This document shows, one piece after another, positions 1 to 64,000 of a stretch of 64,000 bases of DNA. The notes beneath the pieces are model-generated. The model was not told the origin of the DNA. It ran no database searches and saw only the letters and a list, made by a program, of their open reading frames with translations. The translations under genes were made by a program, and so were the position numbers. Origin of the DNA: Crossiella sp. SN42 (GTDB lineage Bacteria > Actinomycetota > Actinomycetes > Mycobacteriales > Pseudonocardiaceae); NCBI RefSeq assembly GCF_023897065.1, contig NZ_JAMHIV010000042.1, positions 1-64,000 on the forward strand, read 5' to 3'. Numbering within the stretch: position 1 is the first letter of the stretch; each line of letters begins with the position of its first letter.

Positions 1-55
1 GGCCGGGGTCGGCGCCGGTCCAGGCGGCGGTCAGGGCCGCTTCGATGGCGGTCAC
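1..55 (-). CDS. 5' end of the next RiPP-operon gene, cut by the window edge
   Basis: On the minus strand a GTG at 55-53 overlaps the TGA of the YcaO gene in a GTGA junction, the same translational coupling used at every other step of this operon. It opens VTAIEAALTAAWTGADPG before the sequence ends. Eighteen residues are too few to assign a family. Its position makes it a likely further tailoring, transport or protease gene of the RiPP operon, which therefore extends to the left of the window. Confidence 0.6.
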   Translation of the reverse strand, partial: MTAIEAALTAAWTGADPG

Positions 56-1419
56 AGGAAGGGGGGTGGGTCCAGGACCAGGCCCTCCGGACCGGTCAGG
101 GGGTTGGCTGCGGGGGCCCAGGCGCGGGATTGCTGGGCTTCGCGCCAGCGGGGCAGGCCCAGGTAGCGGAAGGCGGCTGGGGCGTTGGGGACCAGGCCGG
201 TTGCCGCTACGCGCAGGACTCGCCAGGGGGTTTCCGCCACGTCGGGGGTGGTGAGGTCGACGGTGGCCACTCGGCAGCCTTGGGCGCGCAGGCTTTGCTG
301 GAGATCGGGGAGGGTGCCGGTGGGGAGGTCCGCGGCGGCGATCTCGGTGGTGGGGTTGGTGAAGCGCGGGAGCAGGGACTCCTGGGTTCTGGGGTCCAGC
401 CAGATCTGGGGTTGGGCGCCCAGGTCGCGGACTCGGGCGAAGTGGGGGCCCGCTGCGTCGCGGTAGCTGCGGTCGGGGCGGTGGTCCAGGTAGAGGCCCT
501 TGGCCAGGATGCCCGCTTTGATCGTGTCGAAGACCCAGCCGTCGGGCTCCAGCAGGCCCAGGGTGAAGACCCAGGTGTGGATGGCTTCCATGGCGGCCTT
601 GGCGCAGGCCTCGGCTGGGTCTAGCCGCGCCGCGCCGCCGCCGGCCACGATGCCGGTCTCCTCGTCGATGGCGACCGCGGCGACGCAGGCGACCGGATGT
701 TCGGTGGGCAGTTCGACCAGGTGGATCTTCAGGCGGGTGCCGGTGAGGTCGGCGCGCAGGCCGGGGACCGAGTCCAGCGCGATGCCGCGGCTGGGGGCGC
801 CCAGGTGCCACCAGAGTTCCAGGGCGTCGCGTTCCAGCAGTTCCAGCAGGCCCCGGCGGAAGGCGTCGGGGGCGTCCGCGCCGGTGGCGATGCCCGCGTA
901 GTTGAGGTGGTGCAGGCGGGGTTCGCGCTTGCGCTCGCCGGTGAAGTAGTTCAGGTAGACCCAGGAGGCGGGCAGCCAGCAGGGTTCGCCGTCCTCCTCG
1001 CCCCTGGTCCACAACAGCTCCGTGTCGGCGGTGAACTCCTGGTACGGGAAGCCGGGTTCGCGGTGCTGCCACGGGGCGAAGAAGGGCAGGTCGGCCGGGC
1101 CGAAGTGGCGGTGGCCCTCGGCGGCCAGGACAGCCGCGGTGGTGCGGCGGAGGCGGGGGTCGTCCAGCGGGGGCAGGCGGTTGCCGCAGTAGCGTTCGAC
1201 CGCCTCGCCGAGGGCCGCGACCCTGGCGCCCTCGACGTCGCCGAAGGTGGTGCCCAGGCTGACCCGGTCGGCGGGCCAGGCGCCGAGCCTGCGGGCGTCG
1301 GACACCTCGGCGGTGACGCCGCGGTACCGGTGCGGCAGGCCGGGCACCGGGGTCACGTCGACGAACCGGCGGACGATGCCGGTCAGCGGGTCGACCATGG
1401 TCTCCGGCGACAGGCTCAC
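52..1419 (-). CDS. YcaO-domain cyclodehydratase of a RiPP (TOMM-like) operon
   Basis: A 455-residue YcaO protein. The family uses ATP to activate peptide amide bonds, usually to form azolines from Cys, Ser or Thr and sometimes amidines. The N-terminal half carries the ATP-site signature: a Ser/Gly-rich turn at residues 54-60 followed by ALGEAVERYC at about 69-78, which supplies Glu and Arg ligands. A second Glu-rich segment (EETGIVAGGGAARLDPAEACAKAAMEA, described here only in part) lies mid-protein. The C-terminus ends in DPPPFL, a degenerate version of the proline-rich tail of azoline-forming YcaO enzymes. The GTG start was chosen because it overlaps the TGA of the upstream hydrolase (GTGA); a longer in-frame extension is only a shadow of that gene. 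The RRE/E1-like protein two genes upstream supplies the expected leader-binding partner. YcaO membership is certain; the chemistry performed is inferred. Confidence 0.9.
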   Translation of the reverse strand: MSLSPETMVDPLTGIVRRFVDVTPVPGLPHRYRGVTAEVSDARRLGAWPADRVSLGTTFGDVEGARVAALGEAVERYCGNRLPPLDDPRLRRTTAAVLAAEGHRHFGPADLPFFAPWQHREPGFPYQEFTADTELLWTRGEEDGEPCWLPASWVYLNYFTGERKREPRLHHLNYAGIATGADAPDAFRRGLLELLERDALELWWHLGAPSRGIALDSVPGLRADLTGTRLKIHLVELPTEHPVACVAAVAIDEETGIVAGGGAARLDPAEACAKAAMEAIHTWVFTLGLLEPDGWVFDTIKAGILAKGLYLDHRPDRSYRDAAGPHFARVRDLGAQPQIWLDPRTQESLLPRFTNPTTEIAAADLPTGTLPDLQQSLRAQGCRVATVDLTTPDVAETPWRVLRVAATGLVPNAPAAFRYLGLPRWREAQQSRAWAPAANPLTGPEGLVLDPPPFL

Positions 1420-2882
1420 CGGACCACCTCCTCGATCAGGTTCGCCGCGGGCACCGCGTCGGCGGCCGCGGCCCAGGGCAGGGTGAGTTCGGCGTGCAGC
1501 ACCTCGCGGCGGCTGGGGTGCAGCTCGACCGCGTCGACCGGGTCTGCCCCGGTGTGCGGGTTGCGGGCGTGCCGGGGCCAGTGGTGCCCGGCGATCTCCA
1601 GGCGCAGCCGGGTTCCTGGCGGCAGTTCGACGCCGAGTGGGCCCAGTTCGGCGGTGCGCTCGACCGGATGGCCGGGTGGGGCGGTGTCGCGGAAGATCGT
1701 GTGCGCGAGCTGACGTTGATCGTCCACTGTGGACAGTCGGAGCAGCCAGTCGTTGTCGGGGGTGTCCGCGCGCAGCCGCAGGCGGACGCCGATCCGACCG
1801 CGCAGCACGCCGCCGGGCAGGGGGGCGGAGTGCAGCAGGGCGCGGTCGGGGCGGTTGGCGTCGGGGGCGAGGTCGGCGGCGGGCTCGCGGGAGGGGAACG
1901 GGTGGGCCGGGTCGGCGGTGAAGACGCCGCGGACCACGGAGAGGGGGCAGGCGGGGCCGGTGTCGGCGGGCCAGCGGGACCAGTGGTCGCCGGTGGCGAT
2001 CCAGGCCGCGGCACCGGTGAGAGCGGGGCGAGTGGCACCGGTGAGAGCGGGGGCGGCGAGCGCGGCGAGGGCGGCTTGGGCGAAGGCCAGGTACAGAGCG
2101 CCGATGCGTTTGCCTGCCAGGGCCGCTCCGGGGGCGTGGGCGTCCAGCAGGTGGCCCCAGGGGCCCAGGACCAGGCGGGAGGGGCCGCCCCAGGTGGCAG
2201 CCAGCTCGGCGGTGTCGGCGGCGAAGGGGTCGTGCACGCCGCCTACCGCGAGCAGGGGGACCTGACATTCACGGAGGGCGGGCCAGAGCGCGCCGCGGCG
2301 GGGGGCGGCCCAGAGGTCGGACCAGCCTGGTTGGTCGACCAGGTCGCGGATGGGGAGGTGGGTGAGGTCGAGCTGGGCTGGGGGGCGGGGTTGCGGGGTG
2401 CCGCCGTGTTCGGACCACCAACCGGCGCGGCAGGCCAGGCGGGCCGCGCCGCCGGGGTCGCGGGCGGTTTCGCCGGGCCCCATGGCGGGGACGGCGGCGA
2501 TCACCGCGGCCACCGGGGCGGTGCCGGCCGCGGCGGTGGCCAGTGCGCAGTACGCGCCGTAGGACGCGCCGGTGAGGATGACCCGGCCGTCGCAGAAGTC
2601 CTGGGCGTGCACCCAGTCGAGGACCGCGGCGCCGTCGGACGCCTCGTGCACGTACGGGCGGAACTGGCCGCCGGAGGCGAATCTGCCCCGGGTATCCACG
2701 GTTACGCAGGCGAAACCTCGTTTCGCCCAACTTTTCGCCTCGGCGTGGTTTAGCCGCTGGTCGTAGGGGGAACGAAGAAGTACCACCGGCGACCGTTCAC
2801 GCTCGGGAGAGCGGAAGACGGTGGCAGCGAGGGGTACCTCGTCCGCGGCGGGGACGAGGTACCCCTCTACTTCTGCGCTCAC
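1416..2882 (-). CDS. CocE/NonD-family alpha/beta hydrolase in the RiPP operon
   Basis: A 488-residue serine hydrolase of the CocE/X-Pro dipeptidyl-peptidase (PF02129) type. An N-terminal alpha/beta-hydrolase fold carries the family motif DTRGRFASGG at about residues 63-72 and the nucleophile elbow GASYG with Ser107. The Asp (GGVHDPFA) and His (GPWGHLLDAH) of the triad follow. The C-terminal third is the jelly-roll domain usual in CocE and X-Pro peptidases. It overlaps both neighbours by four bases (GTGA), so it is co-translated with the leader-binding protein and the YcaO. It may remove the leader, trim the modified peptide or hydrolyse an activated intermediate. Bottromycin operons also pair a YcaO with an alpha/beta hydrolase, but in that pathway the hydrolase is a different subfamily. 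No signal peptide is visible, so it is probably cytoplasmic. Confidence 0.85.
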   Translation of the reverse strand: MSAEVEGYLVPAADEVPLAATVFRSPERERSPVVLLRSPYDQRLNHAEAKSWAKRGFACVTVDTRGRFASGGQFRPYVHEASDGAAVLDWVHAQDFCDGRVILTGASYGAYCALATAAAGTAPVAAVIAAVPAMGPGETARDPGGAARLACRAGWWSEHGGTPQPRPPAQLDLTHLPIRDLVDQPGWSDLWAAPRRGALWPALRECQVPLLAVGGVHDPFAADTAELAATWGGPSRLVLGPWGHLLDAHAPGAALAGKRIGALYLAFAQAALAALAAPALTGATRPALTGAAAWIATGDHWSRWPADTGPACPLSVVRGVFTADPAHPFPSREPAADLAPDANRPDRALLHSAPLPGGVLRGRIGVRLRLRADTPDNDWLLRLSTVDDQRQLAHTIFRDTAPPGHPVERTAELGPLGVELPPGTRLRLEIAGHHWPRHARNPHTGADPVDAVELHPSRREVLHAELTLPWAAAADAVPAANLIEEVVR

Positions 2883-3664
2883 GACGCGCAGTCCGGGACG
2901 CGAAGCACCGGGTGGTCGGTGATCGCGGCGGTGTCCAGGTCGAGCACGCGCAGCCGTCGGTTGGCGGGCAGTTCGGTGGTCACCAGGGAGCCGGCCGGGC
3001 GGGTTGGCTGCGCGCAGGCCCAGCCGCGGAGGTCGAGGGCGGCGGCGGAGAGCACCAGGGTCAGGTCGGCCACGTCGAAGTGTTCCGCGCCGGTGATCGC
3101 CTCGTGTTGCGCCCAGTAGGCGGCCAGGTGCTGGTGGCCGGAGCCGGCGGCGGCCAGGCGGCGCAGCCGGACGTCGCGGTGGCGGACGTCGGCCGGGCCG
3201 GCGGCCACCGGTTCCAGGATCGCGTGCCTGCCCTCGCGGCTGATCCGCTGCCAGGCGATGCCACGGGCCGGCAGCTCGTCCAGCTCGGTCCACCACTGCG
3301 GGGCCGGGCCGTCGTGCAGGGCGCAGACCGCGGCCAGGCCGTCCAGCGCGTCCGCGGTGACCAGGCGCGGGTCGGCGCCGTGCGCGCGGAGCAGGTCGAG
3401 GTAGGGCTTGGCCAGCTCTTCGGTGGCCAGCACGCCGACCGCGGCGCGTTCTGCGGGCCAGGCGCGGCGGCGGCCGAGGAACCCGGCCTCGGCGAAGGCG
3501 GAGAGCTCTGGCGGGGCCTGCGCACCGGTGGTCAGGGTGGCGCGGACGGCGGTGAGGGTCTCCGGCGGCAGCGCGATGTCGAGCACCTCGCCCTCTGGCG
3601 AGCGCAGCGCGGTCCGGTCCTCGGGCAGGCCGAACAGCACGGCACCCGGTGTCAGCTGACTCAT
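2879..3664 (-). CDS. RRE plus degenerate E1/ThiF-like leader-binding protein
   Basis: A 261-residue protein that looks like the C component of azoline-forming RiPP systems. Residues 1-60 (VLFGLP..., EVLDIALPPETL..., FAEAGFL) fit the small winged-helix RiPP recognition element that binds leader peptides. The middle segment, GIAWQRISREGRHAILEP then a short LRRLAAAG helix, and the C-terminal HPVLRVPDC match the shortened E1/ThiF-like fold. The paired CxxC zinc ligands usual there are missing: the first pair reads PADVRHRD and only one Cys is left at the end. The ATG was chosen because a GGAGGT ribosome site lies a few bases upstream. It follows the precursor gene and a strong hairpin, and overlaps the hydrolase by GTGA. 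The assignment rests on motif resemblance and context, since no alignment could be run. Confidence 0.65.
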   Translation of the reverse strand: MSQLTPGAVLFGLPEDRTALRSPEGEVLDIALPPETLTAVRATLTTGAQAPPELSAFAEAGFLGRRRAWPAERAAVGVLATEELAKPYLDLLRAHGADPRLVTADALDGLAAVCALHDGPAPQWWTELDELPARGIAWQRISREGRHAILEPVAAGPADVRHRDVRLRRLAAAGSGHQHLAAYWAQHEAITGAEHFDVADLTLVLSAAALDLRGWACAQPTRPAGSLVTTELPANRRLRVLDLDTAAITDHPVLRVPDCAS

Positions 3665-3683
3665 GCGCACCTCCGGGACAGAC

Positions 3684-3719
3684 GGTGGCCCGCCGCACCC
3701 CGGGGCACGGCGGGCCACC
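3684..3719 (-). terminator. Hairpin between precursor and biosynthetic genes
   Basis: A perfect 12-bp inverted repeat (GGTGGCCCGCCG ... CGGCGGGCCACC) with a 12-nt loop lies between the precursor stop codon and the ribosome site of the leader-binding gene. There is no T-run. It probably works as an attenuator or 3' stabiliser that gives more precursor than enzyme transcript, as is common in RiPP operons. Confidence 0.65.
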
Positions 3720-3738
3720 TTGTCAGGTCAGACCGAAA

Positions 3739-3843
3739 TCAGTCCTGGTCGGCGAACGGGTTCTCGACCAGGGCGTTGCTGTGGCTAGCCGAGTTGTGCG
3801 GCAGCTCGCGCTCGGTCTCGACGCGCACGAACACCTTGTCCAT
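3739..3843 (-). CDS. Putative RiPP precursor peptide, 34 residues
   Basis: A short gene with one of the best ribosome sites in the window: GAGGAGGT five bases before an ATG. Its acidic, beta-strand-like N-terminus MDKVFVRVETEREL (1-14) looks like a leader. It is followed by PHNSASHSN (15-23), with three Ser and two His, and an acidic tail ending NPFADQD. There is no Cys, so any azoline would have to come from Ser, or the tail could take part in another amide modification. It sits first in the operon, ahead of the RRE/E1-like, hydrolase and YcaO genes and separated from them by a hairpin, which is the usual place for a precursor. An in-frame ATG at 3885 would add 14 basic residues but has only a poor ribosome site. 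The untranslated leader contains a small hairpin (GGTTGA/TCAACC, 3864-3878). I do not recognise the sequence as a known precursor family; leader and core limits are inferred. Confidence 0.65.
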   Translation of the reverse strand: MDKVFVRVETERELPHNSASHSNALVENPFADQD

Positions 3844-3896
3844 CTCGTACCTCCTCAGATGACGGTTGACCTTCAACCTCCTCATGCCTATCACAA

Positions 3897-3911
3897 ATGA
3901 AAGTCATTACC
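3897..3911. promoter_or_regulatory. Fur/Zur-like operator between RiPP operon and MFS gene
   Basis: ATGAAAGTCATTACC lies between the divergent precursor and MFS genes. It contains an exact AATGA-AAG-TCATT dyad and matches the box at 9000-9014 in 11 of 15 positions, all four differences being purine-for-purine or pyrimidine-for-pyrimidine. The A/T-rich TGAAA...TTA dyad recalls actinobacterial Zur boxes and is unlike an IdeR iron box. The regulator's identity is inferred. Confidence 0.5.
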
Positions 3912-3931
3912 AATAGTGTTAGTGTGCTCGG

Positions 3932-5191
3932 GTGACGAACGTCGTAGCCCTTCGGCGGGACCCGGACTTCCGCCGGTACCTCGCCGCCCGGGTGATTTCC
4001 GTGGCCGGTTCGCGGGTGACCCTGGTCGCGCTGCCGATCTTGGTGTACCAGCTGACCGGTTCGGCGGCCTGGAGCGCGGCCATGGCGGCCGCGGAGACGC
4101 TGCCCTACCTGCTGTTCGGCCTGTTCGCGGGCGTGCTGGCGGACCGGCTGGACCGGCGCGGGCTGATGGTGGCCGCGGACCTGCTCAACGCGGCCCTGCT
4201 GGTCAGCATCCCGGTCACCTGGGCACTCGGCGGCCTCACCGTGGAGCACGTGGTGGTGGCCGGGTTCCTGTCCCAGACGCTGTTCGTGGTCTTCGACGCG
4301 GCCAACTTCGGCGCGCTGCCCACCCTGGTCGGCAAGGACCGGACCACCTCGGCCTACGCCACCGTGTCCGGGATGACCACGGTGGTGGAGATGGTGGTGC
4401 CGCCGCTGGCCACGCTGGCCGTCACGCTGCTCTCCCCCGCGCCCATGCTGACCGTGGACGTGCTCAGCTACGCCATCTCGGCCCTGTTGCTGCGCGCCAT
4501 CGTGCGCCCGCTGTCCGCGCCGGACCGGGCCGGGCGGCCGCGCTCGCTGGCCGACATCCGGACCGACGTGCGCGGCGGGCTGACCTTCCTGTGGCGTCAC
4601 CCGACCGTGCGCACGCTGACCCTGGTCGGCGCCACCCATTCGGCCGCGGGCGGGGCCTGGGTGGCGATGCTGCTGCCGTGGGCGGACCGCTCGCTCGGCG
4701 TGCCGCCCAGCGGGGATCCCCGGCTGGCCGTGCTGACCAGCTGCTGGGGCGTGGGCGCGCTGCTGGCGGCCAAGCTGGTGCCGACACTCAGCCGCAGGCT
4801 CGGCCCGGCACGGCTGGCCCTGCGCGCGCTGCCCGCCTCGCTGCTGTGCGGGCTGCTGGTGGTGTTCAGCTCGCACTGGCTGCTCGGCGCGGTGGCCGCG
4901 GTCGCCTGGGGCACCGCCTACACCACGGTGGTGATCAACGCGATCACCTTCCGGCAGCAGGTCACCCCGGATGAGCTGCAGGGCCGGGTGAACACCACGG
5001 CGCGGATGCTCTCCTACGGCCTCGGCCAGCCGCTGGGCGCGACGCTGGCCGGGGTGGTCGCGGTGGCGGCGAGCCCGAGTGCCGGACTCGCCGCCGCGGT
5101 CGGCGTGCTCGCCGTGGGCGTGGTGCTGGCCTGGTGCTCGCCGCTGCGCGCCGAGGCCAGGCCGGAGCGGATCTACAGCACCGTGTCGTAG
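3932..5191 (+). CDS. MFS transporter, probable exporter of the RiPP product
   Basis: A 419-residue major facilitator of the MFS_3/EntS-like type with about twelve hydrophobic segments. The loop after the second helix reads GVLADRLDRRGLM, the family's GxLaDrxdRR motif. It begins with GTG at 3932, 20 bp from the shared operator and divergent from the RiPP precursor. Its last 19 bases overlap the 3' end of the importer ATPase gene on the other strand. EntS-type MFS proteins export siderophores and other natural products, and the location between the RiPP genes and a metallophore importer fits that role. The substrate is inferred; there is no biochemical signature for it in the sequence. Confidence 0.85.
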   Translation: MTNVVALRRDPDFRRYLAARVISVAGSRVTLVALPILVYQLTGSAAWSAAMAAAETLPYLLFGLFAGVLADRLDRRGLMVAADLLNAALLVSIPVTWALGGLTVEHVVVAGFLSQTLFVVFDAANFGALPTLVGKDRTTSAYATVSGMTTVVEMVVPPLATLAVTLLSPAPMLTVDVLSYAISALLLRAIVRPLSAPDRAGRPRSLADIRTDVRGGLTFLWRHPTVRTLTLVGATHSAAGGAWVAMLLPWADRSLGVPPSGDPRLAVLTSCWGVGALLAAKLVPTLSRRLGPARLALRALPASLLCGLLVVFSSHWLLGAVAAVAWGTAYTTVVINAITFRQQVTPDELQGRVNTTARMLSYGLGQPLGATLAGVVAVAASPSAGLAAAVGVLAVGVVLAWCSPLRAEARPERIYSTVS

Positions 5192-5949
5192 GCGCAGGCC
5201 GGGCGGCCGGTCCGCTCGTCCCGCCAGACCCGCCCGCGCACGCCGAAGACCTCGGCCAGCAGTCCGGCGTCGACCACCTCGGCGGCCGGGCCGTCGGCGT
5301 GCACCGCCCCGTCCCGCAGTGCGACCACCCGGTCGGCGAAGCGGGCCGCCTGGGCCAGGTCGTGCAGCACGGTGACCACGGTCAGCCCGCGTTCGGCGCG
5401 CAGCCTGGCCACCAGCTCCAGCACCTCCAGCTGGTGCCGGACGTCCAGGTAGGTGGTCGGCTCGTCCAGCAGCAGCACCGGCGCGTCCTGGGCCAGTGCC
5501 AGGGCCAGCCGGACCCGCTGGCGCTCGCCGCCGGAGAGCCGGTCCACCGCGGCGTCGGCGTACTCGGTCACCCCGGTCTCGGCCAGCGCCCTGCGCACCT
5601 GCTCGTCATCGCCGGTGCGCAGCATGCCCAGCGGGCCGCGCACGGCGTAGCGGCCCTGCCGGACCAGCTGGCGCACGGTCAGTCCCGGCACCGAGGGCAT
5701 GGCCTGCGGCAGCACCGCGATCCGGCGGGCGATCTCCCTGCGGGACAAGGAGTCCAGCCCGTCCGCGCCCAGGCGCACCGTGCCCGCGTCCGGGGTGTGC
5801 AGCCCGGCCAGCACGCGCAGCAGGGTGCTCTTGCCGCAGCCATTGCGGCCCACCAGCGCGAGCCACTCCCCTTCCGCCACCTGTATGTCCACAGTGGACA
5901 GAACAGTGCGCGGCCCGAACCGGACGGTGATGCCGGTGCCAGTGATCAT
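5173..5949 (-). CDS. FecE/FhuC-type ABC ATPase for metallophore uptake
   Basis: A 258-residue ABC ATPase that powers import of iron-siderophore or related metal complexes. Visible motifs in order are Walker A GRNGCGKST near residue 34, a Q-loop in VLPQAM, the signature LSGGERQR, Walker B VLLLDEP and the switch His in VLHDLAQA. The pattern of short spacing and the LDVRHQLEVL helix is typical of the FecE/FhuC/BtuD group. It is the last gene of a four-gene minus-strand operon and starts one base after the stop of the adjacent permease gene. Its 3' end overlaps that of the MFS gene on the opposite strand. Confidence 0.93.
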   Translation of the reverse strand: MITGTGITVRFGPRTVLSTVDIQVAEGEWLALVGRNGCGKSTLLRVLAGLHTPDAGTVRLGADGLDSLSRREIARRIAVLPQAMPSVPGLTVRQLVRQGRYAVRGPLGMLRTGDDEQVRRALAETGVTEYADAAVDRLSGGERQRVRLALALAQDAPVLLLDEPTTYLDVRHQLEVLELVARLRAERGLTVVTVLHDLAQAARFADRVVALRDGAVHADGPAAEVVDAGLLAEVFGVRGRVWRDERTGRPACAYDTVL

Positions 5950-5950
5950 T

Positions 5951-6964
5951 TCAGTCCCTCCCCGCCAGCGCGCTGGAGAACCGGCGCGCGACCACGATCA
6001 ACACCACCGCGCCGGCCAGCGCGGTCACCGCACCCACCGGCACCCCGATCCGCTGGCTGCCCGAGGCCGGGACCAGCAGGGTCACCGCCTGGGCCAGGAA
6101 GTCCGCCCCGCACACGCAGGCCGCGCCGGCGATCCCGGCCGAGGGCAGCAGCAGCCGGTGCTCGGCCCCGGTGAGCAGCCGCGCGGCGTGCGGGGCGAGC
6201 AGTCCGACGAAGGCCACCGCGCCCACCGCGGCCACCGAGGCCGCGGTGGCCAGCACCGCGCCGAGCAGCGCGAGCATCCGCCACGGCGGCACCGCGAGGC
6301 CGACCGCCTTGGCGTGGTCGTCGTCCACCGCGAGCAGGTCCAGCGCGGGCGCCACCAGCGCGAGCACCAGCGTGACCAGCAGCAGCCACGGCCACAGCGC
6401 GTGCCAGTGCTCCCAGGTCCGCCCGTTGAGCGAGCCGACCAGCCAGCGCGCGGCCGCGCCGGCCAGCTGCGGCCGGGCGGTGAGCAGCACCAGGGACAGC
6501 CCGGCCAGCACCGCGGAGACCAGCACGCCGAGCACCACCAGCCGCAGCGGGTCGGCCCCGGCCCGCGAGGCGATCAGCCACAGCGCGGCGCCGCCGAGCA
6601 CGCCGCCCATGATGGCCGCCGCGGTGAGCCCGGCCGCGGTGCCTGCCAGGCCGAACACGGTGGCGGCCACCGCGCCGAGCACCGCGCCGGAACCGACCCC
6701 GGTGACCTCGGGCGAGGCCATCGGGTTGCGCAGCACGGCCTGCAGCACCACGCCGCCCAGGCCCAGGCAGGCGCCGGTGCCCAGGGCGACCAGCATCCGG
6801 GGCAGGCGGAGCTCGCCGACGATGGTCAGGTTCAGCTCGCTGCCCGCGCCGAAGAGGGCGAACAGCGCGTCCAGCGGGCCGACCGAGGTGCCCACGGAGA
6901 GCTGGGCCACCGCGGCGACCGCGAGCGCGAGCAGCAGCAGTGGGACGGCCAGTCGCCGGGTCAT
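5951..6964 (-). CDS. FecCD-family metallophore permease (second)
   Basis: A 337-residue integral membrane permease of the FecCD/BtuC family, with about nine or ten hydrophobic helices. The family signatures LRLPRMLVALGTGACLGLGG and LRNPMASPEVTGVGSGA are present; the latter forms the region that contacts the ATPase and the translocation path. The ATG at 6964 overlaps the TGA of the partner permease (ATGA), which is why it is preferred to longer in-frame starts. It should pair with the neighbouring permease as a heterodimer in the inner membrane. Confidence 0.93.
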   Translation of the reverse strand: MTRRLAVPLLLLALAVAAVAQLSVGTSVGPLDALFALFGAGSELNLTIVGELRLPRMLVALGTGACLGLGGVVLQAVLRNPMASPEVTGVGSGAVLGAVAATVFGLAGTAAGLTAAAIMGGVLGGAALWLIASRAGADPLRLVVLGVLVSAVLAGLSLVLLTARPQLAGAAARWLVGSLNGRTWEHWHALWPWLLLVTLVLALVAPALDLLAVDDDHAKAVGLAVPPWRMLALLGAVLATAASVAAVGAVAFVGLLAPHAARLLTGAEHRLLLPSAGIAGAACVCGADFLAQAVTLLVPASGSQRIGVPVGAVTALAGAVVLIVVARRFSSALAGRD

Positions 6965-7944
6965 CCGAGCACCTCCGCGCGACGACGGAACAGCAGCAGC
7001 GTGCCCAGCACCACCGCGACCACCGCGGTCAGGCCGCCCACCGGCAGCTCGACCGGGTAGAGCACGGTGCGCGCCAGCAGGTCGGCCAGCACCACCAGCA
7101 ACGCACCGAAGACCGCCGACCAGGCCAGCCACACCCTGGCGCCCGCGGTCGGCCGCAGTCGCCTGGCCAGCTGCGGGCCGAGGAAGCCGACCCAGGCGAT
7201 CGGGCCAGCCGGGCCGACCGCCACCGCGACCAGCGCGCAGGCCAGCACCAGCACCGCCAGCCGGGCCCGGCCCGCGCGCAGGCCGAGCGCGGAGGCGGTG
7301 TCATCGCCCAGCCGGAGCAGGCCGAGCGCGGGCACCGCGAGCAGCGCCAGCGGCAGCGCGGCGAGCAGGCCGGGCGCGGCGAAGGCCACCGTGTCCCAGG
7401 TGGTGCCGGTCAGCGAGCCCAGCAGGTAGCGGAACAACACGCCCTGCTCGCGGGAGTCCGACAGGGACAGCCCGGTGAACAGGACCGCTTGCAGCGCCGC
7501 GCTCACCGCGGCCCCGATCAGCAGCACCGCGGCCGGGCCGACCGCCCTGCGTGCGGCGAGCAGGGTGAGCAGGCCGCCGGTCACCGCGCCGAGCAGCGCG
7601 GGGACCAGCGGCGCGCCCGGCACCGGCACCGCCCAGACCACGGTGATGGCCACCGCGGCCGAGGCCCCGCTGGAGACACCGAGCAGCTCCGGCACGGCCA
7701 GCGGGTTACGCAGCGACTCCTGCAACAGCAGCCCGGCCGCGCCCAGCGCCGCGCCCGCGCACAGCGCGAGCAGCAGCCTGGGCGCGCGCAGCAGCACGAC
7801 CACCGCGTGTTCCAGTCCGGTCTCGGCGGCGAAGGCCGCGGGCAGCCGGTTGACCCCGACCAGCGGGGTGCCCAGGCACAGCGTGGCCGTGGCCGCCACC
7901 AGCAAGGCCAGCACCGCGAGCAGGGGCGCGAGCTGCCTGCTCAC
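6961..7944 (-). CDS. FecCD-family metallophore permease (first)
   Basis: A 327-residue FecCD-type permease, homologous to the next gene. LRAPRLLLALCAGAALGAAG and LRNPLAVPELLGVSSGA mark the family. The GTG start at 7944 overlaps the stop of the binding-protein gene by GTGA. The N-terminal helix begins within ten residues of this start, as expected for the family. With the ATPase and lipoprotein it makes a complete type II ABC importer. Confidence 0.93.
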   Translation of the reverse strand: MSRQLAPLLAVLALLVAATATLCLGTPLVGVNRLPAAFAAETGLEHAVVVLLRAPRLLLALCAGAALGAAGLLLQESLRNPLAVPELLGVSSGASAAVAITVVWAVPVPGAPLVPALLGAVTGGLLTLLAARRAVGPAAVLLIGAAVSAALQAVLFTGLSLSDSREQGVLFRYLLGSLTGTTWDTVAFAAPGLLAALPLALLAVPALGLLRLGDDTASALGLRAGRARLAVLVLACALVAVAVGPAGPIAWVGFLGPQLARRLRPTAGARVWLAWSAVFGALLVVLADLLARTVLYPVELPVGGLTAVVAVVLGTLLLFRRRAEVLG

Positions 7945-8963
7945 GCCGCGGGCGCCGCGGACACCTTGGCCATCGCCTCGTCGATGATCGCGCCGAGGCT
8001 GCGGGTGCCCCGGCCGGAGCCCCAGAGCTTGGGCACGACCTCGTGCACCTGACCGGACTGCACGGCCTTCACCTGCTTCCACACCGGGTTCGCGGCGAGC
8101 TGTTCGGACAGCTTCTTGTCAGTGGAGGCGAAGATCAAGGAGTAGACGAAGACCACGGTCGGCTGCTTCGCCAGGATCTCCTCCACGCTGTAGATGTTCG
8201 CGGTCTCCACGTTGCCGCCCTTGGCCGGGAACGGGTAGCCGAAGAGCTGGCCGAGCAGCTTGCCGTTGATCGAGTCGGCGGTGTCCACGCCGATGGAGTC
8301 GGCGCTGCCGAACATCAGCAGCACGGTCTGCTTGTTCAGGCCCTTCTGCTCGCTGGTCTCGATCGCCTGCGCGAGCTTGGTGCGGAACTTCTTCTCCGCG
8401 GCCACGGCCTGCTCGGTGCGGCCGGTGAGCGCGCCCAGGTTGCGCAGGTAGCCGACGGACTGCTCCCAGCTGCTCGGGTTGACCGTCCACAGTGGAGCGT
8501 TGAACTTCTGCACCGCGGGCCGGAGTCCGTCGTGCACACCGGAAAGTCCGATCACCAGGTCCGGCTTGAGCGCGCCGATCGCCTCGGCGTCCTCCTGGCC
8601 GAAGCTGCCGGGCACGACCGGCACCTGCTTGCCCGCCTCACCGGCCAGCTGGGGCAGGGTCAGCAGCACCGCGTTGGAGGTGCCCGCCGGTTTCAGTCCG
8701 AGTTCGGTGAGCGCGTCGTCACACAATCCGGTGAGGCAGACGATCCGCTCCGGGACCTTGGGCAGGGTCACGTTCTGTCCGGCCGGATCGGTCACGCTGA
8801 GCGAGGGCGCCAGCGGTGCGGCGTTGACCTCGACGGCCGCCCCGGTGGCCGCGGCGGGGGTCGTGGGAGCGGTTGCGGGTGGCGCCGCGGTGCACGCGGA
8901 AACTACGGCTGCCGAGGCCGTGACCAGGCTGAGCAGGCCGATCTTGGTGCGCGACGGACGCAC
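7941..8963 (-). CDS. FecB/FepB-type metallophore-binding lipoprotein
   Basis: A 340-residue periplasmic-binding protein (PF01497). It begins with a basic segment and a lipoprotein signal ending SACT, whose Cys would be lipid-modified, then an Ala/Pro/Thr-rich tether. The mature domain starts with the family phrase PERIVCLTG and includes PDLVIGLSGVHDGLRP. The GTG at 8963 was chosen because a GGAGG ribosome site lies six bases upstream and because the longer ATG frame at 9014 would run through the operator box. It is the first gene of the importer operon. In such systems this protein captures the loaded chelator on the outer face of the membrane. The ligand is unknown; the shared operator suggests it is the product of the neighbouring RiPP genes. 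Confidence 0.88.
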   Translation of the reverse strand: MRPSRTKIGLLSLVTASAAVVSACTAAPPATAPTTPAAATGAAVEVNAAPLAPSLSVTDPAGQNVTLPKVPERIVCLTGLCDDALTELGLKPAGTSNAVLLTLPQLAGEAGKQVPVVPGSFGQEDAEAIGALKPDLVIGLSGVHDGLRPAVQKFNAPLWTVNPSSWEQSVGYLRNLGALTGRTEQAVAAEKKFRTKLAQAIETSEQKGLNKQTVLLMFGSADSIGVDTADSINGKLLGQLFGYPFPAKGGNVETANIYSVEEILAKQPTVVFVYSLIFASTDKKLSEQLAANPVWKQVKAVQSGQVHEVVPKLWGSGRGTRSLGAIIDEAMAKVSAAPAA

Positions 8964-8999
8964 AGGACACCTCCGGGTGGGGATGGGACCGAAGAAGAC

Positions 9000-9014
9000 G
9001 ATAACGGTTTTCAT
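9000..9014. promoter_or_regulatory. Fur/Zur-like operator of the importer operon
   Basis: On the minus strand the sequence is ATGAAAACCGTTATC, 36 bases before the GTG of the binding-protein gene. Its central TGAAAAC-C-GTTATCG is a good dyad and resembles Zur boxes of other actinobacteria. With the box at 3897-3911 it gives the joint pattern ATGAAARYCRTTAYC. Confidence 0.5.
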
Positions 9015-9141
9015 CTTGCCTGGAGCAGGTCACCTGGAAGCCGTGGGGACCGTCACGATCGCCTAACGCCACGCATGGTGAAATCGCGCACCGCGACCGC
9101 GCTATGACCGACCGGAGGCCAAGCACGGAATGTCGCGCCGG

Positions 9142-9147
9142 TACCCT
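9142..9147 (+). promoter_or_regulatory. -10 element (TACCCT) for a leaderless wzm transcript
   Basis: TACCCT is followed by seven bases and then the GTG at 9155. No ribosome site is present, so transcription probably starts at the initiation codon. No convincing -35 element is seen. Confidence 0.45.
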
Positions 9148-9154
9148 CACTTTC

Positions 9155-10015
9155 GTGTCCAGCAGCACTGTCGAAAATCCAGCGGTGTCCACTGCCCGCG
9201 CGTACCGCAGCTGGGGCCGGGCCTTCGCAGACCTGCGCGCCGGATGGAACCAGCGTTCGCTCTGGGGCCATCTCGGCTGGCAGGACATCAAGCAGGGCTA
9301 CCGGCGCTCGGTGCTCGGTCCACTGTGGATCACCATCAGCACCGGCGTGATGGCGCTGGCGATGGGCATCCTGTTCTCGGCCATCCAGAACGCGCCGATC
9401 CAGTTCTTCCTGCCGTACGTCACCGTCGGCCTGGTCTGCTGGACGTTCATCGCGAACTGCGTGAACGAGGGCGCGAACGTCTTCATCGCCAACGAGGGCC
9501 TGATCAAGCAGCTGCCCTCGCCGCTGACCACCCACGTGTTCCGGCTGGTGTGGCGCCAGGTGCTGCTGTTCGCGCACAACTTCCTGATCTACTTCATCAT
9601 GCTGGCGATCTTCCCGCAGGACCTGAAGTGGACCGTGCTGTACGCGATCCCGGCCTTCGCGCTGATCGTGCTCAACGGCGGCTGGGTCGCACTGCTCACC
9701 GGCATCATCAGCACCCGGTTCCGGGACATCCCGCCGATCATCGGCAGTGTCGTGCTGCTGCTGTTCTACATGACCCCGATCGTGTGGGACTTCAACATCC
9801 TGGCCAACCACCAGAACCAGCTGGTCAGGGAGCGCGCCTACCTGGCCGAGTTCAACCCGTTCCTGCACTTCATCGAGATCATCCGGCGGCCGCTGCTGGG
9901 CCAGGACCAGCTCTTCCACCACTGGCTGGTCGTCGGCATCATCACCGTGGTCGGCTGGGGCGCGGCGCTCGTCATGCTGCGCAACTACCGTGCCCGCGTG
10001 TCCTACTGGGTGTAA
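9155..10015 (+). CDS. wzm: ABC-2 permease of the galactan exporter (Wzm-like, Rv3783 type)
   Basis: A 286-residue ABC-2 membrane protein with six hydrophobic helices. It corresponds to the permease half of the actinobacterial arabinogalactan-precursor exporter (Rv3783 in M. tuberculosis). The conserved N-terminal segment WQDIKQGYRRSVLGPLWIT precedes the first helix, and the C-terminal YRARVSYWV is typical of O-antigen/galactan exporters. The ATPase and GlfT1 genes follow at once, so lipid-linked galactan is probably primed and exported by neighbours. The GTG at 9155 was preferred because a TACCCT -10 element sits seven bases upstream; an in-frame ATG at 9104 would add 17 poorly conserved-looking residues. 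Confidence 0.9.
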   Translation: MSSSTVENPAVSTARAYRSWGRAFADLRAGWNQRSLWGHLGWQDIKQGYRRSVLGPLWITISTGVMALAMGILFSAIQNAPIQFFLPYVTVGLVCWTFIANCVNEGANVFIANEGLIKQLPSPLTTHVFRLVWRQVLLFAHNFLIYFIMLAIFPQDLKWTVLYAIPAFALIVLNGGWVALLTGIISTRFRDIPPIIGSVVLLLFYMTPIVWDFNILANHQNQLVRERAYLAEFNPFLHFIEIIRRPLLGQDQLFHHWLVVGIITVVGWGAALVMLRNYRARVSYWV

Positions 10016-10030
10016 GGGGGCTGAATTCCC

Positions 10031-10822
10031 ATGGTCAGCATCGAGGTACAGAACGCCTGGGTCGAGTTCCCCATCTTCGACGCCAAGACGCGCTCGCTGA
10101 AGAAGGCCGTGCTCGGCAAGGCAGGCGGCAAGATCGGCACCGAGAGCAAGGTGCCGGTGATCGAGGCGCTGCGGGATGTCTCCATCTCGCTCCAGCACGG
10201 TGACCGGGTCGCGCTGGTCGGACACAACGGCGCGGGCAAGTCCACCCTGCTGCGGCTGCTCTCCGGCATCTACGAGCCGACCAGGGGCACCTCCAGGATC
10301 ATCGGCAAGGTCGCGCCCGTGTTCGACCTCGGCGTCGGCATGGACCCGGAGATCTCCGGCTACGACAACATCATCATCCGCGGGCTGTTCCTGGGCATGA
10401 CCCGCAAGCAGATGGAAGCCCGCATCGACGACATCGCCGAGTTCAGCGAGCTGGGCAACTACCTGTCGATGCCGCTGCGGACCTACTCCACCGGTATGCG
10501 GGTGCGCCTCGCGCTCGGCGTGGTGACCTCGATCGACCCGGAGATCCTGCTGCTGGACGAGGGCATCGGCGCGGTCGACGCGGCCTTCCTGGACAAGGCG
10601 CGGGACCGGCTCAACGACCTGGTCAAGCGGTCCGGCATGCTGGTGTTCGCCTCGCACTCCGACGAGTTCCTCAAGAGCCTGTGCAGCACCGCGATCTGGG
10701 TGGACCACGGGCAGGTCAAGGCGCACGGCGCGCTGCGCGAGGTGCTGACGCAGTACAAGGGCAGGGACCCGTTCGCCAATGACGACGAGCACGCTTCGGT
10801 GGGAGCTGGTGGCACGCCATGA
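10031..10822 (+). CDS. wzt: ABC ATPase of the galactan exporter (Wzt-like, Rv3781 type)
   Basis: A 263-residue ATPase that drives export of lipid-linked galactan together with the upstream permease. It has Walker A GHNGAGKST near residue 62, the signature YSTGMRVRL in place of LSGGQ (usual for O-antigen type ATPases), Walker B ILLLDEGIGAVD and the switch His in FASHS. The long N-terminal insert before Walker A is normal for the family. There is no C-terminal carbohydrate-binding domain. It lies 15 bases after wzm and overlaps glfT1 by ATGA. Confidence 0.93.
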   Translation: MVSIEVQNAWVEFPIFDAKTRSLKKAVLGKAGGKIGTESKVPVIEALRDVSISLQHGDRVALVGHNGAGKSTLLRLLSGIYEPTRGTSRIIGKVAPVFDLGVGMDPEISGYDNIIIRGLFLGMTRKQMEARIDDIAEFSELGNYLSMPLRTYSTGMRVRLALGVVTSIDPEILLLDEGIGAVDAAFLDKARDRLNDLVKRSGMLVFASHSDEFLKSLCSTAIWVDHGQVKAHGALREVLTQYKGRDPFANDDEHASVGAGGTP

Positions 10823-11742
10823 CTGATCGGGCTGGGTCGAAGGCACCAGAGGGCAAGGTCATCGCGGTGGTGGTCACCTGCCGCAGGCGCGAACTGCTCG
10901 CGGACTCGCTGAAGGTGATCGCGGCCCAGACCCGGCAGCCGGACCACCTGGTGGTCGTGGACAACGGGCTGGACCAGCCGGCGCGGGACGTGGTCGAGGC
11001 CTGCCCGCTGCCCACCACCTACCTGCTCTCCGAGCGCAACCTCGGCGGCGCGGGCGGCTTCGCGCTGGGCATGCTGCACGCGCTGGCCATGGGCGCGGAC
11101 TGGGTGTGGCTGGGCGACGACGACGGCAGGCCTGCCGACGACACCGTGCTGGAGGTGCTGCTGGATGAGGCCAAGCGCCGCAAGCTGGCCGCGGTCAGCC
11201 CGGTCGTGGTCAACATCGAGCGCCCGGACACCCTGGCCTTCCCGCTGCGCCGCGGCCTGACCTGGAAGCGCCGCCGCGAGGAGCTGAGCACCCCGGACAG
11301 CCCGGACTTCCTGCCCGGCATCGCCTCCTTCTTCAACGGCGCGCTGTTCCGCGCCTCCACCCTGGACGTGGTGGGCGTGCCGGACTACCGGCTGTTCTTC
11401 CGCGGCGACGAGGTGGAGATCCACCGCAGGGTGGTGCGCAGCGGCCTGCGCTTCGGCACCACGCTGAGGGTGGCCTATGCGCACCCGGACGGCTCCGCGG
11501 AGTTCAAGCCGATGCTGGGCGGCCGCTTCCACGCCCAGGACCCCGGCGACCCGATCAAGCGCTACTACACCTACCGCAACCGCGGCTACCTGTTGTCCCA
11601 GCCGGGCATGCGCAAGCTGGGGCTGCTGGAGGCGATCCGCTTCGGGCTGTACTTCCTGGGCCAGAAGAAGGACCCGAAGGCGTTCGCGGAGTGGGTGAAG
11701 CTCGTGCTGCAGGGGCGCAGGGAGAAGTTCTTCCGCAAGTAG
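10819..11742 (+). CDS. glfT1: Galactofuranosyltransferase GlfT1
   Basis: A 307-residue GT-A family 2 transferase, matching GlfT1 (Rv3782), which adds the first galactofuranose residues to the rhamnosyl-GlcNAc linker on decaprenyl diphosphate. VVVTCRRRELLADSL starts the nucleotide-binding fold. NLGGAGGFALGM is a family hallmark, the metal site is GDDDGRP, and FRGDEVEIHRRV supplies the catalytic acid region. It starts by ATGA overlap with wzt and ends before a strong terminator, so wzm-wzt-glfT1 forms one transcription unit. UDP-galactofuranose would come from Glf at 28.5-29.7 kb. Confidence 0.93.
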   Translation: MTDRAGSKAPEGKVIAVVVTCRRRELLADSLKVIAAQTRQPDHLVVVDNGLDQPARDVVEACPLPTTYLLSERNLGGAGGFALGMLHALAMGADWVWLGDDDGRPADDTVLEVLLDEAKRRKLAAVSPVVVNIERPDTLAFPLRRGLTWKRRREELSTPDSPDFLPGIASFFNGALFRASTLDVVGVPDYRLFFRGDEVEIHRRVVRSGLRFGTTLRVAYAHPDGSAEFKPMLGGRFHAQDPGDPIKRYYTYRNRGYLLSQPGMRKLGLLEAIRFGLYFLGQKKDPKAFAEWVKLVLQGRREKFFRK

Positions 11743-11765
11743 ACGCTCCCAGTCCGAAGTCTCTC

Positions 11766-11797
11766 GTTCGCCCGTAGCGGATCCGCTACGGGCGAAC
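11766..11797 (+). terminator. Terminator after glfT1
   Basis: A perfect 16-bp inverted repeat with no separate loop (GTTCGCCCGTAGCGGA and its complement) lies 24 bases after the glfT1 stop codon. Only two Ts follow, so it may act in either direction. Confidence 0.75.
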
Positions 11798-11838
11798 TTG
11801 CGTTGTGGCGCAAGGGTTTTGCTGATGACCTTGGGGCC

Positions 11839-12114
11839 ATGGCACAGAAACGAGCACTCATCCTGCACATCGCCGGCGTTGGTGAGCCGGTCAGGGTCGC
11901 GCTGACCGACGAGGTGGCCGAGGACCTCGGGCCGCGGTTGCGGCGTCATCTGGAGACCGCGAGCACCCAGGTGGTGGCGACCGAGGACGGCGGGGAGTTC
12001 GTCATCAACTTCGCGCATGTGGCGACGGCGCATATCGGACCGGTGAACGCGCCGGGTGGGTTGTACGGAAAGGCGCCGGCGGCCGGGGCCAAGGAGACCG
12101 CGCTGACGCCCTGA
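11839..12114 (+). CDS. Small hypothetical protein
   Basis: A 91-residue protein that I do not recognise. It begins AQKRALILHIAGVGEPVRVAL and has a mixed, soluble-looking composition with a Gly/Ala-rich tail and no signal peptide or membrane segment. The ATG at 11839 is the first ATG after the glfT1 terminator that opens protein-like sequence; an upstream in-frame start at 11803 would lie just after the hairpin. The next gene follows 48 bases later on the same strand. Confidence 0.55.
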   Translation: MAQKRALILHIAGVGEPVRVALTDEVAEDLGPRLRRHLETASTQVVATEDGGEFVINFAHVATAHIGPVNAPGGLYGKAPAAGAKETALTP

Positions 12115-12162
12115 TCGGGTCTGTGCGTAACCGCTTCGGCGCGGAGTGTAATCTCCGGCCCG

Positions 12163-12501
12163 ATGTCCGTTCGCCGATCTCCGCACCGCCAGTTGCCCGG
12201 CCTGTTGAGCCGGGTGGCGGTGGCGCTTGCGCCGAAGGTCACCGAGGCGTTGCTCCGGGTGGACCTGCCGGAGGCCAGTGCGGAGCAGCGCGCGGCGGCC
12301 GTGGCGCACGTGCGTGGGGCGGTGCTGGGCATGCCGGATCTGCTCCGCTGCGGGGTGGCTGTGGCGGCGGTGGGCTACCTGGTGGCGCGGCGGGTGCTGG
12401 GGCCTCGGGTGGACCGGTTGAACCTGCCGGTGGTGGCCGAGTTCGTGCGGCTGACCAGGGGGCTGGGGCTGGCCGGGGCGGTTGAGCGGGAGCGCCGGTG
12501 A
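12163..12501 (+). CDS. Small hypothetical protein coupled to the GMC oxidoreductase
   Basis: A 112-residue protein of unknown family. A basic N-terminus is followed by an amphipathic stretch and one hydrophobic segment (DLLRCGVAVAAVGYLVA, about residues 59-75) that could anchor it in the membrane. The stop overlaps the GTG of the oxidoreductase gene in a GTGA junction, so the two are translated together. It may be an accessory or anchoring subunit for that enzyme; this is inferred from position only. Confidence 0.6.
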   Translation: MSVRRSPHRQLPGLLSRVAVALAPKVTEALLRVDLPEASAEQRAAAVAHVRGAVLGMPDLLRCGVAVAAVGYLVARRVLGPRVDRLNLPVVAEFVRLTRGLGLAGAVERERR

Positions 12502-13967
12502 GCCGGGTGTGGGATGCCCTGGTCATCGGGACCGGGCCGGGTGGGGCGGTCACCGCGCGGGCGCTGGCCGAGGCCGGGTTGCGGGTGCTCGCGGTCGAGG
12601 AGGGTGAGTGGACCGAGCCGGGCTCGGTGCCGCCGTTCTCGCTGGAGCAGATGCGGCGGCAGTACCGGGGTGGCGGGCTGACCGCGGCGCTGGGGCGGCC
12701 GTCGGTGGCCTACACCGAGGGGCGCGGGGTCGGCGGCGGGTCCGAGGTGAACTCGGGGCTGTACCACCGGCCGTCGGCTGACCTGCTGGCCGGCTGGTCG
12801 CGGGACTGGCGGATCGACGGGCTGGACGTGCCCGAGCTGTCCCCGCACAGCGACCTGGTGGAGAAGGAGCTCTCCGTCTCGACCCTGCCGTGGGCGCTGC
12901 CCGCCTCCTCCCAGGTGCTCGCCCGAGGGGCGGACGCGTTGGGCTGGCGGGGTTTCGAGGTGCCCAGGTGGGCGGTCTGCGAGCAGCGCGACGGGCAGCG
13001 GCGGGTGCGCAGGCAGACCATGTCGGTCACCTACTGGCCGAGGGCCATCGCGGCCGGGGCCGAGCTGCGGCAGCAGAGCAGGGTGCTGCGGCTGGAGCTG
13101 GCCGGGCCGCGTGCGGTGGCCGCGGTGGTGCAGGACTTGGCCAGCGGGCGCACCGAGCGGGTGGTCTTCGAGCACGTTTTCGTGTGCGCGGGCGCGATCC
13201 AGACGCCCGCGCTCTTGCAGCGTTCGGGGCTGCGGCGCAACATCGGCGGCAACCTGTCCGTGCACCCCACGGTGAAGGTGACCGCCGAGTTCGACGAGCC
13301 GGTCAACGACGGTGACGTGCCGGTCTACCAGGTCAAGGAGTTCGGCTCGGCGCTGTCCTTCGGCGGCTCGGCCTCCCGGCCCTCGCTGCTGGCGCTGGCG
13401 CTGAGCGAGAACTGGCCGGCCTTCGGTCCGGCGCTGACCCGCTGGGAGCGGCTGTTCGTCTACTACGCGGCGATCCAGAGCATCGGGCGCGGGCGGGTGC
13501 TGGCCGTGCCCGGCTTCACCGACCCGCTGGTCACCTACCGGCTCACCCGCGGGGACCACGAGCTGTTGCGCACCGGGCTGGCCCGGCTGATGCACCTGCT
13601 GCTGGCCGCGGGCGCCAGCGTGCTGTACCCGTCCTTCCGGGGCGCGCCGGTGGTGGCCAACCCCGCGGGCATCGCCGCCGCGACCGCGGCCATGACCCCG
13701 GCCCGCGCCAGCCTGATGACCGTGCACCTGTGCGGGACGGTGCCGATGGGCGAGGACCTCGCCCGCTGCGGCGCCGACTCCTTCGGCCGGCTGCACGGCA
13801 CGGTGAACGTGCACGTCAACGACGCCTCGCTGCTGCCGTCAGCGCCCGGCGTCAACCCTCAGGGCACCATCATGGCGGTCGCCGCGCGGAACGTGCAGCA
13901 CTTCCTCGCCGGCCGCCTCGACTCCAGAAGGCCTCTATGTCCGACCTCGTTCCACCAGCTGAGCTGA
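12498..13967 (+). CDS. GMC-family FAD-dependent oxidoreductase
   Basis: A 489-residue flavoprotein of the glucose-methanol-choline family, which oxidises alcohols such as sugars or sterols. The ADP-binding motif IGTGPGGAVTARALAEAG starts at about residue 10 and the ribose-binding Glu lies in VEEG. GRGVGGGSEVNSG is the second FAD signature. VCAGAIQTPALLQRSG is the GMC_2 signature. The C-terminal catalytic part has MTVHLCGTVPMGED and NVHVNDASLLPSAPGVNPQGTIMA. Its place among SDR epimerases and arabinosyltransferases suggests a sugar or polyprenyl-sugar substrate. It is not DprE1, which belongs to the VAO/BBE fold. The 3' end overlaps the next gene by 31 bases. Confidence 0.88.
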   Translation: MSRVWDALVIGTGPGGAVTARALAEAGLRVLAVEEGEWTEPGSVPPFSLEQMRRQYRGGGLTAALGRPSVAYTEGRGVGGGSEVNSGLYHRPSADLLAGWSRDWRIDGLDVPELSPHSDLVEKELSVSTLPWALPASSQVLARGADALGWRGFEVPRWAVCEQRDGQRRVRRQTMSVTYWPRAIAAGAELRQQSRVLRLELAGPRAVAAVVQDLASGRTERVVFEHVFVCAGAIQTPALLQRSGLRRNIGGNLSVHPTVKVTAEFDEPVNDGDVPVYQVKEFGSALSFGGSASRPSLLALALSENWPAFGPALTRWERLFVYYAAIQSIGRGRVLAVPGFTDPLVTYRLTRGDHELLRTGLARLMHLLLAAGASVLYPSFRGAPVVANPAGIAAATAAMTPARASLMTVHLCGTVPMGEDLARCGADSFGRLHGTVNVHVNDASLLPSAPGVNPQGTIMAVAARNVQHFLAGRLDSRRPLCPTSFHQLS

Positions 13968-14968
13968 CCGTGCTGACCGGGGCCAGCGGCTGGTTCGGCC
14001 GCGCCTACCTGGCCCACCTCAAGGACACCACCGACCGCCGGGTGCGGGTGCTGGTCCCCGTCGCGGCCGACGTGCCGGGCGTGCTCGACGTGCACCCCGG
14101 GGCGGCGGTGCACGTCGGGGACATCGCCGACGCGGAGGTGACCCGTCGCCTGCTCGCCGGGGCCGAGGGCGCCGACGTGGTGCACGCGGCCGGGGTGATC
14201 CACCCGCGCCGCACCAGCGAGTTCACCAGGGTCAACGTGCTCGGCACCCAGGCGCTGCTGGCCGCGGCGCGCGGCGCCGGGGTGCGCAGGCTGACGCACA
14301 TCTCCTCGAACTCGCCGTTCGGGGTGAACCCGCGCACCGACGAGGTGTTCCGGCACACCGAGCCGTACCGGCCCTACCTGGGCTACGGCGAGTCCAAGAT
14401 GCACGCCGAGATCGCGGTGCTCAGCGCCAACGGCGACGGCCTGGAGACCACCGTGGTGCGGCCGCCGTGGTTCTACGGCGAGTGGCAGCCCGCGCGGCAG
14501 AGCACCTTCTTCAGCCTGTGCAGGCACGGCCGGTTCCCACTGCTCGGCGACGGGTCGATGCGCCGCTCGATGACCTACGTGGGCAACCTGATCCAGGGTG
14601 TTGAGCTGGCCTCCCGGCACGTGAAGGCGCCCGGCAACGGCTACTGGGTGGCCGATGAGCGGCCCTACACCATGCGCGAGGTGGTGGACACCGTGCGGCG
14701 GGTGCTGCGCGAGGAGGGCTACGCGATCTCCAAGCGGCAGCTGCGTTTCCCGCTCGTGCTCGGCGAGCTGGCCGAGCGCGCGGACCGGCTGTTGCAGGGC
14801 CGTGGCCGGTACAGCCAGGAGCTGCACGTGCTCGGCGAGCTGGACAAGACCATCGCCTGCGACATCGCCACCACCACCGCCGACCTGGGCTACCGGCCCT
14901 CGGTCGCGCTGGCCGAGGGCATGCGGCGCAGCATCCGCTGGTGCCGTTCTCGCGGCATCGACCTGTAG
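13937..14968 (+). CDS. SDR-family NAD-dependent epimerase/dehydratase
   Basis: A 343-residue extended SDR. The Rossmann motif is TGASGWFGRAYL near residue 14. A Ser in HISSNS and the YxxxK pair in YGESK form the catalytic triad, and VVRPPWFYGEW is the active-site loop. RSMTYVGNLIQGVELA and the C-terminal half resemble sugar-nucleotide or 3-beta-HSD-like epimerases. The ATG lies inside the end of the oxidoreductase gene, an overlap of 31 bases, so the two are coupled. The TAG stop codon is shared with the left end of a palindromic element. The substrate is unknown; a nucleotide-sugar or polyprenyl-phospho-sugar is likely from the neighbours. Confidence 0.85.
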   Translation: MSDLVPPAELTVLTGASGWFGRAYLAHLKDTTDRRVRVLVPVAADVPGVLDVHPGAAVHVGDIADAEVTRRLLAGAEGADVVHAAGVIHPRRTSEFTRVNVLGTQALLAAARGAGVRRLTHISSNSPFGVNPRTDEVFRHTEPYRPYLGYGESKMHAEIAVLSANGDGLETTVVRPPWFYGEWQPARQSTFFSLCRHGRFPLLGDGSMRRSMTYVGNLIQGVELASRHVKAPGNGYWVADERPYTMREVVDTVRRVLREEGYAISKRQLRFPLVLGELAERADRLLQGRGRYSQELHVLGELDKTIACDIATTTADLGYRPSVALAEGMRRSIRWCRSRGIDL

Positions 14969-15129
14969 GGGCTGTGTCGGACGTGTCGCACGCGATAGCC
15001 GCGCCGAGGCGGCCCTTGGCGGCACGGCCGGACCACCCGAATACGCCCGGTATGAGGGCGGCCCGGCCGCACCGCCAAGGGCCGCCTCGATCACGACTCT
15101 CACGCGCAACACGTCCGACACAGCCCCTA
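14966..15129. mobile_element. MITE-like palindromic element of 160 bp flanked by TA
   Basis: The sequence between the two epimerase genes folds almost completely on itself. The outer arms, including the flanking TA, are 21-bp perfect inverted repeats (14966-14986 and 15109-15129, beginning TAGGGGCTGTGTCGG). A second, inner pair of 26-bp arms (15006-15031 and 15063-15088) matches at 24 positions. If the TA is a target duplication the element is 14968-15127, in keeping with IS630/Tc1-type chemistry. No transposase is present. The left TA plus one element base makes the stop codon of the upstream gene, and the ribosome site of the downstream gene starts at the right end. It could also act as a terminator or processing site. 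Confidence 0.7.
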
Positions 15130-15140
15130 GGAGAACTTCC

Positions 15141-16175
15141 GTGGCACAGACCGCCCTGGTGACCGGCGGGTCGGGGTACTTCGGCTCGCTGCTGGTGCGC
15201 AGGCTGCGCGAGCGCGGCGATGACGTGCGGGTGCTCGACCTCAACGACGCGGACGACCGGCCGGCCGAGGTGGACTTCGTGCGCGGGGACATCCGCGACG
15301 CCAACGCGGTGGAGCACGCCTGCGAGGACGTGGACGTGGTCTACCACAACGTGGCCCAGGTCCCGCTGGCTCGCGACGCCGGGCTGTTCGAGTCGGTGAA
15401 CGTGGGCGGCACCGAGACCCTGCTGCGCGGCTGCGCGGACGCCGGGGTGCGCAAGGTCGTCTACACCTCCTCCTCGGCGGTTTTTGGTGTGCCGCAAGAG
15501 AATCCGGTGTTCCCGGACACCCAGCCGCGGCCGGCGGAGGAGTACGGGCGGGCCAAGCACGCCGGTGAGCTGCTGTGCCGGGCCGCGGTGAGCAGGGGCC
15601 TGGACGTCTCGATCGTGCGGCCGCGGACCATCCTCGGACACGGGCGGCTGGGCATCTTCGGCATCCTGTTCGACTGGATCGCCGACGGCGCGGACGTCTT
15701 CGTCTTCGGCAGCGGCGACAACGTCTACCAGTTCGTGCACGCCAACGACCTGGCCGAAGCTTGTGCGCTGGCCGGGAAGCGGGCCGGTCCGGCTACCTAC
15801 AACATCGGCGCGCGGGAGTTCGGCACCATGCGGGCGGCGCTGGAGAACCTGTGCGCGCACGCGGGCACCGGCTCGAAGGTGCGCTCGCTGCCGGTGGGTC
15901 CGGCGGCGCTGGGCATGCGGGCCTCGGCCAAGCTGGGGCTGACCCCGTTCGGGCCGTACCACTGGATCATGTACTCCAAGTCGCTGTGGTTCGACACCTC
16001 GGCGGCCGAGCGGGACCTGGGCTGGCGGGCCGAGTACTCCACGGACGCGATGTTCGCCGACTCCTACGACTGGTTCCTGGCCAACCGGGGCGCGCTGGCC
16101 GGGACACAAGCCTCGCACCACCGGTCCCCGGCCAAGCAGGGCGCGCTGACCCTGCTCAAGAAGATCATGCGGTGA
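15141..16175 (+). CDS. SDR-family NAD-dependent epimerase/dehydratase
   Basis: A 344-residue extended SDR related to, but distinct from, the gene upstream. TGGSGYFGSLLVRRL carries the NAD-binding Gly pattern. TSSSAVFGVPQENP, YGRAK (YxxxK) and SIVRPRTILGHGRLG follow in the usual order. GDNVYQFVHANDLAEA is a typical sugar-nucleotide epimerase segment. GTG at 15141 was chosen for its AGGAG ribosome site at 15129-15133, which abuts the palindromic element. The stop overlaps the ATG of the first arabinosyltransferase (TGATG), so the enzyme is expressed with it and probably helps make a sugar donor or modified sugar for the wall. Confidence 0.87.
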   Translation: MAQTALVTGGSGYFGSLLVRRLRERGDDVRVLDLNDADDRPAEVDFVRGDIRDANAVEHACEDVDVVYHNVAQVPLARDAGLFESVNVGGTETLLRGCADAGVRKVVYTSSSAVFGVPQENPVFPDTQPRPAEEYGRAKHAGELLCRAAVSRGLDVSIVRPRTILGHGRLGIFGILFDWIADGADVFVFGSGDNVYQFVHANDLAEACALAGKRAGPATYNIGAREFGTMRAALENLCAHAGTGSKVRSLPVGPAALGMRASAKLGLTPFGPYHWIMYSKSLWFDTSAAERDLGWRAEYSTDAMFADSYDWFLANRGALAGTQASHHRSPAKQGALTLLKKIMR

Positions 16176-19042
16176 TGGCCCGGCGCTGGCCGCTGCTGCT
16201 GGCTCTGCTCGCGGTGCTGACCGGGCTGGCGCTGCCGCTGCTGCCGGTGCGGGTGGCCGATCCGGTGGTGAGCTGGCCGAAGCCGGGCGCGCCTGCGGAG
16301 TCCACGGTGGCGCTGTTCCTGCCGTACCGGCCGCTGCGGGTGGAGCTGACCGTGTCCTGCGCGGTGCTCAACCAGCCGAAGCAGACCACCGTGTTCGCCA
16401 CCTCCCGGCCCCAGGACGCGGATGCCAGGTTGACCGGCCTGTATGTGTCCACTGTGGACGGTTGGGTGCAGGTGTCGGCCAACGGGCGCGAGGTCTTCGG
16501 CGGGCCGGTCGGCGGGTCCGGGTGCCAGTACCGGGTGAGCGCGGCGGACGGGCGGATCGCGGTGCGCCGGGACGGTCTGGAGCTGGCCGCGGTGGCCGGG
16601 CCGGTGCCGCAGGTGGCCGCGTTCGCCACCGAGCTGCCGCCCGCGCTGGCCACCGGGCGGATCGAGGTCATCGCGCACGCCGACGCCCGGTTCCAGGCCA
16701 GTCCGACGCTGGTGAAGTACCTGCTGCTCGGGCTGTCCGCGCTGCTCGCGCTGGGCTGCGCGGCGCTGCTGGCGCTGCGGTTCCGGCAGCGGCGGCCGAG
16801 GTCCTGGCCGAAGCCCCGCCTGCCGGACCTGGTGGTGCCGGCGGTGCTCGCGGGCTGGGCGATGGTCGGGCCGATGACCACCGACGACGGCTTCTACGTG
16901 TGGATGGCGCGCAACACCGCCAACCTGGGCTACGTCGGCAACTACTACCACTGGTTCAACGTGCCCGAGGCGCCTTTCGGCACGCTGCAACGGTTCTTCG
17001 CGGAGTGGAGCGCGATCTCGACGCACCCGCTGTGGCTGCGCGCGCCCTCGGTGCTGGCCGGGGTGCTGAGCTTCTGGCTGCTGCGCGGGATCCTGCGCCG
17101 GATCAGGGTCGCCGCGCCCGCGGTGCACGCGCCCGGCTGGCTGCTGGCCGCGGCCTTCCTGTGCTGGTGGCTGCCGCTGGACCTGGGGGTGCGGCCGGAG
17201 CCGCAGATCGCGCTGGCCACCGCGCTCACCGGCTATGCCGCGGTGCGCGCCCGGCTGGACCAGGCGCCCGCCTGGCTGGCCGGTGCGGCGCTGGTCGGCG
17301 GGGTCGCGGTGACCATCACGCCGAGTGGGCTGCTGGCGCTGGTGCCGCCGCTGCTGGCGCTGCCCTCGGTGCTGCGCGGGCTGCCCGGGACCGCCGAGCG
17401 GGTCACGCTGTGCGCGCTGCTGGTGGGCGCGGGGTCGATCGCGCTGCCGCTGGTGTTCGCCGACCTCAGCCTGGGCGGGTTGCTGGAGGCCACCGCGGTG
17501 CACGGCTGGTACGGCGCGCATTCGCCCTGGTACCTGGAGATCCAGCGGTACCAGGCGCTGCTTGGCGGGCTCGGCGAGCAGGGCGGTGTGCTGCGCCGGG
17601 TGCCGGTGCTGCTCGGCATCGCCGCGCTGGTGCTCATCGCGGTGCTGCGCACCCGGTACCGCGGCAGCGCGCTGGCCGGGGCGGCCACCTGGCCCTACGT
17701 CTGGCTGGCACTGGGTTTTGGCGTGCTGGCGCTCTCGCCGTCGAAGTGGACCCAGCACTTCGGCGCGCTCGCGGTCTTCGGCGCGCTCGCGCTGGCCTGC
17801 GCGTTCGGCAGCCTGCCCCGGCTGCTAGCCGAGGCCCGTGCGGGCTGGCTGCTGCGGCTGGGCTCGCTGGCGCTGGTGGTGCTGCTGCTCGGGGTGGCCT
17901 GGCACGGGCCGAACTGGTGGTGGTCCTACTCCGACCGCGGCATGCCGTTCCGGCACGTGGAGCTCTTCGGCGGGGTGCTGGGCAGTCCGGTGCTGCTGCT
18001 GGCGGTCGGGCTGCTGGCCGGGCTGCTGATGGCCCGGCGGTGGCGGGCCGCGCTCGGCTGGGCGGCCGCCGGGCTGGCCCAGGTGTCGATGGTGTTCGCG
18101 GTGCTGCTGGCGATCGGGCTGTTCACCTTCACCGCGGTGCGCGAGCCGTGGTCGCTGCGCTCGGCCTGCGGCATCGGGGACGCGATCAGGGTGCGCACCG
18201 ACCGGGAGCCGATGCGCGCGGAGGAAAAGCCCGCGGTGCAAGGATTTCTGCCCGGTTCCGGGTTTCCCGGCGAGTCTTCGCCGCCGCCCAGGACCGGGCC
18301 GGTGTGGGGCAGCTTCGCCGACCTGGACCGCGGCACCGGGCGGCTGAGCACCGGCTGGCACACCGCCGAGGTCGCGCCGGGTGACGTGCTGGTGGTGTCC
18401 GCGGCCGGGCTGACCGGGCGGGGCAACGAGCTGCGCGCCGAGGTCGAGCTGCCTGGCTCGGCGCCGGTCTCGGTGCGGCTGGACGACGAGCTGGACCGCC
18501 CGGAGTGGCGGGACTTCGTGCTGGGCACCGCGAACAGTCCCGGCACGGCCAGGGTGCGGGTGCTGGCGGTGGACGGCAGCGTGGGCCGGGGCGGTTGGCT
18601 CGCGGTGTCCGCGCCCGGCCGGGAGCACACCCACCCGCTGGCCGCCGACACCGGCGCGGACGACGGGCCGACGCTGGTGGACTGGCCGATCTCCTTCGCC
18701 CTGCCCTGCGCCCGGCCGCCGGTGCTGGCCAACGGCCTGGCCGAGCCGCCGGCCAGGGTCCTGCTGGCGGAGCAGGACTACGCGGACATGGCCGCGATCA
18801 CCAGGGACCCGCGGTGGGGCGGGGCGTATGCGAACCTGCTCTCCGTCGCCGGGTACCGAGGGGTGTCCACCCACCTGCCGGGGCGGCCGTGGGGGCGGTT
18901 CGCCGACCTGGCCTACGACTACCGGCTGGACGGGCACGCGGTGCGCGTCGAGCACCGGATGCGGCCCGGCTGGTGGCGCGGGCCGGGCATCGCGAACGAG
19001 GACTACTCCGGCCGCACCGACCCGAACAGGGCCCCGAGATGA
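16175..19042 (+). CDS. Emb-type arabinosyltransferase (first of tandem pair)
   Basis: A 955-residue membrane GT-C enzyme of the EmbA/B/C family, which transfers arabinofuranose from decaprenyl-phospho-arabinose to the wall arabinan. An N-terminal helix is followed by a periplasmic jelly-roll region, then about twelve further hydrophobic segments. The catalytic loop motif is TTDDGFY with Asp237-Asp238, followed by GYVGNYYHWFNVPEAPF. RPEPQIAL, ITPSGLLAL and SPSKWTQHFG are further family signatures. The C-terminal 300 residues form the carbohydrate-binding domain. It is about 100 residues shorter than mycobacterial Emb proteins. The sequence alone does not say whether it corresponds to EmbA, B or C. 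Confidence 0.92.
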   Translation: MARRWPLLLALLAVLTGLALPLLPVRVADPVVSWPKPGAPAESTVALFLPYRPLRVELTVSCAVLNQPKQTTVFATSRPQDADARLTGLYVSTVDGWVQVSANGREVFGGPVGGSGCQYRVSAADGRIAVRRDGLELAAVAGPVPQVAAFATELPPALATGRIEVIAHADARFQASPTLVKYLLLGLSALLALGCAALLALRFRQRRPRSWPKPRLPDLVVPAVLAGWAMVGPMTTDDGFYVWMARNTANLGYVGNYYHWFNVPEAPFGTLQRFFAEWSAISTHPLWLRAPSVLAGVLSFWLLRGILRRIRVAAPAVHAPGWLLAAAFLCWWLPLDLGVRPEPQIALATALTGYAAVRARLDQAPAWLAGAALVGGVAVTITPSGLLALVPPLLALPSVLRGLPGTAERVTLCALLVGAGSIALPLVFADLSLGGLLEATAVHGWYGAHSPWYLEIQRYQALLGGLGEQGGVLRRVPVLLGIAALVLIAVLRTRYRGSALAGAATWPYVWLALGFGVLALSPSKWTQHFGALAVFGALALACAFGSLPRLLAEARAGWLLRLGSLALVVLLLGVAWHGPNWWWSYSDRGMPFRHVELFGGVLGSPVLLLAVGLLAGLLMARRWRAALGWAAAGLAQVSMVFAVLLAIGLFTFTAVREPWSLRSACGIGDAIRVRTDREPMRAEEKPAVQGFLPGSGFPGESSPPPRTGPVWGSFADLDRGTGRLSTGWHTAEVAPGDVLVVSAAGLTGRGNELRAEVELPGSAPVSVRLDDELDRPEWRDFVLGTANSPGTARVRVLAVDGSVGRGGWLAVSAPGREHTHPLAADTGADDGPTLVDWPISFALPCARPPVLANGLAEPPARVLLAEQDYADMAAITRDPRWGGAYANLLSVAGYRGVSTHLPGRPWGRFADLAYDYRLDGHAVRVEHRMRPGWWRGPGIANEDYSGRTDPNRAPR

Positions 19043-21945
19043 ACACCCGTGCCGTGCTCGCCCTTGCCCTCAGCACTGTCCTTTGTGGACTCGCGCTGCC
19101 GTTCGCGCCGGTGGTGGTGAACGATCCGGTGCTCAGCTGGCCCAAGGAGCCGGACCGGCCGGAGTCCAGCCTCGCCCTGCTGGTGCCGTACCGGCCGCTG
19201 AGCCTGGACGTCCGGCTGCCCTGCGCGACGCTGCGCCAGCCCAAGCCGGACACCGTGGTCTTCGCCAGCCACCGGCCCGATGACGCGCACGGGGCGGCGC
19301 GCGGGCTGACCGTGCTGGCCGGGGCCGGGTCGGTGCGGATCAGCTCGGACGGGCTGGCGCTGCACCAGGGCGCGGCCCCCGCTGGGGACTGCGTGCTGCG
19401 GATCAGGGCCGGCACCGGCGAGACCGTGGTGGAGCTCGACGGCGACCGGCTGGCCGCCGCGCACCGGGACCCGCCGCAGCTCAGCGCGTTCGCCACCACG
19501 CTGACCCCGGCCGCCGCACGCGGGATGACCGCGGTGGCGCACACCGACGCCCGGTTCGAGAGCAGCCCGGCGCTGCTGAAGACGCTGCTGCTGGGCACCC
19601 AGGTGCTACTGCTCGGCGGTTGTCTGTTCCTGTTGTGGCGCAATGACTCCCGGCGGCGCAGGCGCTGGCTGCCCCGGCGGCCGGGCTGGCTGGACGGGGT
19701 GATGCTCGCCGTGCTCGGCGGTTGGGCGGTGGCCGGGCCGATGACCGACGACGACGGCTTCTACGCGGCGATGGCGCGGGCCGCGGCGGACACCGGGTAC
19801 GTGGGCAACTACTACCACTGGTTCAACGTCACCGAGGCCCCGTTCAGCCTGCTGCAACAGCTGCTCACGCCGTGGGTGCTGATCAGCCAGGCGCCGCTGT
19901 GGCTGCGGCTGCCCTCGCTGCTGGCCTGCTTCGGCACCTGGCTGGTGCTCAGCCGCGGGGTGCTGCCCAGGCTGACCGGGGCGCAGCCGCGGATCCTGAC
20001 CGCGGCGGTGCTGCTGTGCTGGCTGCTGCCGTTTGGCATCGGCGTGCGGCCGGAGCCGTGGGTGGCGCTGGGTTCGGCCTCGGTGCTCGCGCTGGTGCTG
20101 CGCGGGCTGGCGCACGGCCGGGTGTTCCCGCTGGGCGTGGCCGCCGCGCTGGCCGGGCTGTGCGCGGCGATCACGCCGAGCGGGCTGATCGCGTTCACCC
20201 CGTTCCTGGGACTGGCCCGGCCGTTGAGCCGGTTGCTGCGCGCCAAGCGGGGCGCGCTGCTGGTGCTGGCCTGCGCGAGCACCGGGCTGACCGCGGTGTT
20301 CGCCGACACCAGCCTGGGCGCGGTGCTGGAGGCGACCAGGGTGCACAGCGAGATCGGCCCCGCGCTGCACTGGTACGAGGAGATCGTCCGGTACTTCTTC
20401 CTGCTGGACGAGGGCAGCATGGGGTCCTTCGCCCGGCGGCTGCCGGTGCTGCTGGCGCTCGGGCTGCTCCTGCTGCTGCCGGTGCTGCGGCTGCGCATCC
20501 GCAACCGGGGCGAGGGGCTGCCGCCGCTGACCGCCGCGGTCGGCCCGGCGATCGCGCTGGCCGCCGGGATCGGCCTGCTGTGGCTGGCGCCGTCGAAGTG
20601 GACGCACCACTTCGGCTCGCTGACCGCACTGGCCACCCTGGTCACCGCGCTGGTGCTGGCCGAGCTGCCCGCCGCGCTGCGGCTGGCCGGGTACACCTGG
20701 CGCGGCGGGCTGGCACTGACCGCGGCCAGCGCGGTGCTGGTCGCGCTGGCGCTGGCCGGGCCGAACACCTGGTACGGCTACTCGCAGTTCGGGGTGGACC
20801 CCAAGCTGCCCTCGATCCTGGCGAACCCGTTGCTGTGGCTGGCGATCGGCCTCGGCCTGGCCTGGCTCTGGCGCGACCTGCTGCCCGCGCCACGGCTGGT
20901 CCTGGTGCTGGGCCTGGCCACCAGCCTGCTGCTCACCATCGGCACGGTGGCGCTGTCGACCTGGCGGCTGCGCGACTCCTGGTCCATGGCCGGGGAGAAC
21001 GTCCGGCACGTGATCGGCCGCAGCTGCGGGATGGCCGACGAGGTCAGCACCCTGGCCTACCAGCGGCTGGTCCCGCAGGGCACGGCCCCCTCCCCTGGCG
21101 GCGCGCCGAACCCGCCGCCGGAGGACCAGCCGGTGTGGGGCACCTTCGGCAGGCTGGGCGGTCCGGGCCACGAGTGGTTCACCGGCGAGGTCATCACCCC
21201 CTGGTTCGCGCTGCCCGCACTCGGGCCGGGCCAGGACATCTCGGTGCAGCTGGCAGGCAAGCTCACCGGCGGCAACAACGCGTCCGTCCACTTCGGACAC
21301 CAGGGCCAGGTGCTCGCCGAACAGACCCTCACCGACGTGCTGGACAGCCCGGACTGGCGCGAGTCCGGCCTGAACCCGCCGCCGGGCGCCACCCAGGTCC
21401 GGGTCCGGCTGCGGGACGGCTCGGTCGGCGCGGGCGGCTGGCTGGCCGGCACCGCCCCCCGCCTGCGCAGCGCACACCCGCTGCTGGCCCTGCTCGGCCA
21501 GGACCGCCCGGTGATGATCGACTGGCAGCTGTCCCTGGCCTTCCCCTGCCTGCGCGCGGCCAAGATCAGCCACGGCCTCACCGAAGCCCCGGAGTACGTG
21601 CTGGTCCCCCGCATCCGCGACCGCTGCAAGCGCTACGGCGCCGCCTGCCTACCCTTCGGCGTCCCCGGCATCGCCCGCGAGGAACCCCAGGGCGGCTCGT
21701 TCCTACCGGCCCACCAGGCCGCCGCGGCCCGTCCGGAGCTGCCCACCCGGTTCGCCGGGCTGCCGGAGCGGAGCAGGCGGATGGGCGATGACTGGGGGGC
21801 GTTGATCCGGTACGAGTACCCGTTCGGCGGGGATGGGTACCGGCTGGAGCTGCGGGAACGGTCGATGGGCGGGTGGGAGTGGGGGTGGCGGCAGCCGATC
21901 GTGCCGTCGGTGGAGAAGCAGCGTGAGGAGCACGCGAACCGTTAG
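19039..21945 (+). CDS. Emb-type arabinosyltransferase (second of tandem pair)
   Basis: A 968-residue paralogue of the preceding gene, with the same order: N-terminal helix, periplasmic domain, multi-helix GT-C core and C-terminal carbohydrate-binding domain. The catalytic motif is TDDDGFY at residues 236-242, followed by GYVGNYYHWFNVTEAPF. RPEPWVALG, ITPSGLIAF and APSKWTHHFGSL are conserved. The ATG overlaps the stop of the first copy (ATGA), so the pair is made together, perhaps as a heterodimer as known for EmbA-EmbB. The stop overlaps that of the truncated DUF4143 gene on the other strand by four bases. Confidence 0.92.
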   Translation: MNTRAVLALALSTVLCGLALPFAPVVVNDPVLSWPKEPDRPESSLALLVPYRPLSLDVRLPCATLRQPKPDTVVFASHRPDDAHGAARGLTVLAGAGSVRISSDGLALHQGAAPAGDCVLRIRAGTGETVVELDGDRLAAAHRDPPQLSAFATTLTPAAARGMTAVAHTDARFESSPALLKTLLLGTQVLLLGGCLFLLWRNDSRRRRRWLPRRPGWLDGVMLAVLGGWAVAGPMTDDDGFYAAMARAAADTGYVGNYYHWFNVTEAPFSLLQQLLTPWVLISQAPLWLRLPSLLACFGTWLVLSRGVLPRLTGAQPRILTAAVLLCWLLPFGIGVRPEPWVALGSASVLALVLRGLAHGRVFPLGVAAALAGLCAAITPSGLIAFTPFLGLARPLSRLLRAKRGALLVLACASTGLTAVFADTSLGAVLEATRVHSEIGPALHWYEEIVRYFFLLDEGSMGSFARRLPVLLALGLLLLLPVLRLRIRNRGEGLPPLTAAVGPAIALAAGIGLLWLAPSKWTHHFGSLTALATLVTALVLAELPAALRLAGYTWRGGLALTAASAVLVALALAGPNTWYGYSQFGVDPKLPSILANPLLWLAIGLGLAWLWRDLLPAPRLVLVLGLATSLLLTIGTVALSTWRLRDSWSMAGENVRHVIGRSCGMADEVSTLAYQRLVPQGTAPSPGGAPNPPPEDQPVWGTFGRLGGPGHEWFTGEVITPWFALPALGPGQDISVQLAGKLTGGNNASVHFGHQGQVLAEQTLTDVLDSPDWRESGLNPPPGATQVRVRLRDGSVGAGGWLAGTAPRLRSAHPLLALLGQDRPVMIDWQLSLAFPCLRAAKISHGLTEAPEYVLVPRIRDRCKRYGAACLPFGVPGIAREEPQGGSFLPAHQAAAARPELPTRFAGLPERSRRMGDDWGALIRYEYPFGGDGYRLELRERSMGGWEWGWRQPIVPSVEKQREEHANR

Positions 21946-22943
21946 CTCCAGATGGTGCTGATGGGGGCGGCGGTGATGCGGTCGCCCATGGGGAAGATGT
22001 GCGGGCCGGTGTGCAGGACGACGCCGTGCACGAACTTCTCGCCGAGCTGGTCGCGCAGCCAGGTCAGGTGCTGGGCGTCGTCGGTCTTCGGCGCCGCGGT
22101 GGCCTTGATCTCGATGCCGATCACCCGGTGTGCGCCCAGCTCCACGAGCAGGTCCACCTCGTGCCTGCCGCCCTGGTCCCGGAGGTGGTAGAGCTTCGGG
22201 TCGTGCTCGCTCAGCGGTAGCTCGGCGCGGAGCTGGGCGAAGACGAAGGTGTCCAGGAACCGGCCGAGCAGGTCGCCGTCCCGGAGCAGGCCTTCCTCGT
22301 CCAGGCCCAGCGCCGCGGCGAGCAGGCCGGGGTCGAGCACGTACCGCTTGGGTCCGCGGACCAGTCGCTTCAGGCGGTTGGAGTGCCAGGCCGGCAGAGC
22401 CGTGACCACGAACAGGTTGGTCAGCAAACGCTCGTACGCCTCGCCGGTCTTCCGGTTCAGCCCCGCGGTGTCCAGCAGCGTCTGCTCGGTGACCAGACCG
22501 GCGGTGTTCAGCGCGTAGGCCTCGAAGTACCGGCTGAGCCGGGCCGGGTCGCGCAGCACGTCGACCTGGGCCAGGTCCCTGGTGAACAGCTGGTCGAGAT
22601 AGCTGCGGGCCCACCGTCTGCGGCCTCGTTCGCTCAGGTGCAGGGCGGCCTCCGGGAACCCGCCCTGCAACGCCACTCGCAGGTAGGCGCGCAGGTCGAC
22701 CCGGGTGGCCGGGGTGCTCAGCCCGGCCGCGCCCTCGGCGGCGACGCGGTCGATGAACGGGGGCCTGGTCAGATCCGCGCCGAGCAGTTCCCGGATGGTC
22801 AGGCCGGACATGTCGACCCGCAGCAGGCGGCCGGTGCCCGGCCAGGTCTGCTGTTCCAGGTCGGCGTGCACCGAGCCGGTGACGATGAACCGGCCGGGCC
22901 TGCGTTCGGTGTCGACCGCCCGTTTGACCGCACCCAGCACCAC
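21942..22943 (-). pseudogene. 5'-truncated DUF4143-type ATPase
   Basis: The reading frame gives 333 residues that match the C-terminal three quarters of AAA_14/DUF4143 proteins. It begins VLGAVKRAVDTERRPGRFIVTGS, a segment that normally follows the Walker A and B motifs, so roughly the first 90 residues with the P-loop are missing. The DUF4143 part, with YLDQLFTRDL, NRKTGEAYERLL and the nuclease-like HEVDLLVE...IEIKAT, is intact. The frame stays open upstream only to a stop at 22992-22994, inside degenerate 23-bp repeats. Without the P-loop it cannot bind ATP, so it is probably a remnant. Such genes often move horizontally and lie in accessory spots. Confidence 0.75.
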
Positions 22944-22947
22944 TTCT

Positions 22948-23016
22948 ACGCAGGGGTCAGTACCGGTTCTATGCAGCTGCCAGTACCGCTTTCACGCATG
23001 GGTGGGTGCTGTTCTC
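22948..23016. repeat. Three degenerate 23-bp tandem repeats
   Basis: Units at 22948-22970, 22971-22993 and 22994-23016 share the pattern AYGCAGGGGTCAGTACCGYTTTC, with a partial fourth unit (ATGCGGGGTCAGC) after them. They lie exactly where the missing 5' part of the DUF4143 gene should be, just beyond the end of ubiA, and may mark the site of the deletion. Confidence 0.55.
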
Positions 23017-23024
23017 ATGCGGGG

Positions 23025-23936
23025 TCAGCTCAGGTAGACCGCGATCGAGAGGGTGGCCAGCCAGCACAGGCCGAGGGCTTGCAGGGGGCGGTCGGAGAGG
23101 ATCAGGTGTTCTGGGGCGCCGGCGTTGGCGCTGTCCACGTCGACGGCGTAGCGGAGCACGGCCATCACGAACGGGATCATGGAGAGCACGGCCCAGACCG
23201 AGTGCGAGCGTTCGCGGATCTCGAAGGCCCACAGGCCGTAGGTCATGATCAGGACGGTGGCCGAGCTGCCCCAGACGAAGCGCAGGTAGGACGTGGAGTA
23301 GCGGTCCAGGCTGCGGCGGATGCGGGCGCCGGTGCGTTCGGTGTAGCGGAGCTCGGCGTAGCGCTTGCCCGCGACCATGAACAGCGAACCGAAGGCCGCG
23401 GCCAGCAGGAACCACTGGGACAGCACGATGCCTGCCGCGGCGCCGCCCGCGATGGCGCGCAGCAGGAAGCCGGAGGCGACGATGCACAGGTCGATCACCG
23501 GCTGGTGCTTGAGCGCGAGGCAGTAGCCGAACTGCACGGCCAGGTAGACCGCGACCACGGCGGCCAGGTCCAGGCTGGCCACGGTTGCGGTGGCCAGCGC
23601 GCCGGTGAGCAGCACCGCGGCCAGGGCGAGGGCCAGCCGGGGCGGCACGATGCCGGCGGCGATCGGGCGGTGGCACTTCACCGGGTGGGCGCGGTCGGCT
23701 TCCACGTCCCGGACGTCGTTGACCAGGTAGATCGTCGAGCCGGCCAGGCAGAAGGCGGCGAAGGCGATACCCGCGGCGGCCAGCACCCTGGGGTCGCCGA
23801 CCGTGCCGCTGGCGAACGGGGCGGCCAGCACCAGCACGTTCTTCACCCACTGGCGCGGGCGCACCGCGCGGGCCAGGCCGCGCAGCTGGACGCCGACGCC
23901 GAGGCTGGGCGCCGGAGCGATCGCCGAGGCGGTCAC
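23025..23936 (-). CDS. ubiA: Decaprenyl-phosphate phosphoribosyltransferase (UbiA, Rv3806c type)
   Basis: A 303-residue UbiA-superfamily prenyltransferase with about nine membrane helices. It makes decaprenyl-phospho-5-phosphoribose from PRPP, the first step to the arabinose donor used by Emb proteins. RPRQWVKNVLVLAAPF leads to the first Asp-rich motif NDVRDVEADRAHPVK, and a second acidic region is YTERTGARIRRSLDRYS. The GTG at 23936 overlaps the stop of the PAP2 gene (GTGA). The order glf, glfT2, PAP2, ubiA matches Rv3809c-Rv3806c of M. tuberculosis. Confidence 0.93.
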   Translation of the reverse strand: MTASAIAPAPSLGVGVQLRGLARAVRPRQWVKNVLVLAAPFASGTVGDPRVLAAAGIAFAAFCLAGSTIYLVNDVRDVEADRAHPVKCHRPIAAGIVPPRLALALAAVLLTGALATATVASLDLAAVVAVYLAVQFGYCLALKHQPVIDLCIVASGFLLRAIAGGAAAGIVLSQWFLLAAAFGSLFMVAGKRYAELRYTERTGARIRRSLDRYSTSYLRFVWGSSATVLIMTYGLWAFEIRERSHSVWAVLSMIPFVMAVLRYAVDVDSANAGAPEHLILSDRPLQALGLCWLATLSIAVYLS

Positions 23937-24445
23937 CGGAGCAGTCCCATGGCCGAGCGCACGCCTGCGCCGACCGCGGCGCCGAGGGCGGCGCCGGCCA
24001 GCACGTCGCTCGGGTAGTGCACGCCGAGCACCAGCCTGCTCAGCGCCATCGGCGGCACCACCGCGGAGAGCAGCACCGGAGTGGCGTGCCTGCCCGCCAG
24101 GCCGCCGAGCAGGACCGCAGCGGCGGTGGAGCTGGTGGCGTGCGCGGACGGGAAGCTCAGCGTGCTGGGGGTGGCGGCGCGGACCTCGACGTCCGGGTGG
24201 TCCGGGCGCGGGCGGCGGACCGCGCGCTTGACCGCGATGGAGGCCGCGTGCGCCAGCGCCACCCCGGCGGTGGCGGCCAGCCACTGCCGCCTGCGGCCGC
24301 GGTCCAGCGCCGCGCCCGCCGCGCCGAGCGCCAGCCAGCCCGCGGCGTGCTCGCCGAAGAGCGAGAGCGCCTTGGCCGAGCCGATCGCCCGCCGGTCCGC
24401 CATGACGCGCTGGATGCTTTGCAGGGCAAGGAGTTCCAGCCTCAT
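23933..24445 (-). CDS. PAP2-family phosphatase (Rv3807c type)
   Basis: A 170-residue membrane phosphatase. The PAP2 motifs appear in order: KRAVRRPRP, PSAHATSS and SRLVLGVHYPSDVLAG, with catalytic His residues in the last two. In this locus the enzyme is proposed to remove the 5-phosphate from decaprenyl-phospho-5-phosphoribose, the step after UbiA, although this activity has been hard to prove for Rv3807c. The ATG overlaps the glfT2 stop codon and the stop overlaps the ubiA start, so it is tightly coupled on both sides. Confidence 0.9.
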   Translation of the reverse strand: MRLELLALQSIQRVMADRRAIGSAKALSLFGEHAAGWLALGAAGAALDRGRRRQWLAATAGVALAHAASIAVKRAVRRPRPDHPDVEVRAATPSTLSFPSAHATSSTAAAVLLGGLAGRHATPVLLSAVVPPMALSRLVLGVHYPSDVLAGAALGAAVGAGVRSAMGLLR

Positions 24446-26373
24446 CGCTGGCCGCCGAAGGCCCGCTGCCACGCCTCGTGCGCGGTCAGGTCCGGCAGCG
24501 CGCGGCGGAAGTCCTTGCGGCTGCGCGGGAACTCGCGCAGCAGCCGCAGGTGGTTGGCCAGCGCGCGGCTGAGCAGCCGCCAGAAGACCCTGGGGTCGCG
24601 CTTGCGGAAGGCCACTCCCCGGCCGTCCGCGGTGGCCACGGTCGCGCCGTCCAGCCTGGCCAGCAGGAACCAGCGGGCGTCCTGGGCCGGGATGTTGAGC
24701 TGCGGGCGGAGCAGGTGTTTGGTGTTGGTGGGCAACACGTTGTGCACCAGCGCGGAGAGCAGGGTGCGCGCGATGGTGAGCGGGTTGCCCGGCGGGCGCA
24801 GGAACCGCTCGGCCTTCACCGCGTCCATCGAGGGCAGCGGCAGCCGCCTGGCCGAGGGCAGCACCCGGCCGTCGTCGTACTCGGCGCGCTGCTCGCGGAT
24901 CTCGCCGAGCGCGGTGGGCAGCTTGCGGAACAGCGACTTCGGCCCGTCCAGGAAGTCCCGGATCGCCATGTCCTGCAAGGCGACCGTGGAGTACTCCAGG
25001 GACAGCAGGTGCTTGAGCGTGCTGCGCAGGCTGTGCCGGACCAGCTCGCCGCCGCGCGGGTGCGGGCTGTACAGCGCGGCCGCGACCAGCCGGTTGCGCA
25101 GGTGGAAGTAGGCCTGCCAGTCGGTGGAGTCGTCCTTGTCCGACCACGGCATGTGCCAGATCGCCACCCCGGGCAGGGTCGCGGTCGGATAGCCGGCCCG
25201 CCCGGCGCGCAGCCCGAACTCCGCGTCGTCCCACTTGATGAACAGCGGCAGCGGCAGCCCGATCTTCTCCACCACCTGCCGCGGGATCAGGCACATCCAC
25301 CAGCCGTTGTAGTCCACGTCGATGCGCCGGTGCAGGATGGGCGCCTCGCGCAGCGACTCCTTGGCGAAGTCGTGGTCGTAGGTCACGTTCGGCGCGGCCC
25401 GCCACATGAACTTGCGCCGGTCCACCACCTCGCCCATGGAGTGCAGGTGCGAGCGGGCCTGCAGGTTGAGCATCTGCCCGCCGACCAGGGTCGGGCGCTC
25501 GGCGTAGCGGGCGAAGGCCAGCGCGCGCAGGATCGAGTCCGGCTCGATCACGATGTCGTCGTCCATCAGCAGGATCTGCTCGCAGTCGGTGCCGCGCACC
25601 GCCTCGTGCATCACCCTGGCGAACCCGCCGGAGCCGCCGAGGTTCGGCTGGTCGTGCACCCGCAGCCGCTCGCCCAGACGGGCCGCCGCGACCTCAAAAC
25701 CGTTGGCGTCACTGACTTTCCGGTTGCCCTGGTCGGCCACGATGACCGCCTGCACCGCGGCCAGTACCAGCGGGTCGGCGCCGATCGCGGCCAGCGCGCC
25801 GACGCAGTCGTCCGGCCGGTTGAAGGTGCAGATGCCGATGGCCACCGAGCCGGGCCGCAGCGGCGCGGCGGCCGCGTGCCAGCTCGCCGCGAGCAGGGTG
25901 ACCTCGTGCTCCTCCTCGGTGGTGATGTCGAACCAGTACCAGCCGCCGTCCTCGAACGGGGCCAGGTCCAACGTGAAGCACAGGTCAGAGCGCTTGCCAC
26001 CTTCCCTGACCTCGCCGCCCACGTGGATCTGGGTGCCGTCGGCCTTGGAGCGGTACAGGTCCACCCGGCAGTCGCCGTCCACGCTCAGCCGCAGCTCGAC
26101 CTGCTCCAGCGTGGTCCACCGCCGCCAGTAGCTGGCCGGGAAGGCGTTGAAGTAGGTGGCGAAGGAGACCTCGGACTGCTCGGGGATGCGCAACGCGGTG
26201 CGGGACAACGGTTTCGCCCGGCGCTGGTTGGTCCGGTCCTCATCGACGTAGAGCGCGCGCACGTCCAGCGGGTCGCCGGGCCGGGGCAGGATGATCCGCT
26301 GCAGCAACGTTGCCTGGGGCGCGGTCGGCTGCTGGGGCAGGCTCACGGACTGCTCCGTGGTCGAGCTGGACAT
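24442..26373 (-). CDS. glfT2: Galactofuranosyltransferase GlfT2 (copy A, coupled to PAP2-ubiA)
   Basis: A 643-residue bifunctional galactan polymerase that adds alternating beta-1,5 and beta-1,6 galactofuranose units. An N-terminal beta-sandwich (about 1-200) is followed by the GT-A domain, starting GICTFNRPDDC. NLGGSGGFARV, the metal-binding LLMDDDIVIEPD, the catalytic IKWDDAEFGLR and the His in AIWHMPWSDKDDSTD are all present. A helical C-terminal domain completes the usual length (637 in M. tuberculosis). It starts a new transcription unit after a terminator and leads into PAP2-ubiA by ATGA overlap. A second full copy lies immediately upstream. Confidence 0.93.
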   Translation of the reverse strand: MSSSTTEQSVSLPQQPTAPQATLLQRIILPRPGDPLDVRALYVDEDRTNQRRAKPLSRTALRIPEQSEVSFATYFNAFPASYWRRWTTLEQVELRLSVDGDCRVDLYRSKADGTQIHVGGEVREGGKRSDLCFTLDLAPFEDGGWYWFDITTEEEHEVTLLAASWHAAAAPLRPGSVAIGICTFNRPDDCVGALAAIGADPLVLAAVQAVIVADQGNRKVSDANGFEVAAARLGERLRVHDQPNLGGSGGFARVMHEAVRGTDCEQILLMDDDIVIEPDSILRALAFARYAERPTLVGGQMLNLQARSHLHSMGEVVDRRKFMWRAAPNVTYDHDFAKESLREAPILHRRIDVDYNGWWMCLIPRQVVEKIGLPLPLFIKWDDAEFGLRAGRAGYPTATLPGVAIWHMPWSDKDDSTDWQAYFHLRNRLVAAALYSPHPRGGELVRHSLRSTLKHLLSLEYSTVALQDMAIRDFLDGPKSLFRKLPTALGEIREQRAEYDDGRVLPSARRLPLPSMDAVKAERFLRPPGNPLTIARTLLSALVHNVLPTNTKHLLRPQLNIPAQDARWFLLARLDGATVATADGRGVAFRKRDPRVFWRLLSRALANHLRLLREFPRSRKDFRRALPDLTAHEAWQRAFGGQR

Positions 26374-26433
26374 CGTGGGGGACCTCGTCTGGGAGCGGGG
26401 GCGCGGGCAGTTTCCTCGCGCGGCACAGAAAAA

Positions 26434-26471
26434 CCCAAGAGGGGACGGCGCATTCGCCGCCCCCTCTTGGG
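26434..26471 (-). terminator. Rho-independent terminator between the two glfT2 copies
   Basis: Read on the minus strand, a 17-bp stem (CCCAAGAGGGGGCGGCG pairing with its partner, one A-C mismatch) is closed by a short loop and followed by five Ts. It lies about 60 bases after the stop of copy B and before the start of copy A, so glf-glfT2B and glfT2A-PAP2-ubiA are separate units. Confidence 0.85.
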
Positions 26472-26527
26472 CATCGGTCCACTTCGGACGAACCTCAAGG
26501 CCTGAAGATCAGCCCATCGGGTGGTTC

Positions 26528-28504
26528 TCAGCCGTGGAAGGTCTGCTTCCAGGCTTCCTTGCTGGTCAGCTCGGGCAGCGCCTTGCGGTAGGCGCGCTTG
26601 AGCCGCGGCCACTCCTGCACCAGGCGGCGGTGGTTGGCCGCCGCGCGGGCCATCAGCTGGCGGAAGACCTTCGGGTCACGCCGCCGGAAGGCGACGCCGC
26701 TGCCGTCGGCGTTGGACACGGTGGCGCTGTCCAGCGCGCCGAGCAGGAACCACCGCGCGCCCTGGGCGGGCACGTTGATCTGCGGGCGGTCCAGCGCGTC
26801 CTGGCTGGGCTCCTGCAGGTGGTGGGCCAGCGAGAGCGCCGCGCGGGCCGCGATCACCACCGGGTTCACCGGCGGCTTGAGCAGCCGCTCGGCCTTCACC
26901 GGGTCGAAGGTCGGGGCCGGGAACTCACCGGCCGACGGCAGGATCTGCGCGTCGGTGTAGCCCTTGCGCAGCTCCCGCACCTCGGCCAGCGAGGTGGGCA
27001 GGTTCGCGAACAGCCGGTCCGGTCCGGCCAGGAAGTCCTCGATCGCCTTCTGGTGCAGCACGACCGTGGAGTACTCCATGGAGAACAGGTGCCGCAGCGA
27101 GGACTTCAGGCCCTGCTTGAGCAGCGTGCCGCGCACGTCGTACGGCGAGTGCAGCGCGGCCATGATCAGCCGGTTGCGCACGTGGAAGTACGCCGTCCAG
27201 TCGGTGGCGTCGTCCTTGTCCGTCCACGGCATGTGCCAGATCGCCGAGCCGGGCAGGCTGACCGTCGGGTAGCCGTGCTCCAGCGCGCGCAGCGAGTACT
27301 CGGCGTCGTCCCACTTGATGAACAGCGGGAGCGGCAGGCCGATCTCCTCCACGATCTGCCGCGGGAAGGTGCACATCCACCACCCGTTGTAGGTGCCGTG
27401 GATGCGCGGGTGCAGTTCCTTGGTCTCGCGCAGCGAGTCGGTGGCGAAGTCGTGGTCGGTGAGCGCGCCGGGCGCGGGCCGCCAGAAGCACTCCTTGAGG
27501 TCGACCACCTCGCCCGTGGTGTGCAGGCGGGTACGGGCCTGCAGGTTCATCATGTGCGAGCCGACGACCACCGGGTTGATCAGCGAGCGGGTGAACGCGT
27601 TGGCGCGCAGCACGCTGTCCGGTTCCAGGCGCACGTCGTCGTCGAGCAGCATGACCTGCTCGCAGCCGGTGTTCTCCAGGAACTCGTAGAACACGCGGGC
27701 GAAACCGCCGGAGCCGCCCAGGTTGGCCTGCTCGATGACCTCGAGCTTGTCGCCGAGCAGCTTGACGGCCTGGTCGTAGCCGGGGGTGTCCTTGACCTTC
27801 TGGGCCGGGCCCTGGTCCACCACGATGACCTTGCCGACCACGTCCAGCACGGCCGGGTCCTCGCCGAGGGCCTGCAGCGCGATCACCGCGTCGGCCGGGC
27901 GGATGGTGGTGATGCCGACCGCGGTGCGCTGCGTGGGCAGCTCCTGGTCGGTGGTCCAGGCCGCGTCCTTGATCTCCAGCGCGCCCTCGTCGGTGAAGAC
28001 GTCGAACCAGAGCCAGCCGCCGTCCTCGAACGGCTGCAGGGAGATCCGGAACTCCAGCTGGGTCCACGCCTTGGTGCTGCGCACCGGGCGGCCCTGCAGG
28101 TGCACGATGTCGCCGTTGGGCTTGGAGCGGTAGACGTCCAGGCGCCCGACACCCTTGACCGTCATGCGCAGCACGGTCTCGGTGATCGTGGTCCAGCGCT
28201 TCCAGTAGGAGGCGGGCAGCGCGTTGAAGTAGGTGGAGAAGGACACCTTGGCCGAGGCCGGGATGTGGACCGACCGGCGCGAGGTGACGTGGCAGCGGTT
28301 GGCGGCCGTCTCCGGCTCGTCCAGGTACAGCGGCCGCACATCCAGCGGGTCATCTTCGCGGGGAAGGATGATCCGCCACAGGATCTGGCTCGCGGGCACC
28401 TCGTTGGCCTTGGGCGCCACGCGCGAGGAGGTCACGTCGCTGAGCTTGGTGTCCTGGGCGTGTTCTGCGACGGCTGGGGTGCCGCCAACCTGCTGCTCCG
28501 TCAC
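26528..28504 (-). CDS. Galactofuranosyltransferase GlfT2 paralogue (copy B, next to glf)
   Basis: A 658-residue second GlfT2. It has the same architecture and keeps the catalytic residues: NLGGSGGFARV, LLDDDVRLEPD, IKWDDAEYSLR and AIWHMPWTDKDDATD. Differences from copy A include a longer, acidic N-terminus and a one-residue shorter first GT-A motif, GITTIRPAD instead of GICTFNRPDD, close to the nucleotide pocket. It begins four bases after glf, so UDP-galactofuranose synthesis and this polymerase are coupled. Two polymerases could divide the work by chain length or linkage, or make two different galactans. Both look functional. Confidence 0.9.
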   Translation of the reverse strand: MTEQQVGGTPAVAEHAQDTKLSDVTSSRVAPKANEVPASQILWRIILPREDDPLDVRPLYLDEPETAANRCHVTSRRSVHIPASAKVSFSTYFNALPASYWKRWTTITETVLRMTVKGVGRLDVYRSKPNGDIVHLQGRPVRSTKAWTQLEFRISLQPFEDGGWLWFDVFTDEGALEIKDAAWTTDQELPTQRTAVGITTIRPADAVIALQALGEDPAVLDVVGKVIVVDQGPAQKVKDTPGYDQAVKLLGDKLEVIEQANLGGSGGFARVFYEFLENTGCEQVMLLDDDVRLEPDSVLRANAFTRSLINPVVVGSHMMNLQARTRLHTTGEVVDLKECFWRPAPGALTDHDFATDSLRETKELHPRIHGTYNGWWMCTFPRQIVEEIGLPLPLFIKWDDAEYSLRALEHGYPTVSLPGSAIWHMPWTDKDDATDWTAYFHVRNRLIMAALHSPYDVRGTLLKQGLKSSLRHLFSMEYSTVVLHQKAIEDFLAGPDRLFANLPTSLAEVRELRKGYTDAQILPSAGEFPAPTFDPVKAERLLKPPVNPVVIAARAALSLAHHLQEPSQDALDRPQINVPAQGARWFLLGALDSATVSNADGSGVAFRRRDPKVFRQLMARAAANHRRLVQEWPRLKRAYRKALPELTSKEAWKQTFHG

Positions 28505-28508
28505 GTTC

Positions 28509-31986
<3,478 letters not shown>

Positions 31987-31990
<4 letters not shown>

Positions 31991-32370
31991 CGGACGGCTG
32001 CCTTTTCCTTGCCCACCAACACCAGCTGCGAGACCACGAAGGTCACCGGGATGGCCAGCGCGGCCACCAGCAGCGGCGCGAAGGTGGAGTTCAGGCCGCC
32101 CAGGTCCACCAGCAGGTAGAGCCCGAGCGAGGTGATGGCGAAGTTGGCCGCGTTGGACAGCGGGAAGAGCAGGAACTTCCGCAGCGTCGGCTTGGTGCGG
32201 AAGGTGAAGTGGCAGTTGAGGAAGTAGGAGCCGACCATGGCCAGCAGGAAGGCCAGCACGTGCGCGGCCAGGTACGGCAGCGCCAGGTGCAGGGCCAGGT
32301 AGAGGCCGTAGTAGACGCCGGTGTTGACCGCGCCCACCAGTGCGAAGCGCAGCACCCGCCCGGGGATCAC
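31987..32370 (-). CDS. GtrA-family polyprenyl-phosphate-sugar flippase
   Basis: A 127-residue protein with four membrane helices, the size and pattern of GtrA. It opens RFALVGAVNTGVYYGLYLAL and contains FLLAMVGSYFLNCHFTF, both family hallmarks. GtrA proteins help move polyprenyl-phosphate-linked sugars across the membrane; Rv3789 is the mycobacterial relative. The GTG start overlaps the stop of the GT2 gene (GTGA), and its own stop overlaps the ATG of the YfhO gene, so all three are coupled. Confidence 0.9.
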
Positions 32371-33398
32371 CGCCGGACCGCCCACGGCGCGGTGGCCCGC
32401 TGGTGCAGCTCCTCGGAGTGCTCGACCGCCTTGGGGCCCAGCACGGTGAGCGCGGGCGGCTGCGGCTCGCTGGCCTCCTTGACCAGGAAGTGCGGGCGGC
32501 GCTTGGTCTCGTAGTAGATGCGGCCCAGGTACTCCCCGATCACGCCGAGGAAGAGCAGCTGGATGCCGCCGAGCCCGGCGATGCCCACCATCAGCGTGGC
32601 GTAGCCCGGCGCGTCCACCCCGGTGAAGATCACGTCCACGGCCACGTACCCGGCGTAGAGGAAGGCCAGCAGGGTGACCAGCACGCCGAGGTAGATGGCG
32701 ATCCGCAGCGGCCGGTTGTTGAACGAGACGACCCCGTCGATGCCGTAGTTGAGCAGCGAGCCGAAGCTCCACTTGGAGCTGCCGTGCTGCCGCGCCACGT
32801 TGTCGTAGTCCACGATCGCGGTGTCGAAGCCGATCCAGGAGAACAGGCCCTTGGAGAACCGGTTGTACTCGCCGAGGGAGAGCAGCGCGCGCACCGCGCG
32901 GTGGCTGAGCACCCGGAAGTCGCCGACCCCGTCCTTGAGGTCGACCTCGACCATCCGGTTGATCAGCCGGTAGTACAGCCGGGAGACCAGGGTGCGGGCC
33001 CGCCCGTCGCCGTCCCTGGTGCGCCGGGCCACCACCTGGTCGTGGCCCTCCTCCAGCTTGGCCAGCATCGCGCCGAGCAGCTGCGGCGGGTGCTGGAGGT
33101 CGGCGTCCATGATCGCCACCGCGTGCCCGGAGGCCTCGCTGAGCCCGGCCAGCATGGCGGCTTCCTTGCCGAAGTTGCGGCTCAGCGCGAGGTAGCGGAA
33201 CTGCGGGCTGAGCGCGCTGAGCCGGCGCATCTCAGCCAGCGTGCCGTCACTGCTGCCATCGTCGACGAGCAGCACCTCGAAGTCGTCGGCCACCGTGGGC
33301 AGCACCTCAAGGAGGGTGGCGTGCAGCTGGGCCAGGCCCTGCTCCTCGTTGAAGCAGGGCACCACGACGGACAGGCGCCGACTTCTGGTTGGTGTCAC
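32367..33398 (-). CDS. GtrB/DPM1-like polyprenyl-phosphate glycosyltransferase
   Basis: A 343-residue GT2 enzyme that loads a sugar from a nucleotide donor onto polyprenyl phosphate. The catalytic domain has VVVPCFNEEQGLAQL, VDDGSSDGT, the metal site MDADLQHPP and GDFRVLSHRAV. Two C-terminal membrane helices (YLGVLVTLLAFLYAG and LMVGIAGLGGIQLLFLGVIGEYLGRIYYE) are as in GtrB and ArnC. It heads the GtrB-GtrA-YfhO cassette. GTG at 33398 has a GGAG a few bases upstream; a GTG 12 codons earlier is possible. It diverges from the PIG-L gene. Confidence 0.9.
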   Translation of the reverse strand: MTPTRSRRLSVVVPCFNEEQGLAQLHATLLEVLPTVADDFEVLLVDDGSSDGTLAEMRRLSALSPQFRYLALSRNFGKEAAMLAGLSEASGHAVAIMDADLQHPPQLLGAMLAKLEEGHDQVVARRTRDGDGRARTLVSRLYYRLINRMVEVDLKDGVGDFRVLSHRAVRALLSLGEYNRFSKGLFSWIGFDTAIVDYDNVARQHGSSKWSFGSLLNYGIDGVVSFNNRPLRIAIYLGVLVTLLAFLYAGYVAVDVIFTGVDAPGYATLMVGIAGLGGIQLLFLGVIGEYLGRIYYETKRRPHFLVKEASEPQPPALTVLGPKAVEHSEELHQRATAPWAVRR

Positions 33399-33428
33399 GC
33401 TCCGGGGACGCTTCAGGTCCTCTTCAGG

Positions 33429-33459
33429 TTGCACCGTTATGGGGAACGAGTCCGATAAA
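33429..33459 (+). promoter_or_regulatory. Candidate promoter of the PIG-L gene
   Basis: TTGCAC (33429-33434) and GATAAA (33454-33459) are separated by 19 bp, a little wide. Transcription from here would start after the in-frame ATG at 33459 and so supports the later ATG at 33477. Confidence 0.3.
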
Positions 33460-33476
33460 TGACTACGTTCGGTGTC

Positions 33477-35333
33477 ATGCACCGCGTCCCGTTCCGCCAT
33501 TGGGGAACTCTGCTGCTCGCCGGCGCGCTGACCGTCGCGCTGATTTCCTGCGCGAGCCCGCCTGCGCAGCCCACTCTGCCACCCGGCGCGCGGGAAGCAA
33601 GGTTCATGCAGATCATCGCGCACGCCGATGACGACATCATTTTCATGAACCCGGACTTGGCGGCCGGAATCAGGGCAAAGAAGCCGACTGTGGGCGTCTA
33701 TCTCACCGCAGGCGAAACAGACAAGCCAGACGCGAATGGTTACGCAGCGCGACGGCAAGCTGGCACCCGGTCCGCATACGCGCGGATGGCCGGGGTGCCG
33801 GATGAGTGGCGGGCCGAGCGGCTGGACAGTGATCCTGATCACGGCGTGGAGCTGTACACGCTGGCGGCCAGGCCCGAGGTCCAGCTGGTGTTCGTGAACC
33901 TGCCGGAGGACAACGACCCGAGGGCCAACGGCGGCAAGCACGCGCTGACCCGGCTCTGGCTGGACCAGGCGGAGGCGCTGAAACTGCGCACGCTCACCCC
34001 GGCGGGCGGCAAGCTGCCCAGGCCGTACGAGTACACCAGGGGCCAGGTGATCCAGCTGCTGGTCGACCTGCTGGCCCGGTTCCAGCCGACCGTGCTGCGC
34101 GCGCAGGATCCCAGTCCCGACCCCAGGTACGCCAAGAACTGGGTCCGGTTCAACGACCACCCCGACCACGTGATCGCGGCCCGGCTGGCCGCGGCGGCGG
34201 TGCGCGAGTACCGGAAGGCCGGCGGCTCGGCGGTGGAGCTGAACTACCGCAACTACAACGTCGCCGAGGCCCCGGTGAACCTGTCCGGGGCCGAGCAGCG
34301 GGACAAGCTGGACACCTTCGGCGCCTACGTCCCGCACGACTCCGAGGTCAGCCTCGGCGAGCCCTACGACGGCTGGCTGCGCCGCCAGTACCCGCGCTGG
34401 CCCACTGGCTCGACCTGGGCGGGTCTGGACGCGGACGGCTCGCGGTACGCCTTCGCGGTGCGCGCGGGCGAGCTGACCTACTGGCGCCGCACCGGCGGCA
34501 CCTGGTCCGGCCCGACGCCGGTGGGCGGGGCCACGCTGAACCCCGGGGTGAGCGTGGCCGCGGACCGGCACGGCCGCCTGCACGTCTTCGCCCGCGACCG
34601 CGACTCCGACGAGGTGGTGGTGACCACGCCGGGCTCCTGGACCTGGACCAGGCTGGGCAGCCCGAACGAGCGCGTCCTGCCCGGCAGGCGCGGCTCGGTC
34701 GGCGTGCCGGTGGCCGCGCGGGATGCCGGTGGCGCGCTGGTGGTGCTGGTGAAGAACGGCGGCGGCGGGGTGAGCGCGCTCCGGCAGTCCACTTCGGACA
34801 CCTGGCCGACCGGCTGGCTGGATCTGGGTGGCACGGACGTGCAGGATGGCCTCGCGGTCGGTCCTGGGCTGACCGTGGCGGCGAGCACTCGCACCGGCGT
34901 GCTGCGCTGGCGGCAGCAGGGCGAGGGCTTCGCCGCCGAGCCACCGGTGCGCGGACCGCGACCGGCCGGGCCCCCGGTGGTCGGCGGCGGACTGCTGGCC
35001 TACCCGGTCGAGGACAGCGGCGCGCTGGCCATCGCCACCGACGGCGAGGCGGTGGTGCGGCCGGGCACCGAGGGCCTGTCCGGACTGGGCCTGGCGGTGA
35101 CCGGGGACTCGGTGGTGCTGCACGGCAGGCGGGTGGACGGCTCGCTGGTGGTGGGCACCGGCAAACCCGCGAGCCTGGCCTGGTCGGAGCTGCGCGGCGA
35201 GCTGGCCGACCAGGCGGCCGCGATCACCGGTCAGGACGGGGTGGAGCTGGTCGGCTTCGGCTTGACCGGCGAGCTGCTGACCACGACCGGCCCGCCCGGC
35301 GGCGTCTTCCCCGGCTGGTCCGCCGGGCGCTGA
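33477..35333 (+). CDS. Secreted PIG-L-type deacetylase lipoprotein with beta-propeller-like tail
   Basis: A 618-residue exported protein. The lipoprotein signal ends LISCASP. The deacetylase domain follows, with the zinc site AHADDDIIFMNPD and a downstream NDHPDHV His motif of the LmbE/PIG-L family, which removes N-acetyl groups from glycans. After about residue 300 the sequence changes to repeated blades such as LTYWRRTGGTWSGP, LHVFARDRDSDEVVV and VVLVKNGGGGVSALR, like PLL or sialidase-type propellers that bind sugars. It may deacetylate a wall amino sugar, for example the galactosamine made through the PpgS-like gene. The 3' end overlaps the next gene on the opposite strand by 103 bases. 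Confidence 0.85.
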   Translation: MHRVPFRHWGTLLLAGALTVALISCASPPAQPTLPPGAREARFMQIIAHADDDIIFMNPDLAAGIRAKKPTVGVYLTAGETDKPDANGYAARRQAGTRSAYARMAGVPDEWRAERLDSDPDHGVELYTLAARPEVQLVFVNLPEDNDPRANGGKHALTRLWLDQAEALKLRTLTPAGGKLPRPYEYTRGQVIQLLVDLLARFQPTVLRAQDPSPDPRYAKNWVRFNDHPDHVIAARLAAAAVREYRKAGGSAVELNYRNYNVAEAPVNLSGAEQRDKLDTFGAYVPHDSEVSLGEPYDGWLRRQYPRWPTGSTWAGLDADGSRYAFAVRAGELTYWRRTGGTWSGPTPVGGATLNPGVSVAADRHGRLHVFARDRDSDEVVVTTPGSWTWTRLGSPNERVLPGRRGSVGVPVAARDAGGALVVLVKNGGGGVSALRQSTSDTWPTGWLDLGGTDVQDGLAVGPGLTVAASTRTGVLRWRQQGEGFAAEPPVRGPRPAGPPVVGGGLLAYPVEDSGALAIATDGEAVVRPGTEGLSGLGLAVTGDSVVLHGRRVDGSLVVGTGKPASLAWSELRGELADQAAAITGQDGVELVGFGLTGELLTTTGPPGGVFPGWSAGR

Positions 35334-37201
35334 CCGTCCGGCTCGGTCAGCTGGTAGATCTTGGCGTCCGGGTTCTGGTAGACCACCCGCAGCGAGCGCA
35401 CCTTGTCCAGCTCGACCAGGCCGGGCGCGCGTTTCTGGCTGCCGGTGACAAAACCCTGGCCGATGAAGACGAACCGCACGCCCAGCGCCTTGGCCGCGGC
35501 GCGCACCTCGGGATCGGTGTCGTAGGCGTGGAAGCGCTCGCGCAGCAGCGGACGCTCCTTGCCGAGGCCGTCGCCCTCGGTGCCGGCCAGCGCGTGCCCG
35601 AAGGCCGGGCGGACACCGGTGAGCGCCCACATCCACGGCGAGCCGTCCTGGGCGTCGTTGAACACGATCTCGCCCGGCCGGACCAGCCCGGCCAGGTGGT
35701 TCATCGCCTGCTGCTCCAGCTCGGTGACCGTGGGGCCGCCGCCGAAGGTGATCGCCAGCCGGTTGCCGTTGCGCTGGTGGTAGAGCCCGTTGCTCAGGTA
35801 GCCGAACAGCAGCACGCTCAGCGCGGCGGCCACCAGCCCGATCCGGCGCGGCAGCGGCCGGCGCACCAGGTCCAGCACGGTGACCAGGCCCAGCGCGGTC
35901 ACCGGCACCACCGCGAGCAGGTACAGCGCGGCCAGCCGCCACTCGTCGTTCCACCAGGGCGCGGTCAGCAGGGCCACCCACGGGCCCTCGTAGGCCGCGG
36001 CCCCCACCGACAGCAGCCCGAAGCCCAGCGAGGCGACCAGCAGCCACAGCAGCGGCAGCAGGCGGCGGAAGGCCAGCACGCCGATCACGAACGGCAGGAT
36101 CAGCCACCACTGCGGCTCGTCGAAGGAGCGGGTGAAGAACACCAGGCGGCCAAGGGCCTCCGGCACACCGCGCTGCACCGCCCAGTCGTAGGCGGGGCCG
36201 CCTGCCGCGCTCAGCGTGCCCAGCACGTGCGCGATGCCCAGCGCCAGCGCGCCCGCGGCCAGCAGGGCCAGGGTCAGCAGCTCACCGGGCGGGACCCGGC
36301 GGGCGGTCAGCCAGCGCTGGGCCAGCAGGCCGAGGCCGAACACCGCGGCCGCGATGGACACGCTCGGGTGGATCGCGGTCAGGCCGACCAGCGCCAGCGC
36401 GGTCACCGCGACCAGCGCGGGCCGCGGCGCGTCCAGTGCGCGGACCACCAGCGCGAGCGCGGCGGGCAGCAGCGCCACCCCGGTGGCGTACGGGTAGAGC
36501 GGGCCCCAGGTCAGCAGGTCGTAGGGGAAACCGGTGAAGGCGCAGCACAGCACCGCGGCCACCGCCACGATCGCCGCGCGCACCCGCAGCGTGCGCAGCA
36601 GGGCGGTCATGGACAGCGCGAACACCCCGATCAGCAGCGCGTTCATCGCGTTGAGCGCCTGCACCACGGTGCCGGCGCCGAACTGGTGCACGGTGGCCAC
36701 CAGCAGGTGATAACCGTTGGGGTAGAAGTAGTTCTGCGCCGCGGGCTGGGCGATCACGTTGAGCCCGCTGGGCGCGCTGTCACCGGAGTCGGCGATGAAC
36801 CGGACCGCGTTGCCGTGGAAGATCGCGTCCCAGAACTGCGGGATCGCGCTGAACCCCTTGCTGGCGAAGAACAACAGCCCCACGCCGACCCCCGCGGCCA
36901 GCGTCACCGAGCCGGCCACCACCAGGTGCTTCGACCGGGTCCACACCCGCTCCGGCTCGGCCAGGCGGCCGCGGATCACGGCCAGTGCCAAGGCGAACAG
37001 CGCGGTGCCGCCCAGCAGCACCCACGGCGACCAGCGCAGCCCCAGCGCGGGCGCCAGCGGCCCGAGCACCCCGGTCATCCCGTAGGTCAGCACCGGCGCA
37101 CCGGCCGCCAGCAGCCAGCCGCGCAACCCGGCCGCCAGCCCGATCACCAGACCGGGCAAGAACAACAGTGACGCGGACAGCGCCAACAACACAACAGACA
37201 T
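35231..37201 (-). CDS. DUF6541-like multi-spanning GT-C type protein (copy 1)
   Basis: A 656-residue membrane protein with about 12-14 hydrophobic helices and a soluble C-terminal domain ending in a Pro/Ser/Thr/Lys-rich tail. FWDAIFHGNAVRFIADSG near residue 125 contains the acidic loop expected of GT-C glycosyltransferases, and FYPNGYHLL follows; both are shared with the next gene. The size and pattern resemble DUF6541 proteins and the mycobacterial GT-C enzyme Rv3779, which transfers galactosamine to arabinan. This equivalence is inferred from size and context rather than alignment. The last 103 bases overlap the 3' end of the PIG-L gene. Confidence 0.7.
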   Translation of the reverse strand: MSVVLLALSASLLFLPGLVIGLAAGLRGWLLAAGAPVLTYGMTGVLGPLAPALGLRWSPWVLLGGTALFALALAVIRGRLAEPERVWTRSKHLVVAGSVTLAAGVGVGLLFFASKGFSAIPQFWDAIFHGNAVRFIADSGDSAPSGLNVIAQPAAQNYFYPNGYHLLVATVHQFGAGTVVQALNAMNALLIGVFALSMTALLRTLRVRAAIVAVAAVLCCAFTGFPYDLLTWGPLYPYATGVALLPAALALVVRALDAPRPALVAVTALALVGLTAIHPSVSIAAAVFGLGLLAQRWLTARRVPPGELLTLALLAAGALALGIAHVLGTLSAAGGPAYDWAVQRGVPEALGRLVFFTRSFDEPQWWLILPFVIGVLAFRRLLPLLWLLVASLGFGLLSVGAAAYEGPWVALLTAPWWNDEWRLAALYLLAVVPVTALGLVTVLDLVRRPLPRRIGLVAAALSVLLFGYLSNGLYHQRNGNRLAITFGGGPTVTELEQQAMNHLAGLVRPGEIVFNDAQDGSPWMWALTGVRPAFGHALAGTEGDGLGKERPLLRERFHAYDTDPEVRAAAKALGVRFVFIGQGFVTGSQKRAPGLVELDKVRSLRVVYQNPDAKIYQLTEPDGQRPADQPGKTPPGGPVVVSSSPVKPKPTSSTPS

Positions 37202-37279
37202 CTGTTTCCCCCCAAAGAACCCATCCCCGATGAGTCACGTTGGAAAGGAAAAGATCGTTGCCTTGCTGTGAGCCGGGTC

Positions 37280-39244
37280 TCAGCGGTCGTATGCGCCCGG
37301 CTTGATCCGGTAGAGCCGGTCGTCCGGGCTGTCGTCGACGATCTCCAACGACTTCACCATGTCCAGGCCGCGCAGGCCGTTGGCCCGCCGGTTGGCCGCC
37401 CGGATGAAGCCTGCGCTGACGTAGACGTACTCGACCTTGAGCTGCTTGGCCGCCTTGCGGACCTCGGCGTTGGTGTCGAACTCGTTGAACTTCTCCAGCA
37501 GCAGCTTGCGCGGCTGGTCCAGCGCCTCGTAGCTCTCCGGCGCCACCACATGCCCGAACACCGGGGTCAGGCCGGCCAGCGCGCGCATCCAGGCCGAACC
37601 GTCGAACGGGTCGTTCATCACCACGTGCCCAGGGCCGACGATCGGCTTGATCCGCTGCAACGCGGCCACCTCGCCGGGGGTCACCGTCTTGCCGTTGTAC
37701 CAGCCCCAGCTCATCCGGGTCGCGTTGCGGGTGAGGTAGAAACCGCGGCTGGCCACGCCCACCACGCTCAGGATCACCAGCAACAGCACCATCGGCTTGG
37801 CCAGCACGCGCAGCCTGGTCAGCCGGTCCCTGGTGCGCAGCTGGTGCAGCAGCCAGTCCCGGCTGATCAGCACGCCGTTCGCGGCGACGAGGATCAGGCC
37901 GATGGTGGCGATCGCGGCCAGCCGGAACCGGTCGTCCCACCAGGGCCTGGTCAGCGCGGAGACGATCGGGTGGTCGTAGGAGAAGGCCAGCATGGTCAGG
38001 AAGCCGAAGAACGCACAGCCCAGCAGGAACCAGGTGAACCGGCGCAACCGCTTGATCCCGGCCAGGCCGATCAGCACGAACGGCACCAGGAACCACTGCG
38101 GGAACGGCGAGCCGTGGTTGAGCGTGATCAGCTCGGCGATCGCGGCCGGCGGCGAGCCGACCGAGGCCCAGTTCACCGGCTCGTCCGCGCCTGCCGCGCC
38201 GAGCGCGCCGAGCAGGTGCGGCAGGCCGATCACCGCGGCCAGCACGCCGACCCCGGCCAGCCCGACCAGGCCGGGCACGACGTCCCTGCGGTGCCGGTAC
38301 CAGAACTGGGCGACCTGGAAGACGGCGAAACCGATCGCGATGAAGGCCGCGCTCGGGTGCAGGGCCACCAGGCCGACCGCGGCGATCGCGGTGAGCAGCA
38401 GCAGGGTGATCCGCCGGGTGGCCAGCACCTGGCCGAGCAGCACCAGGAACGCGGGCACCAGCACCAGGCCGGTGGCGTAGGGCAGCAGCGGACCGCGCCA
38501 CAGGATGTCCCACGGCACCGCGGAGAACGCCGCGCTCAGCCCCGCGGTCACCGCGGTGAGCAGCGCGGGCGCGCGCATCGAGCGCAGCAGCGCGACCAGG
38601 CCGGTGCTCAGGAACAGCGGCACCAGGAACAGCTGGGCGTTGAGCACCGCGGGCACGGTCGCGTCGGTGAGCTGGTAGACCGCCGCGGCGATCAGGTGGT
38701 AGCCGTTGGGGTAGAAGAAGCTGTCCAGGTTGTAGTTGTTGATCGCCTTGAGCGCGGCCGGGGTGCCGTCGCCGGAGTCGGCGATGAACCGGACCGCCGC
38801 GCCGTGGAAGACCGCGTCCCAGTCCTGGTGGATGGCCTGCAGGTTCTTCAGGCCGAGCAGGATCACCAGCCCGCCGAGCAGCACCGCGAACGCGGTCGCG
38901 CCGATCACGCCCCACTGCGCGCGCCGGGACCAGACCGGCAGCGGATCGGTCTCCGGCCGCTGCGGGCGGCGGCCGCGCAGCCAGGCCGTGACCAGTTGGA
39001 TCACCAGCACCAGCACGAACACCAGGAGCGCGGCGCCGAGCAGGGTCATCGGCCCCCAGGACAACCCGAACTGCTTGGCGATCGGGCCGACCGCGCCGCC
39101 GATGCCGTAGGTCAGCAGCGGCGCCACCGCCACCAGCCGCCAGCCGCGCAGCCCACCGGCCGCCGCGATGGCCAGGCCGGGCCCGAACAACAACAGCGCG
39201 TAGCTAAGCAGCAGCGCGATATCCGCGCCCGTCAGTGAAAGCAC
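37280..39244 (-). CDS. DUF6541-like multi-spanning GT-C type protein (copy 2)
   Basis: A 654-residue paralogue of copy 1, with the same helix pattern. DWDAVFHGAAVRFIADSG and FYPNGYHLIAAAVYQ align directly with the corresponding segments of copy 1. The C-terminal soluble part carries VVMNDPFDGSAWMRALAGL, like VFNDAQDGSPWMWALTGV in copy 1. It starts with GTG at 39244, divergent from lhgO, and is followed 78 bases later by copy 1. The two copies may handle different polyprenyl-phospho-sugars or different positions on the arabinan. Confidence 0.7.
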   Translation of the reverse strand: MLSLTGADIALLLSYALLLFGPGLAIAAAGGLRGWRLVAVAPLLTYGIGGAVGPIAKQFGLSWGPMTLLGAALLVFVLVLVIQLVTAWLRGRRPQRPETDPLPVWSRRAQWGVIGATAFAVLLGGLVILLGLKNLQAIHQDWDAVFHGAAVRFIADSGDGTPAALKAINNYNLDSFFYPNGYHLIAAAVYQLTDATVPAVLNAQLFLVPLFLSTGLVALLRSMRAPALLTAVTAGLSAAFSAVPWDILWRGPLLPYATGLVLVPAFLVLLGQVLATRRITLLLLTAIAAVGLVALHPSAAFIAIGFAVFQVAQFWYRHRRDVVPGLVGLAGVGVLAAVIGLPHLLGALGAAGADEPVNWASVGSPPAAIAELITLNHGSPFPQWFLVPFVLIGLAGIKRLRRFTWFLLGCAFFGFLTMLAFSYDHPIVSALTRPWWDDRFRLAAIATIGLILVAANGVLISRDWLLHQLRTRDRLTRLRVLAKPMVLLLVILSVVGVASRGFYLTRNATRMSWGWYNGKTVTPGEVAALQRIKPIVGPGHVVMNDPFDGSAWMRALAGLTPVFGHVVAPESYEALDQPRKLLLEKFNEFDTNAEVRKAAKQLKVEYVYVSAGFIRAANRRANGLRGLDMVKSLEIVDDSPDDRLYRIKPGAYDR

Positions 39245-39336
39245 CCTTGGTCCCTGGTCTCGTCCCCCCGGCCACAGTCATCCGAGAGCCTACGGATCCG
39301 CCTGTTCGGCCCGCGCACCAGGCCGGACTGGGGCCG

Positions 39337-39342
39337 TACGGT
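39337..39342 (+). promoter_or_regulatory. -10 element (TACGGT) for leaderless lhgO
   Basis: TACGGT is followed by seven bases and the ATG at 39350. It favours that ATG over the GTG at 39341, which overlaps the element. Confidence 0.4.
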
Positions 39343-39349
39343 GTCCGGT

Positions 39350-40537
39350 ATGGCACACATCGCGGTGGTCGGCGGCGGCATCGTGGGGCTGGCCGTGGCG
39401 CACGAACTGGCCGTCCGAGGACAGCGGATCACCTTGCTGGAGAAGGAGAACGGCTTCGCCCGGCACCAGACCGGGCACAACAGCGGAGTGGTGCACGCCG
39501 GGCTGTACTACGCCCCCGGCAGCTTCAAGGCCCGGATGTGCGTGGCGGGCAACACCTCCATGGTCGCCTTCGCCAAGGAGCACGGGGTGGCGGTGCAGGT
39601 GTGCGGCAAGCTGGTGCTGGCCACCGAGGAGGCGGAGCTGCCCCGGTTGCGCGTGCTGCACGAGCGGGCGGCCGCGAACGGGGTGCCCGCCCGGCTGCTG
39701 AGTCCGGCCGAGGCCGCGGAGTACGAGCCGGCGGCGCGCTGCGTGGCCGCGCTGCGGGTGGAGTCCACCGGGATCATCGACTACCCGGGGGTGTGCGCGG
39801 CGCTGGTCCGGCTGCTCGGCGAGCGCGGGGCCGACCTACGCACCGGGGCCGAGGTGCGCGCGGTGTACCCGAGGCCGGAAGGCGTGCTGCTGGTGACCAG
39901 TGGCGGCGAGGTGCGCGCGGACGCGGTGGTCAACTGCGCAGGCCTGCACAGCGACCGGATCGCCCGGCTGGCCGGACGGCGCCCGTCAGCCCGGATCGTG
40001 CCCTTCCGCGGCGAGTACCACGAGCTGCGGCCGCAGGCCCGCCACCTGGTGCGCGGCCTGATCTACCCGGTGCCCGACCCCCGGTTCCCGTTCCTGGGCG
40101 TGCACCTGACCCGGATGCTCGACGGCAGCGTGCACGCAGGCCCCAACGCGGTGCTCGCGCTGCGCAGGGAGGGCTACCGGTGGCGGGACCTCTCCCCCAG
40201 GGACCTGGCCGACACGCTGCGGTTTCCCGGTTTCTGGCGGCTGGCCCGCAAGCACACGGGCACCGGCGCGCAGGAGATGCTGCGCTCGTTCTCCAAGCGC
40301 CGTTTCGCGGCCGGCCTGGCCCGGCTGGTGCCCGGGGTGACCGCCGCCGACCTGGTGCCCGCCGAGGCAGGGGTACGCGCGCAGGCGCTGCGCCCGGACG
40401 GCGGGCTGGTCGAGGACTTCCTGATCGACCGCGCGCCCCGGCAGGTGCACGTGCTGAACGCGCCGTCCCCGGCCGCGACCAGCGCGCTGGAGATCGGCCG
40501 CCACGTCGCGGACGAGGTGGCGGCCGTGCTCCCGTGA
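39350..40537 (+). CDS. lhgO: L-2-hydroxyglutarate oxidase
   Basis: A 395-residue FAD-dependent DAO-fold enzyme that oxidises L-2-hydroxyglutarate to 2-oxoglutarate. The FAD motif VVGGGIVGLAVAHELA is at the N-terminus with the ribose Glu in LLEKE. GHNSGVVHAGLYYAPGSFKARMC is diagnostic of LhgO. VNCAGLHSDRIA, PFRGEYHEL and HAGPNAVLAL follow in the usual order. It is metabolic rather than part of the wall pathway, and its stop lies six bases from that of the DUF2304 gene on the other strand. Confidence 0.92.
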   Translation: MAHIAVVGGGIVGLAVAHELAVRGQRITLLEKENGFARHQTGHNSGVVHAGLYYAPGSFKARMCVAGNTSMVAFAKEHGVAVQVCGKLVLATEEAELPRLRVLHERAAANGVPARLLSPAEAAEYEPAARCVAALRVESTGIIDYPGVCAALVRLLGERGADLRTGAEVRAVYPRPEGVLLVTSGGEVRADAVVNCAGLHSDRIARLAGRRPSARIVPFRGEYHELRPQARHLVRGLIYPVPDPRFPFLGVHLTRMLDGSVHAGPNAVLALRREGYRWRDLSPRDLADTLRFPGFWRLARKHTGTGAQEMLRSFSKRRFAAGLARLVPGVTAADLVPAEAGVRAQALRPDGGLVEDFLIDRAPRQVHVLNAPSPAATSALEIGRHVADEVAAVLP

Positions 40538-40543
40538 GGTGAG

Positions 40544-41053
40544 TTACGCGGTGACCGAGCTGATCTTGGCTTCGGACTTGGCCGTCGTGGACGCGGCGGG
40601 CTTCTCCGCGGCGGTGGACTCGGCGGCCTCGGTCTCGGCGACCGTCGGGTCGGTGTCCTCCGGCTCGTGCACCGGCTGCGGGGCGACCGCGGCGGTGAAC
40701 ACGTTCAGCCCGCGCTCCCGGTTGACCAGCTCGGCCTCGCGGATGGCGATGGCGCGGGCCAGGTCGGTGAAGCGCTGGTCGATCCCGCGGAAACGCAGGT
40801 AGGTGTTGAACGCCAGGAAGATGAACGCCACCGCCAGCAGGTACAGCAGCAGGTCGGCGCCCCGGCCGACCCCGACCAGCCTGGCGATCACGGTGAGGTC
40901 GTCCGGCCGGGCCACCGCGTACACGCAGAAGGCGATGAAGCCGAAGAACGCGATCCGCTTGCCCGCCTGCATCCGCACGCTGTGCCTGCGCCGGGTGAAG
41001 AAGAACAGCAGGATGACCACGGAGAAGAGGAGGACGAGCTGGATGATGAGCAT
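40544..41053 (-). CDS. DUF2304 membrane protein, partner of the PpgS-like transferase (Rv3632 type)
   Basis: A 169-residue protein with three hydrophobic helices in the first 90 residues (from LIIQLVLLFSVVILLFFF), then an amphipathic helix and a long acidic Ala/Glu/Thr-rich tail. Size and pattern fit DUF2304. In M. tuberculosis the small protein Rv3632 lies next to PpgS (Rv3631) and stimulates it. The gene begins three bases after the PpgS-like gene, so the same partnership is likely. The acidic tail is longer than expected and of unknown use. Confidence 0.85.
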   Translation of the reverse strand: MLIIQLVLLFSVVILLFFFTRRRHSVRMQAGKRIAFFGFIAFCVYAVARPDDLTVIARLVGVGRGADLLLYLLAVAFIFLAFNTYLRFRGIDQRFTDLARAIAIREAELVNRERGLNVFTAAVAPQPVHEPEDTDPTVAETEAAESTAAEKPAASTTAKSEAKISSVTA

Positions 41054-41056
41054 TGC

Positions 41057-41743
41057 CTAGTTCCCCCGCTGCTTGACCGAGAGGTCGAACAGGATGTTGA
41101 CCCCATTGACCAGGGACTGTCCCTTGGACATGGAGTACTCGGTGTAGAGGATCGTCACCGGCACCTCCTTGACCCGGACGTTGGCCACGGAGAGGAACGA
41201 GACGATCTCCGAGGCGTGCGCCATGCCGTTCATGGAGATGCGCAGGCGCTCGACCACCGGGCGGCTGAACACCCGCAGGCCGTTGTGCGCGTCGGTGAGC
41301 TGCAGCTTGCGTGCCTTGGGGCTCAGCGCGACCACCGTGCGCAGCACCACCCGCTTGATCCACGGGACGGTGACCGCCTTGTTGAGGAAGCGGGAACCGA
41401 GCGCGACATCGCAGCTGCCCGACTTGACCTCGGCGATCATGGCCAGCGCGTCTTCCACGCGGTGCTGACCGTCGGCGTCGAAGGTGATGAAGTACTTCGC
41501 CCCCGGCCTGCCCAGCGCGTACGACAGCCCGGTCTGCAGGGCCGCGCCCTGGCCGAGGTTCACCGGGTGCCGGACGAGGTGCGCGCCCGTGCGGGCGATC
41601 TCCTCGGCGGACCGGTCGGCGCTCCCGTCGTCCACGCAGACGATGTTGGGAAAGGTCTTCCTGGTGTTCTCGACTACCTCGGCGATGACCTTGTCTTCGT
41701 TGTAGACGGGTACGACCACCCAGACGTCGTCGTGGTCAGACAT
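41057..41743 (-). CDS. PpgS-like polyprenyl-phosphate sugar synthase (GT2, Rv3631 type)
   Basis: A 228-residue soluble GT2 enzyme. VWVVVPVYNEDKVIAEVV starts the fold, VDDGSADRS binds the nucleotide, and FDADGQHRVED is the metal site. LTDAHNGLRVFSR and YTEYSMSKGQSLVNGVNIL are typical of the dolichyl-phosphate sugar synthase group. Unlike the GtrB-like gene at 32.4 kb it has no C-terminal membrane helices and relies on the DUF2304 protein made next to it. The mycobacterial counterpart PpgS makes polyprenyl-phospho-N-acetylgalactosamine for arabinan. The GalNAc substrate here is inferred from this pairing. Confidence 0.85.
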   Translation of the reverse strand: MSDHDDVWVVVPVYNEDKVIAEVVENTRKTFPNIVCVDDGSADRSAEEIARTGAHLVRHPVNLGQGAALQTGLSYALGRPGAKYFITFDADGQHRVEDALAMIAEVKSGSCDVALGSRFLNKAVTVPWIKRVVLRTVVALSPKARKLQLTDAHNGLRVFSRPVVERLRISMNGMAHASEIVSFLSVANVRVKEVPVTILYTEYSMSKGQSLVNGVNILFDLSVKQRGN

Positions 41744-41827
41744 TGCCGTAAGGCTCCAAATCAGGCGGACGACACGACCGGGCTATGGTAGTTCAACCTG
41801 CTTGACACGGTTCACAAGGGGCGTTCT

Positions 41828-42772
41828 ATGCGAGTTCTGGTCACGGGGGGCGCCGGTTTCATCGGCTCCAATCTGAGCGATCGGCTGCTGACCGAGGGTC
41901 ACCAGGTGACCGTGTTCGACGACCTGTCCAACGGCCGCCTGGCCAACCTGGACGGGGCGATGGGCAACGAGCGGTTCCGGTTCGTCGAGCTGGACGTGAC
42001 CGGCCCCGGCCTGGCCGCCGCGGTCGCCGAGGCCGCGCCCGAGGCGATCTTCCACCTGGCCGCCCAGGTGGACGTGCGGGCCAGCGTGGCCGACCCGCTG
42101 CACGACGCCAAGGTCAACGTGCTGGGCACGGTCGCCGTGCTGGAGGCCGCCCGCGCGGCAGGCACCCGCAAGGTGCTCTTCGCCTCCTCGGTGGCCATCT
42201 ACGGGCCGACCACCGACCTGCCGGTGGCCGAGACCGCGCCGACCAACCCGCTCTCGCCCTACGCCAGCAGCAAGCTCACCGGCGAGACCTACCTGCGCCA
42301 GTACCGGCAGCTGCACGGCCTGGACTACACCGCGCTGGCCTTCGGCAACGTCTACGGCCCGCGCCAGGACCCGCACGGCGAGGCAGGCGTGGTGGCGATC
42401 TTCGCGGGCGCGCTGACCAGCGGCGGGCCCACCAAGGTCTTCGGCAAGGGCGACAACACCCGCGACTACATCTACGTCGGCGACATCGTGGACGCGCTGG
42501 TCAAGGCCAGTGGTGAGGCGGGCGGCGGCCGCCGGTTCAACCTGGGCACCGGGGTGGAGACCTCCGACCTGGAGCTGCATCGCGTGGTGGCCAGGGCCGC
42601 GGGCGTGGACCGCGAGCCGGAGTTCGCCCCCGCCCGGCCGGGCGACCTGGCCGCGATGGTGCTGGACTCCTCGGCCGCGCACGCCGAACTGGGCTGGCAG
42701 CCGGCCACCGACCTGGCCACCGGCGTGGCCAACGTGGTGGCCTGGGCGCGGCAGCGGGCCGCGGTCAGCTGA
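41828..42772 (+). CDS. galE: GalE-like nucleotide-sugar 4-epimerase (Rv3634c type)
   Basis: A 314-residue extended SDR. VTGGAGFIGSNLSDRL binds NAD, HLAAQVDVRASV and SSVAIYG supply the active-site loop with its Ser, and YASSK is the catalytic YxxxK. GNVYGPRQDPHGEAGVV and KGDNTRDYIYVGDIVDA are characteristic of bacterial UDP-glucose/UDP-GlcNAc 4-epimerases. It is divergent from the PpgS-like gene and could provide UDP-Gal for Glf or UDP-GalNAc for PpgS. In M. tuberculosis galE1 lies in the same neighbourhood (Rv3631-Rv3634c). Its stop overlaps that of the flippase gene. Confidence 0.88.
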   Translation: MRVLVTGGAGFIGSNLSDRLLTEGHQVTVFDDLSNGRLANLDGAMGNERFRFVELDVTGPGLAAAVAEAAPEAIFHLAAQVDVRASVADPLHDAKVNVLGTVAVLEAARAAGTRKVLFASSVAIYGPTTDLPVAETAPTNPLSPYASSKLTGETYLRQYRQLHGLDYTALAFGNVYGPRQDPHGEAGVVAIFAGALTSGGPTKVFGKGDNTRDYIYVGDIVDALVKASGEAGGGRRFNLGTGVETSDLELHRVVARAAGVDREPEFAPARPGDLAAMVLDSSAAHAELGWQPATDLATGVANVVAWARQRAAVS

Positions 42773-44069
42773 CCTGGACCGGCGCGCGGTCCCGGACCGC
42801 GCGCCACAGCCCGCCCGCGGTCACCAGCGCCACCAGCAGCGGCCCGGCCAGCTGGGCCACCACCGCGGTGCCGATCGGCTCGCCCGGCAGCAGCATGATC
42901 GCGACCAGCACCGCGGTGCCGATCACCCAGCCGATCGTGACCACCCGGTGCCTGCCGACGGCCACCAGCGCCGGCTGGAGCACCTGGGCGATCATCAGCA
43001 GCACGGTCGAGAGCCCGAGCAGGCCCATGACCAGCGGAGACGGCCACACTGTCGCCCTGAAGAAGGTGACTACCAGCCAGGGCCCGACCAGCGCGGACAG
43101 CAGTGCGCCGGGCAGCCCGACCCCGGCCACGGCGAGCAGGATGAGCCCGACCCGGCGGCGCAGCTCGGCCAGGTCGCCGCGCACCGCGGCCGCGGTCAGC
43201 CCGGGCAGCATCATCGCCTGCACCGGTCCGAACAGCAGCAACGGCACCCGGGTGAGCACAAAGGCGAAGCCGAAGGCGACGGCCACCTCGGGCGCCTCCG
43301 GCATCCGGCCGGTGACCACCAGTGGGGCCAGGTTGGCCACCAGCTGGGCGAGCAGGGTGGCCAGGCCGAGCAGCACCAGCCCGTGCGCGATGGTCCGGGT
43401 GCTGTGCCCGGCGAGCACAGCACCCGCGTTGGCCGGGTCGGCGGGTTCGCCGGTGATCTTGGTCGCGGCCAGCGCCCGGCGCAGCCAGGGCAGCGCGACC
43501 AGCAGCGCGAAGGCGCCACCGAGGGCGAAGATCAGTCCGTAGCCGTCGACCGTGGCGTAACCGAGCAGGGCCAGCGCCAGGCAGGGCAGCAACCGGGTGA
43601 GCCCCTCGGTGGCCAGGCTGGCCGCGTAGCCGGTGAACTGCGCACCGGCGGCCAGCAGTCCACGGGCGAAGAAGATCGCGGCCGAGGCCAGCGTGCCCAG
43701 CACAATCCACAGCAGCAGCGAGGGGTGCCCGCCGAGGTTGCGCTCCACCAGGATCGGCGAGATGGCCAGCACCACCAGCACCGTCACCCCGGCCAGCCCG
43801 GCGCCGAGCAGCGCGGCCCGCCGGATCCCCGGCCGAGGGTCCACCCCGGCCGCGGTCCCGCTGCTGAGCACCCGGTTGGTCTCCTGCTCCAGCGCCACGA
43901 ACAGGCCCGGCCCGATGATGTTGATGATCAGGTACAGGCCGAGCACCCCGGCCTGGTCGCTCGGGGTCAGGGTCGCGCCGACCACGGCGAGGAAACCGAA
44001 CCCGGACGCGCCGAGCACCGCGAGCCCGAGTCCCATGAGCACCGCGGTGCGCGCGGAGGAGTTAGCCAC
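42765..44069 (-). CDS. Polysaccharide flippase-like membrane protein (Rv3630 type)
   Basis: A 434-residue protein with about 12-14 membrane helices and the general look of MATE/MurJ/Wzx flippases. It lacks soluble domains. LGLYLIINIIGPGLFVALEQETNRVLS near the N-terminus is typical of the group with Rv3630, which lies by PpgS in mycobacteria. It is convergent with the galE-like gene, overlapping by eight bases, and 15 bases upstream the GT2 gene ends on the same strand. It may flip a lipid-linked sugar used for arabinogalactan decoration; the substrate is unknown. Confidence 0.75.
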   Translation of the reverse strand: MANSSARTAVLMGLGLAVLGASGFGFLAVVGATLTPSDQAGVLGLYLIINIIGPGLFVALEQETNRVLSSGTAAGVDPRPGIRRAALLGAGLAGVTVLVVLAISPILVERNLGGHPSLLLWIVLGTLASAAIFFARGLLAAGAQFTGYAASLATEGLTRLLPCLALALLGYATVDGYGLIFALGGAFALLVALPWLRRALAATKITGEPADPANAGAVLAGHSTRTIAHGLVLLGLATLLAQLVANLAPLVVTGRMPEAPEVAVAFGFAFVLTRVPLLLFGPVQAMMLPGLTAAAVRGDLAELRRRVGLILLAVAGVGLPGALLSALVGPWLVVTFFRATVWPSPLVMGLLGLSTVLLMIAQVLQPALVAVGRHRVVTIGWVIGTAVLVAIMLLPGEPIGTAVVAQLAGPLLVALVTAGGLWRAVRDRAPVQVS

Positions 44070-44084
44070 GCCCCAACCCTAGGG

Positions 44085-44969
44085 TCAGCGCAGGGCGTGC
44101 CCGAGGAGGGTCCGCACTGCCGCTGCCTGCCCCGAAGCCACCGCGCCGGGCAGCTGGGTGAGCGCGTTCAACCGGGAGAACAACCGGCGCTTCGCGGCCT
44201 TGGCCGCCTGGTGCCAGCCGCGCTCGCGCAGCTCGGCCTCGATCTGGGCGAAGTAGTCCCGCTCCTGCTCGAACCGCTGCCCGGTCTTGGCCGCGGAGCT
44301 GGAGTGCCCGGCCCGGTGCCGCCGGTACTGGAACGCGGGCTCCTCGCCGACGACCAGGGAACCACCCTGCAGCAGCACGTCGATGACCAGTCCCAGGTCG
44401 TGCACCGCGTCAGTGCCCTCCCGGAACGGCAGGTGCGCGGTGAGGTCGCGGCAGTAGGCGATGGCCGGGGTGTAGAGCCAGTTCCCGCGCAGCAGGCTGA
44501 CCGCGGCCGCCTCGCCGAGCAGCTCGGTCTCCTTCTTGCCCGGACCGGCCAGCGCCTTGACCCGGTCCGGCAGCGGCAGGAACGGCTGGTCGGCCTCGTC
44601 GATGACCTGCACGCCCGGCTGCACCAGCGCGGCGTCCGGATACCGCGCCAGCAGCTCGGCGAGCTGGGTGCCGTAGTTGGGCAGCAGCAGGTCGTCCGCG
44701 CCCATCACCACGAACCGCTCGCGCTCGGCCAGCTGCACGCAGCGGAAGTGGTTGCCCGCGGTGCCCAGGTTGGTCTCGTTGCGGTGGTAGACGATGCGGT
44801 CGTCGCCGAGCTCGGCGATCCGCTTCTCCACCGCGGGCCCGTCGGGGTAGCAGTCCTCGACGATGACCAGCCGCCAGTCGGTGTCCACCAGCGCGCGGAC
44901 GCTGTGCACCGCCCTCATCAGGTAGTCCGGATCGCCGTAGTACGGAATGAGAACGTCGAGCGCCATCAC
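44085..44969 (-). CDS. Family 2 glycosyltransferase
   Basis: A 294-residue cytoplasmic GT-A transferase. VLIPYYGDPDYLMRAVHSV starts the fold and VIVEDCYPDG replaces the more usual VDDGS. NLGTAGNHFRC and the metal site VVMGADDLLLPNY follow, and the acceptor part contains NWLYTPAIAYCRD. A C-terminal basic helical region may bind the membrane. The acceptor is not predictable; proximity to the flippase suggests a lipid-linked glycan. GTG at 44969, directly before an ATG, fits the -10 element at seven bases. Confidence 0.82.
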   Translation of the reverse strand: MMALDVLIPYYGDPDYLMRAVHSVRALVDTDWRLVIVEDCYPDGPAVEKRIAELGDDRIVYHRNETNLGTAGNHFRCVQLAERERFVVMGADDLLLPNYGTQLAELLARYPDAALVQPGVQVIDEADQPFLPLPDRVKALAGPGKKETELLGEAAAVSLLRGNWLYTPAIAYCRDLTAHLPFREGTDAVHDLGLVIDVLLQGGSLVVGEEPAFQYRRHRAGHSSSAAKTGQRFEQERDYFAQIEAELRERGWHQAAKAAKRRLFSRLNALTQLPGAVASGQAAAVRTLLGHALR

Positions 44970-44976
44970 CGGGCAG

Positions 44977-44982
44977 ATGCTA
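44977..44982 (-). promoter_or_regulatory. -10 element (TAGCAT) for the leaderless GT2 gene
   Basis: TAGCAT on the minus strand is seven bases from the GTG at 44969. No ribosome site is seen. Confidence 0.4.
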
Positions 44983-45000
44983 GTGGTAAGCCCGGCTCGG

Positions 45001-45837
45001 TCAGAACCAGCGTTCCAGCACCGCGGCCACCCCGTCCTCGGCGTTGCTCGCGGTCACCTCGTCGGCCAGCGCGACCAGCTCCGGCAGCCCGTTGGCCATG
45101 GCCACCCCGCAACCGGCCCACTTGATCATCTCCAGGTCGTTGGCCATGTCACCGAAGGCGAGCACATCGGCCTGCGCCACCCCGAGCTGCTCGGCCACCC
45201 AGGCCAGCCCGGTCGCCTTGGTGATGCCGGGCGAGGCCAGCTCGATCAGCCCGGCCGAGGTGGAGAAGGTGATCCCCACCGCCCCGGCCAGCACCGCCTC
45301 GGCCGCCGCGCTCATCTCCTCGCTGGTCATCCCCTCGTGCCGGACCAGCAGCTTGATCGCCGGCTGCCCGAGCACCTCGGCCCGGCTGACCTCCACCGAC
45401 CGCGACTCCGGCCACGCGTGCGTGTACCCGTTCTCGGCCAGGAAGGCCCCGTAGGGCTGGTCGGGCACAAAGGTCGGCGCCGCCCCATCTGGCGCCCGCT
45501 CCACCGCGAACGCACAACCCGGGATCGCCTTGAGCAGCGCCGAGGCCACATCCCCGAGCAGCGGCGGCTCGAGCAGCCAGCTCCGCACCACCCGCCGCTC
45601 CCCCACGTCGTAGACCAGGGCGCCGTTGGCGGTCACCGCGTACCCGTCCAGCTCCAGCTCATCGCTGATCAGGTGCACCCACCGCGGCGGCCTGCCGGTG
45701 GCCAGCACGAACGGCACCCCGTCCGCACGCACCGCGGCCACCGCCCGCCGGGTGCGATCACTGATGCGGTCCAGCGGGTCGATCAGGGTTCCGTCCACGT
45801 CAGATGCCACCAGCAACGGTTTGCGCACGCCGTTCAT
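45001..45837 (-). CDS. HAD-superfamily Cof-type phosphatase
   Basis: A 278-residue HAD hydrolase. Motif I is ASDVDGTLI with the nucleophile Asp. Motif II is LATGRPPRW, the conserved Lys lies in KLLVRH, and motif IV is FGDMANDLEMI. The C2B cap between them marks the Cof/YbiV group, which dephosphorylates sugar phosphates and similar small metabolites. ATG at 45837 has a short GCAGG upstream. It diverges from the flavin oxidoreductase gene. Confidence 0.9.
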   Translation of the reverse strand: MNGVRKPLLVASDVDGTLIDPLDRISDRTRRAVAAVRADGVPFVLATGRPPRWVHLISDELELDGYAVTANGALVYDVGERRVVRSWLLEPPLLGDVASALLKAIPGCAFAVERAPDGAAPTFVPDQPYGAFLAENGYTHAWPESRSVEVSRAEVLGQPAIKLLVRHEGMTSEEMSAAAEAVLAGAVGITFSTSAGLIELASPGITKATGLAWVAEQLGVAQADVLAFGDMANDLEMIKWAGCGVAMANGLPELVALADEVTASNAEDGVAAVLERWF

Positions 45838-45847
45838 CCTGCCCGAC

Positions 45848-45853
45848 TAGGCT
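45848..45853 (+). promoter_or_regulatory. -10 element (TAGGCT) for the leaderless LLM gene
   Basis: TAGGCT is followed by eight bases and then the ATG at 45862. Confidence 0.4.
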
Positions 45854-45861
45854 CGGTGGAT

Positions 45862-46737
45862 ATGCGCTTCGGCATTGTGATCCTGCCCGAATTCCGCTGG
45901 TCCGAGGCGGCCCGGCGGTGGCGGACGGCGGAGGAGCTCGGCTTCGACCACCTGTGGACCTATGACCACCTGGCCTGGCGGTCGCTGGCGGACGGGCCGT
46001 GGTTCGGCACCGTGCCCACGCTGACCGCGGCCGCGACCGTGACCACCGAGGCCCGGCTGGGCACCTTCGTGGCCTCGCCGAACTTCCGGCACCCGGCCAG
46101 CTTCGTCCGGGAGCTGCTGTCCCTCGACGACATCTCCGGTGGGCGGTTCACGCTCGGGCTGGGGGCGGGCGGGATCGGGTTCGACGCGACCGTGCTCGGG
46201 GGTTCGGTGCTGCCGCCGATGGCGCGGTTCCGGCGGTTCAAGGAGTTCGTGGAGCTGCTCGACCTGCTGCTCACCGAGGACCACGTGACCTACCGGGGCG
46301 AGTTCTTCACCGCGGTGGACGCGCGGACGTTGCCGGGTTGCCTGGGGTCCGCGCGGCTGCCGTTCCTGGTGGCGGGCAACGGGCCCAAGGCGATGGGAGT
46401 GGCGATCGAGCACGGGGCGGGCTGGTCGACCACGGGCACCGGCGGGGAGACCCTGGAGGAGTGGTGGCGGAACCTGCGGGTGGTGACCGAGAAGTTCAAC
46501 GAGACGCTGGCCGCCAGCGACCGGGATCCCGCCTCCATCGACCGCTACCTCCAGCTGGACGCGGGACCGGTGTTCTCCCTGTCCAGTCCCGAAGCCTTCG
46601 CCGACGCGGCAGGGCGGGCCGCTGAGCTGGGCTTCACCGATCTGGTGACGCACTGGCCGCGGCCGGACGACTGGTACGCGGGCCGGGAGGAGACGCTGTT
46701 CGAGGTCGCCGGGAAGTTCCTCACGCCGCGGGCATGA
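45862..46737 (+). CDS. LLM-class (luciferase-like) flavin-dependent oxidoreductase
   Basis: A 291-residue TIM-barrel enzyme of the F420- or FMN-dependent luciferase-like family. It begins RFGIVILPEFRWSEAARRW, includes WTYDHLAWRS (the cofactor-binding His region), TVTTEARLGTFVASPNFRHPA and GRFTLGLGAG, all family features. In actinobacteria many such enzymes use F420; the sequence does not decide the cofactor. The substrate is unknown. A small DNA-glycosylase-like gene follows on the same strand. Confidence 0.88.
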   Translation: MRFGIVILPEFRWSEAARRWRTAEELGFDHLWTYDHLAWRSLADGPWFGTVPTLTAAATVTTEARLGTFVASPNFRHPASFVRELLSLDDISGGRFTLGLGAGGIGFDATVLGGSVLPPMARFRRFKEFVELLDLLLTEDHVTYRGEFFTAVDARTLPGCLGSARLPFLVAGNGPKAMGVAIEHGAGWSTTGTGGETLEEWWRNLRVVTEKFNETLAASDRDPASIDRYLQLDAGPVFSLSSPEAFADAAGRAAELGFTDLVTHWPRPDDWYAGREETLFEVAGKFLTPRA

Positions 46738-46765
46738 ACCCGGTGCCGCCGGGCACCCGAAGGGC

Positions 46766-47374
46766 ATGAGTGCCCAGGACACCGTGCGCGACCTGCTCGA
46801 GCGGGGCGGCCGGACCTATGCCGAGCAGGCGGGGATCACGCTGGCGGACAAGCCGGCCCCGCTGTACCGGCTGCTGGTGCTGGCCACCCTGCTCTCCACC
46901 CGGATCCGCGCGGACATCGCGGTGGACGCCGCCCGCGAGCTGAAGGTCTTCGGCACCCCGGAGAAGATGCTGGCGGCGAGCTGGCAGAAGCGGGTGGACG
47001 CGCTGGGCCGCGCGCACTACGTCCGCTACGACGAGAGCACCGCGACCGCGCTCGGCGAGGGCGCCCAGTTGCTGCTGGATCGCTGGCACGGCGACCTGCG
47101 CGAGCTGCGCGCCGAGGCGGACGGGGACACCGGGAAGCTGACCGGGCTGCTCACCGAGTTCCCGCGGATCGGGCCGGTGGGCGCGGACATCTTCTGCCGC
47201 GAGGCGCAGGCGGTGTGGCCGGAGCTGCGGCCCTACTTCGACCGGAAAGCGTTGCAGGGCGCGGAGAAAGCCGGGCTGCCGAAGGATCCGGCGAAGCTGG
47301 GCGAGCTGGTCAGTGGCCCGGACCAGGCGCGGCTCGCGGCCGCCCTGGTCCGGGCCGAGCTGGCTGACCTCTAG
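46766..47374 (+). CDS. Endonuclease III-like HhH protein without iron-sulfur cluster
   Basis: A 202-residue helical protein of the HhH-GPD type. LYRLLVLATLLSTRIRADIAVDAA matches the first part of the fold, and the helix-hairpin-helix is FPRIGPVGADIF. The four-Cys iron-sulfur loop of endonuclease III is absent, and there is no clear Lys in the usual catalytic place. Similar short actinobacterial proteins are annotated as endonucleases, but activity is uncertain. Its stop overlaps that of the MFS gene on the other strand by four bases. Confidence 0.75.
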   Translation: MSAQDTVRDLLERGGRTYAEQAGITLADKPAPLYRLLVLATLLSTRIRADIAVDAARELKVFGTPEKMLAASWQKRVDALGRAHYVRYDESTATALGEGAQLLLDRWHGDLRELRAEADGDTGKLTGLLTEFPRIGPVGADIFCREAQAVWPELRPYFDRKALQGAEKAGLPKDPAKLGELVSGPDQARLAAALVRAELADL

Positions 47375-48906
47375 TGCTGGACGGTGGAGTCGGCCGAGAC
47401 GCCCTTGAGCATGAACCAGGCGGACACCGCGGCGGCGCCGATCACCACCGCGGAGGCGACGCTGGCCCAGTGCATGCCGTCGACGAAGGCCTGCTGGGCC
47501 ACCGTGACCAGCTGCTGGCCGAGCTCGCCCAGGCTCCTGGCGACGTCGGTGGCGCCGCCGAGGGAGTCCTTGGCCACGGCCACCGCCTCGGCGGGCAGGC
47601 CGGGCGGCGGGATCACGTTGGCCCGGTAGACCGCGGTCATGATCGAGCCGATCAGCGCGATGCCCAGTGCGGTGCCGAGCTCGTAGGCGGTCTCCGCGAC
47701 CGCGGCCGCGGCGCCTGCCTTCTCCTTGGGCACCGCGGAGAGCACCACGTTCGCCGAGATGGTGAACGAGGCGCCGCAGCCGAAGCCGACCAGCAGCAGG
47801 ATCAGGCCGAAGTACAGGTACGGGGTGTCGCCCTGGATGAACACGATCGCGCCCAGGGCGAGCGCGGTCAGGCCGAGGCCGCTGGCGCACACCGCCCGCG
47901 CCGAGTGCCGGGCGGCGAAGGCGCCTGCCAGCAGGCCGGAGATGACCGCGCCGACGGTGACCGGCAGCTCCCGGATACCGGCGTCGAAGGGCTGGTAGCC
48001 CTGCACCAGCTGGAGGAACTGGGCGCCGAAGAACACCACGCCGGAGAGCGCGAGCACCGCGAGCAGGTCGGCGAAGACCGCGCCGCTGAACTTGCCGGTG
48101 CGGAACAGCCGGACGTCGACCAGCGGCACCGGCAGCTTCAGCTGGCGGCGGGCGAACCAGGCCAGCACCACCACGCCGACGCCGAGGCCGATCGCGGCGG
48201 GCAGGCCGAAGCCGACCGCGGCGATCTCCTTGATGCCGTAGACCAGCGCGATCATGCCGACCAGCGAGGCGACCGCGCTGGGCAGGTCCCAGGCGCCCGG
48301 CTTGGGGTCCTTGGACTCCGGCAGCACCTTCCAGCCGACGATCAGCAGCACGATCATCACCGGCACGTTGATCAGGAAGACCGAGCCCCAGTGGAAGTTC
48401 TGCAGCAGCACGCCGCCGACCACCGGGCCGACCGCGGCGCCAGCCGAGGTCATCGCGCCCCAGATACCGATCGCCATGACCCGCTCTTTGGGGTCGGTGA
48501 ACAGGTTCCGGATGATCGACAGGGTGGACGGCATGATCGTCGCACCGGCCAGGCCGAGCAGCGCGCGGGCGGCGATGAGCATGGCCGAGGTGGTGGCCAG
48601 CGCGGCCAGCACCGAGATCAGGCCGAACGCCACCGCGCCGATGAGCAGCAGCTTCTTCCGGCCGATCCGGTCGCCGAGGGTGCCCATGGTGACCAGCAGG
48701 CCGGCCAGCACGAAGGAGTAGATGTCACCGATCCACAGCAGCTCCTGGCTGGTGGGCTTGAGCTCCTCGGTGATCATGGGCAGCGCCAGGTGCAGCACGG
48801 TGCCGTCCACCGCGATCAGCAGCACCGCCAGCACCAGCGCGGATAACGCGATCCAGCGGGCCCTCGAGGGCACCTCGGTGTTCTGGCTTGCGGCGGTCTC
48901 GCTCAC
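47371..48906 (-). CDS. EmrB/QacA-type MFS drug exporter
   Basis: A 511-residue proton-drug antiporter with 14 predicted helices (DHA2 family). VDGTVLHLALPMI in helix 1 is motif D1, MGTLGDRIGRKKLLLIG is the loop 2-3 motif A, and GAMTSAGAAVGPVVGGVLL is the antiporter motif C. GTG at 48906 overlaps the stop of the TetR gene (GTGA) and has a GGAGGGG upstream. It is thus co-expressed with, and probably controlled by, that repressor. Confidence 0.92.
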   Translation of the reverse strand: MSETAASQNTEVPSRARWIALSALVLAVLLIAVDGTVLHLALPMITEELKPTSQELLWIGDIYSFVLAGLLVTMGTLGDRIGRKKLLLIGAVAFGLISVLAALATTSAMLIAARALLGLAGATIMPSTLSIIRNLFTDPKERVMAIGIWGAMTSAGAAVGPVVGGVLLQNFHWGSVFLINVPVMIVLLIVGWKVLPESKDPKPGAWDLPSAVASLVGMIALVYGIKEIAAVGFGLPAAIGLGVGVVVLAWFARRQLKLPVPLVDVRLFRTGKFSGAVFADLLAVLALSGVVFFGAQFLQLVQGYQPFDAGIRELPVTVGAVISGLLAGAFAARHSARAVCASGLGLTALALGAIVFIQGDTPYLYFGLILLLVGFGCGASFTISANVVLSAVPKEKAGAAAAVAETAYELGTALGIALIGSIMTAVYRANVIPPPGLPAEAVAVAKDSLGGATDVARSLGELGQQLVTVAQQAFVDGMHWASVASAVVIGAAAVSAWFMLKGVSADSTVQH

Positions 48907-49454
48907 TGCACCCCTCCCCTGAGCATGCCGCCGATGAGCAGCTCGGACACCGCGCGCGGCGCGTCCCTGGGCGCCAGCTTGCCGTCCAGCACCGCGAACC
49001 CGGCGCCGGTGAGCAGCGCGACCAGCGCCTCGACCAGCCACTCCGCGGTCAGGTCCACCCGGAACTGGCCGGACTCCTGGCCGCGCCGGATCAGCGCGGT
49101 GAGCCTGCGGTCGAGCAGGTCGTACCCGGCGTCCAGCTCGGGGCGGGTGATCAGCAGGTGCTCGCCGGTGAGGAAGGCGTACAGGTCGGCGATGGGCATC
49201 AGCTCGCGCACCACCCGGCGCACCGCCTCGGCCGCGTCACCGTCCTCCGGCTTGGCCGCCTCCAGCGCGGCCTCGCCCTCGGTCAGCGCCAGCTTGGCCA
49301 GTTCGACCACCAGCGCGTCCCGGCTGGGCACCAGCCGGTGCAGTGTCGCCCTGCTGATTCCCGCCGCTTGCGCGACCTCGGCCATCGCCGCGTTGGGCCG
49401 CCGCACCAGCAGCGCGGCAGCCGCGCGCAGGACCCGTTCTCGGTCTGCCACCAT
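48903..49454 (-). CDS. TetR-family repressor of the adjacent MFS gene
   Basis: A 183-residue regulator. An N-terminal helix-turn-helix spans about residues 20-45 (AMAEVAQAAGISRATLHRLVPSRDALV). The rest is the helical ligand-binding and dimer domain. It lies directly upstream of the exporter with a GTGA overlap, the classic layout of an autoregulated drug-efflux operon. A palindromic operator covers its own promoter. The ATG at 49454 is six bases after a TAGCGT -10 element, so the mRNA may be leaderless. Confidence 0.9.
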   Translation of the reverse strand: MVADRERVLRAAAALLVRRPNAAMAEVAQAAGISRATLHRLVPSRDALVVELAKLALTEGEAALEAAKPEDGDAAEAVRRVVRELMPIADLYAFLTGEHLLITRPELDAGYDLLDRRLTALIRRGQESGQFRVDLTAEWLVEALVALLTGAGFAVLDGKLAPRDAPRAVSELLIGGMLRGGVQ

Positions 49455-49460
49455 GAGACG

Positions 49461-49491
49461 ACGCTACCACCGGTGAGACAGCACTGTCTCA
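49461..49491 (-). promoter_or_regulatory. TetR operator and promoter
   Basis: TGAGACAGCACTGTCTCA (49474-49491) is a perfect 8-bp inverted repeat around a CA centre. It lies over the expected -35 region, with the -10 TAGCGT (minus strand, 49461-49466) next to the start codon. This is where a TetR dimer would block its own promoter. Confidence 0.75.
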
Positions 49492-49513
49492 TTCCGAGAC
49501 TAACCCGAAACTG

Positions 49514-50782
49514 TTAGCGACTGACCGGCTTCAGCGCGTCCGCCCCGCCGAAGAACGGCCGCAGCGCCTCGGGCAGGCGCACCGAACCGTCCTCCTGCTG
49601 GTGGTTCTCCAGGATGGACGCGATCCACCTGGTGGTGGCCAGCGTGCCGTTGAGCGTGGCCGCGACCTGCGGCTTGCCGTCGGCGTCCCGGTAGCGGGCG
49701 CCGAGGCGGCGGGCCTGGAAGGTGGTGCAGTTGGAGGTCGAGGTGACCTCGCGGTAGGTCTGCTGGGTGGGCAGCCAGGCCTCGCAGTCGAACTTGCGGG
49801 CCGCGCTGGCGCCCAGGTCGCCCGCGGCGGTGTCGATCACCCGGTACGGCAGCTCGACCTTGGCCAGCATCTCCTCTTCCCAGGCCAGCAGGCGCTGGTG
49901 CTCGGCCTCGGCGTCCTGCGGCTGGCAGTAGGAGAACATCTCGATCTTGTCGAACTGGTGCACCCGGATGATGCCGCGGGTGTCCTTGCCGTAGGAGCCC
50001 GCCTCGCGGCGGAAGCAGGTCGACCAGCCCGCGTACCGCTTGGGCCCGTGGGTGAGGTCGATGATCTCGTCCGCGTGGTACCCGGCCATCGGCACCTCGG
50101 AGGTGCCCACCAGGTACAGGTCGTCATCGCGCAGCCGGTAGACCTCGCTGGCGTGCGCGCCCAGGAAACCGGTGCCCTCCATGATCTCCGGGCGCACCAG
50201 CACCGGCGGGATCATCAGGCTGAAACCGGCCGCGACGGCCTGCTGCGCGCCCAGGTTGAGCATCGCCAGCTGGAGCTGCGCGCCCACCCCGGTGAGGAAG
50301 TAGAACCGCGAGCCGGAGACCTTGGCCCCGCGCTCCATGTCGACCGCGCCGAGGCCCTCGGCCAGCTCCAGGTGGTCCTTGGGCGTGAAGTCGAACTCGC
50401 GCGGCTGGCCCACGTGCTTGAGCACGACGTAGTCGTCCTCGCCGCCGTGCGGGATGCCGTCGGCGATGATGTTGGAGATCCGGCGCTGGGCGGCGAGGAA
50501 CTCGGCCTCCGCCTCGTTCTGCTCGGCCTCGGCCGCCTTCACCTCGGCGGCCAGCTCCTTGCCCTTGGCCAGCAGCGCCGCGCGCTCCTCGCCCTGGGCC
50601 CGGCCGACCTGCTTGCCGAAGGCCTTCTGCTCACCGCGCAGGGTGTCGGCCCTGGAGACCACGGACCGCCGCCGCTCGTCCGCACTCAGCAGCGCGTCCA
50701 CCAGCGCCGGGTCTTCTCCCCTGGCACGCTGCGAGGCGCGCACCAGGTCCGGGTTCTCGCGGAGGGTCTTGAGGTCGATCAC
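49514..50782 (-). CDS. serS: Seryl-tRNA synthetase
   Basis: A 422-residue class II synthetase that charges tRNA-Ser. The N-terminal 100 residues form the long antiparallel coiled coil that reaches the tRNA variable arm. Motif 2 is [24 protein letters not shown] (only part quoted is diagnostic) and motif 3 is [30 protein letters not shown] and the Ser-binding [11 protein letters not shown] are also present. Full usual length. GTG at 50782 lies eight bases after TAGGCT, so the transcript is probably leaderless. Confidence 0.97.
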
Positions 50783-50790
50783 AGTCGGTC

Positions 50791-50796
50791 AGCCTA
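50791..50796 (-). promoter_or_regulatory. -10 element (TAGGCT) for leaderless serS
   Basis: TAGGCT on the minus strand, eight bases before the GTG of serS; same hexamer and spacing as in front of the LLM gene. Confidence 0.45.
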
Positions 50797-50818
50797 GCGG
50801 CTGACCAGGGTGATCAAC

Positions 50819-50853
50819 GCGGCGGGCGGGTCCAGCCGGACCCCGCCCGCCGC
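50819..50853 (-). terminator. Terminator of the DUF350 operon
   Basis: GCGGCGGGCGGGTCC pairs with the downstream GC-rich arm (one bulged C) across a four-base loop. It lies 12 bases beyond the DUF350 stop codon on the minus strand. There is no T-run. Confidence 0.65.
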
Positions 50854-50864
50854 GCCGGTGGAGA

Positions 50865-51332
50865 TCAGCTGATGGCGACCGCGACCACCAGGCCGAGGCC
50901 CAGGTGCGCCGAGGCGACGACCAGGCTGGCCGGGGTGAACTGGTCCGCGCGCAGGATGGCGCCGATGTCGATCCGGGTGGCCCACTCCAGCAGCCGCACC
51001 GCGAGCACCTGCACGACGATGCCGACCAGGCCGAAGATCAGCGCCAGCAGCAGGCCCTCGGTGAGCTTGCCAGCCGCGTTGTAGATGGCCACCACCACGA
51101 TGAAGGCCATGCTGAGCAGTCCGGAGGCGGTGATCACCACCGCGTTCGGCGAGCCGGCCCGCACCATCTGGTTGAGCTTGCCGGGGGTGGTCAGGTCGAT
51201 GGCGTAGAAGCCGACCAGCATGAGCAGCAGGCCAACCACCGCGTACAGCGCGATGGCCCCGATGCCGCGGACGACGTTGGCGCCGAAGCCGGGCTCCAGC
51301 GCGAGGCTGGACACGGTCATCAGGTTGGACAC
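50865..51332 (-). CDS. DUF350 (YjfL-like) membrane protein
   Basis: A 155-residue protein with four membrane helices in two similar halves, as in DUF350. GIGAIALYAVVGLLLMLVGFYAIDLTTPGKL is the first half and LLLALIFGLVGIVVQVLAVRLLEW part of the second. It lies 52 bases after the ATP-grasp gene and is last in a three-gene operon. The same pairing of DUF350 with a glutathionylspermidine-synthase-like ATP-grasp protein is found as yjfL-yjfC in E. coli. Its function is unknown. Confidence 0.85.
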   Translation of the reverse strand: MSNLMTVSSLALEPGFGANVVRGIGAIALYAVVGLLLMLVGFYAIDLTTPGKLNQMVRAGSPNAVVITASGLLSMAFIVVVAIYNAAGKLTEGLLLALIFGLVGIVVQVLAVRLLEWATRIDIGAILRADQFTPASLVVASAHLGLGLVVAVAIS

Positions 51333-51384
51333 TTGGGGTTCCTCCTAGTTACCCGACCGTCTGCGTTGGACGGTCCAGTGTGGA

Positions 51385-52554
51385 CTACGACGACTGCGGA
51401 ATCCGGTGCGGCACGAACGCCGCGCCGTCGTCGGTCACCAGACCGACCGTCTCCCTGATGCCCAGCCCCGCGGCGTGGTCGCCGACCACCCAGGCGCCGA
51501 GCACCGGCCGCATCCCGTCGAACTCCGGCAGCGGCGAGAACAACTGGTAGACGAACCCCTCGGCGCCGTACACGCCGCCGGTGCGCTGCTCCATGCCGGG
51601 CGCCACGATGTCGATGTTGGCGCCTTCCCGGCCGAGCAGCGGCTTCTTCACATACTCGGTGAGGAAGCCGGGTTCGTTGAGGTAGGCGGGCAGCAGGTTC
51701 GGGTGCCCCGGGTACATCTCCCACAGCACCGCGAGCAGCGCCTTGTTGGACAGCAGCATCTTCCACAGCGGCTCGATCCACAGCGTGCCCGGCAGCGTCT
51801 CCACCGCGTGCCTGCCGAACGGGTCGTCGACCAGCCACTCCCACGGGTAGAGCTTGGCCACCGTGCCCATCGGGTCCTCGCGGAGGTCGACGAACCGGTG
51901 CAGCACCGGGTCCCAGCCGATCTCCTCGATGGCCAGGCCCACCGTGTCCAGCCCGGCCTCGGCCGCGGTCTCCTGCAGGTAGGCCGCGGTGATGTGGTCC
52001 TCGCCGCTGGCGTCCGCGCCGGAGAAGGTGAAGTGCACCAGCGGCGAGGGCAGCTTGTCGGCCAGCTCGCCCCAGCGCTCCACCAGCTTCTCGTGGATGG
52101 AGTTCCACTGGTCGTGGCCCTCGTGCGTCTCCTGCAGCCAGTTCCACTGCACCACCGCGGCCTCCAGCAGGGAGGTCGGGGTGTCCGCGTTGTACTCCAG
52201 CAGCTTGGCCGGTCCGGAGCCGTCGTAGCGCAGGTCGAAGCGGCCGTAGAGGTGCGGGTCGTGCCGCCGCCAGGACTCGGCGATGGCAGGCCACACCCAC
52301 TCCGGGATGCCGAAGTCCTTGAACCGCTCGGTGGTCACCACGTTGTCCACCGCGTCCAGGCACATCGAGTGCAGCAGCTCGACGTCGGCCTCCATGGCCA
52401 GCACCTCGTCGAGCTCGAAGACGTAGTGCACCGACTCGTCCCAGTACGGGCGGCGGCTGCCGTCGGCGTAGGTGGCCGGGGAGCCATAGACCAGGCCCTG
52501 CCCGGCGATCCGCGACTCCCAGTCGGGACGCGGCGCTGAGGTCTCGCGACGCAC
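51385..52554 (-). CDS. Glutathionylspermidine synthase-like ATP-grasp ligase (YjfC type)
   Basis: A 389-residue protein of the GSP_synth family (PF03738), the synthetase half only with no amidase domain. YWDESVHYVFELDEVLAMEAD, FDLRYDGSGPAKLLEYNADTPTSLLEA and VKKPLLGREGANI are family signatures; the last two carry metal and ATP-binding residues. Actinobacteria do not make glutathione, so it probably ligates another amine or peptide, possibly tagging a protein. The upstream Gly/Ser-rich membrane protein and downstream DUF350 protein are its likely partners. GTG at 52554 follows two bases after the previous stop codon. Confidence 0.88.
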   Translation of the reverse strand: MRRETSAPRPDWESRIAGQGLVYGSPATYADGSRRPYWDESVHYVFELDEVLAMEADVELLHSMCLDAVDNVVTTERFKDFGIPEWVWPAIAESWRRHDPHLYGRFDLRYDGSGPAKLLEYNADTPTSLLEAAVVQWNWLQETHEGHDQWNSIHEKLVERWGELADKLPSPLVHFTFSGADASGEDHITAAYLQETAAEAGLDTVGLAIEEIGWDPVLHRFVDLREDPMGTVAKLYPWEWLVDDPFGRHAVETLPGTLWIEPLWKMLLSNKALLAVLWEMYPGHPNLLPAYLNEPGFLTEYVKKPLLGREGANIDIVAPGMEQRTGGVYGAEGFVYQLFSPLPEFDGMRPVLGAWVVGDHAAGLGIRETVGLVTDDGAAFVPHRIPQSS

Positions 52555-52556
52555 GG

Positions 52557-53132
52557 TCAGCTGCCTCCGCTGGAGCCGCCGCCACCGCGGATGCCGAAGC
52601 CGCCGCGCTGGATGGACTTGCCGCTGGCGGTGGTGATGTTGGCGTCCTTGGGCCGCACCGAGCTGCCGCCGGTGATCTTCTGCCCGTAGCTGCCGGTGCC
52701 ACCGTAGTTGTAGCTGTACTGGCGGCCGCCGCTGTAGATGAACACCCCGCCGCTGTGGCCGGAGGCGCCGTGCGAGCGCGCGTAGTCGTCGTCGCAGTAG
52801 TCGTCGTCGACCACCACCCCGTTCTGGTCGACGCAGCGCGCGGTGACGTCATCGGGCTGCTGCGCGGCGTACCAGATGGCCACCAGCGCGACCACGCCCA
52901 CAGTCACCCCGCCGCCGATGAGCAGCCGTTTGCGCAGCTTGGCCTTGCGCTCGGCCTCGGCGATCTCCGCCTGACGGCGTGCCAGCTCCGCCTGCTCGGC
53001 CTCCTGGCGAGCACGTTGCTCGGCCAGGGTCGGCGGACGGGCCCTCGTCGTACTCGGGTCCTGGTGGCTAACCTGTCCTCGCCTGGGAGGCACAGGAGGC
53101 TGCTGGTTACCCGGATTCACGTTCTCAGTCAT
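52557..53132 (-). CDS. Membrane-anchored Gly/Ser-rich protein, possible DUF1190/YjfM counterpart
   Basis: A 191-residue protein in three parts. Residues 1-70 are hydrophilic with a charged Ala/Glu/Arg helix (LAEQRARQEAEQAELARRQ). One membrane helix follows (LLIGGGVTVGVVALVAIWYA). The exterior part has two Cys in an Asp-rich segment (RCVDQNGVVVDDDYCDDDY), a Tyr/Gly-rich stretch and a C-terminal GGGGSSGGS. It is first in an operon with the ATP-grasp and DUF350 genes. In E. coli that place is taken by the DUF1190 protein YjfM. A flexible C-terminus makes it a candidate substrate of the ligase; that is inference. Confidence 0.7.
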   Translation of the reverse strand: MTENVNPGNQQPPVPPRRGQVSHQDPSTTRARPPTLAEQRARQEAEQAELARRQAEIAEAERKAKLRKRLLIGGGVTVGVVALVAIWYAAQQPDDVTARCVDQNGVVVDDDYCDDDYARSHGASGHSGGVFIYSGGRQYSYNYGGTGSYGQKITGGSSVRPKDANITTASGKSIQRGGFGIRGGGGSSGGS

Positions 53133-53239
53133 CGACCACTCCCGGCGGCACCGTACCTACGTCGTCCCTGTGACGGAGCAAGAAGGCTGAATAGCAATAC
53201 ACGTCACCCGGATGGCCGTATGAATGGGGACCTCACGGC

Positions 53240-54361
53240 ATGATGGAGAGGATGCCAGAGCCCCGGACGTCGACCGCTGATCGGATTCGCCTCATGAACA
53301 ACACGGCAAGCACCCGCCGCGTCATGGCAGGGGCGTTCGCCGGTGCGCTGATGGTCCTGGTGCTGAGCACCGTCCTAGGGTGGCACGTCGGTCCCGAGGT
53401 CGCAGGGGAGACCGACGGGCCGGCCAGCGCGGTCCGGGACGCGCCGCCCGGCACCTGCCTGACCTGGACCCGCCAGGACGCGGGCGACGCGCGCCGGGTG
53501 GAATGCGACAAACCACACCTGTTCGAGATCACCGGCTCGGTCGACCTCTCCGCGGACTTCCCGCCGGGCTCGCCGTTCCCGGACGCGATCCGCTGGGAGG
53601 GCATCGCCGCCGACCGCTGCACCGAGATGTCCGTGCAGTACCTGGACGGCCGGTTCGACCCCAACGGCAAGCTCGGGGTGAACCTGCTGCGCTCCGGGGA
53701 GAAGAGCTGGAACTCCGGGGAGCGCAAGGTCTGGTGCGGCATGCAGGACGCGGGCCCGTCCGGGCTGCTGTACCCGACGGCGGGCAGCGCGAAGACCGCC
53801 GACCCGTCCAACGTGCACCCGCAGGGCATGTGCCTTGGCATCAGCGGCAAGCAGGTCTACGACCCGGTGCAGTGCGACCGGCCGCACGCCTACGAGGTGG
53901 TCGGCGTGGTCAACCTGGGCGCCCGGTTCCCGCAGGAGTTCCCGGCCGAGGCCAAGCAGGACGAGCTGCTGGCCGCGGAGTGCCCGAAGACCGCGGCCGA
54001 GTTCGCCGGCGGCCAGGACGTGGTCAGCCGCAAGGGCCTGATCGTCTTCTGGGACACCCTCAAGCAGGAGAGCTGGCTGGCCGGCGCGCGCCGGGTGGAG
54101 TGCAAGGTCGGCGCGCGGCTGCCGGACAAGAGCGGGCTGGCCCCGGTGCACGGCAGCGTCAAGGGTGATGTGCTGGTCGGCAAGGAGCAGGCGCCGGTGC
54201 TGCTGTCCAAGCTGCCGCCAGGCGCCCCGGCCCCCGCGGGCAGCCCTGGCACCGAGGTGAAGGCGGAGGAGACCGTGGTGCCCACCAACGCCAACTCCGA
54301 GCACCCCGGCGGCACGCCCGGCGGCGAAGCGCCGGCCACCCCGACCTCCACCGGCGGCTAG
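53240..54361 (+). CDS. Septum-formation-like exported protein
   Basis: A 373-residue protein with an N-terminal membrane anchor (MAGAFAGALMVLVLSTVLGWHV, in part) and an extracytoplasmic region holding two Septum_form (PF13845)-like repeats. Each has the pattern GTCLTW..., RRVECDKPHLFEITGSVDL and GMCLGI..., VQCDRPHAYEVVGVVNL. Six or more Cys suggest disulphides. The tail is Pro/Gly/Thr-rich. The mycobacterial relatives are membrane proteins of poorly known role in division or secretion. It starts at one of several close ATG codons (53240, 53243, 53252) and is followed by the zincin gene with two bases between. Confidence 0.8.
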   Translation: MMERMPEPRTSTADRIRLMNNTASTRRVMAGAFAGALMVLVLSTVLGWHVGPEVAGETDGPASAVRDAPPGTCLTWTRQDAGDARRVECDKPHLFEITGSVDLSADFPPGSPFPDAIRWEGIAADRCTEMSVQYLDGRFDPNGKLGVNLLRSGEKSWNSGERKVWCGMQDAGPSGLLYPTAGSAKTADPSNVHPQGMCLGISGKQVYDPVQCDRPHAYEVVGVVNLGARFPQEFPAEAKQDELLAAECPKTAAEFAGGQDVVSRKGLIVFWDTLKQESWLAGARRVECKVGARLPDKSGLAPVHGSVKGDVLVGKEQAPVLLSKLPPGAPAPAGSPGTEVKAEETVVPTNANSEHPGGTPGGEAPATPTSTGG

Positions 54362-54363
54362 CC

Positions 54364-54714
54364 GTGCCGGTGGACATGACGCCCGGCCGGTTCGACGAGC
54401 TGGTCGGCGAGGCGCTGGACGAGGTGCCGCCCGAGCTGGCCAGGGCGATGGACAACGTGGCCGTCTTCGTCGAGCCCCGGCACCCGGAGGAGTCCGGGCT
54501 GCTGGGGCTGTACGAGGGCATCGCGCTGACCGAGCGCAACACCGACTACGGCGGCGTGCTGCCGGACCGGATCACCATCTACCGGGACGCCATCCTGGAC
54601 ATCTGCGAGACCGAGGACGACGTGGTCGAGGAGGTGGCGATCACCGTGGTGCACGAGATCGCGCACCACTTCGGCATCGACGACGCCAAGCTGCACGAGC
54701 TGGGCTGGGGCTAG
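54364..54714 (+). CDS. Minimal zincin-like metallopeptidase family protein
   Basis: A 116-residue protein of the Zincin_1 family (PF06262). The zinc motif HEIAHHFGIDD (HExxHxxxxxD) sits at the C-terminal end as usual for these small proteins. DEVPPELARAMDNVAVFVE is the conserved N-terminal part. It begins GTG three bases after the septum-formation gene's stop codon, so it is co-transcribed. Its stop overlaps that of the phosphoglycerate-mutase-like gene on the other strand. Substrate unknown. Confidence 0.88.
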   Translation: MPVDMTPGRFDELVGEALDEVPPELARAMDNVAVFVEPRHPEESGLLGLYEGIALTERNTDYGGVLPDRITIYRDAILDICETEDDVVEEVAITVVHEIAHHFGIDDAKLHELGWG

Positions 54715-55337
54715 AACCGCTCGATCCCCAGCCACTCCACAAACCGCCACCCACCCGAGCTGTCCGGGTCGGCCTCCAGCACCACCCGGCCGGTGTTGGG
54801 CAGGTACGGGTGCCCGGCGAGCACGTCGGTGCTGCCGTCGAGCAGGTGCACCGCCATCAGCCGGATCGCCGCGCCGTGGCTGACCAGCACCACCACCCCG
54901 TCGCTGTGCTCGGCGGCGATCTGGCGCACGGCCGCGCCGAACCGCTCGACCACCTGGAACCCGGTCTCGCCGCCGGGCGCGGAGCCGGCCAGGTCGCCGT
55001 CCAGCCAGCGGTCCACCACCCGGCTGAACTCCCTGATCGCCGCGTCGTCGTTGCGGCCCTCCAGCTCGGGGCCGACCTGGGTCTCGTGCACGCCCTCGAT
55101 CACCCGCACCGGCACCCCGTGCCGGAGCGCGACCGGGGCCGCGGTCATCTGGGCGCGCACCGCGACGCTGGCGTAGACCGCGGTGACCGGCTCGGTGGCC
55201 AGTTCCTCGGCCAGCTTGTCGGCCTGGCGGCGGCCCTCGGCGGTCAGCGGCGGGCCGGGCGGCTTGGAGTCCAGCGCGTGCCGGACGTTGGCCGGGGTCT
55301 GGCCGTGCCGGACCAGCATCAGTCGTAACGAGCTCAT
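54711..55337 (-). CDS. Histidine phosphatase (phosphoglycerate mutase-like)
   Basis: A 208-residue enzyme of the histidine phosphatase superfamily. The phosphorylated His lies in LVRHGQTPANV, and the second catalytic His in LVSHGAAIRLMAVH. LTAEGRRQADKLA is the third family motif. Such proteins often act as broad phosphatases rather than glycolytic mutases. ATG at 55337 overlaps the pheA stop codon (ATGA), a pairing common in actinobacteria. Confidence 0.9.
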   Translation of the reverse strand: MSSLRLMLVRHGQTPANVRHALDSKPPGPPLTAEGRRQADKLAEELATEPVTAVYASVAVRAQMTAAPVALRHGVPVRVIEGVHETQVGPELEGRNDDAAIREFSRVVDRWLDGDLAGSAPGGETGFQVVERFGAAVRQIAAEHSDGVVVLVSHGAAIRLMAVHLLDGSTDVLAGHPYLPNTGRVVLEADPDSSGGWRFVEWLGIERF

Positions 55338-56254
55338 GCCTGCTCGCCCGCGCGCACCTGGGCCAGCCACTGGCCGGCCTCGGTGAACTCGGCCGCGCCG
55401 GTGCCCGGCGCCGGCGGCGGCGACTGGCCGTCGGCGCGCGGGAAGGAGCCGAGGAAGCGCACGTCGGAGCAACTCCGGTGCAGGGCGGCCAGCGCGTCGC
55501 CGACCCTGGGCTCGGCGATGTGCCCGGCGAAGTCGAGGAAGAACCGGTAGACGCCCAGCTTCTCCCTGGTCGGCCGGGACTCGATCCGGCACAGGTCGAT
55601 CCCGCGCAGGGCCAGCTCGACCAGCACCGCCGACAGCGAGCCCGGCCGGTTCTCGGTGACCACCACGATCGAGGTGCGGTCGTTGCCGGTCGGCGCGGGC
55701 AGCGGGCCGGGCTTGCGGACCAGCAGGAACCGGGTCACCGCGTCGGCCACGTCGCCGATGTCGGTGGCCAGCGCGGTCAGCGCGGAACCCTCGGCCGCGA
55801 TCGGCGCGGTGATCGCGGCGTCCGCGCTGCCCTGCGCGACCGCGACCGCGGCGGCCGCGGTGGAGGTGGTGGCCAGCTCGGCCGCATCCGGCAGATTGGC
55901 CGCCAGCCACTCCCTGACCTGGGCCAGCGCGTGCGGGTGGCTGGTCACGGTGCGGATGTCGGCGGCCGTGGTGCCGGGCCGGACCAGCACGGTGAAGCGC
56001 ACCGGCAGCACGGTCTCGGCCACCGCGACCAGCGGGCTGCCCAGGGCCAGGCCGTCCAGGGTGGGCGGCACCGAGCCCTCCACCGAGTTCTCCACCGGCA
56101 CCACCGCGGCCTCGACCTTGTCCAGCCGGACGCTCTCCAGTGCCGCGGCGACCGTGGTGGCCGGGACCAGCTCGTGAGTGGCCGGGTCGAACAGGCGCCG
56201 GGTCGCCTGTTCGGTGAAGGTTCGTTCCGGCCCCAAGTAGGCGATGCGCGGCAT
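55334..56254 (-). CDS. pheA: Prephenate dehydratase
   Basis: A 306-residue monofunctional enzyme that makes phenylpyruvate from prephenate in phenylalanine synthesis. The PDT domain begins RIAYLGPERTFTEQA and contains VPVENSVEGSVPPTLD and the VTRFLLV motif. The C-terminal ACT domain has ENRPGSLSAVL and the ESRP motif for phenylalanine feedback. There is no chorismate mutase domain. Length is as in M. tuberculosis PheA. It is divergent from the macro-domain gene. Confidence 0.95.
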   Translation of the reverse strand: MPRIAYLGPERTFTEQATRRLFDPATHELVPATTVAAALESVRLDKVEAAVVPVENSVEGSVPPTLDGLALGSPLVAVAETVLPVRFTVLVRPGTTAADIRTVTSHPHALAQVREWLAANLPDAAELATTSTAAAAVAVAQGSADAAITAPIAAEGSALTALATDIGDVADAVTRFLLVRKPGPLPAPTGNDRTSIVVVTENRPGSLSAVLVELALRGIDLCRIESRPTREKLGVYRFFLDFAGHIAEPRVGDALAALHRSCSDVRFLGSFPRADGQSPPPAPGTGAAEFTEAGQWLAQVRAGEQA

Positions 56255-56395
56255 ACCTCACCCTAACGCGGTAGCGGGAGGCCGCTGTGTCCTTGCTCTC
56301 AACCGTGAGAACACCCACCCGACTGGTGGAAGACCCGGTGACCGGCCGTGTTGGTTTGCTGCAATGCTTTCCCCGTGACCGGCGATGCTTGGGGC

Positions 56396-56977
56396 GTGAC
56401 CGGGAAAGTGCAACCACAGGCGGCAGTGCCACGCCTGGTGCTGTGCGCCGTGGCCGGGCCGCTCGGCTGGGAGTGGGAGCGCGCGGCGGCCGGCCGCGCC
56501 GGGGTCGAGGTGCACCAGGGTTCGGTGCTGGACCTCGACGTGGACGCGGTGGTCAGCCCGGCCAACTCCTACGGCTGGATGCGCGGCGGCATCGACGCGG
56601 TCTACGCCACCGCCTTCCCCCAGGTCGAGCAGTACGTGCGCAGCGCGGTGCTGGCCCTGCACGGCGGTGAGCTGCCGGTCGGCGAGGCGCTGATCGTGCC
56701 CACCGGCGAGGCGGCCCCGCAGTGGCTGATCAGCGCGCCCACCATGCGGGTGCCCGGCGAGCTGCTGCCCAAGGACACCGTGCACCCGTACCTGGCCGCC
56801 CGCGCGGTGTTCCGGCTCTGGCGGGAGGGCAGGCTGGAGGACGGCACCCCGGTGCGCCAGGCGGTCCGCTCGATCGCGCTGCCCGGACTGGGCACCGGGG
56901 TCGGCGGCGTGGACCCCTCGACCTGCGGACGCCAGGTCACCGCGGCGTGGGACGAGGTCTTCGGCTCCCGGAACTGA
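56396..56977 (+). CDS. Macro-domain protein
   Basis: A 193-residue single macro domain. After a short lead the sequence has GVEVHQGSVLDLDVDAVVSPANSYGWMRGGID, with the ADP-ribose-binding Asn and Gly-rich loop, and later SIALPGLGTGVGGVD, the second phosphate loop. It may bind or hydrolyse ADP-ribose adducts. The start is uncertain: GTG at 56375 and 56396 lie in repeats of GTGACCGG (a third at 56338), and an ATG at 56348 is also in frame. A monooxygenase-like gene follows 12 bases later. Confidence 0.85.
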   Translation: MTGKVQPQAAVPRLVLCAVAGPLGWEWERAAAGRAGVEVHQGSVLDLDVDAVVSPANSYGWMRGGIDAVYATAFPQVEQYVRSAVLALHGGELPVGEALIVPTGEAAPQWLISAPTMRVPGELLPKDTVHPYLAARAVFRLWREGRLEDGTPVRQAVRSIALPGLGTGVGGVDPSTCGRQVTAAWDEVFGSRN

Positions 56978-56989
56978 CAGGCTAGGCCC

Positions 56990-57274
56990 ATGATCATCAT
57001 CGCGGGCTGGCTGGACGTCGATCCGGAGACCAGGGACGCCTACCTGCGGGACTGCCTGCCCGCGATCGAGCTGGCCAGGGCCGCGCACGGCTGCCACGCC
57101 TTCGTCCTCGCGCCCGATCCGCTGCTGCCCGGCCGGATCACCGTGTTCGAGCGCTGGGAGTGCGACGAGGACCTGGCCCGCTTCCGCGGCGACGGCCCGG
57201 ACTCGGCGCAGACCGCGCAGATCAGGGACGCCTCGGTGGCCCGCTACCGGGTTTCCGCGGTCGAGGAACCCTGA
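56990..57274 (+). CDS. Antibiotic biosynthesis monooxygenase (ABM)-domain protein
   Basis: A 94-residue dimeric alpha-beta barrel protein. It begins IIIAGWLDVDPETRDAYL, and GRITVFERWECDEDLARF is the conserved second half. The family includes quinone and polyketide monooxygenases and heme-degrading enzymes; small housekeeping members have unknown substrates. It follows the macro-domain gene and ends before a strong bidirectional terminator. Confidence 0.85.
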   Translation: MIIIAGWLDVDPETRDAYLRDCLPAIELARAAHGCHAFVLAPDPLLPGRITVFERWECDEDLARFRGDGPDSAQTAQIRDASVARYRVSAVEEP

Positions 57275-57294
57275 TCCGGCGTACGCTGAACGCG

Positions 57295-57335
57295 AAAGGG
57301 GCATTCCCGTGGTGCAAGCACGGGAATGCCCCTTT
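57295..57335. terminator. Bidirectional terminator between ABM gene and hsp20
   Basis: AAAGGGGCATTCCCGTG and its exact complement (17 bp) flank a seven-base loop, with an A-run on one side and a T-run on the other. It serves the convergent genes on both strands. Confidence 0.9.
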
Positions 57336-57347
57336 TGTCGCGGTTGG

Positions 57348-57830
57348 TCAGCCTGCCTCGACGGCCGGGCGCTCGGTGGTCTCGCCGCCGCGGATGGCGA
57401 TCTTCGCCGGGGCGGCCGGCACCTTCACCACCTCGCGGATGCGGACCTTGAGCAGGCCGCGGTCGTAGTCGGCCTCGATCTGCTCGGCGGTGACGCCGGC
57501 CGGCAGGGAGAACTCGCGCCGGAACTCGCCATGCCGGATCTCCTTGCGGATCAGGCCGCCCTGCTCCTCGCTGTGCTCGTCGTGCCTGCGGCCGCTGATG
57601 GTCAGGCGGCGCTCGGCCACCTCGACCTCGACGTCCTTGGCCACGTCGACGCCGGGCAGCTCCAGCGTGAGCACCACGTCGGCACCGTCCTTGCGGACGT
57701 CGGCGGCGGGAAGAAAGCCCTGGGCGGAGGGCGCTGAACGGGTCAGACCCTCGAAGACGTCACGGTCGAACTGACGGACCAGCGCGGTGAACGGGTCCCA
57801 CGTGGAACGGACTGCAAGAGCCATGTTCAT
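57348..57830 (-). CDS. Hsp20 / alpha-crystallin small heat-shock protein
   Basis: A 160-residue chaperone that binds unfolding proteins without ATP. The alpha-crystallin domain spans about residues 43-140, from ADVRKDGADVVLTLELPGV to LPAGVTAEQIEADYDRGLLKVRI. The A-x-x-x-n-G-v-L motif appears as ADYDRGLLKV. An AAGGGTGAA ribosome site precedes the ATG at 57830. A CIRCE element lies 32 bp upstream, so HrcA should repress it. It is divergent from a DevR/DosR-like regulator gene, which is notable since DosR controls the alpha-crystallin gene hspX in mycobacteria. Confidence 0.93.
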   Translation of the reverse strand: MNMALAVRSTWDPFTALVRQFDRDVFEGLTRSAPSAQGFLPAADVRKDGADVVLTLELPGVDVAKDVEVEVAERRLTISGRRHDEHSEEQGGLIRKEIRHGEFRREFSLPAGVTAEQIEADYDRGLLKVRIREVVKVPAAPAKIAIRGGETTERPAVEAG

Positions 57831-57861
57831 TTCACCCTTTCCAGGTTCCTCACCGGCGGTT

Positions 57862-57888
57862 TTAGCACTCGCCGGTCATGAGTGCCAA
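57862..57888 (-). promoter_or_regulatory. CIRCE element (HrcA operator) upstream of hsp20
   Basis: TTAGCACTC, nine bases, then GAGTGCCAA. This matches the CIRCE consensus TTAGCACTC-N9-GAGTGCTAA at all but one position. It lies 32 bp before the hsp20 start codon. Confidence 0.88.
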
Positions 57889-57920
57889 CGACCGGCGCAC
57901 CGGAGATGTTCCCGCCCCCG

Positions 57921-57926
57921 TAACCT
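57921..57926 (+). promoter_or_regulatory. -10 element (TAACCT) for the leaderless regulator gene
   Basis: TAACCT is followed by six bases and the GTG at 57933. No ribosome site is present. Confidence 0.45.
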
Positions 57927-57932
57927 GATCTG

Positions 57933-58580
57933 GTGCCGATCCGGGTCCTGCTCGTCGACGACCACGAGGTGGTCCGCCGCGGCCTGCGCGACCTGCTGGA
58001 CACCGAGGACGACATCCAGGTGGTGGCCGAGGCGGGCAGCGTGGCCGAGGCCGAGGTGGTCGCGCTCGCGCACCGCCCCCAGGTCGCGGTGGTGGACATG
58101 CGGCTGCCCGACGGCGACGGGGTGGCGCTGTGCCGCACCCTGCGCGCCCAGGGCCCGGACGCGCCGCGCTGCCTGGTGCTGACCGCCTTCGACGACGAGG
58201 CCGCGCTGGTCGGCGCGATCATGGCCGGGGCCTCCGGCTACCTGCTCAAGCAGGTGCGCGGCCAGGACCTGGTGACCGCGGTGCGCGAGGTGGCGGCCGG
58301 GCGCTCGCTGCTGGACCCGGTCACCACGGCCAGGGTGCTGGACCGGCTGCGCCGCGGCGATCCGGAGCCGCCGGACGAACTGGCCGCGCTCACCGACCAG
58401 GAGCGCAAGGTGCTCGGCCTGATCGGCGAGGGCCTGACCAACCGGCAGATCGCGGAGCGGCTGTTCCTGGCCGAGAAGACGGTGAAGAACTACGTGACCT
58501 CGGTGCTGGCCAAGCTCGGCATGGAGCGCCGCACCCAGCTCGCCGCCTGGGTCGCGCGCCGCTCACACGGGACCGACTGA
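57933..58580 (+). CDS. DevR/DosR-like NarL-family response regulator
   Basis: A 215-residue two-domain regulator. The receiver has the acidic pair in LLVDDHEVVRRGL, the phosphorylated Asp in VVDMRLPDGDG, Thr in LTAFDDEAAL and Lys in YLLKQV. The C-terminal LuxR-type HTH reads LTDQERKVLGLIGEGLTNRQ then IAERLFLAEKTVKNYV, and the end is LAKLGMERRTQLA. These phrases are very close to DevR/DosR of M. tuberculosis, the hypoxia and NO regulator. No histidine kinase gene is adjacent. It is divergent from hsp20, a typical DosR target, but I see no clear Dos box between them. Confidence 0.9.
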   Translation: MPIRVLLVDDHEVVRRGLRDLLDTEDDIQVVAEAGSVAEAEVVALAHRPQVAVVDMRLPDGDGVALCRTLRAQGPDAPRCLVLTAFDDEAALVGAIMAGASGYLLKQVRGQDLVTAVREVAAGRSLLDPVTTARVLDRLRRGDPEPPDELAALTDQERKVLGLIGEGLTNRQIAERLFLAEKTVKNYVTSVLAKLGMERRTQLAAWVARRSHGTD

Positions 58581-58592
58581 CACGCTGCCAGC

Positions 58593-59402
58593 ATGGCGAG
58601 CGTGATCGGCAGGTGGCTGAACCCGGCGCGGCCGGAGATCGAGGTGATCACCGACCCGGTGCAGCGGCGGGCGGTGTGGATCGAGCTGGCGATCGTGTTC
58701 GCCGCGACGCTGGGCCTCTCCGGCCTGCGCAGCCTGCTCTCCCTGATCGGCTCGCTGTTGCAGCCCAAGCCGCTGAGCCAGCAGTCGGTGGCGCTCAACG
58801 TCCCCCGCTCCGCGCTCAGCCTGCTCGACCTGGCGCACCAGCTGCTCGGCGTGCTGCAACTGCTCGCCTGGGGCGCGCTCGGGGCCTACCTGCTGTGGAA
58901 GGCGGGCAAGAAGCTCTCCGAGGTCGGCCTGGACCGGCGCAGGCTCGGTTCCGACACACTGCGCGGACTGGGCCTGGCCGCGCTGATCGGCCTGCCCGGC
59001 ATCGCCTTCTACCTGATCACCAGGGCGATGGGGCTGAACCTGACCGTGGTGCCCTCGGCGCTGGATGACACCTGGTGGCGCACCCCGGCGCTGATCCTGT
59101 CCGCGATCGGCAACTCCTGGGCCGAGGAGGTGCTGGTGGTCGGCTACCTGATCACCAGGCTGCGCATGCTCGGCTGGTCGGAGAACCGGTCACTGGCGGT
59201 CTCCGCGGTGCTGCGCGGCTCGTACCACCTGTACCAGGGCTTCGGCGGGTTCGCGGGCAACATCGTGATGGGGCTGGTCTACGGCCGGGTCTGGCAGCGC
59301 ACCAACCGGCTCACCGCGCTGGTGGTGGGACACGCGGTGATCGACATCGTCGCCTTCGTCGGCTACGCGCTGCTGCGCGGTTCGGTGTCCTGGCTGCCGT
59401 GA
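58593..59402 (+). CDS. CPBP-family intramembrane protease-like protein
   Basis: A 269-residue membrane protein with about seven or eight helices. The CPBP (Abi/CAAX) motifs are present in order: WAEEVLVVGYL, RGSYHLYQGFGGFAGN with the second-motif His, and GHAVIDIVAFVGY. The usual EExxxR of motif 1 reads EEVLVV, so the Arg is replaced by Val. It lies 12 bases after the response regulator gene and may be co-transcribed with it. Function in actinobacteria is unknown. Confidence 0.85.
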   Translation: MASVIGRWLNPARPEIEVITDPVQRRAVWIELAIVFAATLGLSGLRSLLSLIGSLLQPKPLSQQSVALNVPRSALSLLDLAHQLLGVLQLLAWGALGAYLLWKAGKKLSEVGLDRRRLGSDTLRGLGLAALIGLPGIAFYLITRAMGLNLTVVPSALDDTWWRTPALILSAIGNSWAEEVLVVGYLITRLRMLGWSENRSLAVSAVLRGSYHLYQGFGGFAGNIVMGLVYGRVWQRTNRLTALVVGHAVIDIVAFVGYALLRGSVSWLP

Positions 59403-59416
59403 GGCGGGGAACTGAC

Positions 59417-59469
59417 GGACGGGCGGGGCATCTCCAGGGTGGGGGGCACGGAGCAGGCCCCGCCCGTCC
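59417..59469 (+). terminator. Hairpin after the CPBP gene
   Basis: GGACGGGCGGGGC and its exact complement, 13 bp, are separated by 27 bases. It begins 14 bases after the CPBP stop codon. Confidence 0.6.
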
Positions 59470-59511
59470 GGGTGCCGGAGGGGGCGGGCAGCTATCCCCT
59501 ACGGCTCGCAC

Positions 59512-59535
59512 GGTCTGACCGGGCGGTGTCAGACC
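59512..59535. repeat. 8-bp hairpin in the intergenic region
   Basis: GGTCTGAC and GTCAGACC enclose an eight-base loop. It is one of three structures in the 306-base gap between the CPBP and glutamate-binding genes; no coding sequence in the gap looks real. Confidence 0.4.
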
Positions 59536-59621
59536 GGGATTAAGTCCATGGCCGCCACGATAGGGGTAAAAGAGCCAATTCCAAGCCCCCGGACATTAGT
59601 TCAACCCAGGGAGGGAGTACC

Positions 59622-59668
59622 GATCAAACCAAGGTCGGATACCGCATCCGACTATCGTTGGTTTGGAT
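59622..59668. ncRNA. Structured intergenic element, function unknown
   Basis: Two nested stems are visible. The outer one pairs GATCAAACCAA with TTGGTTTGGATC (one bulged G); the inner one pairs GTCGGAT with ATCCGAC around a five-base loop. The surrounding 100 bases are markedly more AT-rich than the rest of the window. It lies just downstream of the glutamate-binding gene (minus strand), so it may be that gene's terminator or a small RNA. I do not recognise it as a known riboswitch. Confidence 0.4.
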
Positions 59669-59708
59669 CACTCCAGCGGACCAGTCGGGCTTTGCCGGCC
59701 CTTATAGG

Positions 59709-60560
59709 TCATGGCGAGTCGAGAACCTCGGGTGGTTCAGGAATCTTATAGCCAGATTTTCCGATGTTCGCTTCGACGGCTCGTTTCCAGCTGCCGTCGG
59801 AAACCATCTTGCGCAGCGCGGCGGTCACCTTGGGCGTGCGCTCGTCGCCCTTGCGCAGGCCGATGCCGTAGCGCTCCTGGGAGAACGGCTTGCCGACCAG
59901 CTTGAACTTCTCCGGCTGCGCGGCGGCGTACCCGGCCAGGATCACGTCGTCGGTGGTGACCGCGTCCACCGGGTCCTCCGGGTCCTCCAGCGCCACCAGG
60001 CATTCCGGGTAGGACGGGAACACCCGCAGGGTCACGTTCTTGGCGTAGGCCTGCTTGACCTTCTCCGCCGGGGTGGAGCCCTGCACCGAGCACAGCTTCC
60101 AGTCGCTCTGGTTCAGCGACTCCGGCCCGGTGATGTCCGAGGTGGTCTTGCGGACCAGCAGCGCCTGCCCGGCCACGAAGTACGGCCCGGCGAAGTCGAC
60201 CTTCTTCTTGCGGCTGTCGCTGATCGAGTAGGTGGCCGCGACCAGGTCGACCTTGCCCTGCTCCAGCAGGGTCTCCCGCTCGGCGCTCTTGGCCTCGACG
60301 AAGGTGATGTTGCCAGGGTGCACGCCGAGCTCCTTGGCCACGTAGCGGGCCACGTCCACGTCGAACCCGGCGAAGGTGTTGTCCCCGGTCTTCTGGCCGA
60401 GCCCCGGCTGGTCGAACTTGATGCCGACGGTGAGCTTGGGGCCACCCGGCGGCGGGGCGTCCACCGGTTCAGCCGAGGAACCGAAGATGCCACAGCTCGT
60501 GAGAGCTCCCACCGCGACAACCGCGGTGCACACGTGCCACAGCGCACGAACCTGTCGCAT
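59709..60560 (-). CDS. Orphan glutamate-type ABC substrate-binding lipoprotein
   Basis: A 283-residue family 3 solute-binding protein (SBP_bac_3). The lipoprotein signal ends LTSCG. GIKFDQPGLGQKTGDNTFAGFDVDVARYVAKELG is diagnostic of GluB-like glutamate-binding proteins (only part is needed to see it). ERETLLEQGKVDLVAATYSIS and the hinge DVILAGYAA follow. ATG at 60560 was chosen for its GGAGGGA ribosome site; a GTG nine codons upstream is possible. No permease or ATPase gene is near, so it must serve a transporter elsewhere or act as a sensor subunit. Confidence 0.9.
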   Translation of the reverse strand: MRQVRALWHVCTAVVAVGALTSCGIFGSSAEPVDAPPPGGPKLTVGIKFDQPGLGQKTGDNTFAGFDVDVARYVAKELGVHPGNITFVEAKSAERETLLEQGKVDLVAATYSISDSRKKKVDFAGPYFVAGQALLVRKTTSDITGPESLNQSDWKLCSVQGSTPAEKVKQAYAKNVTLRVFPSYPECLVALEDPEDPVDAVTTDDVILAGYAAAQPEKFKLVGKPFSQERYGIGLRKGDERTPKVTAALRKMVSDGSWKRAVEANIGKSGYKIPEPPEVLDSP

Positions 60561-60617
60561 TCCGTCGTTCCCTCCGGACCCGGTCACTCCGGGGGAGGCT
60601 ACCCGAACGGGTGAGCG

Positions 60618-61274
60618 TCACAGCGTGAGCGGGGCGGAACCGAACGCGACGTTGAACCGGTCGCACCAGATGACCACACTGCGCAGGCCGTCCAGGTTCG
60701 CGTCGGCCGGAATGGCGTAGTTCTGGTTGCCGTGGGTGGCTTTGAGCTTGCCCAGCTTCACAAAGCGGCCGTCGTCGTACTTGCCCCATTCCCCGCCCGC
60801 TGACTGATCAGTCAGCCACACGTGCAGGTCCGGACCGTCGCTGCTGGCCAGGCCGGTGAGCCGGAGCACCCGGGAGCCGTCGGCCAGGCGCAGCACGGCG
60901 GCCTTGCCCTTGGTCGGGTGCTCCTGGGAGACGAAGTCGCCGGCGGCCAGGGTGCCGGGCTGGGCCGGCGGGGTGGTGGCGCCCGGCTGCCCGGCGCCCG
61001 GCGCGCCGGTGCCAGGACCGCCCGCCCCCGGGCCATCCGCGCCTGGCGTGCCGGTACCCGGCGCTCCCGAGCCTGGCGCGCTGGTGGCCGGGCTGAGCGG
61101 GGCCTCCGCCGCCGCGCCGGTGGGCAGGGCCTCGTCGACCGTGCTGCTGGTGAACAGCTTCCAGGGCTGGAACAGGTACAAACCGACGCCCAGAACCGTT
61201 GCGACAATCACAATCGCAACCAAAACGACCGGGCGACGCAACAAACCGCGCTTCGGGGCCGTGTCCTGGTTCAC
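60618..61274 (-). CDS. Membrane-anchored DM13-domain protein
   Basis: A 218-residue protein with a basic N-terminus, one membrane helix ([20 protein letters not shown]) and a low-complexity linker of repeated Pro-Gly-Ala/Thr units (about residues 63-100). The C-terminal domain from [24 protein letters not shown] to [17 protein letters not shown] is DM13, with its single conserved Cys. DM13 is a predicted electron-transfer or heme-related domain outside the cell. GTG at 61274 has an AGGAGG ribosome site. It is divergent from arcA. Confidence 0.88.
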
Positions 61275-61355
61275 AATCCGCCTCCTGAGGTTCGACTCCT
61301 TACATCCAAGCCGAAATCCTCTGATCAGCGCGCTGCCAGGAGCTTTCAAGAGCAT

Positions 61356-61361
61356 TACGCT
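61356..61361 (+). promoter_or_regulatory. -10 element (TACGCT) for leaderless arcA
   Basis: TACGCT is followed by seven bases and the GTG at 61369. Confidence 0.45.
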
Positions 61362-61368
61362 CCGCTGC

Positions 61369-62610
61369 GTGAGCGCCCACCAGATCGCAAGCGAGACCCC
61401 TGCCGCCGAGCCGATCCACCGGGTGGACAGCGAGGTCGGCCCGCTGCGCACCGTGCTGCTGCACCGGCCCGGCGCGGAGCTGAAACGACTCACCCCGCGT
61501 AACAACGACCAGCTGTTGTTCGACGGGGTGCCCTGGCTCGGCCGGGCCCAGCTGGAGCACGACGCCTTCGCCGAGACGCTGCGCTCGCGCGGGGTGGAGG
61601 TGCTGCTGCTGGGCGAGGTGCTGGTGGAGGCGCTGGCCGACCCGCGGGCCCGCTTCGGCGCGGTGCACTCCGCGGTGGACGAGCGTCAGCTGGGCCTGGA
61701 CCTGGCCGACGCGCTGCGCTCGCACCTGACCGGGATGAAGGCCAAGGACCTGGCCGGGGTGCTGATGGCGGGCATGACCTTCGAGGAGCTGCCCGCCGCC
61801 GAGGGCGCCTCCCTGGTGCGCCAGATGCACCTGCCCACCGACTTCGCGGTCAACCCGCTGCCCAACCTGCTGTTCACCAGGGACTCCTCGGTGTGGGTTG
61901 CGGACCGGGTGGCCATCACCTCGCTCGCGCTGCCCGCGCGCAGCCGGGAGACCGCGCTGACCGACCTGATCTACGCCTACCACCCCAGGTTCAGCCGCAC
62001 CGGCCGCGCCTACGGGGCGCACTCCGCGCCGCTGGAGGGCGGTGACGTGCTGCTGCTGTCCCCCGGCGTGCTGGCCATCGGCGTCGGCGAGCGCACCACC
62101 CCGGCGGGCGCGGAGTCCTTCGCCCGCTCCGCCTTCGCCGACGGCCTCGCGCACACCGTGCTCGCGGTGCCGATCGAGCAGGAGCGGGCCACCATGCACC
62201 TGGACACCGTGTGCACCATGGTCGACCGGGACGCGGTGGTGATGTACCCGGCGGTGCGCGAGACCCTCTCCGCCTACCCGCTGCGCCCGGACGGCTCCGG
62301 CGGTGTGCTGGTGGACGGCCCGCTGCCGTTCCTGGGCGCGGCCGCCGAGGCGATGGGCATCGACCGGCTGCGGGTGATCGACACCGGCCTGGACGCGGTG
62401 ACCGCCGAGCGCGAGCAGTGGGACGACGGCAACAACACGCTGGCCGTGGCGCCGGGCGTGGTGGTGGCCTACGAGCGCAACGTGGAGACCAACTCCCGGC
62501 TGGAGGACGCCGGGGTGGAGGTGCTGCGGATCGCGGGCAGCGAGCTGGGCTCCGGCCGTGGTGGCCCTCGGTGCATGTCCTGCCCGATTGCGCGAGACAC
62601 GCTCGGGTGA
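61369..62610 (+). CDS. arcA: Arginine deiminase
   Basis: A 413-residue enzyme that hydrolyses arginine to citrulline and ammonia. [26 protein letters not shown] is the N-terminal family segment. [24 protein letters not shown] and the catalytic [11 protein letters not shown] (His and Asp) follow. The nucleophile Cys402 is in [10 protein letters not shown]. Length is as expected. No ornithine carbamoyltransferase or carbamate kinase gene is next to it, so the full ADI energy pathway is not encoded here. Confidence 0.95.
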
Positions 62611-62651
62611 ATTCAGCGGAAACGAGTCGCGCAATTACGGAATGGAATTGG

Positions 62652-62706
62652 CCAAGCCAGCCTAACGAGACTTTCGCAAAGGCTTGGCTAAGTTAGGCAA
62701 ACCTGG
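62652..62706 (+). promoter_or_regulatory. IdeR/DmdR-like iron boxes upstream of ferritin
   Basis: CTAAGTTAGGCAAACCTGG (62688-62706) matches the 19-bp consensus TTAGGTTAGGCTAACCTAA at 14 positions. A weaker copy (CCAAGCCAGCCTAACGAGA, 62652-62670) lies upstream. Position just before the promoter suits activation by iron-loaded IdeR, as for mycobacterial bfrB. Confidence 0.6.
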
Positions 62707-62735
62707 CTTTAGCTGCGGAAACGCGAATTCGGTTG

Positions 62736-62741
62736 TATTCT
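62736..62741 (+). promoter_or_regulatory. -10 element (TATTCT) for leaderless ferritin mRNA
   Basis: TATTCT is followed by seven bases and the ATG at 62749. The strong iron box ends 29 bases before it. Confidence 0.5.
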
Positions 62742-62748
62742 TTTGGGC

Positions 62749-63288
62749 ATGACCACGACCACCAAGTTCCAGCAGCTGTTGCAGACCCAGGTCCGGAATG
62801 AGCTCACCGCGTCGCAGCAGTACCTCGCCGTCGCGGTCTGGTTCGACGCCAAGGACCTTCCCCGACTGGCCGCGCACTTCTACCGCCAGGCGCTGGAGGA
62901 GCGCAACCACGCCATGATGATCGTCCAGTACCTGCTGGACAACGGTCTCCCGGTGTCCATCCCCGGCGTGGACGAGGTGCGCAACGACTTCAGCTCCGTG
63001 CGCGAGCCGGTCGAGCTGGCCCTCAACCAGGAGCGGCACGTCACCGACGAGATCACCGCGCTGGCCAAGGCCGCGCGGGACGAGGGCGACTACCTCGGTG
63101 AGCAGTTCATGCAGTGGTTCCTCAAGGAGCAGGTCGAGGAGGTCGCCGCCATGTCGACCCTGCTCACCATCGTGGACCGGGCAGGCGACAACCTGTTCAA
63201 CATCGAGGACTTCCTGACCCGCGAGCACGTCGGCGACGAGGGCAGCGAAGACCCGACCGCGCCACGCGTGGCCGGCGGCAGCCTCTAA
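62749..63288 (+). CDS. Ferritin (BfrB-like)
   Basis: A 179-residue ferritin of the non-heme type. FQQLLQTQVRNELTASQQYLAVAVWFD is the first helix with the ferroxidase Glu. YRQALEERNHAMMIVQYLLDNG has the ExxH metal site, and FMQWFLKEQVEEVAAMSTLL the distal Glu ligands. The heme-binding Met of bacterioferritin is not evident. It stores iron as a mineral in a 24-mer. Upstream iron boxes imply control by an IdeR/DmdR regulator. Confidence 0.94.
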   Translation: MTTTTKFQQLLQTQVRNELTASQQYLAVAVWFDAKDLPRLAAHFYRQALEERNHAMMIVQYLLDNGLPVSIPGVDEVRNDFSSVREPVELALNQERHVTDEITALAKAARDEGDYLGEQFMQWFLKEQVEEVAAMSTLLTIVDRAGDNLFNIEDFLTREHVGDEGSEDPTAPRVAGGSL

Positions 63289-63313
63289 AGCCAGCACCGC
63301 TCCCACCACAGGC

Positions 63314-63350
63314 CGGCGCCCGTGGACCGCGACCCGGTCCACGGGCGCCG
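63314..63350. terminator. Bidirectional terminator between ferritin and sigma factor genes
   Basis: CGGCGCCCGTGGACC and its exact complement, 15 bp, with a seven-base loop, sit between the convergent genes. No T-run. Confidence 0.8.
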
Positions 63351-63355
63351 CCGTG

Positions 63356-63844
63356 TCAGTCCTCGCCGGTGTCCTCGCCGAGCTTGAGCCGCAGGGCCGC
63401 CATCGCCTTGCTGGCCTGGCTCTTCACCGTGCCCTTGGTGACGCCGAGGGACTCGGCGATCTCGGCCTCGGTCAGGTTGTCGTAGTAGCGGAGCACGATC
63501 ACCGCGCGCTGGCGCGGCGGCAGTTCGCGCAGGGCCTGCCAGAGCGGCTCGTTCTCCAGCCGGTCGGCCTGCTCGTAGCTCTGGCTGTCCTCCGGCAGGT
63601 CGGCGACCAGGCTCTCCTTGCGCACCCGGCGCCAGCGGCTGACGTGCGTGTTGGCCATCGCCCGCCGCACATAGGCCTGCGGGTTGACCTCCTGGCGAAG
63701 TAGTTTGCGCCAGCGGGTGCCGACCTTCTCCAGCACCGACTGCACCAGGTCGGCGGCATCGTGCGGGTTACCGGTCAGCGCGTGCCCATACCGCAGCAAC
63801 GCGGGCAGCGACATCCGCACGAACTCGCCAAAATCCTCGTCCAC
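63356..63844 (-). CDS. SigE-family ECF sigma factor
   Basis: A 162-residue ECF sigma factor. Region 2 (about 1-70) has LLRYGHALTGNPHDAADLVQSVL and YVRRAMANTHVSRWRR. Region 4 (about 105-155) has LPPRQRAVIVLRYYDNLTEAE then IAESLGVTKGTVKSQASKAMAALR. This is the layout of the Streptomyces-type SigE family of short ECF factors. No anti-sigma gene is visible in the window; one may lie to the right. GTG at 63844 is preceded by a TTG codon that could also start the frame. Confidence 0.9.
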   Translation of the reverse strand: MDEDFGEFVRMSLPALLRYGHALTGNPHDAADLVQSVLEKVGTRWRKLLRQEVNPQAYVRRAMANTHVSRWRRVRKESLVADLPEDSQSYEQADRLENEPLWQALRELPPRQRAVIVLRYYDNLTEAEIAESLGVTKGTVKSQASKAMAALRLKLGEDTGED

Positions 63845-63896
63845 CAAGCCCCCATGTCACCCATCCCCGCCTAAGGATAGGAGGTGGGACCAGGGG

Positions 63897-64000
63897 TCAT
63901 GGGTAACAGTCCTGCTCTCGCAACTCGAGTCGAATCTCTTTGACCGCGTTGTTCTGCATGATGAACCAGTAGTTGGCCGCCGCATTGCCGGGAACCGCGA
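63897..64000 (-). CDS. C-terminus of a gene entering from the right edge
   Basis: A reading frame on the minus strand is open from the window edge to TGA at 63899-63897 and ends ANYWFIMQNNAVKEIRLEL then REQDCYP. About 34 residues are visible, with no recognised motif. The stop lies 50 bases upstream of the sigma factor start on the same strand, so it may be in the same operon. It could belong to an unrelated secreted or enzyme family; no assignment is made. Confidence 0.45.
   Translation of the reverse strand, partial: AVPGNAAANYWFIMQNNAVKEIRLELREQDCYP

Follow-up and report, generated by a model that had tools for sequence, protein, structure and literature searches.

What is a ribosomally made, modified peptide (RiPP) for when its biosynthetic operon adjoins genes for a likely exporter and for the uptake of metal chelates? 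The window, the whole 64-kb stretch of DNA analysed, opens at a contig end with such an arrangement. Its host, Crossiella sp. SN42, is a soil actinobacterium. Are the genes what they seem to be? Has the gene set been described before? Which regulator acts on it, and what does this say about the peptide?

Genes of the block

The RiPP, exporter and importer genes of the original prediction are real: translation and family scans bear out every gene of the block, which is one system.

1 to 55, minus strand: initial codons of a further gene, an amiE-like dehydrogenase, start at 55, truncated by the contig end (frame TAIEAALTAAWTGADPG)
52 to 1419, minus strand: amiD, YcaO-domain cyclodehydratase (PF02624, 156 bits)
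1416 to 2882, minus strand: amiC, CocE/NonD family hydrolase (TIGR00976, 159 bits, above cut-off; PF02129)
2879 to 3664, minus strand: amiB, putative E1-like/RRE partner of the YcaO enzyme, by predicted fold
3665 to 3738, minus strand: hairpin in the gap between amiA and amiB (fold of 3660-3740, -46.7 kcal/mol, z -3.49)
3739 to 3843, minus strand: amiA, precursor of 34 residues, MDKVFVRVETERELPHNSASHSNALVENPFADQD (NF040714 'streptamidine family RiPP', 64.0 bits, cut-off 40)
3932 to 5191, plus strand: EntS-like MFS protein, candidate peptide exporter (PF07690/PF05977)
5173 to 5949, minus strand: fecE (amiF4), importer ATPase (PF00005; FecE is the best NCBIfam match, below cut-off)
5951 to 6964, minus strand: fecD (amiF3), importer permease (PF01032, 246 bits)
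6961 to 7944, minus strand: fecC (amiF2), importer permease (PF01032, 208 bits)
7941 to 8963, minus strand: fecB (amiF1), chelate-binding lipoprotein (PF01497, 75.7 bits)

The truncated gene begins with a GTG that overlaps the YcaO stop codon. A complete copy exists in the same species (L033:12864-14606), with weak, below-cut-off matches of SagB/nitroreductase type. AmiD scores 206.9 bits with TIGR03604, slightly below the cut-off of 219.25, and counts MusD, LynD and TruD among its PDB sequence relatives. AmiB has no match in the Pfam scan; its predicted fold finds its best matches in the heterocyclases LynD and TruD and in chains of the McbBCD complex. In viral contigs 17 stretches fit amiB patterns, and none of the 17 encodes a relative. 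amiC shares one operon with amiD, and its product likely removes the leader, as proposed in the main text of Russell et al. 2021 (PMC8442711). The GTGA coupling predicted for the operon holds at amiB/amiC, amiC/amiD and amiD/next gene; it does not extend to the precursor, which lies 74 bp ahead of amiB with the strong hairpin in between (2 of 200 shuffles fold equally well). The hairpin is possibly an attenuator or a processing stem. At the far end of the block GTG 8963, preceded by GGAGG, is a likelier start of fecB than ATG 9014, and with this start the second box described below would lie upstream of fecB.

A streptamidine-family cluster with another candidate exporter

To the original prediction, no RiPP with exactly these genes was known. 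There is one: AmiA passes the NF040714 model, and the main text of PMC8442711 describes amiA-E together with FecBCDE. The cluster belongs to the streptamidine (ami) family and has in common with that of Streptomyces albidoflavus J1074 the precursor gene amiA, the E1-like amiB, the hydrolase amiC, the YcaO gene amiD, FecBCDE (amiF1-F4) and, putatively, amiE. Clusters of this type are reported from over 230 species, with their role left open (PMC8442711, abstract). The RiPP and its genes being known, the novelty here is the regulation of the ami cluster, that is, its Zur-type boxes.

The candidate exporter differs. In J1074 it is an ABC pair, amiT1-T2, whereas in the window this pair is missing and the MFS gene stands in its place (91 bits with the EntS model NF007792 against a cut-off of 324). 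The ABC pair is common in the main group of PMC8442711, where its deletion is described as lowering streptamidine production; we do not take it as defining, because production is still present after the deletion. All 24 family ami loci have the MFS gene. Among 96 long loci, a redundant set, 57 have MFS, 31 the ABC pair, none both and eight neither; the non-redundant loci, defined here and below at 99.5% AmiD identity, give 45, 31, none and eight. The named and family collections used throughout overlap, with some genomes in both.

Does the importer belong to the RiPP operon at all? It could serve a different chelator, with the RiPP operon a mere neighbour under the same regulator. Consistent with this, fecBCDE is found on either side of amiA, locus by locus, with its own box in some loci only, and the genome has 16 FecB-type genes, of which one other also has a box (two of the 16 within 1.5 kb of the domain). 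Against it, far from importer and RiPP being unlinked in all relatives, a FecC/FecD-type permease accompanies the cluster in 66 of the 68 named loci that span at least 19 kb (81 of 84 non-redundant loci), and this linkage persists across varied gene orders; moreover, deletion of FecBCDE is described as abolishing streptamidine production (PMC8442711, main text). A separate importer has hardly any chance. As originally proposed, the RiPP operon is conserved as one unit with its exporter and importer genes.

Precursors

The core of AmiA is likely HNSASH, by analogy with the HLSATH that J1074 streptamidine has instead, and it is almost invariant across the family loci. Both core histidines are kept in 54 of 54 recognised motif-A precursors, a count in which the second histidine was part of the search pattern. 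These 54 loci are a subset of 80 named ones; the 26 without a recognised precursor, set aside here, include short contigs, loci with distant AmiD and the locus L109. Three other candidate precursor types also stand behind a Zur-type box, so that at least four are found: HxSAxH-SNALVENPF, AHPTCNH-ALVADLF, the tandem APQGPGTNALVHNPF and an HSSNH type. The tandem type has no histidine and no cysteine ahead of its ALV motif, and for this reason chelation by two histidines cannot cover the whole class.

Zur-type boxes in the window and its relatives

What regulates the cluster? Boxes were scored with a matrix trained solely on those beside rpmB (ribosomal L28) paralogues, so that its scores are circular wherever they concern the 14 loci used for training, which were selected for showing a box. 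Only two sites in the window reach 12 bits.

3898 to 3912, either strand: Zur-type operator, intergenic, common to amiA and the divergent MFS gene (17.7 bits; score reached in 3 of 5000 shuffles)
8999 to 9013, either strand: Zur-type operator upstream of fecB (21.6 bits; score reached in none of 5000 shuffles)

The box said to be common to the RiPP operon and the importer is therefore real. The first site keeps its position between amiA and the MFS gene in relatives; with 17.7 bits the window's own copy is among the weaker ones. Of the 54 named loci whose precursor is recognised, all have a site of at least 12 bits ahead of amiA, 51 one of at least 17 and 47 one of at least 20; shuffles gave 101, 8 and 0 of 5400 at the same thresholds. 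When the class was sampled with the precursor model, a site of at least 12.6 bits turned up in 19 of 19 genomes (own included), 16 of which reach 17, and 83 of 89 non-redundant loci have the box. Information per column is 1.41 bits in the box against 0.18 in its flanks (45 sites), a contrast biased by the picking of sites with the matrix; the shuffles and a downstream control interval, with a site in 5 of 69 loci, are the fairer tests. Among the 73 named loci that could be tested, four (L141, L147, L153, L155) lack a 17-bit site at the expected place, as does the family locus L054. The genome's other YcaO gene (C1:552906) has no site above 6.8 bits within 20 kb, so the box is not a general trait of YcaO loci. 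fecB was dropped as a universal Zur-box gene: its box reaches 17 bits in just 11 of the 23 family loci tested and in 16 of the 43 named ones, the rest having 13-17 bits or none.

Is this a zinc box? The guess of Zur in the original prediction agrees with the comparison to boxes at rpmB paralogues, ZnuA-family and CobW genes, by which the box appears to be of Zur type. A ZnuA-family gene carries it in 15 of 15 genomes, and 17 of 26 ZnuA-family loci have it (two of the 17 being pieces of one gene). The strict pattern occurs at 17 places in the 9.7-Mb genome, among them the box upstream of fecB, a pair of L28 paralogue and CobW genes, a CobW gene, znuA and an ABC-3 transporter; ten of the 17 were inspected, and at three of these (C3, C30, C82) a zinc gene is not evident. 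Of 80 named loci, 13, all Streptomyces, have an rpmB paralogue next to the cluster, which may represent a single event, and one has ZnuA there. Outside the training set, four rpmB loci that looked like paralogues (L197, L198, L205, L211) have no site of at least 12 bits within 1.5 kb.

Boxes of FUR-family regulators resemble one another. Might the box belong to another such regulator, and the peptide chelate iron, cobalt, nickel or copper? The genome has three FUR-family genes, and the PDB sequence relatives of FecB are mostly siderophore-binding proteins. However, no IdeR-like iron box was found ahead of amiA or fecB (best match to the consensus 12 of 19 positions), and the rpmB-trained matrix also scores at ZnuA-family genes, as the strict pattern does at CobW genes. 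We give another metal a slight chance.

An AztD-like protein beside amiE

A propeller protein encoded beside amiE has the AztD fold in its predicted structure. AztD is its best structural match with VIA-align, where many other propellers also score high, and the two share 12-17% sequence identity in structural alignments. The likeness to this zinc chaperone (PMC6689063) thus lies in fold, not sequence. The name did not come from sequence: AztD is absent from the NCBIfam matches (a library that may hold no such model) and from the PDB sequence matches. H63, H107 and H208 are invariant across 20 aligned homologues; the site 1 ligands given for AztD in PMC6689063 are H124, H167 and H218. The propeller gene has its own box in the same genome, and likewise in some relatives.

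What could the peptide do?

We consider it probable that the ami cluster, under Zur, is a zinc-scavenging (zincophore) system with MFS export and FecBCDE re-import. When zinc is short, Zur would leave both the amiA/MFS and the fecB box, and the cell would produce precursor, enzymes, exporter and importer at the same time. With the help of AmiC and AmiE, AmiB and AmiD would convert the HNSASH core into a small amidine peptide that retains two histidines and, as a streptamidine-family product, would have a six-membered amidine ring; the EntS-like protein would export it, the peptide would bind zinc outside and FecBCDE would import the complex. The AztD-like protein may pass zinc on extracellularly. 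Computation shows the genes, how they are linked, the box and how closely it resembles those at zinc genes; Zur binding, the exporter role, chelation and re-uptake we infer from them.

How does this fit with what is published on streptamidine? The main text of PMC8442711 proposes metal import by the cluster and describes substantial production in culture; in that text the words Zur, MFS and 'medium' are absent, and 'media' occurs once, without composition. None of the metals Fe, Co, Cu, Mg, Mn, Ni and Zn was detected as bound by streptamidine there, which speaks against a zincophore, and the amiD mutant is described without a starvation phenotype. A phenotype of this sort could be masked by a ZnuA-family gene, which all 15 genomes tested have. 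The loss of production on FecBCDE deletion also counts against a pure uptake role, because uptake alone does not predict it. These results suit a Zur-controlled peptide of another kind, a signal or weapon under zinc starvation, with FecBCDE importing the peptide itself or a foreign zinc chelate; the Zur evidence is equally compatible with it, and so are the candidate precursors behind the box, whose cores vary widely and in some cases lack both histidine and cysteine ahead of ALV. Yet, according to the same text, neither antibacterial nor antifungal activity of streptamidine was found, and the two histidines of the motif-A cores, with exporter and importer adjoining, argue against it. We regard a signal or weapon as unlikely.

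The zincophore reading can be widened: streptamidine-like peptides might be a ribosomal zincophore class across Actinobacteria, with at least four precursor types behind Zur boxes, exporters that can replace one another, an importer of Fec type and, in many cases, an extracellular zinc carrier resembling AztD. We hold this tentatively, with rather more doubt than conviction, the more so as the tandem type lacks histidine and cysteine ahead of ALV. If true, published streptamidine would be incomplete or already spent, and the negative binding test would be explained.

The Zur-type box, which recurs in this position in relatives from many genera and behind different candidate precursors, points to a metal and a growth condition to look at, and a known peptide without known purpose gains a testable role as a ribosomally made zinc scavenger. 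Should zinc chelation hold true, the peptide would serve as a genetically encoded zinc carrier with a core variable by codons, and the joint travel of YcaO, E1-like and FecBCDE genes would be explained.

Comparison with known metal carriers

Methanobactin-type RiPPs are copper chelators made by enzymes other than those of the ami cluster. The likeness lies in a ribosomal peptide serving as metal carrier, the difference in copper and in the enzymes. The pathways of coelibactin and [S,S]-EDDS are not ribosomal, unlike that of the Crossiella candidate chelator. In the loci of these two zincophores, named in PMC12161575, biosynthesis is linked to Zur sites, as it is to Zur-type boxes here.

Family assignment and locus layout

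Is this a new kind of RiPP? The original prediction knew of none with this gene set, and here it was wrong. The NCBIfam model NF040714 (streptamidine family RiPP; cut-off 40) gives the precursor 64.0 bits. Russell et al. 2021 (PMC8442711) described that family, with the genes amiA, amiB, amiC, amiD, amiE, FecBCDE (amiF1–F4) and the ABC transporters amiT1-T2, and with the hexapeptide HLSATH carrying an amidine ring as product. Every gene listed in the prediction was found in the window by translation and family scans. The GTGA coupling of precursor to amiB is absent; 74 bp with a strong hairpin lie between them. AmiB has no Pfam match, and its predicted structure (mean pLDDT 80) resembles the heterocyclases LynD and TruD and chains of the McbBCD complex. 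Among the best 80 of 238 AmiD relatives, the nearest named one is Crossiella sp. S99.2 (L092; 94% AmiD identity).

The genome is a 9.7-Mb draft and the window begins directly at the end of contig C37, where an additional gene, beginning at 55, is truncated. The same gene is complete in a locus of the same species (L033), followed by a convergent gene for a propeller protein, an AztD-like candidate. The own genome has this propeller gene on contig C54 (1418-2704), next to a 22.4-bit box. Contig C54 starts within the amiE repeat, so C37 and C54 are very likely neighbours there. This repeat consists of 9.5 in-frame copies of a 42-bp unit, with peptide units such as EMTGHLxxxQ, and the contig end at which the window starts lies near it. 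The conserved part of amiE starts ~140 bp after amiD in two loci of the same genus (L034-L035), versus ~910 bp in this species.

The amiE 42-bp repeat array
L033:13106-13502, locus of the same species
About 1-424 of L254, the start of C54 in the own genome (G000)

Linkage with importer and exporters

Of the 297 genomes of the family, 30, the own one among them, have an amiB relative. In the remaining 29, the surrounding ~20 kb (14 kb for one of them) gave 24 full ami loci, with FecBCDE in 23 and the MFS gene in all 24. An AmiD-alignment scan of named genomes gave the 238 relatives; among the best 80, a FecC/FecD-type permease is present in 66 of the 68 loci with at least 19 kb of sequence. Gene order differs among loci and exporter types alternate: calling an MFS gene at 100 bits or more and an ABC pair as two same-strand ABC ATPases after amiD, 96 loci of at least 19 kb split into MFS 57, ABC pair 31, both 0 and neither 8 (non-redundant: 45, 31, 0 and 8 of 84). 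Five loci have two YcaO genes (L155, L157, L159, L160, L169). In Rhodococcus rhodochrous the cluster, with annotated amiA, sits on the 533-kb linear plasmid pNit (L293), with a 25.7-bit box ~80 bp upstream of amiA.

A box before amiA and fecB

Paralogues of rpmB (ribosomal L28) are known Zur targets in actinobacteria, and 18 boxes from 14 of their loci served to train a 15-bp matrix. The operator-like box proposed as common to the RiPP operon and the importer was recovered at two places, the sole sites of at least 12 bits in the 64-kb window:

3898-3912, box in the stretch common to amiA and the divergent MFS gene
8999-9013, box before fecB, probably outside the gene (GTG start at 8963)

Does the box accompany the family? 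A motif-A precursor (HxSAxH core, then SNALVENPF) is recognised in 54 of the best 80 of 238 named loci. Within the 300 bp upstream of their SAxH codons, the matrix finds a site of at least 12 bits in 54, 17 bits in 51 and 20 bits in 47, against 101, 8 and 0 of 5400 dinucleotide shuffles; the sites lie 110–185 bp upstream. In a separate class sample of 394 genomes, the precursor model finds 19 (own included; 18 above the curated cut-off), with a site of at least 12.6 bits in 19/19 and at least 17 bits in 16/19; one genome has three precursor copies, of which one, near a contig end, has no site. The strongest box of this sample (28.4 bits) is in G678 (L190), where the precursor-like sequence has an internal stop and falls below the model cut-off. 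Among the family ami loci, 23 of 24 have a site of at least 17 bits (L054 has none). Counted by position only, and taking the 73 named loci whose upstream sequence is long enough, such a site lies 1.5–4.8 kb before amiD in 69 (none in L141, L147, L153 and L155); a downstream control interval has one in 5 of 69. The box-bearing 69 include 18 of the 20 without a recognised precursor.

What lies behind the box in loci of that kind? Many have other short candidate precursors.

Candidate precursor types in loci without a recognised motif-A precursor
AHPTCNH-ALVADLF, 4 loci
Tandem APQGPGTNALVHNPF, near variants included, 8 loci
Sequences resembling VHSSNHATVALAKVAWR, 4 loci

The tandem type has neither histidine nor cysteine ahead of ALV, which speaks against a chelating core common to all types. 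Candidates with AHPTCNHALVADLF in L146, L148, L152 and L154 (Planobispora, Thermoactinospora, Actinomadura), each following a Zur-type box, have a His/Cys-containing core different from motif A. Four of the two-YcaO loci (L157, L159, L160, L169) have behind the box a short ORF that contains HSSNHAT, terminates in AWR and lacks the ALVENPF follower.

Proposed assignment of the box to Zur

Of 26 ZnuA-family loci, 17 (two of them pieces of one gene) score at least 17 bits with the same matrix, and each of the 15 genomes has at least one such locus; rpmB loci taken as housekeeping copies score at most 11.1 bits. In the own genome, the strict pattern matches 17 places and the reversed pattern one. 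Ten of the 17 places were examined: one lies at an L28 paralogue and the CobW gene divergent from it, others at another CobW gene, znuA, an ABC-3 permease with ATPase and one more FecB-type gene, two belong to the ami locus, and three had no evident zinc gene. Of the 16 FecB-type genes in the genome, only 2 have a box at most 1.5 kb from the domain. The second such gene, at C1:123560 (L273; 22.6 bits), is a candidate for the import of a different zinc chelate. The ami region showed no iron-type site before amiA and fecB. Among the best 80 of 238 named loci, an L28 paralogue stands beside the cluster in 13, all Streptomyces and perhaps one event, and a ZnuA gene in one Arthrobacter.

Proposed mechanism and comparison with streptamidine

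How might the parts work together? Zinc shortage would free the boxes, which we infer to be bound by Zur, so that precursor, enzymes, exporter and importer would be made. The two-histidine peptide would leave through the MFS protein, bind zinc and return through FecBCDE. Family membership, linkage of the genes and presence of the box are what the computations show. Metal import was already suspected by Russell et al. from the FecBCDE genes. They detected no binding of seven metals by streptamidine and saw no phenotype, and they left the function open (PMC8442711). The zincophore reading has three weak points: this negative result for zinc, the finding that production is lost when FecBCDE is deleted (PMC8442711), and the histidine-free precursor type. 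In the same paper AmiE is essential, yet streptamidine shows no oxidation, and therefore, as the authors allow, an oxidised peptide part may have been removed, which may soften the negative zinc test. A mutant phenotype could also be hidden, since all 15 genomes tested have a ZnuA-family gene that could mask it. Titles and abstract starts of the open-licence papers retrieved by literature searches gave no link of the streptamidine family to Zur. Set against the published family, the predicted regulation by a Zur-type box is the new part.
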